Assembly (NCBI GenBank): GCA_947644195.1
Contig: CANRZB010000034.1
Location: 1 to 41,768 of the forward strand
Source: an uncultured Clostridium sp.
Lineage (GTDB): Bacteria; Bacillota; Clostridia; Lachnospirales; Lachnospiraceae
DNA length: 41,768 nt
Direction: 5' to 3'
In this document: one piece after another, positions 1 through 41,768 of the stretch
Position numbering within the stretch: the stretch's first letter is position 1
Layout of the letters: each line of letters starts with the position of its first letter
The notes under the pieces: generated by a model
Seen by the model: the letters and a program-made list of their open reading frames with translations, nothing else
Told to the model about the DNA's origin: nothing
Databases searched by the model: none
Program-made: the position numbers and the translations under genes

Positions 1-1556
1 AGGCTGGACAAGGTAGAAAAGAGCTCGGTAACACTCCCCTGATCCGCTTCCATGACCTCTGCCTCATTTGCTTCCCTGTTTTGTATGTAATAATGTGCCG
101 TGTAAGGATAGTCCTCAAAAAAAGTAACCGAACTGCCAGAATCCCGAAGATGCTGAAGCATGACAGAACAATTGACAAGAGTAATAAATACAATCACAAA
201 TCCTATCGTCATCAAAAGATCCGAAGGCTTATCGCGAAAAAATACCTTCTTCTCTTTTATTTTTTTAGAATTGACACCTTTTGAAAGAATCTTCCTACTT
301 TTCCCTTTTACCAGCTCCACGGGTGATAAATACCGGAATATCCTCATTGGAATATATGTGACAATGAAAAAAAGCAGCAATACTAGAATAGCCACGAATG
401 GAACCGTTCTTTCAAAAAGAACTTTTCTCAGGATTTCTTTGATCCAGTCGGGATTAGCACCATGATCAATCATGATCAGAACATAACTGCAAATAACAGC
501 AACAGAAATCGACAACGCCACTATCAGTTTCATTAGGTTTTCGATTCCCATGGTAACGATAATTCCATCATCTGACATACCAACCGCATACATAATTTCA
601 TATTCTTTGGCATTTTTTATAAATAGAACCACCTGTTGACAAACAATCGTCAGAACCGTTACAACCAAAAGCAAAACAAATAAATGATAGATGGCATCCA
701 TGGTTGCCTGATTTTCAAGCTCTTTTGCATGAATCATTTCGTCGATAGATGCAACAGAGATTACCAGTTTTTCCTTCTCTGCCAGATCATAAATTTCCTT
801 AGAAACTTGTGTAAAATCCGCATGCTCGTGGAGGTTGAATAAAAGAATACTCCCCAGGATAGAGGTTCGATCTTTCCCGGCTTTCAATGCAATCGCTTTG
901 TAATCTGCATCTACTACGTTGCTAATTTCACTGACCTGAAAACCTTGCAGTCTCTGGGAAGGCCAACTCTTTCCTTCTTCCAGAAATCCAAGTACCCGGT
1001 ACGTAACATCTCCACTCTCAAAACAATCGTTCCTTTTCAAACTATTTTGATATGCAGAACCAAGATAGATACCAACCTCATCGTCTTTTTCCTGATATCG
1101 CTCCGGCTGTACTGCATCCTTTTGTAATGGTACATCACAGATTTGAAACATTTCCGCATCCGCAAAAGTAAGCTCAAGCATCCCAGAAACAGAATACATC
1201 TGTTCCTCTTGGTGTGTTCCCTGGATTTTTGCCAGGTTCCCTGACAGACCAACGCCTAGATTGACATAATCTCCGGTAGCACTCACAGCAGAAAGCTCCC
1301 GTATCTTTTCGCACAAACCACGTACCTTTTCCATGGAAGCATCCTCTTCCACCCGCCTGATCCCTGTCCTGTCCAAACCTTCAGCATACAATTTTTCGCT
1401 GGAATAGCGGTTATTTTGGCTACATTGATAAAAGAACACGGAAAAACTAAATAAAGTAAGGCAAACCGTGAATAACATGGTCGAAGTAATACACTTACCC
1501 AGATGCGAAGACATAGAATTTAATGTTATTTTTATGTAGTTTAAAATGGTCCTCAT
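1..1556 (-). CDS. FtsX/MacB-type ABC transporter permease, 3' end cut by window edge
   Basis: The frame is open from an ATG at 1556 to the window edge, giving 518 codons with no stop. A GGAGAA ribosome binding site precedes the ATG. One membrane segment lies near residues 22-43. A long extracytoplasmic region of about 250 residues follows, then a cluster of hydrophobic segments from about residue 290 to 430, including the stretch YEIMYAVGMSDDG, which resembles the FtsX core. Another membrane segment near residue 460 suggests a second half of the two-FtsX-domain layout. Such permeases pair with an ATPase and act in peptide export, bacitracin-type resistance or envelope signalling rather than sugar import; no ATPase is visible, so it probably lies beyond the left edge. 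The gene starts 13 bp after the small secreted protein gene and is probably co-transcribed with it. The substrate cannot be told. Family is fairly sure, role unknown. Confidence 0.8.
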   Translation of the reverse strand, partial: MRTILNYIKITLNSMSSHLGKCITSTMLFTVCLTLFSFSVFFYQCSQNNRYSSEKLYAEGLDRTGIRRVEEDASMEKVRGLCEKIRELSAVSATGDYVNLGVGLSGNLAKIQGTHQEEQMYSVSGMLELTFADAEMFQICDVPLQKDAVQPERYQEKDDEVGIYLGSAYQNSLKRNDCFESGDVTYRVLGFLEEGKSWPSQRLQGFQVSEISNVVDADYKAIALKAGKDRTSILGSILLFNLHEHADFTQVSKEIYDLAEKEKLVISVASIDEMIHAKELENQATMDAIYHLFVLLLVVTVLTIVCQQVVLFIKNAKEYEIMYAVGMSDDGIIVTMGIENLMKLIVALSISVAVICSYVLIMIDHGANPDWIKEILRKVLFERTVPFVAILVLLLFFIVTYIPMRIFRYLSPVELVKGKSRKILSKGVNSKKIKEKKVFFRDKPSDLLMTIGFVIVFITLVNCSVMLQHLRDSGSSVTFFEDYPYTAHYYIQNREANEAEVMEADQGSVTELFSTLSS

Positions 1557-1569
1557 TTCTCCAGTAAGA

Positions 1570-1977
1570 CTACTGTGTTGCTTTTAAATAATTGGTCCCA
1601 TGAGAACTATAAATCTTCAACTTCCTATATATATATTTTGTATTTTCCTTAGCCTCATATCTATACTTATATACTCCATTATAAAGAGGAAGTGTAATAT
1701 GATTTACCTGGATTTGAGAACTTTTGTTTCCAACATATCCGGTAAACTCTGATGTTAATCCTTTCGTGGTTATCCCCTCAAACACTATAGTATCCTTTAG
1801 TACTCCCTTCTGATATAATACACTGCCCGTTACCGTTGAAATAACCTCAGAACCATTCTTGATATTAAAACTTTTTGCAATAAACCCTTGTGCTGTATAA
1901 GTTGCTGCCATACTGATTGCCCCCGTGCTGAAAGAAAACAGTATTCCCGCCATTAGAATCATCCTCTTAATTCTCAT
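1570..1977 (-). CDS. Small secreted protein of unknown function (135 aa)
   Basis: The product begins with a basic stretch (MRIKR) and a hydrophobic segment ending near AISMA at residues 20-24, a typical signal peptide. The mature part of about 110 residues is rich in Ser, Thr, Tyr and Lys and looks beta-rich. It has no cysteine and no lipobox. The start follows AAGAGGATAAAAG, a good ribosome binding site. The gene has its own near-consensus promoter at about 2029-2057 and sits 13 bp upstream of the FtsX permease, so it may be a partner or substrate of that transporter. I do not recognise the family. Confidence 0.7.
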   Translation of the reverse strand: MRIKRMILMAGILFSFSTGAISMAATYTAQGFIAKSFNIKNGSEVISTVTGSVLYQKGVLKDTIVFEGITTKGLTSEFTGYVGNKSSQIQVNHITLPLYNGVYKYRYEAKENTKYIYRKLKIYSSHGTNYLKATQ

Positions 1978-2010
1978 CTTTTATCCTCTTACTTTTTTAA
2001 AAAAGAAACA

Positions 2011-2103
2011 AAATTACTACTATTAAAAATTATATACTAACATTTAGTTTGTGTCAATATAAAATTTTTACATATTGAACAAATAGATTCTTAACAGAAA
2101 ATT
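2011..2103 (-). promoter_or_regulatory. Promoter with conserved upstream block (copy 1)
   Basis: On the minus strand TTGACA (2057-2052) and TATAAT (2034-2029) are separated by 17 bp. After the -10 comes a block ending AATAGTAGTAA; upstream lie TTGTTCAA and TTTTCTGTT with ATCTATTT between them. The same pieces in the same order precede the 402-aa secreted protein gene (6377-6481). This suggests a common activator or repressor for both transcripts. Confidence 0.75.
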
Positions 2104-2149
2104 ACAATTGCAATCCAATATAATAAACCTCCATGAAACAGAGAATGTA

Positions 2150-2977
2150 TCATTCATCATCATTCTTTTCTCCGATCAATTCTCGTGCCAAATCTAGATT
2201 ACCAACCAGTTGCATTTTACATATTGCACGATGGAAGCTCTCTTTTCCATGTTTCGTTTCCACAAACTTTTTCTCTACACCATTTTCATCATATGTATCC
2301 ATCTCATACCAATCCTGTATTAATACATATTTCCCATGTTCTTTCTTCCACATTTGCCCTTCCGGGCCAAATGCAATATTCATGATTCCCTCTTCCGAAG
2401 CAGAATAAGTGATCAGTTCCATCGCTTTTTCCGGATTTTTAGCCGCAGAAAGTATGGAAATACAGTAACACTCCCTTCCGGTATCCTCAAAAGAACTAAG
2501 CCAAATTGGCATCCCGAAAACCCCTTCTTTTCCCGTATGTTGGTAAGTATCCTCCTTGATATGGTGAATGGCATTGGCATATCTGGAGAAAACTTCGGGA
2601 TTCTTTTCGATCTCCTCTTCCATATTTTTTAACTTCCCTTCCTCCACTGCCTCATAATAAGTGATCTCACCTAAAAAGGAATATAAATCGGCATCTTTCA
2701 CAAAAGTATACCCCTCTCCTTCATAGCCAAACAACAAAGACCAAGGCTGAATTTGTACCTCTATATTCAATGCATCCTTCAGCAAATCGCCAAACCAGCC
2801 CATGGGTTTCTCCCCGTCAAGACCATATGCCGCATAAGGATCTGTATATACCCTTAAAAGCACTGGTGTATCTGGCTTCTTCACGTTTTCTTTTAGCGTG
2901 ACATCTGTCGTAATGACGGTAACCGTAAATAAAAGTACCGCTATGATCCTCACACCCAAACCAGTCTTTCTATTCAT
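2150..2977 (-). CDS. Short solute-binding-protein-like protein, paralogue A
   Basis: The 275-aa product has one N-terminal hydrophobic segment (residues about 9-25) and no lipobox cysteine. It then carries pieces typical of clostridial family 1 extracellular solute-binding proteins: a WFGDLLKDALNIEVQ stretch near the N terminus, the YANAIHHIKEDT and GVFGMPIWLSS region, and a C-terminal AKNPEKAMELITYSASEEG motif with GQMWKKEHGKYVL. Full-length members are usually near 500 residues, so the central region appears deleted and the two ends joined. It is almost identical to paralogue C and related to paralogue B. GAGGTAAGAT precedes the ATG. No sugar-ABC permease is nearby. It may be a peptide- or ligand-sensing partner of the FtsX transporter, or a decaying duplicate. 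Confidence 0.75.
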   Translation of the reverse strand: MNRKTGLGVRIIAVLLFTVTVITTDVTLKENVKKPDTPVLLRVYTDPYAAYGLDGEKPMGWFGDLLKDALNIEVQIQPWSLLFGYEGEGYTFVKDADLYSFLGEITYYEAVEEGKLKNMEEEIEKNPEVFSRYANAIHHIKEDTYQHTGKEGVFGMPIWLSSFEDTGRECYCISILSAAKNPEKAMELITYSASEEGIMNIAFGPEGQMWKKEHGKYVLIQDWYEMDTYDENGVEKKFVETKHGKESFHRAICKMQLVGNLDLARELIGEKNDDE

Positions 2978-2996
2978 ATCTTACCTCATTTCTGCG
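2170..2996 (-). repeat. Long direct repeat, copy 1 (paralogue A)
   Basis: About 820 bp here match 4088-4914 at a constant offset of 1918 bp with only a handful of substitutions, clustered near the start codon. The match begins inside the 3' end of the gene (CTCCGATCAATTCTCG) and ends just upstream of the ribosome binding site. The near identity points to recent duplication or ongoing gene conversion. Confidence 0.85.
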
Positions 2997-3057
2997 TTTC
3001 CTTTCACGCAAAATGCAATGCTTTTGTCGTGAAACAATTTATTTATCACACTTCCCA

Positions 3058-3131
3058 TCATGCCGCCACAGGCGGCACAAACCATCAACGAAAAATGCGA
3101 CAGCATTTATTCTGTTATTTTGCATTTTTCT
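3058..3131. repeat. Double-hairpin repeat element, intergenic copy
   Basis: The element reads TGCCGCC-ACA-GGCGGCA, then a spacer, then AAAAATGC paired with GCATTTTT. It therefore forms two hairpins. A related copy with the same order of pieces lies in the 5' coding part of the D,D-carboxypeptidase gene (33389-33447). This looks like a dispersed REP- or MITE-like element. Confidence 0.6.
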
Positions 3132-3225
3132 AGTGCGTATTCGTATGCTCTGCTAACTATTTAACTCTTTGGCAATTCGGACGCAACGCATCGTCAATTT
3201 AGAGTTTCTTATACACTTACTATAT

Positions 3226-3990
3226 TCATTTAATCAATTCTTTCGCCAATGACAGATTACCAACCAGTTCCATTTTACAAATTGCTTCATAAAATTCCTC
3301 TTTTCCATGTTTCGTTTCCACAAATTTTTTCCCTGGATGTTCATCCTCAATCTGATACCAATCCTGTAACAACACGTAGTTCCCATGTTCTTTCTTCCAC
3401 ATTTGCCCTTCCGGGCCAAATGCGATATTCATGATTCCCTCTTCCGAAGCAGAATAAGTGATCAGTTCCATCGCTTTCTCTGGATTCTTCGCACCAGAAG
3501 GTATACAAATACAATGCCCCTCACTTCCAACATCCTCAAAAGATGTCAAACAAACCGGTAAACCATAAATCCCCTTTTTCCCAGTATGGTTATAGGTATC
3601 CTCTCTAATTTGATGGATGGCATTGGCATATTTTTCATAGACATCGGGGCGTTTTTTTACCTCTTTTTCTAAATTTTTCAGTTTCCCTGCCTTTACTTCA
3701 TCATAATAACTTAGACGTCCAAAAAAATCATACAAATCTGCATTTTCATGATTCTCATCCTCAGCCCCATAATGCTCACATTGGATCTCAACATTTAATT
3801 TTTCTTTCAGCAAATCTGTAAACCACCCGTCCATTTTCCCGATGTATGCATGCGCAATATAAGTGCTTAGAACCACCGGTGCATCTGGCTTTTTTACTTT
3901 ATCCTTATGCGTAACATCTATTGTGATGATCACAGATGTAAGTAAAAAAACTACAACGATCTTCCTGGCTAAAAAACCTTTTTTATCCAT
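3226..3990 (-). CDS. Short solute-binding-protein-like protein, paralogue B
   Basis: This 254-aa protein is a diverged relative of paralogues A and C. It has an N-terminal membrane anchor or signal (residues about 10-24), no lipobox cysteine, then GWFTDLLKEKLNVEIQ, the YANAIHQIREDT region, GIYGLPVCLTSFED, and the C-terminal AKNPEKAMELITYSASEEG and GQMWKKEHGNYVL motifs. The C-terminal motif region is nearly identical to A and C in DNA (about 3400-3490), whereas the N-terminal third is clearly diverged, so the gene looks mosaic. AAGGAAAATAACAT precedes the ATG. Like its neighbours it lacks the central part of a normal family 1 solute-binding protein. Ligand unknown. Confidence 0.75.
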   Translation of the reverse strand: MDKKGFLARKIVVVFLLTSVIITIDVTHKDKVKKPDAPVVLSTYIAHAYIGKMDGWFTDLLKEKLNVEIQCEHYGAEDENHENADLYDFFGRLSYYDEVKAGKLKNLEKEVKKRPDVYEKYANAIHQIREDTYNHTGKKGIYGLPVCLTSFEDVGSEGHCICIPSGAKNPEKAMELITYSASEEGIMNIAFGPEGQMWKKEHGNYVLLQDWYQIEDEHPGKKFVETKHGKEEFYEAICKMELVGNLSLAKELIK

Positions 3991-4055
3991 ATGTTATTTT
4001 CCTTCATTTACATTTATTAAAAAATTTATTTGCTATGTCCTTTTGCGATCTCTCA

Positions 4056-4895
4056 TCACTGCTTATCTGTTTCAAACTCTCCCCGATCTCCGATCAATTC
4101 TCGTGCCAAATCTAGATTACCAACCAGTTGCATTTTACATATTGCACGATGGAAGCTCTCTTTTCCATGTTTCGTTTCCACAAACTTTTTCTCTACACCA
4201 TTTTCATCATATGTATCCATCTCATACCAATCCTGTATTAATACATATTTCCCATGTTCTTTCTTCCACATTTGCCCTTCCGGGCCAAATGCAATATTCA
4301 TGATTCCCTCTTCCGAAGCAGAATAAGTGATCAGTTCCATCGCTTTTTCCGGATTTTTAGCCGCAGAAAGTATGGAAATACAGTAACACTCCCTTCCGGT
4401 ATCCTCAAAAGAACTAAGCCAAATTGGCATCCCGAAAACCCCTTCTTTTCCCGTATGTTGGTAAGTATCCTCCTTGATATGGTGAATGGCATTGGCATAT
4501 CTGGAGAAAACTTCGGGATTCTTTTCGATCTCCTCTTCCATATTTTTTAACTTCCCTTCCTCCACTGCCTCATAATAAGTGATCTCACCTAAAAAGGAAT
4601 ATAAATCGGCATCTTTCACAAAAGTATACCCCTCTCCTTCATAGCCAAACAACAAAGACCAAGGCTGAATTTGTACCTCTATATTCAATGCATCCTTCAG
4701 CAAATCGCCAAACCAGCCCATGGGTTTCTCCCCGTCAAGACCATATGCCGCATAAGGATCTGTATATACCCTTAAAAGCACTGGTGTATCTGGCTTCTTC
4801 ACGCTTTCTTTTAGCGTGACATCTGTCGTAATGACGGTAACCGTAAGTAAAAGTACCGCTATGATCCTCACACCCAAACAATTCTTTCTGTTCAT
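4056..4895 (-). CDS. Short solute-binding-protein-like protein, paralogue C
   Basis: The 279-aa product matches paralogue A through nearly the whole length; I see only three small differences in the first 35 residues (NC for TG, LL for LF, S for N). The last residues then differ because the repeat boundary falls inside the 3' end of the gene, and the protein ends GEFETDKQ. It has the same architecture as A: N-terminal hydrophobic segment, no lipobox, N- and C-terminal pieces of a family 1 extracellular solute-binding protein without the middle. It is the first of three such genes after the 402-aa secreted protein gene. The 65-bp gap to paralogue B shows no obvious terminator, so B and C are probably on one transcript. 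Confidence 0.75.
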   Translation of the reverse strand: MNRKNCLGVRIIAVLLLTVTVITTDVTLKESVKKPDTPVLLRVYTDPYAAYGLDGEKPMGWFGDLLKDALNIEVQIQPWSLLFGYEGEGYTFVKDADLYSFLGEITYYEAVEEGKLKNMEEEIEKNPEVFSRYANAIHHIKEDTYQHTGKEGVFGMPIWLSSFEDTGRECYCISILSAAKNPEKAMELITYSASEEGIMNIAFGPEGQMWKKEHGKYVLIQDWYEMDTYDENGVEKKFVETKHGKESFHRAICKMQLVGNLDLARELIGDRGEFETDKQ

Positions 4896-4914
4896 ATTTT
4901 ACCTCATTTCCGCA
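4088..4914 (-). repeat. Long direct repeat, copy 2 (paralogue C)
   Basis: Partner of 2170-2996. Upstream of the start codon the two copies diverge by a roughly 40-bp insertion here, which contains AGCAT-AAT-ATGCT. Similarity then resumes in a stretch ending GAAACAATTTATTTATCACAC (3029-3050 and about 4983-5003), so the original duplication included the upstream region. Confidence 0.8.
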
Positions 4915-5013
4915 TCTAGCATAATATGCTAGTGCATTTTATGCTGATAGCTTTATTGCACATAATGCAATGTTTTTGTCGTGAAACAATTTATTTATCA
5001 CACCTATTTCCTT

Positions 5014-6222
5014 TCATTTATATACCTTTGTTGTATTTACTTCCTGATAGATAGAGTAATCGATGCCTTTAAAATCTGCATCTAAATCACACTCATAAAC
5101 TGGATTCCCACCCCGTTTCGTCTGAATACGAGCTTGCTGCGTTTTATAATTCACAACAAATGCAGAATGGTTTGAATGCATAACACGCTGCTTATTGGCA
5201 GTTGGTCGTTTTCCTTTTATCTTTTTAAAACTTCCATCCTTCGTATAGGGGTCTGGATCATTGATCCATATATCTGTCCTTCTGGGCCAAGAGTATGCAT
5301 GGCAATTGTTACCGCTAAAACCATGCCCAATAACGTCTACTTCCGGACGCTCCTTCTGATAGTTTGTCATAAAAGCCGAAGAATTTAAATGATTGTCAGA
5401 ACGCTTTTCGGCGTATACTACCGACCCATTTTTTGTATATATCTTAATTGGTGTGATCTTATTTGCTTTTTTCCTGTTTGTCAGAATCGTATTCTTATTT
5501 AAATCATTATCACGCAATAAGGCTTTCGTAAAGGATTCTTCTGGATGATAGCTGAAAATTTCGCTGAATTGCTTTTGTTCATTTAATTCCAAAGATTTAT
5601 GATATAATGTTCTTTTTTCGTCCGTACGTAACAACGGATAAATGTCATCACTCAGTAGGATTCCCTCCAAAAAATGAATCCTATAATAGATATCCATATC
5701 CTTTTCTAGATTATCCGAAAACTCCTGATCGCTTAACAGTTCCCTTAAAATACGATTGAGATCTTTCCCTTCCTGTATTTGTGAATAATCGTTCCATACT
5801 TTTTTTGGCACTTGAAGCGACAGATACTCTTTAATAATTTTATCCTTACTATCTTTCCTCTCTAATAATTCTTTCCCAGCATTTAAATGATCAATAAATT
5901 CCTCCACACCCTCTTTTCGGTCTACAGAATTCTCGATCGTATAGATCATAGGACTGTCAATTACTGCCTCCAATAATGTCTCCGTATCCATTTTATTCAC
6001 TAGTTCCGGTTTTATCTGTGTTTTCTCAAATCTTCTCTTTTCCGTCTTTAATTCTTTCCATGTTTCATCACTTGCATCAACCGAATAAATTTTTTCGTTA
6101 TGAAAGAGATCTCTCACTTCTCGATTTCTTTCTATTTGTGCAGCATAAACAGGTAACACATTAACAAATTGATTCATGCATAATAAAACAATGAATCCCA
6201 TCATTAGTATCCTTTTCTTCAT
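5014..6222 (-). CDS. Secreted protein with a papain/NlpC-like C-terminal domain (402 aa)
   Basis: A signal peptide is clear: MKKR, a hydrophobic core, and a likely cleavage after VYA at residues 25-27. Residues about 30-250 are charged and helical and not recognised. The C-terminal ~110 residues carry GNNCHAYSW (Cys307), WINDPDPY, DGSF, HSAFVV (His352) and RGGNPVYECD. I recall this Cys...His...WG/GG-x-P-x-Y pattern from secreted papain-fold hydrolases of Firmicutes and Streptomyces. That suggests a cysteine peptidase or amidase, perhaps acting on peptidoglycan or on a peptide. GGGAGGATAAGCAAA precedes the ATG. The promoter at 6377-6481 resembles that of the 135-aa gene. The catalytic assignment is inference; the family name is uncertain. 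Confidence 0.7.
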   Translation of the reverse strand: MKKRILMMGFIVLLCMNQFVNVLPVYAAQIERNREVRDLFHNEKIYSVDASDETWKELKTEKRRFEKTQIKPELVNKMDTETLLEAVIDSPMIYTIENSVDRKEGVEEFIDHLNAGKELLERKDSKDKIIKEYLSLQVPKKVWNDYSQIQEGKDLNRILRELLSDQEFSDNLEKDMDIYYRIHFLEGILLSDDIYPLLRTDEKRTLYHKSLELNEQKQFSEIFSYHPEESFTKALLRDNDLNKNTILTNRKKANKITPIKIYTKNGSVVYAEKRSDNHLNSSAFMTNYQKERPEVDVIGHGFSGNNCHAYSWPRRTDIWINDPDPYTKDGSFKKIKGKRPTANKQRVMHSNHSAFVVNYKTQQARIQTKRGGNPVYECDLDADFKGIDYSIYQEVNTTKVYK

Positions 6223-6261
6223 TTTGCTTATCCTCCCATAATCATTTTCGTTTCTCTGTTG

Positions 6262-6342
6262 TTAATAGATTCTCTTTACATTGTTTATGAGTAACCTCTT
6301 CACCTGTCTTTTGCTTTTTCTAACCACTCCTGATTGGTTCAA
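6262..6342 (-). CDS. Possible 26-residue cationic leader peptide
   Basis: Between the conserved promoter and the 402-aa gene an 81-bp frame begins at TTG 6342, just after AGGAGGGAAT, and stops at TAA. The product would be LNQSGVVRKSKRQVKRLLI followed by NNVKRIY, with nine Lys/Arg and no acidic residue. The spacing from AGGAGG to TTG is short and the start is not ATG. It could be a leader peptide, a small secreted or toxic peptide, or chance. Support is weak. Confidence 0.25.
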   Translation of the reverse strand: MNQSGVVRKSKRQVKRLLINNVKRIY

Positions 6343-6376
6343 ATTCCCTCCTACATATTTTTTGAAAAGCCAATAT

Positions 6377-6481
6377 AGTTACTACTATTAAAAATTATAT
6401 ATTATCTTTTGAGTTTGTGTCAATATCTTTTTTGTAAGTTCTTTACAATTGAACAAAAAAATAGATCCCCAACAGAAAATT
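6377..6481 (-). promoter_or_regulatory. Promoter with conserved upstream block (copy 2)
   Basis: TTGACA (6423-6418) and TATAAT (6399-6394) are 18 bp apart on the minus strand. The block around and after the -10 (TATAATTTTTAATAGTAGTA) is identical to that at 2011-2034, and ATTTTCTGTT, ATCTATTT and TTGTTCAAT recur upstream, about 12 bp farther from the -35 than in copy 1. An extra inverted repeat TTGTAA-agaac-TTACAA sits between. The 326-bp gap 6223-6548 holds this promoter, a long leader with the small frame above, and the end of the next gene. Confidence 0.75.
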
Positions 6482-6524
6482 CTATTGGAAATCTTAGCAC
6501 AACGAATACTAAATATTCTTTCAA

Positions 6525-6547
6525 GAAAAACGCCTTGCCAGACAAGC
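6525..6547 (-). terminator. Weak intrinsic terminator of the fructosamine-kinase gene
   Basis: Just after the stop codon the minus strand reads GCTTG-TCTGG-CAAGGC followed by GTTTTT. The stem is short and has one unpaired base, so its strength is doubtful. Confidence 0.4.
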
Positions 6548-6548
6548 A

Positions 6549-7463
6549 CTATAGCATTTTCCCGTACTTTTCCAGAATCCGAATAACGGACGGATAATAT
6601 GAACGCCCAAAGAGATTCAGATGATTCAACAGATGATACAAATGGTACAGATCCCGCCGATCCTCATACCCTGGCTCTAGCGGCGAAACCTCCCGATAGG
6701 CCGCATACATTTCCTGTGGAAACCCACCAAACAACTCTGTCATGGCAAGATCTGCCTCCGCATGCCCCACATAGACAGCAGGATCAACCATCCACACCCT
6801 GCCATCCTGACCTGTCATTACATTTTCTGACCACAGATCCCCATGCAGCAGAGAGGGATATTTTGGTTCGATTAAAACATCTCCAATATGATCCAATAGA
6901 TGGTAGATTCTTTTCCTATCCTCCGAATTAAAATATCCCGCCGCTTTTTGAAATTGCGGCTCCAGACGGCAGTCCCGAAAAAAAGAAATCCAATCATTTC
7001 GCACCGTATTGATCTGCTCACCCGCACCGATAAAATTATCTTCCAGAAAGCCATAGTTCCCACCGGGAACATACTCTGCTGTGGCGGCACGATGAAAATC
7101 GGCCAATTGATGCCCAAAAGCCTCCCAATCTGCCGCCTTCCGGTTTTCTGTCGCAATCCATTCCAAAAACAAAAAAGCACATTGCCTTTCTTTATCTGTT
7201 CCATATCCAAAGATCTGCGGCGTTTGGATAGCTTTCGTCTTTGCAATGGCAGACAACCCCAATGCCTCCGATGCAAAGTAGGCGATATTCTCCATCGTAT
7301 TTAATTTCATAAATAGCTGAGATCCATTCGTCAATGTCAATCCAAATGCCTGACTGCAATCCCCACCGGCAATCCGCCTGGTCTGACGGACGCTAACATC
7401 CTCTTCAAGAAAAAATTCCATCGCTTCCTGAAGAGAAGCAAACTGTTTCGGCCGTAACTCCAT
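6549..7463 (-). CDS. Fructosamine-3-kinase family protein
   Basis: The product (304 aa from the ATG at 7463) matches the fructosamine/ketosamine-3-kinase family, which phosphorylates sugar-amine adducts of proteins or free amino acids as a deglycation step. Visible signs are the N-terminal IAGGDCSQAFGLTLTNGSQLF, the conserved alanine-glycine region, the catalytic LHGDLWSENVM (HGDxxxxN) near residue 200, and VDPAVYVGHAEADLAM (the DP motif) shortly after. Length fits the family (about 290 aa). The start at 7463 (MELRPKQF) follows AAAGGAAAGAGAG; an upstream ATG 21 bp earlier lacks a ribosome binding site. It lies 154 bp after carB in the same direction and may be read from the same transcript, though no metabolic link to carB is evident. 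Confidence 0.88.
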   Translation of the reverse strand: MELRPKQFASLQEAMEFFLEEDVSVRQTRRIAGGDCSQAFGLTLTNGSQLFMKLNTMENIAYFASEALGLSAIAKTKAIQTPQIFGYGTDKERQCAFLFLEWIATENRKAADWEAFGHQLADFHRAATAEYVPGGNYGFLEDNFIGAGEQINTVRNDWISFFRDCRLEPQFQKAAGYFNSEDRKRIYHLLDHIGDVLIEPKYPSLLHGDLWSENVMTGQDGRVWMVDPAVYVGHAEADLAMTELFGGFPQEMYAAYREVSPLEPGYEDRRDLYHLYHLLNHLNLFGRSYYPSVIRILEKYGKML

Positions 7464-7617
7464 CGAATCTCTCTTTCCTTTCATTGTCTATTCACTAATC
7501 CGTCAACGAAGCAATACCTCTTTCGTGTTAGCATCTAATTTCCCTGGCCTGCCACTCATTGCAATACCAGTTCTGACTTCTCCGGCACAAGGCAAACGTC
7601 ATCCTTTGACAGATCCA

Positions 7618-10600
7618 TTACTTTCCCTGAGAGATTGTCGCAATATCCACCACCGACAGATTCCCCTCCTCGGAACTTTCCAAACTGGTCAATAACGCCG
7701 CTGCCGTGTCCAGGGAAGTCAGCACATTCACTCCCGTTTCAATCGCCGTGCGGCGGATCAGAAAGCCATCTTTCAGTTTGTCCCCATGCGTTGGTGTATC
7801 AATCACCAGATCAATCTGATGATCTAACAACAGGTCCATCAAGGTCGGCGCTTCCTCATTAATGCGGTTGACCGGAATCGTCAGCACACCATTCTCATTA
7901 AAAACTCTCGCCGTACTCCGGGTCGCAAAGAGATCATAGCCCAGTTTCTTGAAACGGCGGGCAATTTCCACTCCTTCCAGTTTATCCGAATCTTTCAGCG
8001 TAATGATCATCTTCTTATGTTTCGGCAGATCCACACCCGCTCCCATAAATGCCTTATACAGTGCTTCATCAAAAGACCTGGAAATCCCCAGACATTCCCC
8101 GGTAGATTTCATTTCCGGCCCCAGGCTGATTTCGGCACCACGCAGTTTCTCAAACGAGAAGACCGGCATTTTAATCGCCTTATAGTCCGATTTCTCTGCC
8201 AATCCCGGTTCATACCCCAGATCCCGGATCTTTGCGCCCAGGATTACCTGCGAAGCCAAATCCACAATCGGAATCCCGGTTACCTTGCTGATATATGGCA
8301 CGGTCCGGCTGGAACGAGGATTTACTTCAATAACATACACCTCATCCTCATACACAATAAACTGAATATTAATCAGTCCGATTACATGCAGCGAACGTGC
8401 CAATTTTCTCGTATAATCCACCAGTACCTTCTGTATTTTCTCAGAAATGGACTGCGCCGGATAGACCGAAATACTGTCTCCCGAATGGATCCCGGCACGC
8501 TCAATATGCTCCATGATTCCCGGAATCAGAATGTCTTCGCCGTCGCAGACCGCATCTACCTCGATCTCTTTTCCCATCAGATATTTGTCAATCAGGATCG
8601 GATGTTCCTGGTGATATCTGGTAACCACCGCCATAAATTCCCGGATATCGTCATCCGAGACAGCGATCTGCATCCCCTGTCCTCCCAGGACATAGGAAGG
8701 ACGGATCAACACCGGATAGCCCAGTTCATTAGCCACCTTTAATGCTTCTTCCGTTGTAAACACGGTATCCCCCTTTGCCCTTGGGATACAACACTGCTCC
8801 AGGATTTCATCAAACAGCTCCCGGTCCTCTGCCGCGTCTACATCCTCCGCACTGGTACCCAGAATTCTTACCCCCATCTTCATCAGGGATTCCGTCAGAT
8901 TGATCGCCGTCTGTCCGCCAAACTGTACAACCGCACCGTCCGGCTTCTCCAACCGCACGATATTCTCCACATCCTCCGGGGTCAACGGCTCAAAATACAG
9001 CTTATCCGCAATATCAAAATCCGTGCTGACGGTTTCCGGGTTGTTATTCACAATAATTGTCTCATACCCTTCTTTCGCCAATGCCCATACACTGTGAACG
9101 GAACAGTAATCAAACTCAATTCCCTGCCCGATCCGAATTGGCCCGGAACCAAGTACCATGATCTTCTTGCGGTCAGACTGCGCCTCCACCTCATTCACAC
9201 CGTCAAAACAACTGTAATAATATGGCGTTTCGGAAGCAAATTCTGCCGCACAGGTATCCACCATCTTGAAAGAAGCCGTCAGTCCATATTCTTCTCGAAG
9301 ATCCCGGATCTCTTTCTCTTCCCTTCCAGTCCATCGTGCAATCACACAGTCCGGAAATTCCAATCGTTTTGCCTCAGCCAGCAATTCCCGGCTAAGATTC
9401 CCCGCACTTGCCTTAATCTGTTTCTCCATCTCCACCAAAATTGCCAGTTTATCAATAAACCAGGGATCAATCATGGTAACTTCATGAATCTGCTCATAGC
9501 TGGAAATCCCCCGGCGCAGCAATTCCGCAATCAGATAAATCCTTCGGTCGTCAATCACCGGAAGCTGTTCTAACACTTCTTCATCGGTCAAATCATCATA
9601 CTCTCCCGTTTCCAGGCAGTCCACATGTTGGGACAGCGAGCGGAGCGCTTTCATCAAAGCTCCCTCAAAATTCGTACAAATACTCATTACCTCGCCGGTA
9701 GCTTTCATCTGTGTCGTCAGCGTTCGTTTCGCACTGATAAATTTATCAAACGGAAGCCTCGGCACTTTAACCACAACATAATCGAGTGCCGGCTCAAAAC
9801 TGGCATAGGTTTTTCCGGTTACGGCATTGGGAATTTCATCTAAAGTATATCCCAACGCAATTTTGGCAGACACCTTGGCAATCGGATAGCCCGTCGCCTT
9901 GGATGCCAGCGCCGAGGAACGGCTCACACGAGGATTAACCTCAATCACGATATACTCAAAGGACGTAGGATGCAGGGCAAACTGTACATTACATCCGCCG
10001 GTAATCTGAAGTTCATCAATGATGCGCAGCGCCGAAGTTCGCAGCATCTGGTATTCTTTATCTGACAAAGTCTGGGACGGTGCTACGACAATACTGTCCC
10101 CGGTATGCACGCCGACCGGATCCAGGTTTTCCATATTGCAGATCGTAATACAAGTACCATTGCTGTCCCGCATCACCTCATACTCAATCTCTTTCCATCC
10201 GGCAATACACCGTTCCACCAAAACCTGCCCTACCCGTGACAACCGCAGCCCATTCGACAGAATTTCCTCTAGTTCCTGACGGTTATGGGCGATACCACCG
10301 CCGGACCCTCCCAGCGTATACGCTGGACGCAACACCACCGGGTATCCAATCTCCTCTGCAAAGACAGCGCCATCCTCGATATTTTCAACGAGCAAGGATG
10401 CCGCACACGGCTCTCCAATGCGCTCCATCATATCCTTAAATTCCTGACGTCCCTCCGCATTTCGGATCGTCTGTGCCGTGGTCCCCAGCAGTCTCACACC
10501 ATGGCTGTCCAAAAACCCGGACTCTGCTAATTCCATTCCCAAATTTAATCCTGCCTGCCCTCCCATATTTGGCAGCAGGCTGTCCGGTTTTTCGACCTCA

Positions 10601-10833
10601 ATGATATGCTGCAGCACTTCTACCGTCAAAGGCTCAATATAGACTTTATCTGCAATGTCTTTATCCGTCATGATCGTGGCAGGGTTAGAATTAACCAGAA
10701 TGACTTCCATCCCCTCTTCTTTCAGGGAACGGCATGCCTGTGTTCCGGCATAGTCAAACTCTGCCGCCTGTCCGATCACGATCGGGCCGGAACCAATTAC
10801 CATCACTCTCTTGATACCCTCTAATTTTGGCAT
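7618..10833 (-). CDS. carB: Carbamoyl-phosphate synthase large subunit
   Basis: CarB joins bicarbonate, ammonia (channelled from CarA) and two ATP into carbamoyl phosphate for pyrimidine and arginine synthesis. The 1071-aa product has the expected two homologous halves, each with an ATP-grasp domain: VMVIGSGPIVIGQAAEFDYAG at the start and KIMVLGSGPIRIGQGIEFDYCS around residue 560. GGSGGGIAHN and GGQGMQIAV are the two glycine loops. A C-terminal MGS-like allosteric domain follows residue ~940. The start at 10833 (MPKLEG) follows GAGGAGTATC. Nothing in the sequence looks broken. The 145-bp gap to carA holds no promoter that I can defend, so carA and carB are probably one transcript. Confidence 0.97.
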   Translation of the reverse strand: MPKLEGIKRVMVIGSGPIVIGQAAEFDYAGTQACRSLKEEGMEVILVNSNPATIMTDKDIADKVYIEPLTVEVLQHIIEVEKPDSLLPNMGGQAGLNLGMELAESGFLDSHGVRLLGTTAQTIRNAEGRQEFKDMMERIGEPCAASLLVENIEDGAVFAEEIGYPVVLRPAYTLGGSGGGIAHNRQELEEILSNGLRLSRVGQVLVERCIAGWKEIEYEVMRDSNGTCITICNMENLDPVGVHTGDSIVVAPSQTLSDKEYQMLRTSALRIIDELQITGGCNVQFALHPTSFEYIVIEVNPRVSRSSALASKATGYPIAKVSAKIALGYTLDEIPNAVTGKTYASFEPALDYVVVKVPRLPFDKFISAKRTLTTQMKATGEVMSICTNFEGALMKALRSLSQHVDCLETGEYDDLTDEEVLEQLPVIDDRRIYLIAELLRRGISSYEQIHEVTMIDPWFIDKLAILVEMEKQIKASAGNLSRELLAEAKRLEFPDCVIARWTGREEKEIRDLREEYGLTASFKMVDTCAAEFASETPYYYSCFDGVNEVEAQSDRKKIMVLGSGPIRIGQGIEFDYCSVHSVWALAKEGYETIIVNNNPETVSTDFDIADKLYFEPLTPEDVENIVRLEKPDGAVVQFGGQTAINLTESLMKMGVRILGTSAEDVDAAEDRELFDEILEQCCIPRAKGDTVFTTEEALKVANELGYPVLIRPSYVLGGQGMQIAVSDDDIREFMAVVTRYHQEHPILIDKYLMGKEIEVDAVCDGEDILIPGIMEHIERAGIHSGDSISVYPAQSISEKIQKVLVDYTRKLARSLHVIGLINIQFIVYEDEVYVIEVNPRSSRTVPYISKVTGIPIVDLASQVILGAKIRDLGYEPGLAEKSDYKAIKMPVFSFEKLRGAEISLGPEMKSTGECLGISRSFDEALYKAFMGAGVDLPKHKKMIITLKDSDKLEGVEIARRFKKLGYDLFATRSTARVFNENGVLTIPVNRINEEAPTLMDLLLDHQIDLVIDTPTHGDKLKDGFLIRRTAIETGVNVLTSLDTAAALLTSLESSEEGNLSVVDIATISQGK

Positions 10834-10978
10834 GATACTCCTCCTCTCTGCGCTGCCCACGGCACAGATACTATTTTTTATCTACAAACCATTCCTGTAA
10901 GTCCTGATCTCCTATGGGTTATCGGAAAAAATTTGCCCACAAAATGGATTTCGTTTCATTCTCCTATTACAAGTAGGC

Positions 10979-12073
10979 TTACATCATTTTTATAAACTCA
11001 TCAAACAGTAGCTCCGAATCTTTCGGCCCGGCATTGGCTTCCGGGTGAAACTGTACCGTGCGGATCGGCTGATTCAGATACCACAATCCCTCCACGGTCT
11101 GGTCATTGACATTGACAAACCACGGTTTCGCCAACGCCGGATTTAACGAATCTGCGTCAACCACATACCCATGATTCTGGGAGGATATATATACCTTTCC
11201 GGTATCCAGATTCTTTACCGGATGGTTTGCCCCCCGGTGTCCGTATTTCATTTTATACGTCCTGGCATCGTGAGCCAACGCCATTAACTGATGCCCCAGA
11301 CAAATCGCAAAGATTGGAATCCCTGCATCGACCAGCAAACGGATCTGTGCAATGATGTCCACACATTCCGCTGGATCTCCCGGTCCGTTCGTAATCATAA
11401 TTCCGTCCGGGTTGCTTGCAATCACGGTCTCTGCGTCAAAATCACAGGGATAGACCGTTACCTCACAGCCTCGGTTTAACAGACACCGGATAATGTTTCT
11501 CTTGGTTCCCACATCAATGACCGCAACCTGATATTTGACTTTACCAGCTTCGGAACCAAGGTCACCCGGTTTGTAAACGACGGGCTGATCGCAGCTCACT
11601 TTTTTTACGACCCCGGTTACCTGGTATTCCCGTATCCGGGGCAGTACTTGCTCAAGATCCTGTGGCAGTTCTGTCGTAATCATGCCGTTCATCGTTCCCT
11701 TTTCTCGCAGAATTTTTGTTAGGGCCCTGGTATCAATGCCGTAGATTCCAGGAATCTCATACTGCTGTAAAAAATGGCTGATGGAATCCTCGGAACGGAA
11801 ATTACTCGGCATCCGTGCAAATTCCCGCACAATAAAACCATCCGGCCAGCCGCGCACAGACTCCATATCGTCGGCGGCAATTCCATAGTTACCAATCAAT
11901 GGATAAGTCATGGTAACAGCCTGTCCCGCATAGCTCGGATCAGTCAATACCTCCAGATAGCCTGTCATGGAGGTATTGAAGACGATCTCACTGATGACTT
12001 CTTTCTTCGCTCCAAAACTTTTTCCCTCAAAGACCGTACCATCCTCCAGGATTAAATATGCTTTTTCTATCAT
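10979..12073 (-). CDS. carA: Carbamoyl-phosphate synthase small subunit (glutamine amidotransferase)
   Basis: CarA hydrolyses glutamine and passes ammonia to CarB. The N-terminal CPSase_sm domain (YLILEDGTVFEGKSFGA, FNTSMTGYLEVLTDPSY) is followed by a class I glutamine amidotransferase domain with the nucleophile in FAICLGHQLMALA and the histidine/glutamate in VQFHPEANAGP. At about 364 aa it has the usual length. The start at 12073 (MIEKAY) is preferred because AAGGA lies 9 bp upstream; its ATG overlaps the TGA of the ANTAR gene by 4 bp (ATGA), implying translational coupling. This physical coupling to a nitrogen regulator suggests carAB is controlled with the glutamate genes. Confidence 0.96.
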   Translation of the reverse strand: MIEKAYLILEDGTVFEGKSFGAKKEVISEIVFNTSMTGYLEVLTDPSYAGQAVTMTYPLIGNYGIAADDMESVRGWPDGFIVREFARMPSNFRSEDSISHFLQQYEIPGIYGIDTRALTKILREKGTMNGMITTELPQDLEQVLPRIREYQVTGVVKKVSCDQPVVYKPGDLGSEAGKVKYQVAVIDVGTKRNIIRCLLNRGCEVTVYPCDFDAETVIASNPDGIMITNGPGDPAECVDIIAQIRLLVDAGIPIFAICLGHQLMALAHDARTYKMKYGHRGANHPVKNLDTGKVYISSQNHGYVVDADSLNPALAKPWFVNVNDQTVEGLWYLNQPIRTVQFHPEANAGPKDSELLFDEFIKMM

Positions 12074-12627
12074 AAGTTCCATTCCTTTCCATTTAGTTCT
12101 AAAATCATCGCCGCTGTTTCCACCATCGGATTACCACTGTCCATACTGATTTTCTGGATATAGCGGTAAGCTTCCTCCTCGGTCAGCTTATTTCTCTCAA
12201 TCAACAATGCTTTCGCTGTATCAATCGTCTGTTTTTCCCGATCGGTCCGAACCCGTGGGCGCTTATGTTTTTTCCGCCAGCGTTGATACTGTACCATCAT
12301 CATTTCCATGGTACTGAGAAAATCCTGCATCTGAAATGGCATGGCAACGGAAACCAGACCTCTCACATCATGTTCTGCCAATTTCGCCGGTGATGCTAAC
12401 AGTAACATCTGAAAACTCTCTGGCAGATATTCCTGAATCTCTGTAAAATACATATCTGAAAACCGATAGCCGCACACCACGATACCGCCCTCAGACTCAC
12501 TGGCAGCACTGATAATCTGCGCACCACTGTCACACACCTTATAGATATCGTATCCATTCCGAACCAGAAGTTTTCGGAGATTCTTCGCATCTTCCAGTTT
12601 GGGAAAAGCCACAATGATATCTAACAT
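12070..12627 (-). CDS. ANTAR-domain antiterminator with degenerate receiver domain
   Basis: ANTAR proteins bind RNA hairpins in leaders and stop terminator formation. The C-terminal ~60 residues fit the domain: TIDTAKALLIERNKLTEEEAY, then IQKISMDSGNPMVETAAMIL. Residues 1-110 look like a response-regulator fold but lack its key residues: the acidic pair at strand 1 reads DIIVAFPK, the phospho-acceptor position falls in VVCGYRF with no Asp, and the conserved Lys position reads AMPF. The protein is therefore unlikely to be controlled by phosphorylation and may respond to a ligand or partner. The gene follows the glutamine-synthetase-like gene by 17 bp; the ribosome binding site AGGAGG overlaps that gene's stop region, 13 bp from the ATG, an unusually long spacing. 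The likely RNA target is the gltB leader at 20388-20435. Confidence 0.88.
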   Translation of the reverse strand: MLDIIVAFPKLEDAKNLRKLLVRNGYDIYKVCDSGAQIISAASESEGGIVVCGYRFSDMYFTEIQEYLPESFQMLLLASPAKLAEHDVRGLVSVAMPFQMQDFLSTMEMMMVQYQRWRKKHKRPRVRTDREKQTIDTAKALLIERNKLTEEEAYRYIQKISMDSGNPMVETAAMILELNGKEWNL

Positions 12628-12644
12628 AAACCAACGCTAACCTC

Positions 12645-13958
12645 CTATATTTTTCCCAAATACCTTGCATGCTCCCACATAGTTACCTCTTTGCAATACT
12701 CATTCCACTCCTCATCCTTGGTATGGATGAGGTGACCGGAAATATGGTTCTCCAGGACATCCTGCAAAAAAACATCCTCCCGAAACAAACTAACTGCCTC
12801 ATATAAAGTACGCGGTAACGTCCCAATCTCCTGCTTGCCGTTATTTCCCTGCTCCTCGATGGAAGGCATTGGTTGAAGGCCTCGGCGAATTCCATCTAAA
12901 CCTGCCGCCAGACAAGAAGCGATAACCAGGTACGGATTCGCGGCGCCATCAGGACTGCGCAGAACGATCCTGGCTCCGTCTCCACCAATGGAGGTCAGAC
13001 GAATCAAAGGACTGTCATTGGTAAATGACCATCCCACCGTGACTGGCGCCAGATAACCAGGAATCAATCTCTTATAGGAATTAACGATCGGATTATTTAC
13101 CAAAGACATGCTGGCAATATGCTCCAGGATTCCCGCCATAAATTGATATCCCTCTTCACTGATTCCCCGCACACCGTCAGCATCCGTAAAGATATTCCTG
13201 CCGTCCTTGCTCAGGGAAAACGTATAATGGGCGCCCGATCCTTTTAAATGCTTCCGCGGTTTTGGCATAAACGTCGCATGCACTCCATGCCGCCTTGCCA
13301 CCGTTTTTGCCACCAATCTGGTCGTCATAATGCTGTCCGCCATCGTCAGTGCATCCTTGTAAGTAATCTCCAGCACATGCTGGGAAGCTTCGTCAGAATG
13401 ATAGGAAGATTCCACCTCGATATCCATATCTTCCAGATAAAGCACCATATCACGGCGGGTATTCTCTCCCCCGTCATTTGGGCCTACATCAAAATAGCCG
13501 CCCCGCTCATTAGAATGATTGGTCGGCTCTCCGTTTTCATCCAGGTCGAACAGAAAAAATTCATGTTTGATTCCTACATCAAACACATATCCCATTTCGT
13601 TCGCCTCTGCGATCACTTTCTTTAAAATATAGCGGCTATCCCCGATAAACGGGCTGCCATCCGGCTTTACCACGTCGCACAGGAAACGGGCCACTTTGCC
13701 GTTCTGAGGACGCCATGGAAAGATCACAAAGGTATCCAGATCCGGCACCAAAAACAACTCTTCATAGCCGGTTCCACGGAATCCATCAATGGCGGCGCAG
13801 TCAAACCGGCACCGCCCATCCAAAATTTTATCAATCTGACTGACCGTCATCGCCACATTTTTCAGTGTACCGCTGATATCAGTAAACTGAAGGCGGATAA
13901 ACTCAATATCCTCCTCCTTGATCAGGTCCAGTATATCCTGCCTGGAATACTTAGCCAT
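12645..13958 (-). CDS. Glutamine synthetase homologue with degraded active site (probable pseudoenzyme)
   Basis: The 437-aa product aligns end to end with type I glutamine synthetase (MAKYSRQDILDL, IRLQFTDISGTLKNV, PDLDTFVIFPW, HGVHATFMPKP, NSYKRLIPGY, RSPDGAANPYL). Compared from memory with B. subtilis GlnA, many catalytic positions are changed. The FDGSSIEGF loop reads FDCAAIDGF. The metal ligand pair GPEPEFF reads GIKHEFF (Lys131 for Glu, Glu133 kept). HHEVAPGQHE reads YHSDEASQHV (Ser188 and Val195 for two Glu ligands). The flap glutamate in GYEAP is Leu303, the Arg in NRSPLIR is Asp315, and the Glu in VEVRS is Val332. His244 and Arg334 remain. The frame is intact, so the protein is probably made but unable to synthesise glutamine. 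The adjacent ANTAR gene suggests a sensory role. Start at 13958 follows AGGAAAGG. Confidence 0.9.
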   Translation of the reverse strand: MAKYSRQDILDLIKEEDIEFIRLQFTDISGTLKNVAMTVSQIDKILDGRCRFDCAAIDGFRGTGYEELFLVPDLDTFVIFPWRPQNGKVARFLCDVVKPDGSPFIGDSRYILKKVIAEANEMGYVFDVGIKHEFFLFDLDENGEPTNHSNERGGYFDVGPNDGGENTRRDMVLYLEDMDIEVESSYHSDEASQHVLEITYKDALTMADSIMTTRLVAKTVARRHGVHATFMPKPRKHLKGSGAHYTFSLSKDGRNIFTDADGVRGISEEGYQFMAGILEHIASMSLVNNPIVNSYKRLIPGYLAPVTVGWSFTNDSPLIRLTSIGGDGARIVLRSPDGAANPYLVIASCLAAGLDGIRRGLQPMPSIEEQGNNGKQEIGTLPRTLYEAVSLFREDVFLQDVLENHISGHLIHTKDEEWNEYCKEVTMWEHARYLGKI

Positions 13959-14053
13959 CCAAAACACCTTTCCTTTCTATCCAATTGCTGCATCTCATTC
14001 TGCGGAAAACTGCCCGTAGAAATCCTTTTTATACCAATTTACACATTCATCCT

Positions 14054-14082
14054 ATTATACACGCAAATAATAACAGTGTCAA
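14054..14082 (-). promoter_or_regulatory. Consensus promoter of the glutamine-synthetase-like/ANTAR/carAB genes
   Basis: On the minus strand TTGACA (14082-14077) and TATAAT (14059-14054) are exactly 17 bp apart, matching the housekeeping sigma-A consensus at every position. Transcription would start near 14047 and give a leader of about 90 nt. I see no terminator in that leader. A possible weak hairpin (TCTaCGG...CCGCAGA) has one mismatch. Confidence 0.85.
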
Positions 14083-14099
14083 AATTTTTTCACGTTAGC

Positions 14100-15581
14100 C
14101 TATTCCAGATTCGTGTATCCCATCAGGCTCTCATCTACTTCTCTCGCTACCTGGCGGCCCTCCTGGATCCCCCATACCACCAGGGACTGCCCCCGGTGCA
14201 TATCTCCTGCCGTGAAAACTCTATCCACGTTGGTATGATAGCTTCCAGCCTCCGTTTCCACGTTGGTACGCGCATTGCATTTCACACCGAACGCTTTTGC
14301 CACATAATCCTCCGCCCCCAGAAAGCCTGCGGCGATCAATACACAATCTGCCGGAATCTCAAACTCGCTGTCTGGAATTTCCACCATATTCATCCTGCCC
14401 GTCTCTGCATCTTTCTTGGGTTCTAAGCGAACTAACTTTACTTTCTTCAGTTTTCCACCTTTATCGGCAACAAATTCCTTGACCGTCGCCTGATAGATCC
14501 GGGGATCCTGCCCATAGACAGCGATCGCCTCTTCCTGCCCATAATCTGTCTTGCAGATGCGGGGCCATTCCGGCCATGGGTTATTGTCGGCCCGTTCCTC
14601 TGGAAGTTTCGGCATCATCTCCACCTGCACCACAGACTTTGCTCCCTGTCGGACGGCAGTACCGACACAGTCATTGCCCGTATCTCCGCCACCGATCACT
14701 ACTACATGTTTTCCCTTGGTATCAATCCAACCATCCTTCTTTCCGGTCAACACATGCTTCGTGGAACGGGTCAAGTAATCCACCGCAAAATAGATCCCAT
14801 CCGCTTCCCGTCCCGGTGCCTTGATATCGCGAGGATTGGACGCACCACAGCATAGGATCACGCTGTCATATTCCTTTAAGAGATCTTCCGCTTTGATTTC
14901 CTTTCCAACATTCGCATTTACCACGAAATGTACGCCTTCCTCTTCCATAATCTTCTGCTTGCGGTCAATGACCCATTTCTCCAATTTCATATTCGGAATT
15001 CCGTACATCAACAGTCCGCCAATATGATCATTTCTCTCGTACACCGTCACCTCATGGCCGCGGCGGTTCAACTGGTCTGCCGCCGCCAGCCCGGAAGGCC
15101 CGGAACCTACAATCGCCACCTTTTTCCCGGTACGCACCGTTGGCGGTTCTGCCTCCATCCAGCCCTGTTCATATCCGTTTTCTATGATAAAGTGTTCATT
15201 CGCCTTACAGCTTACCGGCGTATCATTCAATCCGCAGGTACAGGCAGCCTCGCAAAGTGCCGGACAAACCCGGGAGGTAAATTCCGGAAAATTATTTGTC
15301 TGACGCAGCATCTGCAATGCCTTTTTATCATTCCCCAGATAGAGTAAATCGTTCCACTCCGGCACCAGATTATTGAGTGGACAGCCGGAAACCATGCCAC
15401 CTAACATCATACCGGACTGGCAAAACGGTACGCCACAGTTCATACAGCGCGCCGCCTGTTCCCTGCGGTCTTTATCCCGCATCGGAACATGAAATTCATC
15501 ATAATTCTTTATTCTTTTTCGCGGCTCTACGGCCACATTATCCTGTCTGTCATATTCCATAAATCCCGTTGGTTTTCCCAT
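14100..15581 (-). CDS. gltD: Glutamate synthase (NADPH) small subunit
   Basis: GltD oxidises NAD(P)H and passes electrons through FAD to the large subunit. The 493-aa product shows the N-terminal iron-sulfur cysteines (Cys46, 49, 54, 67 in CMNCGVPFC...GCPLNN, and Cys106, 110, 114, 116 in [13 protein letters not shown]). An FAD-binding [17 protein letters not shown] and a second nucleotide fold [15 protein letters not shown] follow, with a C-terminal [17 protein letters not shown]. The start is placed at 15581 ([12 protein letters not shown]) because GAGGAG lies 4 bp upstream; a frame extension of 12 codons upstream has no ribosome binding site and runs into a hairpin. The gene follows gltB and shares its transcript. 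Confidence 0.96.
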
Positions 15582-15617
15582 AATTCTCCTCATTTCTGCG
15601 TTGCTGGTTATGCTCAT

Positions 15618-15653
15618 ACCGGCAAAGTATTACAACGCCAATACTATGCCGGT
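15618..15653 (-). other. Intercistronic hairpin between gltB and gltD
   Basis: ACCGGCAaAGTATT pairs with AATACTaTGCCGGT around the loop ACAACGCC, giving 13 of 14 paired positions. There is no U-run, so it is not a typical terminator. It may act in mRNA processing or stability, or set the GltB:GltD ratio. Confidence 0.65.
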
Positions 15654-15698
15654 AACAAGGTTACACAAAAAGGGATACCCCCATCTTCAAAATGAATC

Positions 15699-18600
15699 TC
15701 AACTATTTTTATGGGCATAGAACGCCTCAATCTGCGCCTGCTCATAACTCAGTCCACGTTCTTCCATCTGTGCAATGAGTTGTAACATCCTGCTATAATC
15801 ATAGGAAATAATCTTCTTAAATTTCGGAAGATATTCACTGAAATTCTCTAATACCATTTTACCCTTCGGCGAACCGGTTGCCGCCACATGTTCCTCAATC
15901 ATCTTCTTCAGCTCAATGACGTCATATTTATCGGTCACGGTTTCCGAAGAAACCAACTCCTTATTCAACTTGAGATAGAGGTTGCTGTCCTCATCCAGCA
16001 CATATGCCACACCGCCGCTCATACCAGCGGCAAAGTTCTTTCCGGTTGCTCCCAGAACTACGACACGGCCTCCCGTCATATACTCACAACCATGGTCTCC
16101 GACACCTTCCACCACAGCGGTTGCCCCGGAATTCCGCACGCAGAAACGCTCTCCGGCAATTCCGTTGATATATGCCTTTCCACTGGTAGCTCCATAGAGT
16201 GCTACATTTCCAACGATAATGTTTTCCTCTGCTGCAAAACCTGCTCCTGCTGGCGGATAGACCACAATTTTACCGCCGGACAATCCCTTGCCCATATAAT
16301 CGTTAGAATCCCCGACCAGTTCCAATGTCAGCCCTTTCGGGATAAAGGCACCGAAACTCTGTCCTCCGCTGCCATGACATTCTATCGTAAAAGTATCCTC
16401 TTCCAGCGTATCACGGAACTTTCGGGTAATCTCAGAACCCAGGATCGTTCCCAGAGAACGGTTCAGGTTCGTGACAGTAACCGATAACTTTGTTTTCTCC
16501 CCACTTTGTAATGCTTTCTTTAATTTCGGCAGGAACACTTTGGCATCCATGGTTTTCTCCAACGCAAAATCATACAAATTCTTAGGGTTAAACTTATTCT
16601 CCTTCCGTTCCCCTGCAAAACTGGCGTCAATGATTGCTTCCAGATCCACAGAACCAGTGGTTTCCGGTAAATTTTCCTTTACTTTCAACAGATCCGTGCG
16701 GCCGATTAAATCATCTACTTTCCTGATTCCCAATGCCGCCATATACTCCCGTAATTCCTGTGCAATAAACCGCATAAAGTTTTCCACATATTCCGGTTTC
16801 CCCTGGAACCGTTTCCGCAGTTCCGGGTTCTGGGTAGCTACGCCCACCGGACAGGTATCCAGATTGCAGACACGCATCATCACACATCCCATCGTCACTA
16901 ACGGCGCAGTCGCAAAACCATATTCCTCGGCACCCAGCAGAGCAGCCACCAGAACATCCCGGCCCGTCATCAACTTTCCATCCGTTTCAACCCGTACCCG
17001 GGAACGCAGTCCATTCATAATCAAAGTCTGATGGGTTTCCGCTAACCCCAGTTCCCACGGAAGCCCTGCGTTGTAGATAGAACTGCGGGGAGCTGCCCCC
17101 GTTCCACCATCGTGGCCCGAAATCAGAATGACGGCTGCCCCAGCTTTTGCAACACCGGCTGCCACGGTACCTACTCCTGCTTCCGACACCAATTTCACAG
17201 AGATTCTCGCATCCTGGTTACTGTTCTTGAGATCATAAATCAACTGTGCCAGATCCTCAATCGAATAGATATCATGATGCGGCGGTGGAGAAATCAGGCT
17301 GACTCCCGGCGTGGAATGTCTGGTCTTTGCCACCCATGGATAAACCTTTCCGCCTGGCAGATGTCCGCCCTCTCCCGGCTTAGCGCCCTGCGCCATCTTT
17401 ATCTGGATCTCCTTGGCGCTAACCAGATAGCGGGACGTTACGCCGAACCTGCCGGATGCCACCTGCTTAATCGCAGACGAACGGTCCTCTTCCTGCCCTG
17501 CGGTTTCCAGACGTTCCAAACTCTCGCCACCCTCGCCGCTATTCGACTTGCCATGTAGATGGTTCATCGCAATCGCAAGCGTTTCATGCGCCTCCTGAGA
17601 AATGGATCCATAAGACATTGCGCCCGTCTTAAATCGTTTCACAATTTCATCGACACTCTCCACCTGGTCGATCGGGATTCCTTTTTTAGGAAACTGGAAG
17701 TCCAACATACTCCGCAAAGTCATCTGATGCTCTTTCTCATCCACAGTTTTTGAATACTGCTTAAACAATTCATAATTACCGTTCCAGGTAGACTGTTGCA
17801 GAAGATGGATGGTCTCAGGATTATACAGATGTTCCTCTTTATGACCACGCGCCTTATGTTGGCCGCGGTTTTCCAAATTCAAGTCAACATGCAGGCCCAA
17901 TGGATCAAACGCACTGGAGTGCAAACGGTCTACCTGCTCCTGGATATCCTCTAACGTAATTTTTCCCGTTACACTAACCGTATCTGTGAAATATTTCTCA
18001 ACCACATCCGATGCGATTCCGATCGCCTCAAAAATCTTGGATCCCTGGTAGGACTGAATCGTGGAAATTCCCATTTTAGATGCAATCTTGACAATCCCAT
18101 GCAACACAGCGGCATCATAATCATTAACCGCAGCATAGTAATCCTTATCTAACATACCGTGGTCGATCAGCTCCCGTATCGTGGCATGTGCCAGATAAGG
18201 GTTAATCGCACAGGCACCGTAGCCCAACAGCGTGGCAAAATGGTGTACCTCCCTCGGTTCTGCCGTTTCCAGGATCATGGCAACACTGGTTCTCTTTTTC
18301 GTCGTTACCAGATGCTGCTGCATCGCTGATACCGCCAGCAGGGACGGAATCGCCACATGGTTCTCATCCACACCGCGGTCGGTCAGAATCAGAATATTGG
18401 CGCCTTCCCGGTAAGCCCGGTCAGCCTCCAGACACATCCGGTCAATCGCTTTTTTCAGGGATGTGTTCTTATAATAAATCATCGGAATCTCTTCACACCG
18501 GAATCCATTCTTATCCATGCTCTTGATCTTTAGGAGATCCGTATCGGTCAGAATTGGATTATGCACTTTTAACATGCGGCAATTTTCCGCCGCTTCTTCC

Positions 18601-20339
18601 AGAATATTTCCTTCCTGCCCGATATAGAAACTGGTCGAAGTAACGATTTCCTCCCGGATACAATCAATCGGCGGGTTCGTTACCTGCGCAAACAGCTGCT
18701 TAAAATAATGGAACAATGGCTGTGATTTATCGGAAAGCATCGGTAATGGAGAATCTGTCCCCATTGCCCCAATCGGCTCTGCTCCCGTTTCCGCCATCGG
18801 CAGAATAGAATTTCTATATTCCTCAAAAGTATATCCAAAGGCTTTCTGCAGGCGTGCGCGTTCTTCTCCATCCAATTCCGTTACTTTCTGGTTTGGAATC
18901 CGAAGTTCACTCAGCGTTACCAGATTATTATTTAACCATTCTCCATATGGCTGACGGGAAGCATAGGTTTCTTTCAAGACATCATCAGCAATCAATTCCC
19001 CCTTTGCCAAATCAACCAGAAGCATCCGTCCCGGTCTCAAACGATCTTTTTTTACAATCTTCTCTGGTGGAATCTCACAGACGCCCACTTCGGAAGACAG
19101 AATGAGCTGCCCATCTGTCGTAATATAATAGCGGGAAGGTCGCAGCCCGTTACGGTCCAACACGGCACCCATTTTATCGCCATCGGAAAATAGAATCGCT
19201 GCCGGACCATCCCACGGCTCCATCATGGTCGCATAATATTGGTAAAAATCCCGTTTTTTCTGGCTCACGCTCTTGTCATTCTCCCATGGTTCGGGAATGG
19301 TAATCATGACTGCCAGGGGCAAATCCATTCCACTCATTACCAGAAATTCCAGGGTATTATCCAGACGGGAGGAATCCGATCCACTCGGATCTACCACTGG
19401 CAGAACCTTATGGAAATCATCCTTTAGATACGGACTTTCCATATTTTCCTCGCGGGCAAGCATTTTATCTGCATTGCCGACAATCGTATTGATCTCACCA
19501 TTGTGCACAATAAAGCGATTGGGATGCGCCCTTTTCCAGCTTGGATTGGTATTCGTACTGAACCTGGAGTGTACCAGGGCAATCGCCGAAACATAGTCCG
19601 GACTTTGCAAATCGCTGAAAAACTGCCGTAACTGCCCAACCAGAAACATTCCTTTGTATACAATCGTTCTGCTCGAAAACGATACTACATACGTATCATC
19701 ATTACTCTGTTCAAACACACGGCGCGCCACATAGAGCTTACGATCAAAATCCAGTCCCCGGTCGACATCCTCAGGACGTTTGACAAAAGCCTGCATAATA
19801 CATGGCATACAGTCTAACGCCTTACTTCCCAGGACATCCGGCGTCACCGGAACCGTTCTCCATCCCAGAAAAGTCAGTCCCTCTTTTTCCACAATGACTT
19901 CCAGCATCTTCTTGGCCTGATTGCGCTTCAACTCATCCTGCGGAAAGAAAAACATACCAATTCCATAATCCCGTTCCTCGCCTAACTCTATCCCTAAAGG
20001 CTTCACATGCTTTTTGAAAAATTTATGGGAGATCTGAAGCAGGATACCAACACCGTCCCCGGTCTTTCCCTCTGCATCTTTACCGGCACGATGCTCTAAC
20101 CGCTCCACAATATCCAGGGCACCCGATACCGTATCGTGTGTCTTATTCCCCTTAATATTCACGACAGCGCCAATTCCACAGTTATCATGTTCAAACCGAG
20201 GATCATATAATCCCTTCTTTTTCTGATCAATTACATTTGCCGCTGACTGATGGCTAACCGAAGCAAACGCGCCTGTCTCCAGCCCAATCGCAGCATCGGC
20301 TGTTTCTGTCTGTACAGTAGTTCTCTTTGCTTTTACCAT
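15699..20339 (-). CDS. gltB: Glutamate synthase (NADPH) large subunit
   Basis: GltB transfers the amide of glutamine to 2-oxoglutarate, giving two glutamates. The 1546-aa product has the class II glutamine amidotransferase domain with the catalytic residue in HDNCGIGAVV (Cys54 from the chosen start), a propeptide somewhat longer than usual. The central domain follows, then the FMN-binding synthase domain with SGHDGGTGAAPRSS and the 3Fe-4S cysteines in CVMMRVCNLDTCPVGVATQ. The C-terminal beta-helix (GXGXG-type repeats such as GGRVVVLGATGKNFAAGMSG) ends the protein. The start at 20339 (MVKAKR) follows GGGAGG; the upstream frame extension overlaps the leader and is unlikely. Its leader contains a terminator preceded by a candidate ANTAR hairpin, so expression is probably set by transcription antitermination. 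Confidence 0.97.
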   Translation of the reverse strand: MVKAKRTTVQTETADAAIGLETGAFASVSHQSAANVIDQKKKGLYDPRFEHDNCGIGAVVNIKGNKTHDTVSGALDIVERLEHRAGKDAEGKTGDGVGILLQISHKFFKKHVKPLGIELGEERDYGIGMFFFPQDELKRNQAKKMLEVIVEKEGLTFLGWRTVPVTPDVLGSKALDCMPCIMQAFVKRPEDVDRGLDFDRKLYVARRVFEQSNDDTYVVSFSSRTIVYKGMFLVGQLRQFFSDLQSPDYVSAIALVHSRFSTNTNPSWKRAHPNRFIVHNGEINTIVGNADKMLAREENMESPYLKDDFHKVLPVVDPSGSDSSRLDNTLEFLVMSGMDLPLAVMITIPEPWENDKSVSQKKRDFYQYYATMMEPWDGPAAILFSDGDKMGAVLDRNGLRPSRYYITTDGQLILSSEVGVCEIPPEKIVKKDRLRPGRMLLVDLAKGELIADDVLKETYASRQPYGEWLNNNLVTLSELRIPNQKVTELDGEERARLQKAFGYTFEEYRNSILPMAETGAEPIGAMGTDSPLPMLSDKSQPLFHYFKQLFAQVTNPPIDCIREEIVTSTSFYIGQEGNILEEAAENCRMLKVHNPILTDTDLLKIKSMDKNGFRCEEIPMIYYKNTSLKKAIDRMCLEADRAYREGANILILTDRGVDENHVAIPSLLAVSAMQQHLVTTKKRTSVAMILETAEPREVHHFATLLGYGACAINPYLAHATIRELIDHGMLDKDYYAAVNDYDAAVLHGIVKIASKMGISTIQSYQGSKIFEAIGIASDVVEKYFTDTVSVTGKITLEDIQEQVDRLHSSAFDPLGLHVDLNLENRGQHKARGHKEEHLYNPETIHLLQQSTWNGNYELFKQYSKTVDEKEHQMTLRSMLDFQFPKKGIPIDQVESVDEIVKRFKTGAMSYGSISQEAHETLAIAMNHLHGKSNSGEGGESLERLETAGQEEDRSSAIKQVASGRFGVTSRYLVSAKEIQIKMAQGAKPGEGGHLPGGKVYPWVAKTRHSTPGVSLISPPPHHDIYSIEDLAQLIYDLKNSNQDARISVKLVSEAGVGTVAAGVAKAGAAVILISGHDGGTGAAPRSSIYNAGLPWELGLAETHQTLIMNGLRSRVRVETDGKLMTGRDVLVAALLGAEEYGFATAPLVTMGCVMMRVCNLDTCPVGVATQNPELRKRFQGKPEYVENFMRFIAQELREYMAALGIRKVDDLIGRTDLLKVKENLPETTGSVDLEAIIDASFAGERKENKFNPKNLYDFALEKTMDAKVFLPKLKKALQSGEKTKLSVTVTNLNRSLGTILGSEITRKFRDTLEEDTFTIECHGSGGQSFGAFIPKGLTLELVGDSNDYMGKGLSGGKIVVYPPAGAGFAAEENIIVGNVALYGATSGKAYINGIAGERFCVRNSGATAVVEGVGDHGCEYMTGGRVVVLGATGKNFAAGMSGGVAYVLDEDSNLYLKLNKELVSSETVTDKYDVIELKKMIEEHVAATGSPKGKMVLENFSEYLPKFKKIISYDYSRMLQLIAQMEERGLSYEQAQIEAFYAHKNS

Positions 20340-20387
20340 GTGTCTTCCTCCCGTTTCAAAATTTCTGTGTTTTCCATCCAAAGGCAG

Positions 20388-20435
20388 AAAAAAAAGAGGT
20401 CAGTAAACTAGCCGTTTACTGAACCCCTTTGTTCA
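20388..20435 (-). promoter_or_regulatory. gltB leader attenuator: terminator overlapped by an A1/G4 hexaloop hairpin
   Basis: On the minus strand the leader starts near 20441. Six nucleotides later comes TGAAC-AAAGGG-GTTCA (20435-20420), a 5-bp stem with a six-base loop having A at position 1 and G at position 4, the known ANTAR recognition pattern. Its 3' arm is also the 5' arm of an intrinsic terminator: AGGGGTTCAGTAAAC, loop GGCTA, GTTTACTGACCTCT, then eight T. The two structures exclude each other. Because the promoter lies just upstream and no promoter is seen between the T-run and the gltB start, this terminator must be overcome for gltB to be expressed. I do not see the second (P1) hairpin common in ANTAR leaders. 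Confidence 0.7.
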
Positions 20436-20447
20436 TCAACTGAAATT

Positions 20448-20476
20448 ATCATAGGAAATTTTTCGATAAAAGTCAA
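20448..20476 (-). promoter_or_regulatory. gltB promoter
   Basis: TTGACT (20476-20471) and TATGAT (20453-20448) with a 17-bp spacer on the minus strand, in a very AT-rich stretch between holA and gltB. The predicted start near 20441 places the attenuator immediately at the 5' end of the RNA. Confidence 0.75.
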
Positions 20477-20606
20477 TATTATTTTGTTAGATTGTATTTT
20501 TTCTTAATAAAATTAACCAAAATAAAAATTAACTTAATTTTATTTTGACCAGTGAGAAAATACCACTCTCATCTCAGCGCTCCAACTGGAAGAAACCTCC
20601 CATAAC

Positions 20607-21575
20607 CTAATTAGTAACAAATCGGACCAACAATAGTTCCACACCTATCTGGTCCCCCATCCTACCACGCTTGAATAGATATTCGGTTTCCACACACTGT
20701 TCTAACATCGTGCGAAGCTTCTCCCTGCTAAAGTGCCCGGACTGCGCCTGATATCTCCCCACTGCAAACACGGGAACACCGACTGCTTTCGCCACCTCTG
20801 CCTTCGCCATCCCCGGAACATCTTTAAGCTGTAAAAGAATATTAAAATGCCGAGACAACAGATACAAAATAGACATAGGGCTTTCCCGAAGCTCTAACAA
20901 ATCATGATACAACTGCATCGTTTTCTCCTTTTTCCCGGATGCCACTGCATCCATCATCTGGAAAATCTGTCCCGTTATCTGAACGGATGCAATTGCATCC
21001 ACATCCTCCTTGGTAATTTCCTCCCGCTCCCCCACATAGGCAATCAATTTATCCAGTTCATTCCGAACATGTATCATAGAATTGTCGATGAGACTGAGCA
21101 GATAGGCAATGGTATTTTCCCGCATCTGCTTCCCGGCGCCCCGCAGCTCTCCGGTAACCCAAAGTTTCATATCACGCTCACTCATGGATTTCATTTCGAC
21201 TGCCAATCCCTGTTTCGAAACATATTTATACAGACGGTTCCTCTTATCCATCTCCTTTTCTACAAAAAGCAGAATCGTCGTGTCTGGCATATTGGGTAAA
21301 TAATCCGTCAGATCATTGGCAGACTTAAATAACCCGCTGTTTTCCAGCACAATCAATCGGTAATCCTGAAAAAAAGGCAAAGTATCCGCCAGTTCCCGGA
21401 TTTGCAGCAAATCCACACCGCTGCCTTCATAATAGGAATAATTCATCTCATCCTCTGCTACAATGCTATTTTTCAGACTATCCCGGTAAAGCCGTTTCAA
21501 ATAATCCTCTTCCCCATACAGCAAATAGATCGGATGGTATGTTCTGTTTTTTATGTCTTCTTTAATCCGCTGCAT
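20607..21575 (-). CDS. holA: DNA polymerase III delta subunit
   Basis: HolA opens the sliding clamp as part of the clamp loader. The 322-aa product has the family's start (YLLYGEEDYLKRLY), the hydrophobic beta strand RLIVLENSGLF, an AAA-like core, the DNSMIHVRNELDKLIAYVG segment, and the C-terminal collar domain ending near QIGVELLLVRFV. Length is usual. The start at 21575 (MQRIKED) follows AGAGGAAAGCG; an in-frame ATG 39 bp upstream has a weaker site. A possible promoter TGGTTT-17-TACAAT ends near 21679. It is separated from gltB by 267 bp with its own promoter, so the two are not an operon in a strict sense. Confidence 0.92.
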   Translation of the reverse strand: MQRIKEDIKNRTYHPIYLLYGEEDYLKRLYRDSLKNSIVAEDEMNYSYYEGSGVDLLQIRELADTLPFFQDYRLIVLENSGLFKSANDLTDYLPNMPDTTILLFVEKEMDKRNRLYKYVSKQGLAVEMKSMSERDMKLWVTGELRGAGKQMRENTIAYLLSLIDNSMIHVRNELDKLIAYVGEREEITKEDVDAIASVQITGQIFQMMDAVASGKKEKTMQLYHDLLELRESPMSILYLLSRHFNILLQLKDVPGMAKAEVAKAVGVPVFAVGRYQAQSGHFSREKLRTMLEQCVETEYLFKRGRMGDQIGVELLLVRFVTN

Positions 21576-21746
21576 CGCTTTCCTCTTTTCCCATTTCTTT
21601 TTTCCATCTTCCAATTTTTCCCTTACAAGATCTGAAACTTACTATGCCCTAAGACAATTTCTGCCTGATCCACCTGTCATTGTACCATTTTTTCCACAGA
21701 AAAACCACCGTCTTTCTACTTTTCCAATTCAGCAAGAAAGTTTCGA

Positions 21747-21776
21747 TTGCCTGAATGTACCTAACCATGCTATAAT
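21747..21776 (+). promoter_or_regulatory. Probable chemoreceptor promoter and long leader
   Basis: TTGCCT (21747-21752) and TATAAT (21771-21776) are 18 bp apart. The 413-bp gap 21576-21988 otherwise holds the holA promoter region on the minus strand and a leader of about 200 nt before the chemoreceptor. The leader has a small GCCTGAAGGC hairpin near 21896 but no riboswitch that I recognise. Confidence 0.55.
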
Positions 21777-21988
21777 GTGAATCATATAATAATACACGTG
21801 GGAGCTTTTATTTCTTTGCAATCTCCATACTATCTAATCATGCACAGATTTTCTACCGTCTGTTCCTATGTTGACAGAGGGAGAAACAATGCATCCGCCT
21901 GAAGGCAGACAAACGTTACGAGAAAACACTGAATATAAAAGAACCCAATAAACATAGCCCTCATCTATGAGAGAAAGGATGTATCCCT

Positions 21989-23638
21989 ATGCGTAGAAGT
22001 ATTAAATTGATGGTTGGTATCCGGGTCGCTGCGGCGCTCCTGTCCATCCTCCTGCTCAGCGGTGTGATCATACATAATATTTCACAGATCAAGACCATGC
22101 AGGCTTCTGAGAAAAAAATCAATTCCCTGTTGAGTAATGTACAGGCAGCAGAGACAGCCCATTATAAATGGTCCGGCAATCTAAGCAACGCACTGTATGC
22201 AGGAACCGAATTTACGGGAAGTACCGATCCAACTACCTGTGTGTTAGGAAAATGGCTCTATGGAGATGCAGGTACGGATGACGCTACGGTCAAGAAACTG
22301 CGGTCTGAAATTGAACCTCTGCATAAAAAGCTGCATGAGTCCGCCGTCTATGTCCTCGGAGTATTAAAGACAAACCCAAAACAAGCACAGTCTTATTATC
22401 AGACTACTATCCTGTCCAACTTAACCGAGCTGGTAGGACTGTTAGACCAAATTGTGGAACAGGAAACAAAGCTTAGCGAGGAAAGTATGGCAGAAATGAG
22501 CAAAATGATCCAAGATATGCAGCGCGTCTGTGTCATCTGCCTGGTTCTGGCACTGCTCTGTCTCATCAGCCTCGTACAATATGTTCTGGTTCATGTCGTG
22601 CGTCCTATTGTCCTGATAACCAACAAGAGCCGTCCGCTTCAGGATGGTAACATCGATCTGGATCTGACCTACCATGCCAAGAATGAATTGGGCGATCTGG
22701 CAGTTACACTACGCAAATCCATGGATTTAATCCACAATTACGTGGATGATCTCAAACGCATCATGGAACAGTTATCTCAGGGTAATTTCGACGTCAATAC
22801 TTCTGCGCCGTTCATTGGGGATTTCCGCTCCATTGAGGAAGCTTTGGATAGTCTGACCTCAACCCTGTCCGGTACGATCCGCAATATCTATCAGGCAGAA
22901 CGCCGGGTATCCGGAAATGCCGAACAACTATCCAGCAGTTCCCAGTCCCTGGCACAGGGCGCTACGGAACAGGCAGCATCGGTAAAAGAATTGTACGATA
23001 CACTGGAAGATCTGACCCGCACCGCAGAACAGAATGTGAAAGAAACATCTGAGGCACAGGAAAATGCCCGTCAAACCGGGAAACAGGTTTCTATCAGCAG
23101 CCAACAGATGGATCAGTTGGTAGAAGCGATGGGAGATATCAGCCAGTCATCACAGCAGATTAATAATATTATTGGCACCATTGAAAACATTGCTTTCCAG
23201 ATTAATATTCTCTCCCTCAATGCAGCTGTAGAGGCTGCAAGAGCTGGAGAAGCTGGAAAAGGCTTTGCCGTCGTTGCAGAGGAAGTACGAAATCTTGCTG
23301 CAAAATCGGATGAAGCTGCCAAAGCAACTAAAACTCTGATTGAGAATTCCGTACAGGTTACGGAACGAGGGGGAGCCATCGTAGATGAAGTCTCTGTTTC
23401 CCTCAAAAAGACACTGGATCTGGTGGTACAGTCTAATAATGCGATTGCTTCGATCGCAGAAGCCGTACACAGCGAAGCCAAATCCATTTCACAAGTTACC
23501 GAGGGAATCAGCCAGATCTCTTCTGTCGTAGAAATGAATTCGGCTACCAGTGAAGAATCCGCTGCGGTCAGTACCGAACTGTTTGAACAAGTACACGTCC
23601 TAGAGGAACAGACAAAACAATTCAAGTTGAAGCGTTAG
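21989..23638 (+). CDS. Methyl-accepting chemotaxis protein with extracytoplasmic CZB-like zinc-binding domain
   Basis: The 549-aa receptor has TM1 at residues about 9-32, a sensor region to about 178, TM2 at 180-203, a HAMP domain, and a cytoplasmic signalling domain with the hairpin tip [23 protein letters not shown] and [15 protein letters not shown]. The sensor region carries HYKW (His58, Trp61), [11 protein letters not shown] (Cys84, Gly87-Trp89) and [11 protein letters not shown] (His112, His116). This H...C-x-x-G-x-W...H-x-x-x-H pattern matches the CZB zinc-binding fold, which is more often cytoplasmic; here it lies between the two membrane segments. The likely stimulus is zinc or an oxidant such as hypochlorous acid, by inference. 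The start follows GAGAAAGGATGTATCCCT. The gene stands alone, without che genes. Confidence 0.9.
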
Positions 23639-23659
23639 GTTGATCCTAACCATCGTTAT

Positions 23660-23699
23660 GAGGCTGCCGTTTTGTTACAAAAACGACAGCCTCCTTCAT
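23660..23699 (+). terminator. Bidirectional terminator between convergent genes
   Basis: GAGGCTGcCGTTTT, loop GTTAC, then AAAACGaCAGCCTC (23660-23693), followed by TTCATTTCTT. It lies between the chemoreceptor and the convergent aminotransferase gene and could serve both. Confidence 0.75.
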
Positions 23700-23710
23700 T
23701 TCTTCAGAAG

Positions 23711-24913
23711 TTACAAATCCTGCTTGCCACATCGAAACAAAAACCGTGCTTTCATGTCACACGAAACAGAATATCCCAACTTTTCTAACGATCCCTGCAA
23801 TGCCTCCATGGTATCTGCCAGATCAGTTATATTGGCATTATTCCCCATATGACCGATCCGCAAGACCTTTCCCGCCAGAATATCAAAGCAGCCTGCAATC
23901 ATAATATGATAGCTTTGTATCATTTCCTCTAAGATTTCATGATCGTTCATCCCCTCCGGCACATAGAATACGGTTACCGAAGAAGCAAACCCCGAATCCA
24001 GATACAAGACAAGCCCTGCTTCCTGTAACGTTTCTCGCACTGCCTTTGCCAGACGGGCATGTCTTTGGATCTGTCCCGGATCTCCCTTGACATTCTCCAA
24101 GGCCACACGCAACCCATAGATATCACTGACTGGCATAGTATAAGGAAACCACTGATTCTCATAATAGTGTTCGTAGTTCAACAAGTTAGCATAAAAAGAC
24201 CGAATCGGCTTCTGTCTGCCATGCATAGCTGCAAATGCATCTGCACTCACCGCAACCATCGTCAATCCCGGCGGTGCTGACAATGCTTTCTGCGAGCCAC
24301 CACAGACAATATCCATCTGCCACGAATCCACATGCAGTTCTTCCGCAAACATACCAGTCACACTATCGACTACCGTCAAAATCCCATAGGACTTGAGAAG
24401 TGGACAAATCTCCTGCACCGGATTAAGCACACCGCTGGGCGTATCACTATGTACCAGTGTCGCATATTTAAAATCATGGTCCTTCTCCAAAAAACGCCGC
24501 AACGAATCAACGGAAACCGGCTTATGGTAATCCGTAGTGAATAATACCGGTTCCCCCTCATATAAACGGACAAAATCGGCAAATCCCTTTCCAAATATTC
24601 CATTATCAATGACCAAAACCCGGTCCTGCGGTTCTGTCAGGGATGCACAGGCAGCTTCCAGCCCTAAAATCCCCTCTCCTCCCAAAATAAATACAGCATT
24701 CTGGGTATCGAGCAGAGAGGCGCACAACGCACAAGTCTCCTGGTAAAAATCATAAAACCAGGGATCCAGATCCGGATTTGTGGTCACATAACCTCTGGCC
24801 CGATAAACATTCGACGCCACCTGCGTAGGCCCTGGCGTCATCATTGTTACAGAATTTTTTTCCCATTCCGGGTATTCCTGTTTCCTCAAATTGGTTTCTC
24901 TTTTCTGATCCAT
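23711..24913 (-). CDS. Class V aminotransferase (alanine/serine-glyoxylate type)
   Basis: A pyridoxal-phosphate enzyme of fold type I, close to the alanine-glyoxylate / serine-pyruvate / PucG group. Signs are MTPGPTQVASNV at the N terminus, ILGGEGILGLEAA, HSDTPSGVLNPV, VVDSVTGMFAEEL (Asp that binds the cofactor ring) and CGGSQKALSAPPGL (the Lys that forms the Schiff base). A C-terminal RIGHMGN motif completes the family. The 400-aa length is usual. The start at 24913 (MDQKRE) follows GAGGAATACG. The exact amino donor and acceptor cannot be told. It lies 54 bp after an ECF transporter S subunit, so the two are probably co-transcribed. Confidence 0.88.
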   Translation of the reverse strand: MDQKRETNLRKQEYPEWEKNSVTMMTPGPTQVASNVYRARGYVTTNPDLDPWFYDFYQETCALCASLLDTQNAVFILGGEGILGLEAACASLTEPQDRVLVIDNGIFGKGFADFVRLYEGEPVLFTTDYHKPVSVDSLRRFLEKDHDFKYATLVHSDTPSGVLNPVQEICPLLKSYGILTVVDSVTGMFAEELHVDSWQMDIVCGGSQKALSAPPGLTMVAVSADAFAAMHGRQKPIRSFYANLLNYEHYYENQWFPYTMPVSDIYGLRVALENVKGDPGQIQRHARLAKAVRETLQEAGLVLYLDSGFASSVTVFYVPEGMNDHEILEEMIQSYHIMIAGCFDILAGKVLRIGHMGNNANITDLADTMEALQGSLEKLGYSVSCDMKARFLFRCGKQDL

Positions 24914-24967
24914 CGTATTCCTCATTTCTAGGGTGTATCAACATGATTGTTCACATGACTCTCCACT

Positions 24968-25546
24968 TCACTGTCTCACAATCTTCTGCAATGCCAGAAT
25001 CAGCGGTACAGCAATCACACCGGCGGCCAAAATCTGTACTACATTCCCAGGGATGGATGCCGCTGGAGCCATCCAGTTTCCATAAATAATCCCCTCTGCC
25101 AGATAGTATCCTGCAATCTTTACCAGCAATGCTGCTAGAACACCAACTAACAGATATCCTTTGGAAGAATGTTTTTCCGTGATAAAACCAAAGATCCAAC
25201 CAATCATTCCACAAACCACAAAAGTAAATGGCGCCCAGGCTACCCAGCCACAAGTCAAATCAAAAAGCGCCATACCAACCGCACCGGACAACGCTGCTGA
25301 CTTTCTGCCATACAATGCTGCTGCCACAAACACAGGCACATTCCCCAGATGTACCAGGCCGCCGTTAGCAGCCAGAAATGGAATTCTAATATTAATATAT
25401 CCCGTAATAACATAGGTCAAAGCAATAAAAAGGGCAGTCATAACCATCCACTGGATCTCTGCATGATTTTTTACAATTCTCTGTTCATCATGTAAATTCT
25501 GTTGTTTTTCTGCCGGAGCAGACACCATTTGTTTCATCGTCTTCAT
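24968..25546 (-). CDS. ECF transporter substrate-binding (S) component
   Basis: This ~192-aa membrane protein has five or six hydrophobic segments after a hydrophilic N terminus of about 30 residues. NIRIPFLAANGGLVHLGNVPVFVAAALYG and GAVGMALFDLTCGW match S components of energy-coupling-factor vitamin transporters, which bind the vitamin while shared EcfAAT modules power uptake. The HLGN-P motif resembles those for pyridoxine- or hydroxymethylpyrimidine-type substrates. The downstream gene is a pyridoxal-phosphate enzyme, which fits a B6 vitamer but does not prove it. The start at 25546 is preferred, with GAGG 7 bp upstream. Confidence 0.85.
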   Translation of the reverse strand: MKTMKQMVSAPAEKQQNLHDEQRIVKNHAEIQWMVMTALFIALTYVITGYINIRIPFLAANGGLVHLGNVPVFVAAALYGRKSAALSGAVGMALFDLTCGWVAWAPFTFVVCGMIGWIFGFITEKHSSKGYLLVGVLAALLVKIAGYYLAEGIIYGNWMAPAASIPGNVVQILAAGVIAVPLILALQKIVRQ

Positions 25547-25597
25547 TGTCATACCTCTTTTCTATGTTTCTCTTATCAGTTCACAAACGACTATACA

Positions 25598-25631
25598 ACA
25601 AAACTGACAGTGATAACACTGCCAGTTTTGT
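25598..25631 (-). terminator. Hairpin terminator after lexA
   Basis: ACAAAACTGgCAGTG-TTAT-CACTGtCAGTTTTGT on the minus strand, 27 bp after the lexA stop. The T-run is modest in this direction and stronger on the plus strand, so it may be leaky or act in both directions. Confidence 0.6.
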
Positions 25632-25658
25632 AATTTTTTATGGTGCCAGTTTTCCGTC

Positions 25659-26276
25659 CTAATGATAGGATCGATATAACCCGGCAAGTTTTCCAAGAAT
25701 TTCAACCTGATCTACAATAATGGGATCCATAGAATCGTTCTCCGGTTGTAAGCGATAATGCCCATCCTCCTGATAAAAAGTTTTGACGGTAGCAGAATCT
25801 TCCACCAAAGCCACTACAATGTCTCCATTCCGCGCCGTATTCTGCTTCTTGACCAAAATCTGATCTCCGTCAAATATTCCGACATTAATCATACTCTCTC
25901 CACGAACTCGTAGCATAAACGCTTCCCCGGCCGGCATATTTTCCGGCAACAGTGGAAAGTATCCTTCTATATTCTGATCTGCAAAAATAGGTTCTCCGGC
26001 AGCAATCTCCCCAATCACCGGCACATTTACCACCTCACGGCGCGCCAGATTAAAATCATCATCCATAATTTCAATCGCGCGGGGTTTCGTCGGATCTCGA
26101 CGAATAAACCCATTTTTCTCTAATGTTTCCAAGTGTGAATGTACGGAAGATGTAGATTTTAAATGAACCGCCTCACAAATCTCCCGCACTGCTGGCGGAT
26201 AACCCTTGCGCATAATTTCAGATTTAATAAATTCTAAGATCTCCTGCTGTTTTGCTGAAATTCTTCCAGTAGCCAT
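25659..26276 (-). CDS. lexA: LexA repressor
   Basis: LexA represses SOS genes and cleaves itself when RecA is activated. The 205-aa product has the winged-helix N terminus with recognition region LKSTSSVHSHLETLEKNGF, the cleavage site Ala93-Gly94 in IGEIAAGEPI, and the S24-type protease residues Ser128 (RGESMI) and Lys165 (SATVKTFY). Length is normal. GGAGGGACATG gives a clear start. The promoter region contains a LexA-type box overlapping the -35, so the gene is probably self-repressed. Confidence 0.97.
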   Translation of the reverse strand: MATGRISAKQQEILEFIKSEIMRKGYPPAVREICEAVHLKSTSSVHSHLETLEKNGFIRRDPTKPRAIEIMDDDFNLARREVVNVPVIGEIAAGEPIFADQNIEGYFPLLPENMPAGEAFMLRVRGESMINVGIFDGDQILVKKQNTARNGDIVVALVEDSATVKTFYQEDGHYRLQPENDSMDPIIVDQVEILGKLAGLYRSYH

Positions 26277-26317
26277 CTCATGTCCCTCCTGTCCAGTACC
26301 GTATTTAATTTATTACC

Positions 26318-26357
26318 AGAATAACATACTCTCCCCCGGATGTCAAACAAATGTTCC
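26318..26357 (-). promoter_or_regulatory. lexA promoter with overlapping SOS-like box
   Basis: TTGACA (26346-26341) and TATTCT (26323-26318) are 17 bp apart. GGAACATTTGTTTG (26357-26344) overlaps the -35 and matches the Gram-positive SOS box core GAAC-N4-GTTC with one mismatch, as expected for autoregulation. Confidence 0.7.
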
Positions 26358-26409
26358 GAACAAATTTTCCATCCAAAGATTGAACAGGATCCGATCCCAA
26401 CGACTCGTT

Positions 26410-28422
26410 TTATTTCTTCTGATACCTCCCCACACGTTTTCCACTGTTGAAGTCATATGCTTCCAGGGAAATGGAAGACAAATCCACCAGATATACCGTG
26501 TCCTCAATATACAATCCCCGAATCATACCAAAACGATCTGACAGATTGTGTTTCATTTTACGGACAAACCCCCTCTCCTCATCATAAGAATACACAAAAT
26601 ACTGTAAATCATCCGTATACGTTTCCCAGCCGTCAAAACCAATGATATTCCTAGCTGGATCAATCAGGACCGATTTGTAATCATAGAGCGCAGAAGAATA
26701 GGAAATATCTTTCAATAATATTTTGTGTACCTCCCGGACATTCGTTGTATCCGAGATATCAAACATAGATAACTTCACTGCTTCCCTCTCGCCATCATTA
26801 CTGGTCTCCAAACCAATCCCAAAGAGCAGATGGTCATTGTAAAAATGCATGTATTCCGAAAATCCCGGTATCTTGAGTTTCCCCAAAATCTTAGGATTCT
26901 GTGGATCCGAGAAATCCACAGAAAACAAGGGATCTGTCTCCCGGTAGGTCACAAAGTAACCGATATCCCCCTGAAATCTGGCAGAATACACCCGTTCGTC
27001 CTTGGCAAGATGCTCGATGGAACCAATGATTTTCAGATCTTCATCCAATACATAGACAGCATTATCGTCCTTGCCTTTGTTATAACTAAGACTGCTGATC
27101 ACCCGAAGATTCCCCTGGTACTCATTGATAGCAAAGGTATCTCGAACCGATCCTTTGATTTGTTTCGTAGCTTTCCCTGAAAATTTCCCCTGCTGATAGG
27201 AAAATTTGGTAATCAGCGTTTTCGTCGTGACCTGTTTGTTTTTTTTCACAAACGAATGATCCATCCACTGATTCGTTGTAAAATAAATGCTTTCCTCCGT
27301 CATATGCAAATACTCTGAACTGGCCATGATGGAACGGCTGTCTGCAAACTGTTTCGTATCATCGAGATCAACTGAAGTAATCGTGGTAAAGAACGTTTCA
27401 TCGCAGCCACTGGGAATATAAATCTGCGAAGCAGCGATCGGTTTTTCGTTCACACAGGGGATCAGGCTCTCCTCCTCTTGCCGGTCATCTTGCTCGATAT
27501 CTTTTTCATAATACGCTCTGTTCCCCGATACGATATAGAGATATCCCTCCTGTAGCCTTGCCTGACTATATCCTCCTGTCTGTGTCAGCTTCCCGGTTTT
27601 TACCGGTTTTGTCCGATCCCGGATATCCAGAAACGTAATTACTGTAGAGAGCCCCTTGGGATGTTCGGTAGTGGAGAGCAAAATCAGCTGATCTCCCGCC
27701 AGAAAGAATTCTTTCGGCGAAATCTCATTCCCACAAGAATATTTTCCCGTCAGCTCCATCTTTCCGCCATCTGCCTTGATAATTTCCAGGAAACTCTTTC
27801 CATCTACTCTTTCCCGCAGCCGATAAATATATTCCCCGTCTGTGCAGACCTGGTCTGCCTCCAAAATCCCCTCCACAGAAACATTGGTTTCTGAATGGGA
27901 TTTTGAAGTAACGGCTTCCTCTTCTTTTTGAACTGCCGCTTCTTTGACACCATCAAAGGCATAATAATCGATGTCAACTGCCGCCTCCCCACTGACCATA
28001 TCTTCTGCTATATTTTCATACACTCTTGTATTCCGTTTTGCAATCTTTTTGATCGTGCGATATACTTCCTGATAATCCTCCGCATAGGTCAGTTTCTCCG
28101 GTTCTCCCGTTGTCTGAAGATCCGTTCCATGATCTGCGTTCCCCGTACCCTGATCTACGGTTCCACTGATTTTATGGTCTGACGTCGTTCTTCCCCCCCA
28201 TATCGTCCAAACTACACCACAACCGCATAACAGACATACCGACGCGGCAGCCACACACCAACGCCTGATCTGCTTTTTCCGATTTGCCAGCACTACCCCT
28301 CTCCTTTTTCGCAAATTCTTGCGTATGCTCTCCGGCTGTAAGCCTTCTGGTACTTCAAGCCCCTCTCCTGCCTTTCGAATCATTTCCTCCATCTCCTTTT
28401 CCCGCAAATCCTGGTTATTCAT
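26410..28422 (-). CDS. Membrane-anchored beta-propeller protein, probable anti-sigma/sensor
   Basis: The 670-aa protein has a cytoplasmic N terminus of about 49 residues (EMEEMIRKAGEGLEVPEGL, basic KNLRKRRG), one membrane segment at about 53-72, and a large outer region. That region contains repeated blade-like segments (for example YIYRLRERVDGKSFLEII, GYLYIVSGNRAYYEK, LHMTEESIYFTTNQW) and fits the clostridial secreted beta-propeller family (PF09826/COG4880 type). Its ATG lies inside the end of the ECF sigma gene (8-bp overlap), an arrangement typical of sigma/anti-sigma pairs. The short cytoplasmic domain could hold the sigma factor and the propeller could sense the envelope. That role is inferred; no known anti-sigma motif is evident. 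Confidence 0.82.
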   Translation of the reverse strand: MNNQDLREKEMEEMIRKAGEGLEVPEGLQPESIRKNLRKRRGVVLANRKKQIRRWCVAAASVCLLCGCGVVWTIWGGRTTSDHKISGTVDQGTGNADHGTDLQTTGEPEKLTYAEDYQEVYRTIKKIAKRNTRVYENIAEDMVSGEAAVDIDYYAFDGVKEAAVQKEEEAVTSKSHSETNVSVEGILEADQVCTDGEYIYRLRERVDGKSFLEIIKADGGKMELTGKYSCGNEISPKEFFLAGDQLILLSTTEHPKGLSTVITFLDIRDRTKPVKTGKLTQTGGYSQARLQEGYLYIVSGNRAYYEKDIEQDDRQEEESLIPCVNEKPIAASQIYIPSGCDETFFTTITSVDLDDTKQFADSRSIMASSEYLHMTEESIYFTTNQWMDHSFVKKNKQVTTKTLITKFSYQQGKFSGKATKQIKGSVRDTFAINEYQGNLRVISSLSYNKGKDDNAVYVLDEDLKIIGSIEHLAKDERVYSARFQGDIGYFVTYRETDPLFSVDFSDPQNPKILGKLKIPGFSEYMHFYNDHLLFGIGLETSNDGEREAVKLSMFDISDTTNVREVHKILLKDISYSSALYDYKSVLIDPARNIIGFDGWETYTDDLQYFVYSYDEERGFVRKMKHNLSDRFGMIRGLYIEDTVYLVDLSSISLEAYDFNSGKRVGRYQKK

Positions 28423-28948
28423 ACTCTACCTCCAATCCACTCTCCAGATACTTTCGCATCTTCTGCAAAGCCCTCCTATACTTCGACCGGATCGTACTCG
28501 GCTTTCTCTTTAGACAAGAGGCGATCTCTTCCCCCCGGTATCCGGCAAAGATAAAACCATTGACAATCAAACGTTCCTCCTCATCCAGAACCGTAAATGC
28601 CGCCTCCAGATCTCTCTTTTCCTCTGCCTGAATCATAGGATCTGAGGACCCGTAAACTTCCAGTCCAGACGCCTCCTGTTCCCGAAGATAGGATTTTCGC
28701 TTTCTCCGACACTGATTTGCCAGGATCGTAAAAATCCAATGACGAAACTTTTCTGCATCACGCAGTTTCCCAATGGTCTCATACGCACAAGTTACCGTTT
28801 CGCTCACAGCATCTTCTGCATCCGCACGGTTCCGCAACATATAACATGCATAGGCATACATATCCTGATATACCGTTTCGTACAAAGTAACGAAAGCATC
28901 CGTATCTCCCTTTTTTACCCGTTTCACTAGACTTTGTATCTCTTCCAT
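28415..28948 (-). CDS. ECF-type RNA polymerase sigma factor
   Basis: The ~177-aa product has sigma region 2 (DAFVTLYETVYQDMYAYACYMLRNRADAEDAVSET, FRHWIFTILANQCRRKRK) and region 4 (LDEEERLIVNGFIFAGYRGEEIA, then the helix-turn-helix CLKRKPSTIRSKYRRALQKMRKYL). It lacks regions 1 and 3, as ECF factors do. The start at 28948 (MEEIQS) follows AAAGGAACGGT; a frame extension of 11 codons has no better site. It overlaps the beta-propeller gene. Upstream is a motif that could be its own target promoter, so it may be auto-regulated. Confidence 0.92.
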   Translation of the reverse strand: MEEIQSLVKRVKKGDTDAFVTLYETVYQDMYAYACYMLRNRADAEDAVSETVTCAYETIGKLRDAEKFRHWIFTILANQCRRKRKSYLREQEASGLEVYGSSDPMIQAEEKRDLEAAFTVLDEEERLIVNGFIFAGYRGEEIASCLKRKPSTIRSKYRRALQKMRKYLESGLEVEYE

Positions 28949-28980
28949 ACCGTTCCTTTCTTGCATGATAACTGCTTTCA

Positions 28981-29014
28981 TAGATATGTGTCCCTTAATC
29001 TGAAAAATGTTGCA
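28981..29014 (-). promoter_or_regulatory. Candidate ECF sigma autopromoter
   Basis: Minus strand TGCAACATTTTT (29014-29003) followed, about 13 bp later, by ACATATCTA (28989-28981). The -35 resembles ECF-type (T)GCAAC/GAAAC promoters with a T-run. No sigma-A promoter is evident between the rsfS terminator and the sigma gene. The assignment is by resemblance. Confidence 0.45.
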
Positions 29015-29072
29015 TAGAATTTAAATTTATTTGTCCCCTTCCCTAACATCCCTGCATGATCCTGAACAACAG

Positions 29073-29109
29073 AAAAAGCCAAATACTCCACACTAGTGAA
29101 ATATTTGGC
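29073..29109 (-). terminator. Intrinsic terminator of rsfS
   Basis: Minus strand GCCAAATATTTCAC-TAGT-GTGGAGTATTTGGC, a 14-bp stem with two G-U pairs and a four-base loop, followed by TTTTT. It lies 22 bp after the rsfS stop. Confidence 0.88.
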
Positions 29110-29130
29110 CTTCCCTTCCACAATGGCAGA

Positions 29131-29487
29131 CTATCCCTGCAGTTGCGCCGGATCAATGACTTTACCATCTGACCAGATCCGTTCCAGGTCATAGAACAAC
29201 CGATCTTCCATATCAAAAATATGCACAACGACATCGCCATAATCCATCAGCACCCAGCTGCTATTTCTCGTTCCCTCAATCCGCTTTACCTGATACCCCT
29301 GTTCCTGCATTTTTTCCTCTACATTGTTGATCAATGCCTGAACCTGCGGAGTACTGCCTGCGCTGGCAATAATAAAGTAATCCGTCATAATGGAAACCTC
29401 CGAAATCTGAATCACCTTAATATCCGCCCCTTTTTTCTCATCCAATGCAGCATATGCTGTCGCTGCCATTTTTTCCTGTTCTGTCAT
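29131..29487 (-). CDS. rsfS: Ribosome silencing factor
   Basis: RsfS binds ribosomal protein uL14 and blocks subunit joining under poor conditions. The ~118-aa product fits the family: AYAALDEKKGADIKVIQIS, MTDYFIIASAGSTPQVQALINNVEEKM, EGTRNSSWVLMDYGDVVVHIF, ending in RFYDLERIW-type residues (RLFYDLERIWSDGKVI). The start at 29487 (MTEQEKM) is chosen because GGGGGAACT precedes it and because the family begins here. The frame stays open upstream to GTG 29631, through a 36-bp tandem repeat, which would add 48 repetitive residues; I regard that part as leader. A typical Lachnospiraceae cluster has yqeK and rsfS close together; here two sugar/solute genes separate them. Confidence 0.93.
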   Translation of the reverse strand: MTEQEKMAATAYAALDEKKGADIKVIQISEVSIMTDYFIIASAGSTPQVQALINNVEEKMQEQGYQVKRIEGTRNSSWVLMDYGDVVVHIFDMEDRLFYDLERIWSDGKVIDPAQLQG

Positions 29488-29507
29488 AGTTCCCCCATTC
29501 TGAAACG

Positions 29508-29615
29508 TTACCTGAAACACTTCTGTTTCTTTACCCTTTAACCTTACCTGAAACACTTTTGTTTCTTTACCATCTGACCTTACCTGAAACACTTTTGTTT
29601 CTTTACCATCTGACC
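29508..29615 (-). repeat. Three 36-bp tandem repeats in the rsfS leader
   Basis: Units start at 29508, 29544 and 29580. The plus-strand unit begins TTACCTGAAACACTT and continues TGTTTCTTTACC. Units 2 and 3 are identical; unit 1 has several changes. A partial fourth TTACC follows. Since 36 is a multiple of three, the upstream frame stays open through all copies, reading KETKVFQVRSDG repeatedly. It is probably a variable-number repeat in the 5' leader. Confidence 0.9.
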
Positions 29616-29655
29616 TTACCAAAATCCTCACGATCTTACCATCTATGATGGTCTG

Positions 29656-30372
29656 CTAAAATAGCGCTGTTACTACCACAACCGCCAGAATTCCACCGAT
29701 ACTGCTGCCAATCAGATTCACGGATAACTGATAGCTCCAATCTACTTTTTCACCGTTTTTCTTAGGTATCGGCAAAAGCGCAAACCAGATACTGCTGAAT
29801 ACAGAACGCATAGCGTTCATGCTAAATCCTGTGCTATTCAGCGTCAAGGCTAAGATCAGCACACCGGCAAACCCGATCACTCCGATCTGTAGCGCAGCCG
29901 AATCACCCGAGCAGGCATGGATTGCCCCCAGCACCAAAAACAGAAACAAAAAAGTAGCGAGAATCTCCTGGATAAAGTTCAACACCAGATTCTTCTCTAC
30001 CGGATAGGCGGAAAAAATTCCCCGCTTCGGCATATCCGTAGACGCCTGGAAAGAATCCCAGAAAAAGATCATGCAGAGCAATACAGCTGCCCCTGCTGCC
30101 AAAAATTCCATCAACAGATACAATCCCGCCTGGGTAAACGAAAGATTCCCCAAAATCAGATTACCAAAAACAACGCCGGGATATAGATAAGCGGGCCCTC
30201 CCAAGATCACTGCCATGGCCAATCCAAATCCAACGGCAAGGCTCCATGCCACTGCCAGCTCAATGTAATTCAACGTGCCTACCAATGTTTTTTTCAGAGA
30301 AATGTTACACATATAAGCGTAACCTCCCAACAAAAAAATCAAACTTCCCACAAATTCTGATACGTAAACCAT
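29656..30372 (-). CDS. Divergent aquaporin/MIP-family membrane protein
   Basis: The 238-aa product has six hydrophobic segments and a layout like aquaglyceroporins: FVGSLIFLLGGYAYM at the start, a GGPAYLYPGVVFGNLILG loop after segment 2, and NSTGFSMNAMRSVFSSIWFALLPI after segment 5. In normal channels these two loops carry Asn-Pro-Ala. Here the first reads YPG and the second MNAMR (Asn-Ala), so both pore motifs are altered. The protein may be a transporter with a different selectivity, or non-channel. The start at 30372 (MVYVSEF) follows AGGAGGGAAAAT. The gene follows fructokinase by 34 bp and is probably in its operon, hinting at a sugar or polyol link. Family assignment is moderate. Confidence 0.65.
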   Translation of the reverse strand: MVYVSEFVGSLIFLLGGYAYMCNISLKKTLVGTLNYIELAVAWSLAVGFGLAMAVILGGPAYLYPGVVFGNLILGNLSFTQAGLYLLMEFLAAGAAVLLCMIFFWDSFQASTDMPKRGIFSAYPVEKNLVLNFIQEILATFLFLFLVLGAIHACSGDSAALQIGVIGFAGVLILALTLNSTGFSMNAMRSVFSSIWFALLPIPKKNGEKVDWSYQLSVNLIGSSIGGILAVVVVTALF

Positions 30373-30406
30373 ATTTTCCCTCCTCATTTGTAAATTATCT
30401 GCTACA

Positions 30407-31381
30407 TTAATCCAAGTGTGCTGACCTTTTGATCAATTGCTCCACTTCATCCTTTGCAGGCATCACTTTTAACGCTCCCTTTTTGGTGGTAATCAGGGAT
30501 GCCGCTGCGTTGGCAAACTCTAACATGCCATACAATTTCTGTTCATCCATGTCTCCAAGTCCGTATTCCAGAACTCCGTTTAATATACATGCCATAAAAG
30601 TATCCCCGGCTCCCGTGGTTTCCATCGTACCTGAATTCAAAAATGGTGCACATTCCATACGCTTCCCATAGTAGTACGCTTTACTTCCTGCTTTTCCCAT
30701 GGTGGCGCAGATAAACGGCGTATGGTAAGTATTCTGAATTTGTGCCACGCCCTGATCAATATCCGTCGTTCCCGTAAAAAACGCAATCTCATCATCCGAT
30801 ATCTTCAATACATCACACTGGCTGATCCCATAGGCTATCTTTTCTTTCGCCAGATCCAGGCTGTCCCACAATGGCGGTCGCAAATTGGGGTCAAAAGAAA
30901 TTACCGCACCCGCTTCTTTTGCCGCCCGAACTGCCATTTTGGTCGTTTCCTCAATCCCAGAAGCCGTCATGGATAAGCTGCCAAAATGAAAAATTCGGGT
31001 ATGCTGTAACAAACTCAAATCCACTTCCTCTGACCGGAGCATCATATCGGCACCGGGATTCCGGTAAAAGGAAAAATTACGGTCTCCATCCGCTGCCGTG
31101 TGCACAAACGCCAGGGTCGTAGCCACATTTTGATCCGTCAACAAATTCCCGGTGTGAATCCCCTGCTCTGCAACCACCTGACGCAGCATTTCTCCAAAAG
31201 AATCTTCACCTACCTTACCGATAAATGCGGTCTGCCTGCCCAACTTCTGTAACATCGCCAAAACGTTACAAGGCGCTCCCCCCGGATTCGCCTCAAACAT
31301 TGGATTTTCCTGCGTACTAATTCCATTTTCCGTAAAATCCACCAAAAGCTCCCCCAATGCCACTACATCAAATTGCTTCAA
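30407..31381 (-). CDS. Fructokinase/PfkB-family sugar kinase
   Basis: The 324-aa product is a ribokinase-fold (PfkB) kinase: DVVALGELLVDFTENG at the N terminus, the first signature in NPGGAPCNVLAMLQKLG, the substrate/ATP region ISFDPNLRPPLWDS, and the second signature METTGAGDTFMACILNGVLEYG with the catalytic Asp. It is closest in feel to fructokinases that make fructose-6-phosphate. The start is TTG at 31381 (LKQFDVV), because GGGAGGTGA lies 4 bp upstream and the family begins here; the longer frame has no site. It sits between yqeK and rsfS, which is unusual, and precedes the aquaporin-like gene. Confidence 0.9.
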   Translation of the reverse strand: MKQFDVVALGELLVDFTENGISTQENPMFEANPGGAPCNVLAMLQKLGRQTAFIGKVGEDSFGEMLRQVVAEQGIHTGNLLTDQNVATTLAFVHTAADGDRNFSFYRNPGADMMLRSEEVDLSLLQHTRIFHFGSLSMTASGIEETTKMAVRAAKEAGAVISFDPNLRPPLWDSLDLAKEKIAYGISQCDVLKISDDEIAFFTGTTDIDQGVAQIQNTYHTPFICATMGKAGSKAYYYGKRMECAPFLNSGTMETTGAGDTFMACILNGVLEYGLGDMDEQKLYGMLEFANAAASLITTKKGALKVMPAKDEVEQLIKRSAHLD

Positions 31382-31447
31382 ATAAATCACCTCCCTCACT
31401 ATTACGATCACCGGGTAAAACACAAGTTTCCCAGCGTATTCTCGATT

Positions 31448-32050
31448 CTATACTCCTTCCCCCCCTCGCTTTGCTGCATAATATCGGTATGCTTCCTGCG
31501 TCTTTGGATCAAATGTTTTTTTGCCCGTCTTTTTGGATTGTTCTTCCAAATAGGAAACCGTATTCTTCAAGGTCAAAAATACCGCTCCTTCCAGATCATG
31601 AAAAGCAGTTCTGCGCACCTGATCCAATCCCGGTATCATTTTTCGGTGGGGTTCGATGTAATCCGCCAGAAAGACAATCTGCTCCAATGTAGTCATTTCT
31701 TCTTTGCCTGTCGTATGCCAACGGATCGCCGATAGAACCTCGGAATCCCTGATCCCGTATTTATGCTCTGCCAGATACGCTCCCAGCTTGGCATGCAAGA
31801 GCATAGGATTCTTTTTCTCACTGGAAGAGATTGGAATCTCATGTTTCTGGCATTTTTTCAACATCTTCTCCGCCGTCATATATTTTGCACAGTCATGCAA
31901 AACTCCAGCCGTCCCTGCCTGCACCATACTGACACCATGGCACATCGCCAATGCTTCCGCAGTATAACGAACCCCTACCACATGGCGAAATAGCTTTGCC
32001 GAAATTTTTTCCTGTAACATCTCCTGAATCTCTTCGATTTCTTCCTGCAA
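31448..32050 (-). CDS. yqeK: HD-domain phosphohydrolase YqeK (probable diadenosine tetraphosphatase)
   Basis: The 200-aa protein has the HD-domain residues in order: FRHVVGVRYTAEALA (His), GVLHDCAKYM (His-Asp), LLHAKLGAYLAE (His), IRWHTTG (His) and FLADYIEP (Asp). YqeK enzymes split Ap4A symmetrically. The start is TTG at 32050, with GGGAGG 8 bp upstream, and the first ATG inside lacks spacing for a site. It lies 22 bp after nadD and belongs to the yhbY-nadD-yqeK transcript. Confidence 0.92.
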   Translation of the reverse strand: MQEEIEEIQEMLQEKISAKLFRHVVGVRYTAEALAMCHGVSMVQAGTAGVLHDCAKYMTAEKMLKKCQKHEIPISSSEKKNPMLLHAKLGAYLAEHKYGIRDSEVLSAIRWHTTGKEEMTTLEQIVFLADYIEPHRKMIPGLDQVRRTAFHDLEGAVFLTLKNTVSYLEEQSKKTGKKTFDPKTQEAYRYYAAKRGGEGV

Positions 32051-32072
32051 CTAGCTCCCTCCCTTCCACTCT

Positions 32073-32681
32073 CTATGGTTCTAAATATAACGAATGATCT
32101 CTGATATAACGCTCCACTCCATACGGCACCATGTCCTCCAGTGCTTTTCCCTTTCGTACTCTGTCGCGGATCTCACTAGAACTGATATCCAGACGCGACA
32201 TCTCCACAATCTGGATCCTTGCCCCATATTGCTCTCTCAACGCATCTATTTTCTGCGCAATCTGTTCTTGCGCCATCCCATAACGACTAACCGCAAGGAT
32301 TTCAGCCCGCCTCATAATTTCCTCGGGATGATACCAGTCCTCCAACTGAAACAGGGAATCCCCTCCCAGAATAAAACTATACGTATTCTCTGGATGCTCT
32401 TCCTGCAAATTACGTAACGTATCTGCGGTATAAGTCATCCCCTCCCGCTGCAGTTCATAATCCGAATAGATGAACTGGGGAATATCCTCGATCGCAAGTC
32501 TTACCATCGCTGCACGATGCTCCTCTGATGTAATGTTCCGGTCCCGTTTATGCGGCGGTTTTCTCGAAGGCATAAACAATACAAGATCCAGTCCCGCCTG
32601 CCGATATGCATCCTCTGCCATCTGAAGATGCCCCATATGCACCGGGTCAAAAGTCCCTCCCAGAATACCAATCCTTGCCAT
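32073..32681 (-). CDS. nadD: Nicotinate-nucleotide adenylyltransferase
   Basis: NadD adenylates nicotinate mononucleotide in NAD synthesis. The 202-aa product has the nucleotidyltransferase motif GILGGTFDPVHMGHL at residues 5-19, the KPPHKR substrate loop, ILGGDSLFQLEDWY, and the C-terminal LDISSSEIRDRVRKG (ISSTxIR motif). Its ATG shares one base with the TGA of yhbY (TGATG), so the two are coupled. Confidence 0.96.
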   Translation of the reverse strand: MARIGILGGTFDPVHMGHLQMAEDAYRQAGLDLVLFMPSRKPPHKRDRNITSEEHRAAMVRLAIEDIPQFIYSDYELQREGMTYTADTLRNLQEEHPENTYSFILGGDSLFQLEDWYHPEEIMRRAEILAVSRYGMAQEQIAQKIDALREQYGARIQIVEMSRLDISSSEIRDRVRKGKALEDMVPYGVERYIRDHSLYLEP

Positions 32682-33109
32682 CAGCGATCACTCCATTTCA
32701 AGCGTTTTCCTGTTGTCTGGCGTTTCTTCCGGGAAGCAGACCGCTTTGTGTCCGATGCTTTGCCCATTCTTCCACCAGGGCTCTTCGCAGTATTCTTGCC
32801 CGTTTCTCTCTTCTTCTGTGAAGCTCGTTTTCTCTTTTCCTCCAATGCATAGTTCTGTTTATATAGGACAATCTTTTTTCCGATTACCTGCACGACCTCC
32901 GATCCGGTGCGCTCTGACAATACGGTTGCAATCTCCCTCGGATCATCCAGACAGTTCTTTAGTACACTGACCTTAATTAACTCCCTCGCCTTTAAAGCAT
33001 CCCGAATTGCATTGACTACTTCCGGGGTCAGACTGGATTTCCCAATCTGAAAAATACTGTCTAACTGCATTGCCTGCGTCTTTAAGGCCGCTCTTTGTTT
33101 ACTTGTCAT
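32681..33109 (-). CDS. yhbY: YhbY-family RNA-binding protein with long basic tail
   Basis: The ~142-aa product has a CRM-type YhbY domain in its first 95 residues: MTSKQRAALKTQAMQLDSIFQIGKSSLTPEV, then ALKARELIKVSVLKNC and EVVQVIGKKIVLYK (the GKK..LY motif). YhbY binds pre-50S ribosomes. An Arg/Lys/Ser-rich tail of about 45 residues (for example GKNTAKSPGGRMGKASDTKR) follows, longer than in the usual 97-aa protein. The start at 33109 is chosen because AGGAG lies 6 bp upstream; the longer frame extends into the promoter. It is the first gene of the yhbY-nadD-yqeK group. Confidence 0.92.
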   Translation of the reverse strand: MTSKQRAALKTQAMQLDSIFQIGKSSLTPEVVNAIRDALKARELIKVSVLKNCLDDPREIATVLSERTGSEVVQVIGKKIVLYKQNYALEEKRKRASQKKRETGKNTAKSPGGRMGKASDTKRSASRKKRQTTGKRLKWSDR

Positions 33110-33167
33110 ATCCATCTCCTGTGCCGCTTTCCGCAGCCTGTTTTTTAGTGAATCATACTCATTTTTA

Positions 33168-33196
33168 ATTATACACAGAAATCCATTTTTTGGCAA
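33168..33196 (-). promoter_or_regulatory. Promoter of the yhbY-nadD-yqeK cluster
   Basis: TTGCCA (33196-33191), 17 bp, TATAAT (33173-33168) on the minus strand. A GGCAATTGCC palindrome overlaps the -35 and could be an operator or chance. Confidence 0.7.
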
Positions 33197-33363
33197 TTGC
33201 CAATCTCCCCACCGTACCATGGACAAACCCTACGCTGCCACTTACCGCCATCTTTACTATCCAATCATTCCCTGCACTCCTGCCACCATTCCTATCTATC
33301 CGCATAATTCCCTAATTTGCAGCATACTATGATAGTAATTTTCATACACAGGGCGGAATTATT

Positions 33364-34959
33364 ATGAAATCTTTTTATATTTTTTCCAGTCATGCCGCCA
33401 AAGGTGGCATAGACCAATCTCGAAAAATGCTGCTTTTGCATTTTTTTGGCAAGCGGGCTGTCCCAGTTCTGATACTTTCTTTATCTCTGAGCATGTTGGG
33501 TCATCCTGCCACTCTGCTGGCAAAAACCAGCCCCACACCAGCCGTTACCACAGAAGTGTTCCAGAGCAGAAACGAAAACAATACAAATGAACCGAAGCAA
33601 AACTCGAACTCTCTGAGCGAAAATAACACGCAGGCACTGGATCAGAATTCCGATTTCATCAGTGAAAACAATACACAGGCACCGGACCAGAAGTCCGATT
33701 CTCTCAGCGAAAATAACACGCAGGCACCGGATCAGAATTCTGACTCCCTCAGCGAAAACAATACGCAAAGTCCAGAAACGAATTCGGATGGAAATTCCAC
33801 TGACACGGCTGAAAATACATCCGGCAGTGCAGAGGATAACCCATCTGGCGGCCCTGCCATCACTGCTACGGCTGCCATCTTGATCGACAATCACAGCGGT
33901 CGGATCTTGTTTGAAAAAAACAAAGATAAGGAATTAATTCCTGCCAGCATTACAAAGATCATGACACTTCTGTTAATTTTTGAAGGACTGGAGCAAGGGA
34001 GATATCAATTGAGCGATGAAGTGACCGTCAGCGAACATGCGTCACAGATGGGAGGTTCCCAGGTATATCTGGAACCGGGAGAAGTTCAGACGGTAGAAAC
34101 CATGATAAAATGTATCAGTATTGCCAGCGCCAATGATGCTGCCGTTGCCATGGCAGAATTTGTCGCCGGTTCGGAAACTGCATTCATTGACCAGATGAAC
34201 CAGAAAGCGGCAGAACTTGGTATGGAACATACCCATTTCATGAATTGCAATGGTCTGGATGACAGCATTGAGAGTGGACACTACAGCAGCGCCTATGATG
34301 TCGCTTTAATGTCACGGGCACTGGTTACCAATCATCCTAGCATTACGAACTATTCTACCGTATGGATGGATACCATTATACATAAAACAAAAAAAGGGGA
34401 ATCGGAATTCGGACTCACCAATACCAACAAGCTGATCCGTACCTATCAGGGCATTACCGGCCTAAAAACCGGTTCAACTTCCAAAGCCAAATACTGTTTG
34501 AGCGCTACCGCTAACCGGGAAGGCATTGACCTGACTGCCGTCATCATGGCAGCGCCAAACCACAAAGTTCGATTCACAGAAGCAGCTTCCCTTTTAGACT
34601 ATGGGTTTGCCAATTGTACCGCATTTTCCGAGAAAGCTGACGACATTCCCCTTTCTCCACAAGATATTGCCGGCGGCACGAAATCACAAATCACTCCGCG
34701 GGTAGAAAAAAACTTTTCCTATGTGATGTGTGGCGAGGAACGTAACCAGGAACCAAAACGCGAAATTACCTACCGACCAAACCTGACGGCCCCGGTCAAA
34801 GAGGGGGAACCAATTGGAAACGTAACTTATACCCTAAATCATCAGGAAATTGGCTCTGTACCGATTGTAGCCGCGGAAACAGTTCCAACTGCCAAATATA
34901 TCCATATTCTGAAAAAACTGTTTGGACGTCTCTGCTGCAGCAAGAAAAATACAAAATAA
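33364..34959 (+). CDS. dacF: D-alanyl-D-alanine carboxypeptidase (PBP5/6 type) with Asn-rich repeat linker
   Basis: This enzyme removes the terminal D-Ala of peptidoglycan stem peptides outside the membrane. The 531-aa product has a signal-like segment at about 32-53, a low-complexity linker to about residue 165, and then the SxxK/SxN/KTG serine-peptidase domain. Catalytic motifs are Ser195-Ile-Thr-Lys198 (PASITKIM), Ser255-Ala-Asn257 (IASANDAA) and Lys368-Thr-Gly370 (GLKTGSTSKAKYC). The linker has four 15-residue repeats of SENNTQAPDQNSDSL type plus a degenerate fifth. The first 30 residues (SHAAKGGIDQSRKM) are encoded by a dispersed double-hairpin repeat. The C-terminal amphipathic anchor seems short (KYIHILKKLFGRLCC). 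The start follows GGGCGGAATTATT, a mediocre site. dacF is used as the usual clostridial name. Confidence 0.9.
   Translation: MKSFYIFSSHAAKGGIDQSRKMLLLHFFGKRAVPVLILSLSLSMLGHPATLLAKTSPTPAVTTEVFQSRNENNTNEPKQNSNSLSENNTQALDQNSDFISENNTQAPDQKSDSLSENNTQAPDQNSDSLSENNTQSPETNSDGNSTDTAENTSGSAEDNPSGGPAITATAAILIDNHSGRILFEKNKDKELIPASITKIMTLLLIFEGLEQGRYQLSDEVTVSEHASQMGGSQVYLEPGEVQTVETMIKCISIASANDAAVAMAEFVAGSETAFIDQMNQKAAELGMEHTHFMNCNGLDDSIESGHYSSAYDVALMSRALVTNHPSITNYSTVWMDTIIHKTKKGESEFGLTNTNKLIRTYQGITGLKTGSTSKAKYCLSATANREGIDLTAVIMAAPNHKVRFTEAASLLDYGFANCTAFSEKADDIPLSPQDIAGGTKSQITPRVEKNFSYVMCGEERNQEPKREITYRPNLTAPVKEGEPIGNVTYTLNHQEIGSVPIVAAETVPTAKYIHILKKLFGRLCCSKKNTK
33389..33447. repeat. Double-hairpin repeat element within the carboxypeptidase gene
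   Basis: TCATGCCGCCAAAGGTGGCA, then ACCAATCTCGAAAAATGC and TTTTGCATTTTTT. About 33 of the first 40 positions match 3058-3097. Both hairpins are kept. The frame through the element stays open, giving SHAAKGGIDQSRKMLLLHFF. Confidence 0.6.
33571..33795 (+). repeat. 45-bp coding repeats in the carboxypeptidase linker
   Basis: Four in-frame 15-codon units starting at residues 85, 100, 115 and 130 (from 33616), with a weaker copy at residue 70 (33571). They encode a hydrophilic Asn/Ser/Asp/Gln-rich spacer that probably carries the catalytic domain away from the membrane. Confidence 0.85.
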
Positions 34960-34964
34960 ATAGC

Positions 34965-34993
34965 AGGGAGTGCTTACGGAAAAGCACTCCCTA
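34965..34993 (+). terminator. Terminator between the convergent carboxypeptidase and LCP genes
   Basis: AGGGAGTGCTT-ACGGAAA-AGCACTCCCT: a perfect ~11-bp stem 6 bp after the carboxypeptidase stop. The T-run is weak on both strands. It may serve both converging transcripts. Confidence 0.75.
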
Positions 34994-35060
34994 CTATTAC
35001 CCTATTTATATGAAGGCAAAAACAAGTTGTATCATATTCAAAACTTCATCCATAGAACGA

Positions 35061-36116
35061 TTAATCTTCTTTAGACGAAGAATCTTCCCCGGATCGTTGA
35101 TAAGCAAATTCCTCCTTACCATCATACCGGAACACAAACTGGTATAATGCATCTGCATTGGCGCTGGTATTCCATGCACCACCATCTCCTGATGTCATGA
35201 CGATACAGGAGCCACAAGCATATTCGCCATTTGCACCACTGCGGTAATATCCAGAAACAGGAATCTGTAATTGTTTGACTTCTGTGGTTCCCATCGTTAT
35301 AACATCTTTCATATAACTGAAAATCTGATCATTCGTCAAATCGGTCGTCACATGATCAAACACACTGTTTGCAATATCCGTCCAGTCTGACATGGGCAAT
35401 TTTTTGACCTTATCAAACACCCGGTTAATTACCGTGCGCTGCCGCCAGGTCCGCCCGTAATCGTCCCGCAATCCGTTAATGGTAGTTCCCTGTTTACGGA
35501 TTCGGCAGTATCCCAATGCCTGACTACCATTTAAGACCTGCTTTCCAACCTTGACATTACGGTATTTCTTATTTCTAATATAGTTGGTCGTGTTAAGATA
35601 TTCTGCCTCGGATTCCGTCAGCTCAATTTCCACACCACCCACCTTGTCGACAATATCTTGAAATGCCTTAAATCCAACCTCTACATAACCATCCAACTCA
35701 ATATTAAAATTGGTAGCGATGGTCTTATATAATAACTCCACTCCTCCAAAGGAATTCGCTGCATTTAATTTATTCATGCCATGTCCGGGTATCTCAACCA
35801 CCAGATCACGCATCAGAGATGTCAATTTCAACGTACCATGCTTCATATCCATCGTTCCGATAATCATAGTATCCGTTAAGCCGCCGGCATTGTATCCATT
35901 CTCTTTTCGGAAATCATTTCCAATAATTAATATATTAACTATCTGATTGTCAGAGTTTACTTTAATTCCACTGAGATCTACATTCCGCAATGCAGTATCA
36001 TAATCGCGGTTCACATGATCGAATGCGCTGTTCATCGTAACCTGTGCTTTGGCGACAAAAAATCCAGCAGCGGCACTTACCAGAATGAGAAATCCCAATA
36101 ATACTTTTTTCCACAT
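35061..36116 (-). CDS. LytR-CpsA-Psr (LCP) family protein, second copy
   Basis: LCP proteins attach teichoic acids or polysaccharides to peptidoglycan. The ~351-aa product has an N-terminal membrane anchor (WKKVLLGFLILVSAAAGFFVA), then the LCP domain: VNILIIGNDFRKENGYNAGGLTDTMIIGTMD, LTSLMRDLVVEIPGHGMNKLNAANSFGG, VGGVEIELTESEAEYLN, GYCRIRKQGT and DYGRTWRQRTVI, with conserved Arg and Asp residues for phosphate and metal. The start at 36116 (MWKK) has AGGAGG 10 bp upstream; the next ATG upstream overlaps that site. It is about half identical to the neighbouring LCP gene, 78 bp upstream, and is probably its duplicate in one operon. Confidence 0.93.
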   Translation of the reverse strand: MWKKVLLGFLILVSAAAGFFVAKAQVTMNSAFDHVNRDYDTALRNVDLSGIKVNSDNQIVNILIIGNDFRKENGYNAGGLTDTMIIGTMDMKHGTLKLTSLMRDLVVEIPGHGMNKLNAANSFGGVELLYKTIATNFNIELDGYVEVGFKAFQDIVDKVGGVEIELTESEAEYLNTTNYIRNKKYRNVKVGKQVLNGSQALGYCRIRKQGTTINGLRDDYGRTWRQRTVINRVFDKVKKLPMSDWTDIANSVFDHVTTDLTNDQIFSYMKDVITMGTTEVKQLQIPVSGYYRSGANGEYACGSCIVMTSGDGGAWNTSANADALYQFVFRYDGKEEFAYQRSGEDSSSKED

Positions 36117-36194
36117 ACTGCCCTTTCCTCCTATCTGTACCATACCAGTATCGCAGATTGTTCTATGGGAACAACCATAATACTAGTTTTCTCC

Positions 36195-37343
36195 TTAATC
36201 CTCCTCTTCATTCCCGGAATCCTCCTCTTCCGGAGTGGAGCCGGAAGACTTGGTATATTTGTATTCTTCTTTGCCGTCATGGTCGAAGATAAACTCCTTT
36301 AATGCCTCCGCACACACCGAAGGGTCATAGGAGCGGGCATAACCGGCTGTCGGGACCAGGCTCCATCCCTGTGCATCCGGAAATTCATTGTTTCTGTCAT
36401 CATAAAAATATCCATCCATCGGAATACGAAACTGCTCTACTTCTGTCGTTCCCAATGTAATGACATCTTTCATATAACTCATAATCGTCTTGTCATCCAA
36501 ATCCGTCGTCACATCAGACAGAACGTCATTTGCCACTTCCACCCACTTGGAAAGCGGCTGGGTTTTCAACTTATCAAATACTCCAGATAAAACTGCACGC
36601 TGCCGCCAGGTCCGTCCGGGATCATCAATTAATCCACTGGCCGTCTTTACCGGCGTCCCAATCACATCCAGACCTTTTCGAATCCGAACATAGCCAAGCG
36701 CCTGGTTGCCATTAAGCAGCTGTTTTCCCACTTTCAGCTTTCGGTCCTTTTTGTTCCAAATATAGTTGGTATGATTCAAATATTGTACCTCGGTCTCCGT
36801 CAGTTCAACTTCCACACCCCCGACTGCATTTACCACTTTCTTGAAGGCATCAAATCCAACCTTTGCATAACCGTCCACTTTAATATTAAAGTTCTGGGCA
36901 ATTGTCTTATATAAATTCTTGATGCCGCCAAATTCTTTCTTGCCGGACGCGTTAATCTTCATATATTTATCCTGACCTGCCACATTAACCAGAGTATCCC
37001 GCATAATCGAAGTTAATTTTAAAGTTCCATGCTTCTTGTCCATCGTGGCAATCATAATCACATCATATAACCCTGGAGAGGTGCTGCCATCATACTCCCG
37101 GTAATCATCTCCTATTAATAAAATATTAATAATTTCATCGTCTGAGTGTACTTTAATTCCCTCCAAATCCACTGTATTCAAAGAAGTATCAATATCCCGG
37201 TTAATCTGTGACAGGGAATGGGTAACCATCGTCTGCACCTTCGCTACACCAAATCCCGCTCCAGCACTCAAAACAATTAATATCCCCATCAGGATTTTTT
37301 TCCAAATGGCTATCTTACTCCATGCTTCCATTATTTTAGACAT
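36195..37343 (-). CDS. LytR-CpsA-Psr (LCP) family protein, first copy
   Basis: The 382-aa product has an N-terminal anchor (IWKKILMGILIVLSAGAGFGVA) and the LCP domain: INILLIGDDYREYDGSTSPGLYDVIMIATMD, LTSIMRDTLVNVAGQDKYMKINASG, VGGVEVELTETEVQYLN, LGYVRIRKGLDVIG and PGRTWRQRAVLSGVF. A Glu/Asp-rich C-terminal tail (PEEEDSGNEEED) is added. GGAGGAAATATT precedes the ATG. Two LCP genes in tandem are common in Lachnospiraceae, often between yqeK and rsfS; here they stand about 5 kb away from yqeK. Its promoter contains an inverted repeat. Confidence 0.94.
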   Translation of the reverse strand: MSKIMEAWSKIAIWKKILMGILIVLSAGAGFGVAKVQTMVTHSLSQINRDIDTSLNTVDLEGIKVHSDDEIINILLIGDDYREYDGSTSPGLYDVIMIATMDKKHGTLKLTSIMRDTLVNVAGQDKYMKINASGKKEFGGIKNLYKTIAQNFNIKVDGYAKVGFDAFKKVVNAVGGVEVELTETEVQYLNHTNYIWNKKDRKLKVGKQLLNGNQALGYVRIRKGLDVIGTPVKTASGLIDDPGRTWRQRAVLSGVFDKLKTQPLSKWVEVANDVLSDVTTDLDDKTIMSYMKDVITLGTTEVEQFRIPMDGYFYDDRNNEFPDAQGWSLVPTAGYARSYDPSVCAEALKEFIFDHDGKEEYKYTKSSGSTPEEEDSGNEEED

Positions 37344-37452
37344 AATATTTCCTCCAAAAAGTACCGCAAAATTCTAATCAATAGAATTATCTTATCCAAA
37401 AAACGTTTTCATCATCATGCTATTTGCATGCTATATTCTGCCTTCTTTATTT

Positions 37453-37481
37453 ATCATATCATATCTTGAATGATATGACAA
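37453..37481 (-). promoter_or_regulatory. LCP operon promoter with inverted repeat in the spacer
   Basis: TTGTCA (37481-37476), 17 bp, TATGAT (37458-37453). The spacer is almost filled by the inverted repeat TCATATC-attcaa-GATATGA (37478-37459), a plausible operator for a dimeric regulator. The rest of the 260-bp gap 37344-37603 shows nothing else I can defend. Confidence 0.6.
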
Positions 37482-37603
37482 TCTTTTTATCTAATATGAT
37501 ACATATAATTAACATTTATTGGCTGGTGTTTTGACAGAAATTTCCACACATTCATTTTTACTATTCTTACATGTTAAATGATGTCTTCAGATCCCTATTT
37601 TCC

Positions 37604-39556
37604 CTACCTTTGTAACAACGTCATTATTCCTTCCGTCTGCCGGTTCGCATTTGCCAACATAGCCTGCATTGACTGCTCCAAGATTGACGCTTTCGCAAGA
37701 TTTACCGTCTCCTCCGCCATGTCAGTATCCCGAATTCGACTCTCTGACATCTGCAGGTTTTCTGCTGTCACAGCATCGACCTCTTTTGCGTGCTCCATCC
37801 GGTTCTGGTAGGAACCAAACAGACTTCTCTGCTCAGAAATAATTTCGGATGCCGCCTGGATTTCGGCAATGGTCTGCGTAGCTTCCTTCCTGGTCAGCAC
37901 ATTAGAATCATAGATTCCCAAATTCATCAAACGGAAAGAATCATAGCAGAGATGGATCAATTGTCCCGCATTAGCGCCTGCCTGAATCACCCTGTCATGA
38001 TTGGTTTTATACACCGGCGTATCAATCATATGTGTCTTGGCAGAAGCAGAACTTATATAAGCCGTAGTATAGGACGGTGTCCCCGTCTTTTCGTTCCCCT
38101 CATACACATCAAATACCGTATTTTTATTCAAAGCCGCCTTGACTTTATTCATAATACTCTCTTCGGTATCATCAGGATTCACTCTGATACTCATCGATAT
38201 CGAACCGATGGAATTACTCTCTCTGCCTTCGTATTTAAATGTACCGCTATCCGGTTTGATTTGAAAATGTACATTAATTGTTCCACCGTTCTTAGCGTTT
38301 TTGATCAGGGAATCCCCATGATTGGAAAAATCCGTAATAGCGTCTGTCACTCCTAAGAGATTCCCATCGCCACGGTCTGGATAATGCGAGATCGATGTTT
38401 GATATTTCGCTGAATTTGTTGGATATACCCATCTCCACCATAATCCCTCGGTATCTTTATCCCTATCATTACCGTAATAGATAACATAATCCGAAGAAGC
38501 TGTTACCAAGCCAATATTCGGCATACGAAAATGAATCTTCCACCCGGTATTCTCCTGTGGATCCGTATAGGATGGTTGCGTAATCACGTTCGTAGTCCCG
38601 CTCATTGCCGGCTCAATCCACGCCGTATCATAAGCCTCCACATTACGGTCACTGGCAAGTTCCGCCAGATAATTCGTACTGACAGAAAACGAAACGCCAG
38701 GAGAAGTCTGGTTCAAAAGCGTACTTTCTGAAGAATTTTCATTGGAAGAAAATCTTATTCCATCAATGCATGCTGCGATATCATCCACTGTTGCAGCATC
38801 CTCTGCCGTCCACGCAATGCGAAAGTCAATTCCTTTTAATTCTGGGTATGTATTCAGGTCAAGATGATCCGACAGATTCATCCCAAACGCTCTCCCGGCG
38901 GCAGCTTCCTCCCAACTGATTAATTCCGTAGAATATGGATTCTTGTTCCATCCCTCCCATTTTACTATAAATCCATAATTTGCCGGATCCGATTCATCCG
39001 TTCCTTTCACTTCCACGGTATAACCATTGTAGGCAATCGCTCCCTTATTCGCCTCCGTAACGCGGAATGTTTTGGTAGAAAAGGACTGCATCCGAACCGC
39101 CTGTTTCCTTTCTGTTCCAATCAGTACCTTATGTTTGGTATCCGTATCCCAAATTTTGATCGTATTAAACTCTGTCTCCCGAAACATATAGTCTATTTCT
39201 TCTTTATACATCTGTATCTCGTCATCCAGACACTCCCTGTCTTCCGGCGTATTTGTATCATTGGCTGCCTGTACCGCCAGCTCATGAATCCGATGCATCA
39301 TAGCCTGTATCTCCGATAACGCCCCCTCTGCGGTCTGCACAAAACCAATCCCATCTTGTATATTCCGCTCGGCCTAATTCAAACCACGAATCTGTGCACG
39401 CATCTTCTCAGAAATTGCCAATCCCGCTGCATCATCTGCTGCACGGTTGACCCGATATCCGGTATTTAGCTGTTCCAGGCTCTTCAGTTTCGTTCCTTCG
39501 TTTCTCTTGAGTGCACGGTTTGTCACCGCCGCTGCCATGTTATGCTGAATATACAT
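37604..39556 (-). pseudogene. Flagellin interrupted by one in-frame TAG
   Basis: Translation from the ATG at 39556 (after GGAGGAGCAACG) gives a flagellin N terminus: MYIQHNMAAAVTNRALKRNE, LKSLEQLNTGYRVNRAADDAAGLAISEKMRAQIRGLN. Codon 61 is TAG (39376-39374), and the same frame continues with AERNIQDGIGFVQTAEGALSEI to a full C-terminal flagellin domain (RIRDTDMAEETVNLAKASILEQSMQAML) ending at 37604. The usual residue there is Gln, so CAG to TAG is one base change. Without it the protein would have 650 residues, with a long central surface-exposed insert. No frameshift or other stop is seen. The 5' part alone would give a 60-residue peptide; the later GTG start has no ribosome binding site. A GCCGGTAT motif near 39610 could be a sigma-D -10, but its -35 is poor. 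It may be a real null allele, a suppressed stop or a sequence error. Confidence 0.85.
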
Positions 39557-39673
39557 CGTTGCTCCTCCTTTTCCCATCATAGCAATAACTATTTTAATCA
39601 TAACATATATACCGGCATTATACAATAAATATTTTTTAATTCTTCAATTTTTTTAGATGCAATTACAAACCAC

Positions 39674-39702
39674 TTGACGTTTCCCGTTTCATCCGATATA
39701 AT
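39674..39702 (+). promoter_or_regulatory. Promoter of the small membrane protein gene
   Basis: TTGACG (39674-39679), 17 bp, TATAAT (39697-39702). It lies in the 237-bp gap between the divergent flagellin and DUF4321-type genes. Confidence 0.75.
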
Positions 39703-39793
39703 CGAATATACGTTTGGAAGATACCTAATTCAGGCTTCCATAGAGGCCGGACACGGCTGAGATAAAATCATCTGTACAGAAAAGAGGACAACT

Positions 39794-40054
39794 ATGGCAA
39801 AAGGCGCTGGAAAAAATAACTGGGCTTTATTCTTACTACTACTGGCAGGTATTGTCATTGGCAGTTTCATTGCACAGGCTACCGCAGGAATCTCTGCATT
39901 ATCCTGGCTAAACTACGGGCAGAAATTTGGTCTGACCTCTCCGCTGACCCTGGATTTGGGCATATTGGTACTGACCTTTGCATTGTCTGTCAAGATTACT
40001 ATTGGAAGTATCATTGGTATTTTGATCGCCATTATCATTTACCGTTTTATCTAA
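39794..40054 (+). CDS. Small integral membrane protein, DUF4321-type
   Basis: The 86-aa protein has two clear membrane helices (WALFLLLLAGIVIGSFIAQ and the C-terminal IGSIIGILIAIIIYRFI), and a middle part with ISALSWLNYGQKFGL and LDLGILVLTFALSVKITI. This matches the DUF4321 family of clostridial small membrane proteins, which I recall near cell-shape and septum genes; function unknown. AGAGGACAACT precedes the ATG. It is single, with its own promoter and a strong terminator. Confidence 0.8.
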   Translation: MAKGAGKNNWALFLLLLAGIVIGSFIAQATAGISALSWLNYGQKFGLTSPLTLDLGILVLTFALSVKITIGSIIGILIAIIIYRFI

Positions 40055-40058
40055 CGCT

Positions 40059-40093
40059 AAAACGGGAGCAACACAAGGCTGCTCCCGTTTTCT
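40059..40093 (+). terminator. Strong intrinsic terminator
   Basis: AAAACGGGAGCA, loop ACACAAGGC, TGCTCCCGTTTT: a perfect 12-bp stem with a T-run, 5 bp after the DUF4321-type gene. The A-run on the 5' side would let it also work for transcripts from the other strand. Confidence 0.9.
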
Positions 40094-40163
40094 ACTTCCC
40101 TCTTACCTTCACGGCTCTATCATTGCTGTCACAGTGCCTGCAATGAAACTATGAGAAACTTAC

Positions 40164-41768
40164 TCAAATCACCAACTTCACTGGATTAATCACGAAAATC
40201 CCTCTTTCTGACAATCCTCGCAATACAAAAATATCAGCATATTTCCTCCACACTTTCTTTGCCGTTTTTACTCTTGGATTCCTATATCCACCGGCAAATA
40301 CATTCTTTCCTACATTTCCCAATTGTAAGCGATTTGTCTTTACTCCAATATATCGCAAATTTTCACAATCCTGAAAAGCATGATCCCCAATCTTCTTTAC
40401 CTTTTTCGGTATGATGATTAATGTCAATGAGGTGCAGTTCCTGAAAGAACTTTCTTTGATAACCGTCACATTCTTGCCAAGCTCTACTTTCTTAAGCTTT
40501 TTGCATCCATAAAACGCCTTTTTCCCAATGCTCTTAATATTTTTGCCCATAGAGACCTCTGTTAATTTTTTATTTCCTGCAAAAGCCTGATTTTCTATGC
40601 TCGTTACCCGATATTTCTTGCCCTGAATGGTAATGCTGGATGGAATCGTCACTTTTTTTGCATTTTTGCTAGTACTTTTCCGATATGCCACTGTCCTCGT
40701 CTTTCCCGTGGCTGTGACTCGGTAAATCCCCTTCGTCTTTTTATTCCGATACCGGTCCCCTACTTTTACCTTGTTTCCTTTTGCTGGCGCTTTGGTTACC
40801 AAAGGAGATACCGTCATTCCCGGACCAGGTTTCCCGGTTATTCCAGGAGATCCGCTGGTTCCCGGCTTCTCGCTTTCTGTCGGCGATGTGCTGGTTCCCG
40901 GTTTTTCACTTTCCGATGGCGATGCACTCGTTCCGGGCTGTTCACTCGGCGCTGGTGATGCACTCGTCCCCGGCTGTTCACTCGGTGATGGCGATGCACT
41001 CGTTTCCGGCTGTTCACTCGGCGATGGCGATGCACTCGTCCCCGGCTGTTCACTCGGCGATGGCGATGCACTCGTTCCCGGCTGTTCACTCGCTGATGGC
41101 GATGCACTCGTTCCCGGCTGTTCACTCGCTGACGGCGATGTACTCGGCGTCGGATTTACCGTTGGCTTTGACGTCGGATTTACCGTTGGCTTCGACGTTG
41201 GATTTACCGTTGGTTTCGACGTTGGATTTATTGTTGGCTTCGACGTTGGGTTTATCGTTGGTTTCGACGTTGGATTTATTGTTGGTTTCGGCGTTTGCGT
41301 TACCACCGGCCGCTCCTCCGTTACTGTTACCGTACAGGTCATCGTTCCTGCATTGCTTCCCTCAGCACGAATTGTCGCTGTGCCGGCCTTCTTCGCTACA
41401 ATCTGAACGCTGGCGCCTTCCTCCATCTTCGTATAAACCGGCGCCTTTACCACCGCTACCTGATTGTTGTCAGAATGCCAGCGCACATAATTCCCATTAG
41501 CACCAGTAACAGATGCAATGCTCAGTGTCTTCTCCGTCCCGCTTCCTAAATCGATTGTCAACGATTTCGTCTCTAGGGTAACTAACGGATTTTGCTGGCC
41601 TTTGGAATACTCTGTCAAAGGATTTGCCCAAATCTTCAGATCATATTCTTCCGCATTAATACATTTCATGTTGCTCAAATCCATAACATACATTATATTT
41701 GAAAGAGTTACAGCATCTATTATCATAGTATAGGTGTTTAAGCGATTAGGGGCTAATGCCTTGACTCG
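40164..41768 (-). CDS. Surface protein with Ig-like (BIG2) domain, Pro/Ser/Thr repeats and BspA-type leucine-rich repeats, 5' end beyond window
   Basis: The frame is open to the right edge with no stop, so the true start is outside; an internal ATG at 41726 is not a convincing start. Using that ATG as residue 1, residues 50-138 form a BIG2-like domain (KTLSIASVTGANGNYVRWHSDNNQVAVV, AKKAGTATIRAEGSNAGTMTCTVTV). Six 8-residue KPTINPTS units (146-193) and about eight 12-residue SPSPSEQPGTSA units (195-293) follow. The C-terminal half has LRR_5/BspA repeats (IPSSITIQGKKYRVTSIENQAF, IGKKAFYGCKKLKKVELGKNV, IGDHAFQDCENLRYI). No LPXTG or cell-wall-binding motif is seen at the end, which is odd for a surface protein. 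Probably a cell-surface adhesin or structural protein; ligand unknown. Confidence 0.85.
   Translation of the reverse strand, partial: RVKALAPNRLNTYTMIIDAVTLSNIMYVMDLSNMKCINAEEYDLKIWANPLTEYSKGQQNPLVTLETKSLTIDLGSGTEKTLSIASVTGANGNYVRWHSDNNQVAVVKAPVYTKMEEGASVQIVAKKAGTATIRAEGSNAGTMTCTVTVTEERPVVTQTPKPTINPTSKPTINPTSKPTINPTSKPTVNPTSKPTVNPTSKPTVNPTPSTSPSASEQPGTSASPSASEQPGTSASPSPSEQPGTSASPSPSEQPETSASPSPSEQPGTSASPAPSEQPGTSASPSESEKPGTSTSPTESEKPGTSGSPGITGKPGPGMTVSPLVTKAPAKGNKVKVGDRYRNKKTKGIYRVTATGKTRTVAYRKSTSKNAKKVTIPSSITIQGKKYRVTSIENQAFAGNKKLTEVSMGKNIKSIGKKAFYGCKKLKKVELGKNVTVIKESSFRNCTSLTLIIIPKKVKKIGDHAFQDCENLRYIGVKTNRLQLGNVGKNVFAGGYRNPRVKTAKKVWRKYADIFVLRGLSERGIFVINPVKLVI
40848..41144 (-). repeat. 36-bp coding repeats (SPSPSEQPGTSA type)
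   Basis: About eight in-frame units of 12 codons, the central ones nearly identical in DNA. They code for a stiff Ser/Pro/Glu/Thr linker between the Ig-like and leucine-rich parts. Copy number is likely to vary among strains. Confidence 0.9.
41148..41291 (-). repeat. 24-bp coding repeats (KPTINPTS type)
   Basis: Six in-frame 8-codon units; the first three carry Ile and the last three Val at one position, suggesting stepwise duplication. They form the first half of the linker. Confidence 0.9.

Follow-up and report, generated by a model that had tools for sequence, protein, structure and literature searches.

A glutamine synthetase-like protein without catalytic residues and its ANTAR partner: a candidate nitrogen switch in Lachnospiraceae

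The question here is how nitrogen is sensed by clostridial ANTAR proteins whose receiver cannot be phosphorylated. It was raised by a 41,768-nt stretch of DNA from an uncultured Clostridium sp. (the window), for which the original prediction had joined a dead glutamine synthetase (GS), a phosphorylation-independent ANTAR protein and a gltB attenuator into one circuit. The answer leaned towards here is that a GSI-derived amino-acid receptor gates an ANTAR antiterminator of the GS/GOGAT genes, probably in response to glutamine. Residue losses and retentions, purifying selection, linkage, co-occurrence and the attenuators before gltB and GSIII were all read from sequence.

The locus and the gltB leader

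Features of the locus are listed in Table 1. The gltB ORF spans 15699-20381, and the ATG at 20339, preceded by GGAGG, is the likelier start. The gltB promoter opens with its -35 box at 20476, where the interval of the original prediction ends, and by promoter spacing the transcript is expected to start near 20441. The GS-like/ANTAR pair is predicted to have its own transcript, from the 12/12 promoter at 14082-14054; neither this promoter nor the overlap of the carA ribosome-binding site with the end of the ANTAR gene had been mentioned in the original prediction. No hexaloop element was found between that promoter and the GS-like gene, and an Rfam scan of the window at gathering scores gave no match.

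Table 1. Features of the GS-like/ANTAR locus (window coordinates)
Feature	Position	Strand	Basis
carB	7618..10860	-	ORF; named by sequence and place; homologue adjoins carA in genus loci
carA	10979..12082	-	ribosome-binding site within 3' end of ANTAR gene
ANTAR antiterminator with pseudo-receiver	12070..12627	-	Pfam ANTAR, 56.7 bits
GS-like protein (ORF 12645-13967, ATG 13958)	12645..13958	-	Pfam, 331.9 bits
Predicted promoter of GS-like/ANTAR/carAB transcript, TTGACA-17-TATAAT	14054..14082	-	12/12 consensus matches
gltD, glutamate synthase small subunit	14100..15617	-	TIGR01317, above cut-off
gltB, glutamate synthase large subunit	15699..20339	-	Pfam GATase_2, Glu_syn_central, Glu_synthase, GXGXG
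Predicted intrinsic terminator, stem 20422-20400, U tract to 20388	20388..20422	-	5' arm overlaps antiterminator hairpin
Predicted ANTAR-type antiterminator hairpin, stem UGAAC/GUUCA, hexaloop AAAGGG (A1, G4)	20420..20435	-	-6.3 kcal/mol folded alone
Predicted gltB promoter, TTGACT-17-TATGAT	20448..20476	-	10/12 consensus matches

The gltB leader folded with a minimum free energy (MFE) of -20.5 kcal/mol (z -4.84), the MFE fold lengthening the terminator stem upstream to 20430, and a 5-bp hairpin with the hexaloop AAAGGG overlapped the terminator. The same promoter-proximal hexaloop hairpin with an overlapping terminator was present in all 21 readable gltB leaders of the genus, with G4 in 21/21 and A1 in 20/21 (G in L168). 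Terminator arms lay close together in 19 of these leaders (insertions in L168 and L176), and the inner hairpin stem was almost invariant across 19 aligned leaders; two of five covariation measures for the terminator were not clearly above shuffles (both-side changes, 59/500; further pair types, 95/500). Each leader carried one hexaloop, against two in the classical ANTAR target, and a dual-hexaloop search for a second one before gltB returned no consistent hairpin. With a promoter, a terminator and a hexaloop hairpin in place, the gltB attenuator of the original prediction is genuine, and its recurrence in 21/21 leaders makes it more than a chance feature.

The claim that the parts lie together held for the window, but not in general: gltD and the GS-like gene were no more than 1500 nt apart in 5/19 genus loci and 14/100 other family loci (contig ends uncorrected). 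Membership of carAB, also claimed, was likewise local: at the same distance limit, carA was near the GS-like gene in 18/19 genus loci against only 2/100 other family loci, and carAB looks like operon company of the GS-like/ANTAR pair. For the GS-like/ANTAR pair itself the caution holds that operon partners are able to persist without contact.

The GS-like protein and the ANTAR protein

The GS-like protein contains Gln-synt_N and Gln-synt_C domains, has a GSI fold (48% identity to B. subtilis GS, 4s0r), and scores 379.6 on the GlnA equivalog, below the cut-off of 429.15. Compared with 4s0r, four of six metal ligands are changed (E132K, E189S, E196V, E333V), as are the catalytic flap residue (E304L) and R316 (R316D); E134, H245, R298, R321 and R335 are retained. 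The four metal-ligand losses and the loss of Glu304 were common to all 19 genus copies read, taken from loci picked by their ANTAR gene, and their frames were open. Judged by its residues, the protein is catalytically inactive through residue loss, in agreement with the description of a dead GS.

The GS-like protein has neither Glu304 nor Arg62, the residues by which feedback-inhibited GS grips the side chain of glutamine (PMC9249791), and because they are gone, glutamine specificity would need new contacts. In active GS, the counterparts of R298 and E134 touch the bound inhibitor at its carboxyl group and at a nitrogen (PMC9249791; residue matching assumes a numbering offset of 2, our own interpretation of that paper).

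The GS-like gene is under purifying selection in the genus (median dN/dS 0.074 from the 67 of 171 genus pairs with finite dS; carA, 0.068). The rival view of a redundant enzyme gene that decays as selection on it relaxes, with GSIII doing the work and no new function gained, would fit the presence of GSIII in 198/200 family genomes and the several separate GSI loss patterns across the family, but is very improbable given a dN/dS of 0.03-0.12 among the six most closely related genus pairs, open frames with identical losses in 19/19 genus copies, and the sparing of R298 and E134 by the losses. Relaxed selection as the sole cause was rejected on dN/dS.

The ANTAR protein is the only one found in the 3.44 Mb genome. 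Its ANTAR domain is C-terminal (residues 130-176; 56.7 bits, cut-off 27.3), and its profile matches EutV at 1.2e-13. The absence of a phosphorylatable receiver, part of the original prediction, was borne out: in the EutV alignment the phosphoacceptor Asp is replaced by Gly53 and the conserved Lys by Met96, and there was no Pfam receiver match in the protein. The G4-contact residues of EutV (Tyr164, Lys149, Glu160) correspond to Y154, K139 and E150, and the plug residue Met172 to M162; other RNA contacts are altered (R142K, K143Q, K147T, R168Q, N173D, R175G, R177P). Position 154, Tyr in the window, is His in most of the relatives listed. Of the 19 genus ANTAR proteins whose C-terminus was read, 18 finished with KEW plus 2-4 residues, and in the exception (L060) carA is farther off. 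KEW was rejected as evidence, at the protein level, of a GS-binding C-tail, the underlying DNA being the carA ribosome-binding site; KEW was the only conserved tail seen, and no GlnR-like C-tail was found in the ANTAR protein.

Pairing and targets across the family

The family survey comprised 200 Lachnospiraceae genomes from 199 genera. Since the genus loci were ANTAR-chosen, ANTAR linkage was counted on 100 loci chosen by GSI alone (of 124 further GSI places, 100 + 2 were read and 22 mid-ranked ones left out; 16/24 ANTAR-only genomes were read). Co-occurrence, which had been put forward as a check on the circuit, was nearly complete: the ANTAR protein was present in 131/132 genomes having this GSI, 44/45 ANTAR-free genomes were also without this GSI (at the thresholds used), and the ANTAR gene lay within 400 nt downstream of GSI in 98/100 loci.

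Loss of catalysis was followed on a tree of 165 rows (genus copies thinned from 19 to 7). A class control was made up of the best 30 matches to an intact query and so leans to intact enzymes. A metal ligand was missing in 27/165 rows (at least 10 state changes, quick tree) and E304 was altered in 56/165 (at least 16 changes). Metal-ligand losses were clustered, the tree needing 10 changes where 200 shuffles needed 21-27, and because they cluster, ten changes on a tree with some weak branches is a lower count. Among the 27 rows without a metal ligand, R298 was kept in 27, E134 in 26, E304 in 2, and E189 and E196 in 12 each. Metal ligands have been lost in several lineages with the ANTAR pairing kept.

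These counts bear on a rival explanation in which gltB and GSIII are under ANTAR control but the signal comes from elsewhere (a PII protein, or a ligand bound directly by the pseudo-receiver), and the GS-like protein does something different, for instance forming another kind of gamma-glutamyl bond or associating with GSIII. In its favour, contact between the GS-like and ANTAR proteins is a prediction, and operon partners need not touch. Ligases of the GS fold are expected to require metal ligands; the repeated loss of these ligands with pairing kept, together with the near-complete co-occurrence and the joint absence of both partners from 44/45 ANTAR-free genomes, makes this explanation unlikely, if the strongest competitor to a GSI-derived receptor.

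GSIII is separate from GSI, and the sole GSIII-less genome more than 90% complete has a canonical GSI. The gltB leader, named originally as the target, is ANTAR-type, but the putative target set is larger: a model from gltB leaders alone found GSIII leaders in 15/28 genus genomes, the window genome included (E 0.0015-0.06; low-scoring matches L338, L348, L352 and L355, with no motif or no nitrogen gene, were left out). The 14-mer GAACAANGGCGTTC occurred at 86 places family-wide, at least 31 of them followed within 450 nt by a listed GSIII and 14 by GSI (the same count with all 133 GSI places); a control 14-mer, with 33 places, was upstream of a listed GSIII or of GSI at none. The 14-mer preceded a listed GSIII in 30/155 genomes with ANTAR against 1/45 without (Fisher p 0.004; the ANTAR-free genome was G247), and its presence anywhere in the genome was weakly tied to ANTAR (64/155 against 11/45, p 0.054).

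Ahead of the GS-like/ANTAR pair itself, the element was present in 0/16 window-genus loci with enough upstream sequence. In other genera, 33/35 elements before GSI were without a P1 candidate. Coupling of an element before GSI to intact catalysis (33/103 intact against 2/26, Fisher p 0.013) disappeared once kinship was taken into account, independent pairs giving a median p of 1, and the link is no more than a hint.

The proposed circuit and known systems

In the preferred reading, the GS-like protein would be a former GSI enzyme turned amino-acid receptor, retaining residues that hold glutamate or glutamine by its backbone, with metal and catalytic residues gone; its ligand is probably glutamine. 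When glutamine is plentiful, the GS-like protein would bind it and, touching the ANTAR protein, retain the latter, much as in NasS-NasT or feedback-inhibited GS-TnrA. A drop in glutamine would free the ANTAR protein, which, as the sole ANTAR found in the genome, is the candidate to bind the hexaloop hairpins that the gltBD and GSIII transcripts carry near their 5' ends. As hairpin and terminator share bases, the ANTAR-bound hairpin would block the terminator and the GS/GOGAT genes would be transcribed. Since the working enzyme, GSIII, is encoded at another place in the genome and has the element before it too, the circuit would govern GS/GOGAT as a whole.

The opposite polarity, in which the ligand-bound GS-like protein activates ANTAR like feedback-inhibited GS with GlnR, is improbable, as GS/GOGAT genes are expected to be on during nitrogen limitation. 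Both signs do occur among the known GS partners, since feedback-inhibited GS activates GlnR, by setting two GlnR side by side, yet abrogates TnrA DNA binding (PMC9249791). Against activation, nitrogen limitation is the condition in which NitR reportedly switches GS/GOGAT genes on (PMC6316151), and NasS restrains its ANTAR partner, as AmiC-AmiR may (PMC3795266). Restraint of ANTAR by the glutamine-bound GS-like protein is the polarity adopted here.

In Clostridium saccharobutylicum, the gene order is presumably glnA-nitR-gltAB. Its ANTAR protein NitR is a reported antiterminator of GS/GOGAT genes under nitrogen limitation (PMC6316151), and the C. thermocellum cluster Clo1313_2030-2036 links an ANTAR protein with GS and glutamate synthase genes (PMC4676874). 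The window ANTAR protein shares this link; what differs here is that residue loss has inactivated the GS, that a GSIII encoded elsewhere is the working GS, and that the GS-like/ANTAR pair is preceded by a consensus promoter of its own. The original prediction knew of no description of the combination: GS-ANTAR-GOGAT is in print in these two papers, but the papers searched gave no inactive GS partner for an ANTAR protein.

In NasS-NasT and AmiC-AmiR, a ligand-binding protein holds the ANTAR protein until its ligand state changes (PMC3795266; AmiC, PMC3369936). As in NasS-NasT, the GS-like and ANTAR genes are adjacent and the ANTAR partner is without a phosphoacceptor; unlike in either system, the proposed receptor has a GS fold, and its contact with ANTAR is one that we infer. 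Feedback-inhibited GS of Gram-positive bacteria is a glutamine sensor for TnrA and GlnR, and GS shares an operon with GlnR (PMC9249791). The window GS is similarly the proposed glutamine sensor of a gene regulator, but the regulator is an RNA binder, not a DNA binder, the GS is without catalytic residues, Glu304 and Arg62, and no GlnR-like tail was found. If true, an enzyme-derived nitrogen receptor would be wired to RNA, not DNA.

The leader resembles the EutV target in that bases of its A1/G4 hexaloop hairpin also belong to an intrinsic terminator (PMC3369931), and residues aligned with the main G4 contacts of EutV are retained in the window protein; unlike in EutV, there is a single 5'-proximal hexaloop, the phosphoacceptor Asp is absent and several backbone contacts are changed. 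EutV is said to need contact with both hexaloops to stop termination, and the same paper, on the structure of EutV with RNA, anticipated sites with a single hexaloop (PMC8934654), of which the leaders described here are candidates.

With the pair in 131/200 genomes, the circuit would be a likely nitrogen-assimilation switch across much of Lachnospiraceae. More tentatively, and with slightly less than even confidence, Lachnospiraceae GSs may repeatedly have become dead receptors gating an RNA-binding antiterminator via single 5'-proximal hexaloops before gltB and GSIII. Evolution seems to have split GS sensing from catalysis in several lineages with the partner kept, and sensing would therefore be testable without confusion from removing an active GS.

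A GS-ANTAR fusion suspected in G070 proved to be a CTP synthase-ANTAR fusion. CTP synthase-ANTAR fusions occur in two related genomes and, if the circuit is true, would represent a second glutamine-using enzyme as an ANTAR-domain sensor.

Conserved pairing of an altered glutamine synthetase with an ANTAR protein

The window carries on its minus strand, in order, holA, a leader, gltB, gltD, the gene for a type I glutamine synthetase (GSI) homologue (the GS-like protein), an ANTAR antiterminator gene, carA and carB, the last named solely by its sequence and position. The same strand has two strong promoter-like sites (see table), which suggest two transcripts, the second probably made up of the GS-like gene, the ANTAR gene, carA and carB, because the ANTAR gene contains the carA ribosome-binding site at its 3' end. 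In the genus, ANTAR proteins have a conserved KEW end, which also serves as this site (window 12060-12100). The window genome (3.44 Mb, 97.5% complete) yielded one ANTAR protein and two GS-family genes, the GS-like gene and, on another contig, GSIII (~705 codons), a separate working-type GS.

Both GS domains are present in the GS-like protein, which shares 48% identity with B. subtilis GS and scores 379.6 with the GlnA equivalog model, below the cut-off of 429.15. Four of the six residues that we take to be the GSI metal ligands are altered (E132K, E189S, E196V, E333V), as is the catalytic flap Glu304 (to Leu), with E134, H245, R298, R321 and R335 retained. The same five losses, with minor variants, were found in 19/19 genus copies examined. 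The gene is under purifying selection, with dN/dS of 0.03-0.12 in the six closest genus pairs and a median of 0.074 (from the 67 of 171 pairs for which dS was finite), similar to that of carA (0.068). Roles of Glu304, Arg62 and Arg316 in GS were taken from PMC9249791, as were those of Glu134 and Arg298, using an inferred numbering offset of 2. At one locus, L044 (3671-5311), the inactive GS carries, around residue 215, an in-frame insertion some 100 codons long.

Among 200 Lachnospiraceae genomes (the family), GSI was detected in 132 (E <= 1e-120) and GSIII in 198; the only genome more than 90% complete that lacks GSIII, G134, has a canonical GSI. An ANTAR gene followed on the same strand within 400 nt at 127 of the 129 GSI genes whose surroundings were examined, 29 of which had been picked via their ANTAR gene; the unbiased count, from loci chosen by GSI, was 98/100. 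A profile built from GSI-linked ANTAR proteins matched 155/200 genomes (E <= 1e-15), giving 131 genomes with both proteins, 1 with GSI only, 24 with ANTAR only and 44 with neither. Examination of 16 of the 24 ANTAR-only genomes revealed a more diverged GSI adjoining the ANTAR gene in 13, CTP synthase-ANTAR fusions in 2 and a stand-alone ANTAR frame in 1. GSI and ANTAR proteins therefore come and go together across the family. Since gltD (5/19 genus loci, 14/100 other family loci) and carA (18/19 and 2/100) vary in their presence within 1500 nt of the GSI gene, the constant part of the cluster is the GSI-ANTAR pair.

Coordinates of promoter-like sites in the window and of ANTAR frames outside GSI pairs
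Feature	Location	Strand	Remarks
Promoter-like TTGACT-17-TATGAT	window 20476-20448	minus	ahead of gltB leader
Promoter-like TTGACA-17-TATAAT, perfect	window 14082-14054	minus	between gltD and GS-like gene
CTP synthase with C-terminal ANTAR domain	L278:4628-6382 (genome G070)	minus	Pfam 51.9 bits
Apparent C-terminus of a like fusion, at contig end	L279:2319-2618 (genome G114)	minus	
Stand-alone ANTAR frame, 74 codons	L280:2429-2650 (genome G172)	minus	precedes aminotransferase gene (Pfam)

Catalytic residues of GSI across the family

All 11 checked sites were canonical in 57/129 GSI; among the 100 GSI-chosen loci, 51 were canonical and 14 had lost a metal ligand. On a tree of 165 GSI sequences, built without the catalytic columns and with 7 of the 19 genus copies, 27 lacked one or more metal ligands, with at least 10 state changes, only a rough figure given the quick method and some low supports. 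The 200 shuffles gave 21-27 changes, so the losses are both repeated and clustered on the tree. Glu304 was altered in 56/165, with at least 16 state changes. Residue loss is one-sided: among the 27 GSI with metal-ligand loss, R298 was spared in 27 and E134 in 26, followed by R321 (24), R335 (22), H245 (19), E333 (16), E132 (15), R316 (14), E189 and E196 (12 each) and E304 (2).

For comparison, 30 GSI loci were taken from a class-wide search, 29 from outside the family; being best matches to an intact query, they are biased towards intact proteins. The six metal ligands were intact in all 30 and the full set of 11 sites in 29; in 14/30 an ANTAR gene followed within 200 nt. The pairing thus seems to predate the loss of catalysis.

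The hexaloop-terminator element

Among 22 gltB starts found in 28 genus genomes, 21 had a readable leader, and all 21 contain G(A/G)AC-hexaloop-GTTC, a hairpin of the ANTAR target type, with G4 in all 21 and A1 in 20. It lies 3' of a promoter-like sequence (scored in the window, judged by eye elsewhere) and 5' of a terminator whose 5' arm overlaps it. In 19 aligned leaders, 95.7% of terminator cells were paired. Three measures (paired cells, double-changed cells and covariation score) exceeded all 500 shuffles; the two measures counting pairs and types did not. The inner hairpin stem is nearly unvarying, as it should be if it is recognised by a protein. Insertions in the gltB leaders of L168 (1299-1409) and L176 (2396-2484) separate the terminator arms and leave the hairpin in place.

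A model built from gltB leaders only and run over the 28 genus genomes recovered these leaders and GSIII leaders in 15/28 (E 0.0015-0.06; C66:8872-8926, E 0.012, in the window genome). Terminator sequences differ between GSIII and gltB, whereas the GAAC...GTTC hairpin is identical. In three genus genomes (L339, L342 and L343, position about 1501) the element also lies ahead of a gene pair encoding a circularly permuted ATP-grasp protein and an alpha-E protein (Pfam run on one of the three), a possible third target.

Exact copies of the 14-mer GAACAANGGCGTTC were found at 86 places in 75/200 family genomes (reversed-pattern control, 28). At least 31 of the 86 places lie 85-245 nt upstream of GSIII, among the GSIII matches listed; for listed GSI the figures are 14 places and 44-211 nt. 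None of 33 control 14-mer places lay upstream of either. The 14-mer preceded a listed GSIII in at least 30/155 genomes with the ANTAR protein versus at least 1/45 without (p 0.004). In G247 (C6:19271-19284) it lies 172 nt upstream of GSIII, with no ANTAR protein detected in that genome. The element was found before GSI in 0/16 cases in the genus and, outside it, in 2/20 with metal-ligand loss, 23/54 fully canonical and 10/49 with other sites changed; a trend linking it with canonical residues was lost under a kinship test.

Antitermination and its proposed control

EutV, the ANTAR protein used for comparison, has targets with two hexaloops (PMC3369931). Here the gltB hairpin starts no more than about ten bases from where the transcript is expected to begin, which leaves no space for another, and a second candidate was absent in 33/35 elements before GSI in other genera; antitermination through one hexaloop is therefore a prediction. 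The window ANTAR protein retains Tyr164, Lys149 and Glu160 of EutV (as Y154, K139 and E150) and the Met172 plug (as M162), whereas R142, K143, K147, R168, N173, R175 and R177 of EutV are all altered. In the EutV alignment, the receiver phosphoacceptor Asp is Gly53 and the Lys is Met96; with that Asp absent, the predicted input must come from something besides a kinase acting on it.

By analogy, the best-supported source is the one in the original prediction, in which the GS-like protein would be a ligand receptor controlling the adjoining ANTAR protein. This would combine release of the NasS-NasT type, in which a receptor next to the ANTAR protein frees it upon ligand change (a like mechanism is proposed for AmiC-AmiR; both from PMC3795266), with glutamine sensing as by GS towards TnrA and GlnR (PMC9249791). 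The case for glutamine in particular is weakened because two residues that hold its side chain in active GS, Glu304 and Arg62 (PMC9249791), are lost. The ANTAR protein would be held while the receptor is ligand-bound and released at nitrogen limitation, when it would turn GS/GOGAT genes on, a polarity inferred from physiology and from NitR induction under nitrogen limitation as reported in PMC6316151.

ANTAR targets ahead of glutamate and glutamine synthase genes (PMC3369931, PMC3369936), NitR (PMC6316151) and the C. thermocellum cluster (PMC4676874) are already in print. Our literature search, with most subscription journals and the primary NitR papers outside it, found no description of an inactive GS with an ANTAR partner in the text available, and no paper on CTP synthase with ANTAR. 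The GSI-ANTAR pair was not detected at the thresholds used in either genome with such a fusion. The complete fusion gene is divergent from a GSIII gene, and genes resembling the G172 aminotransferase gene come after both fusions.
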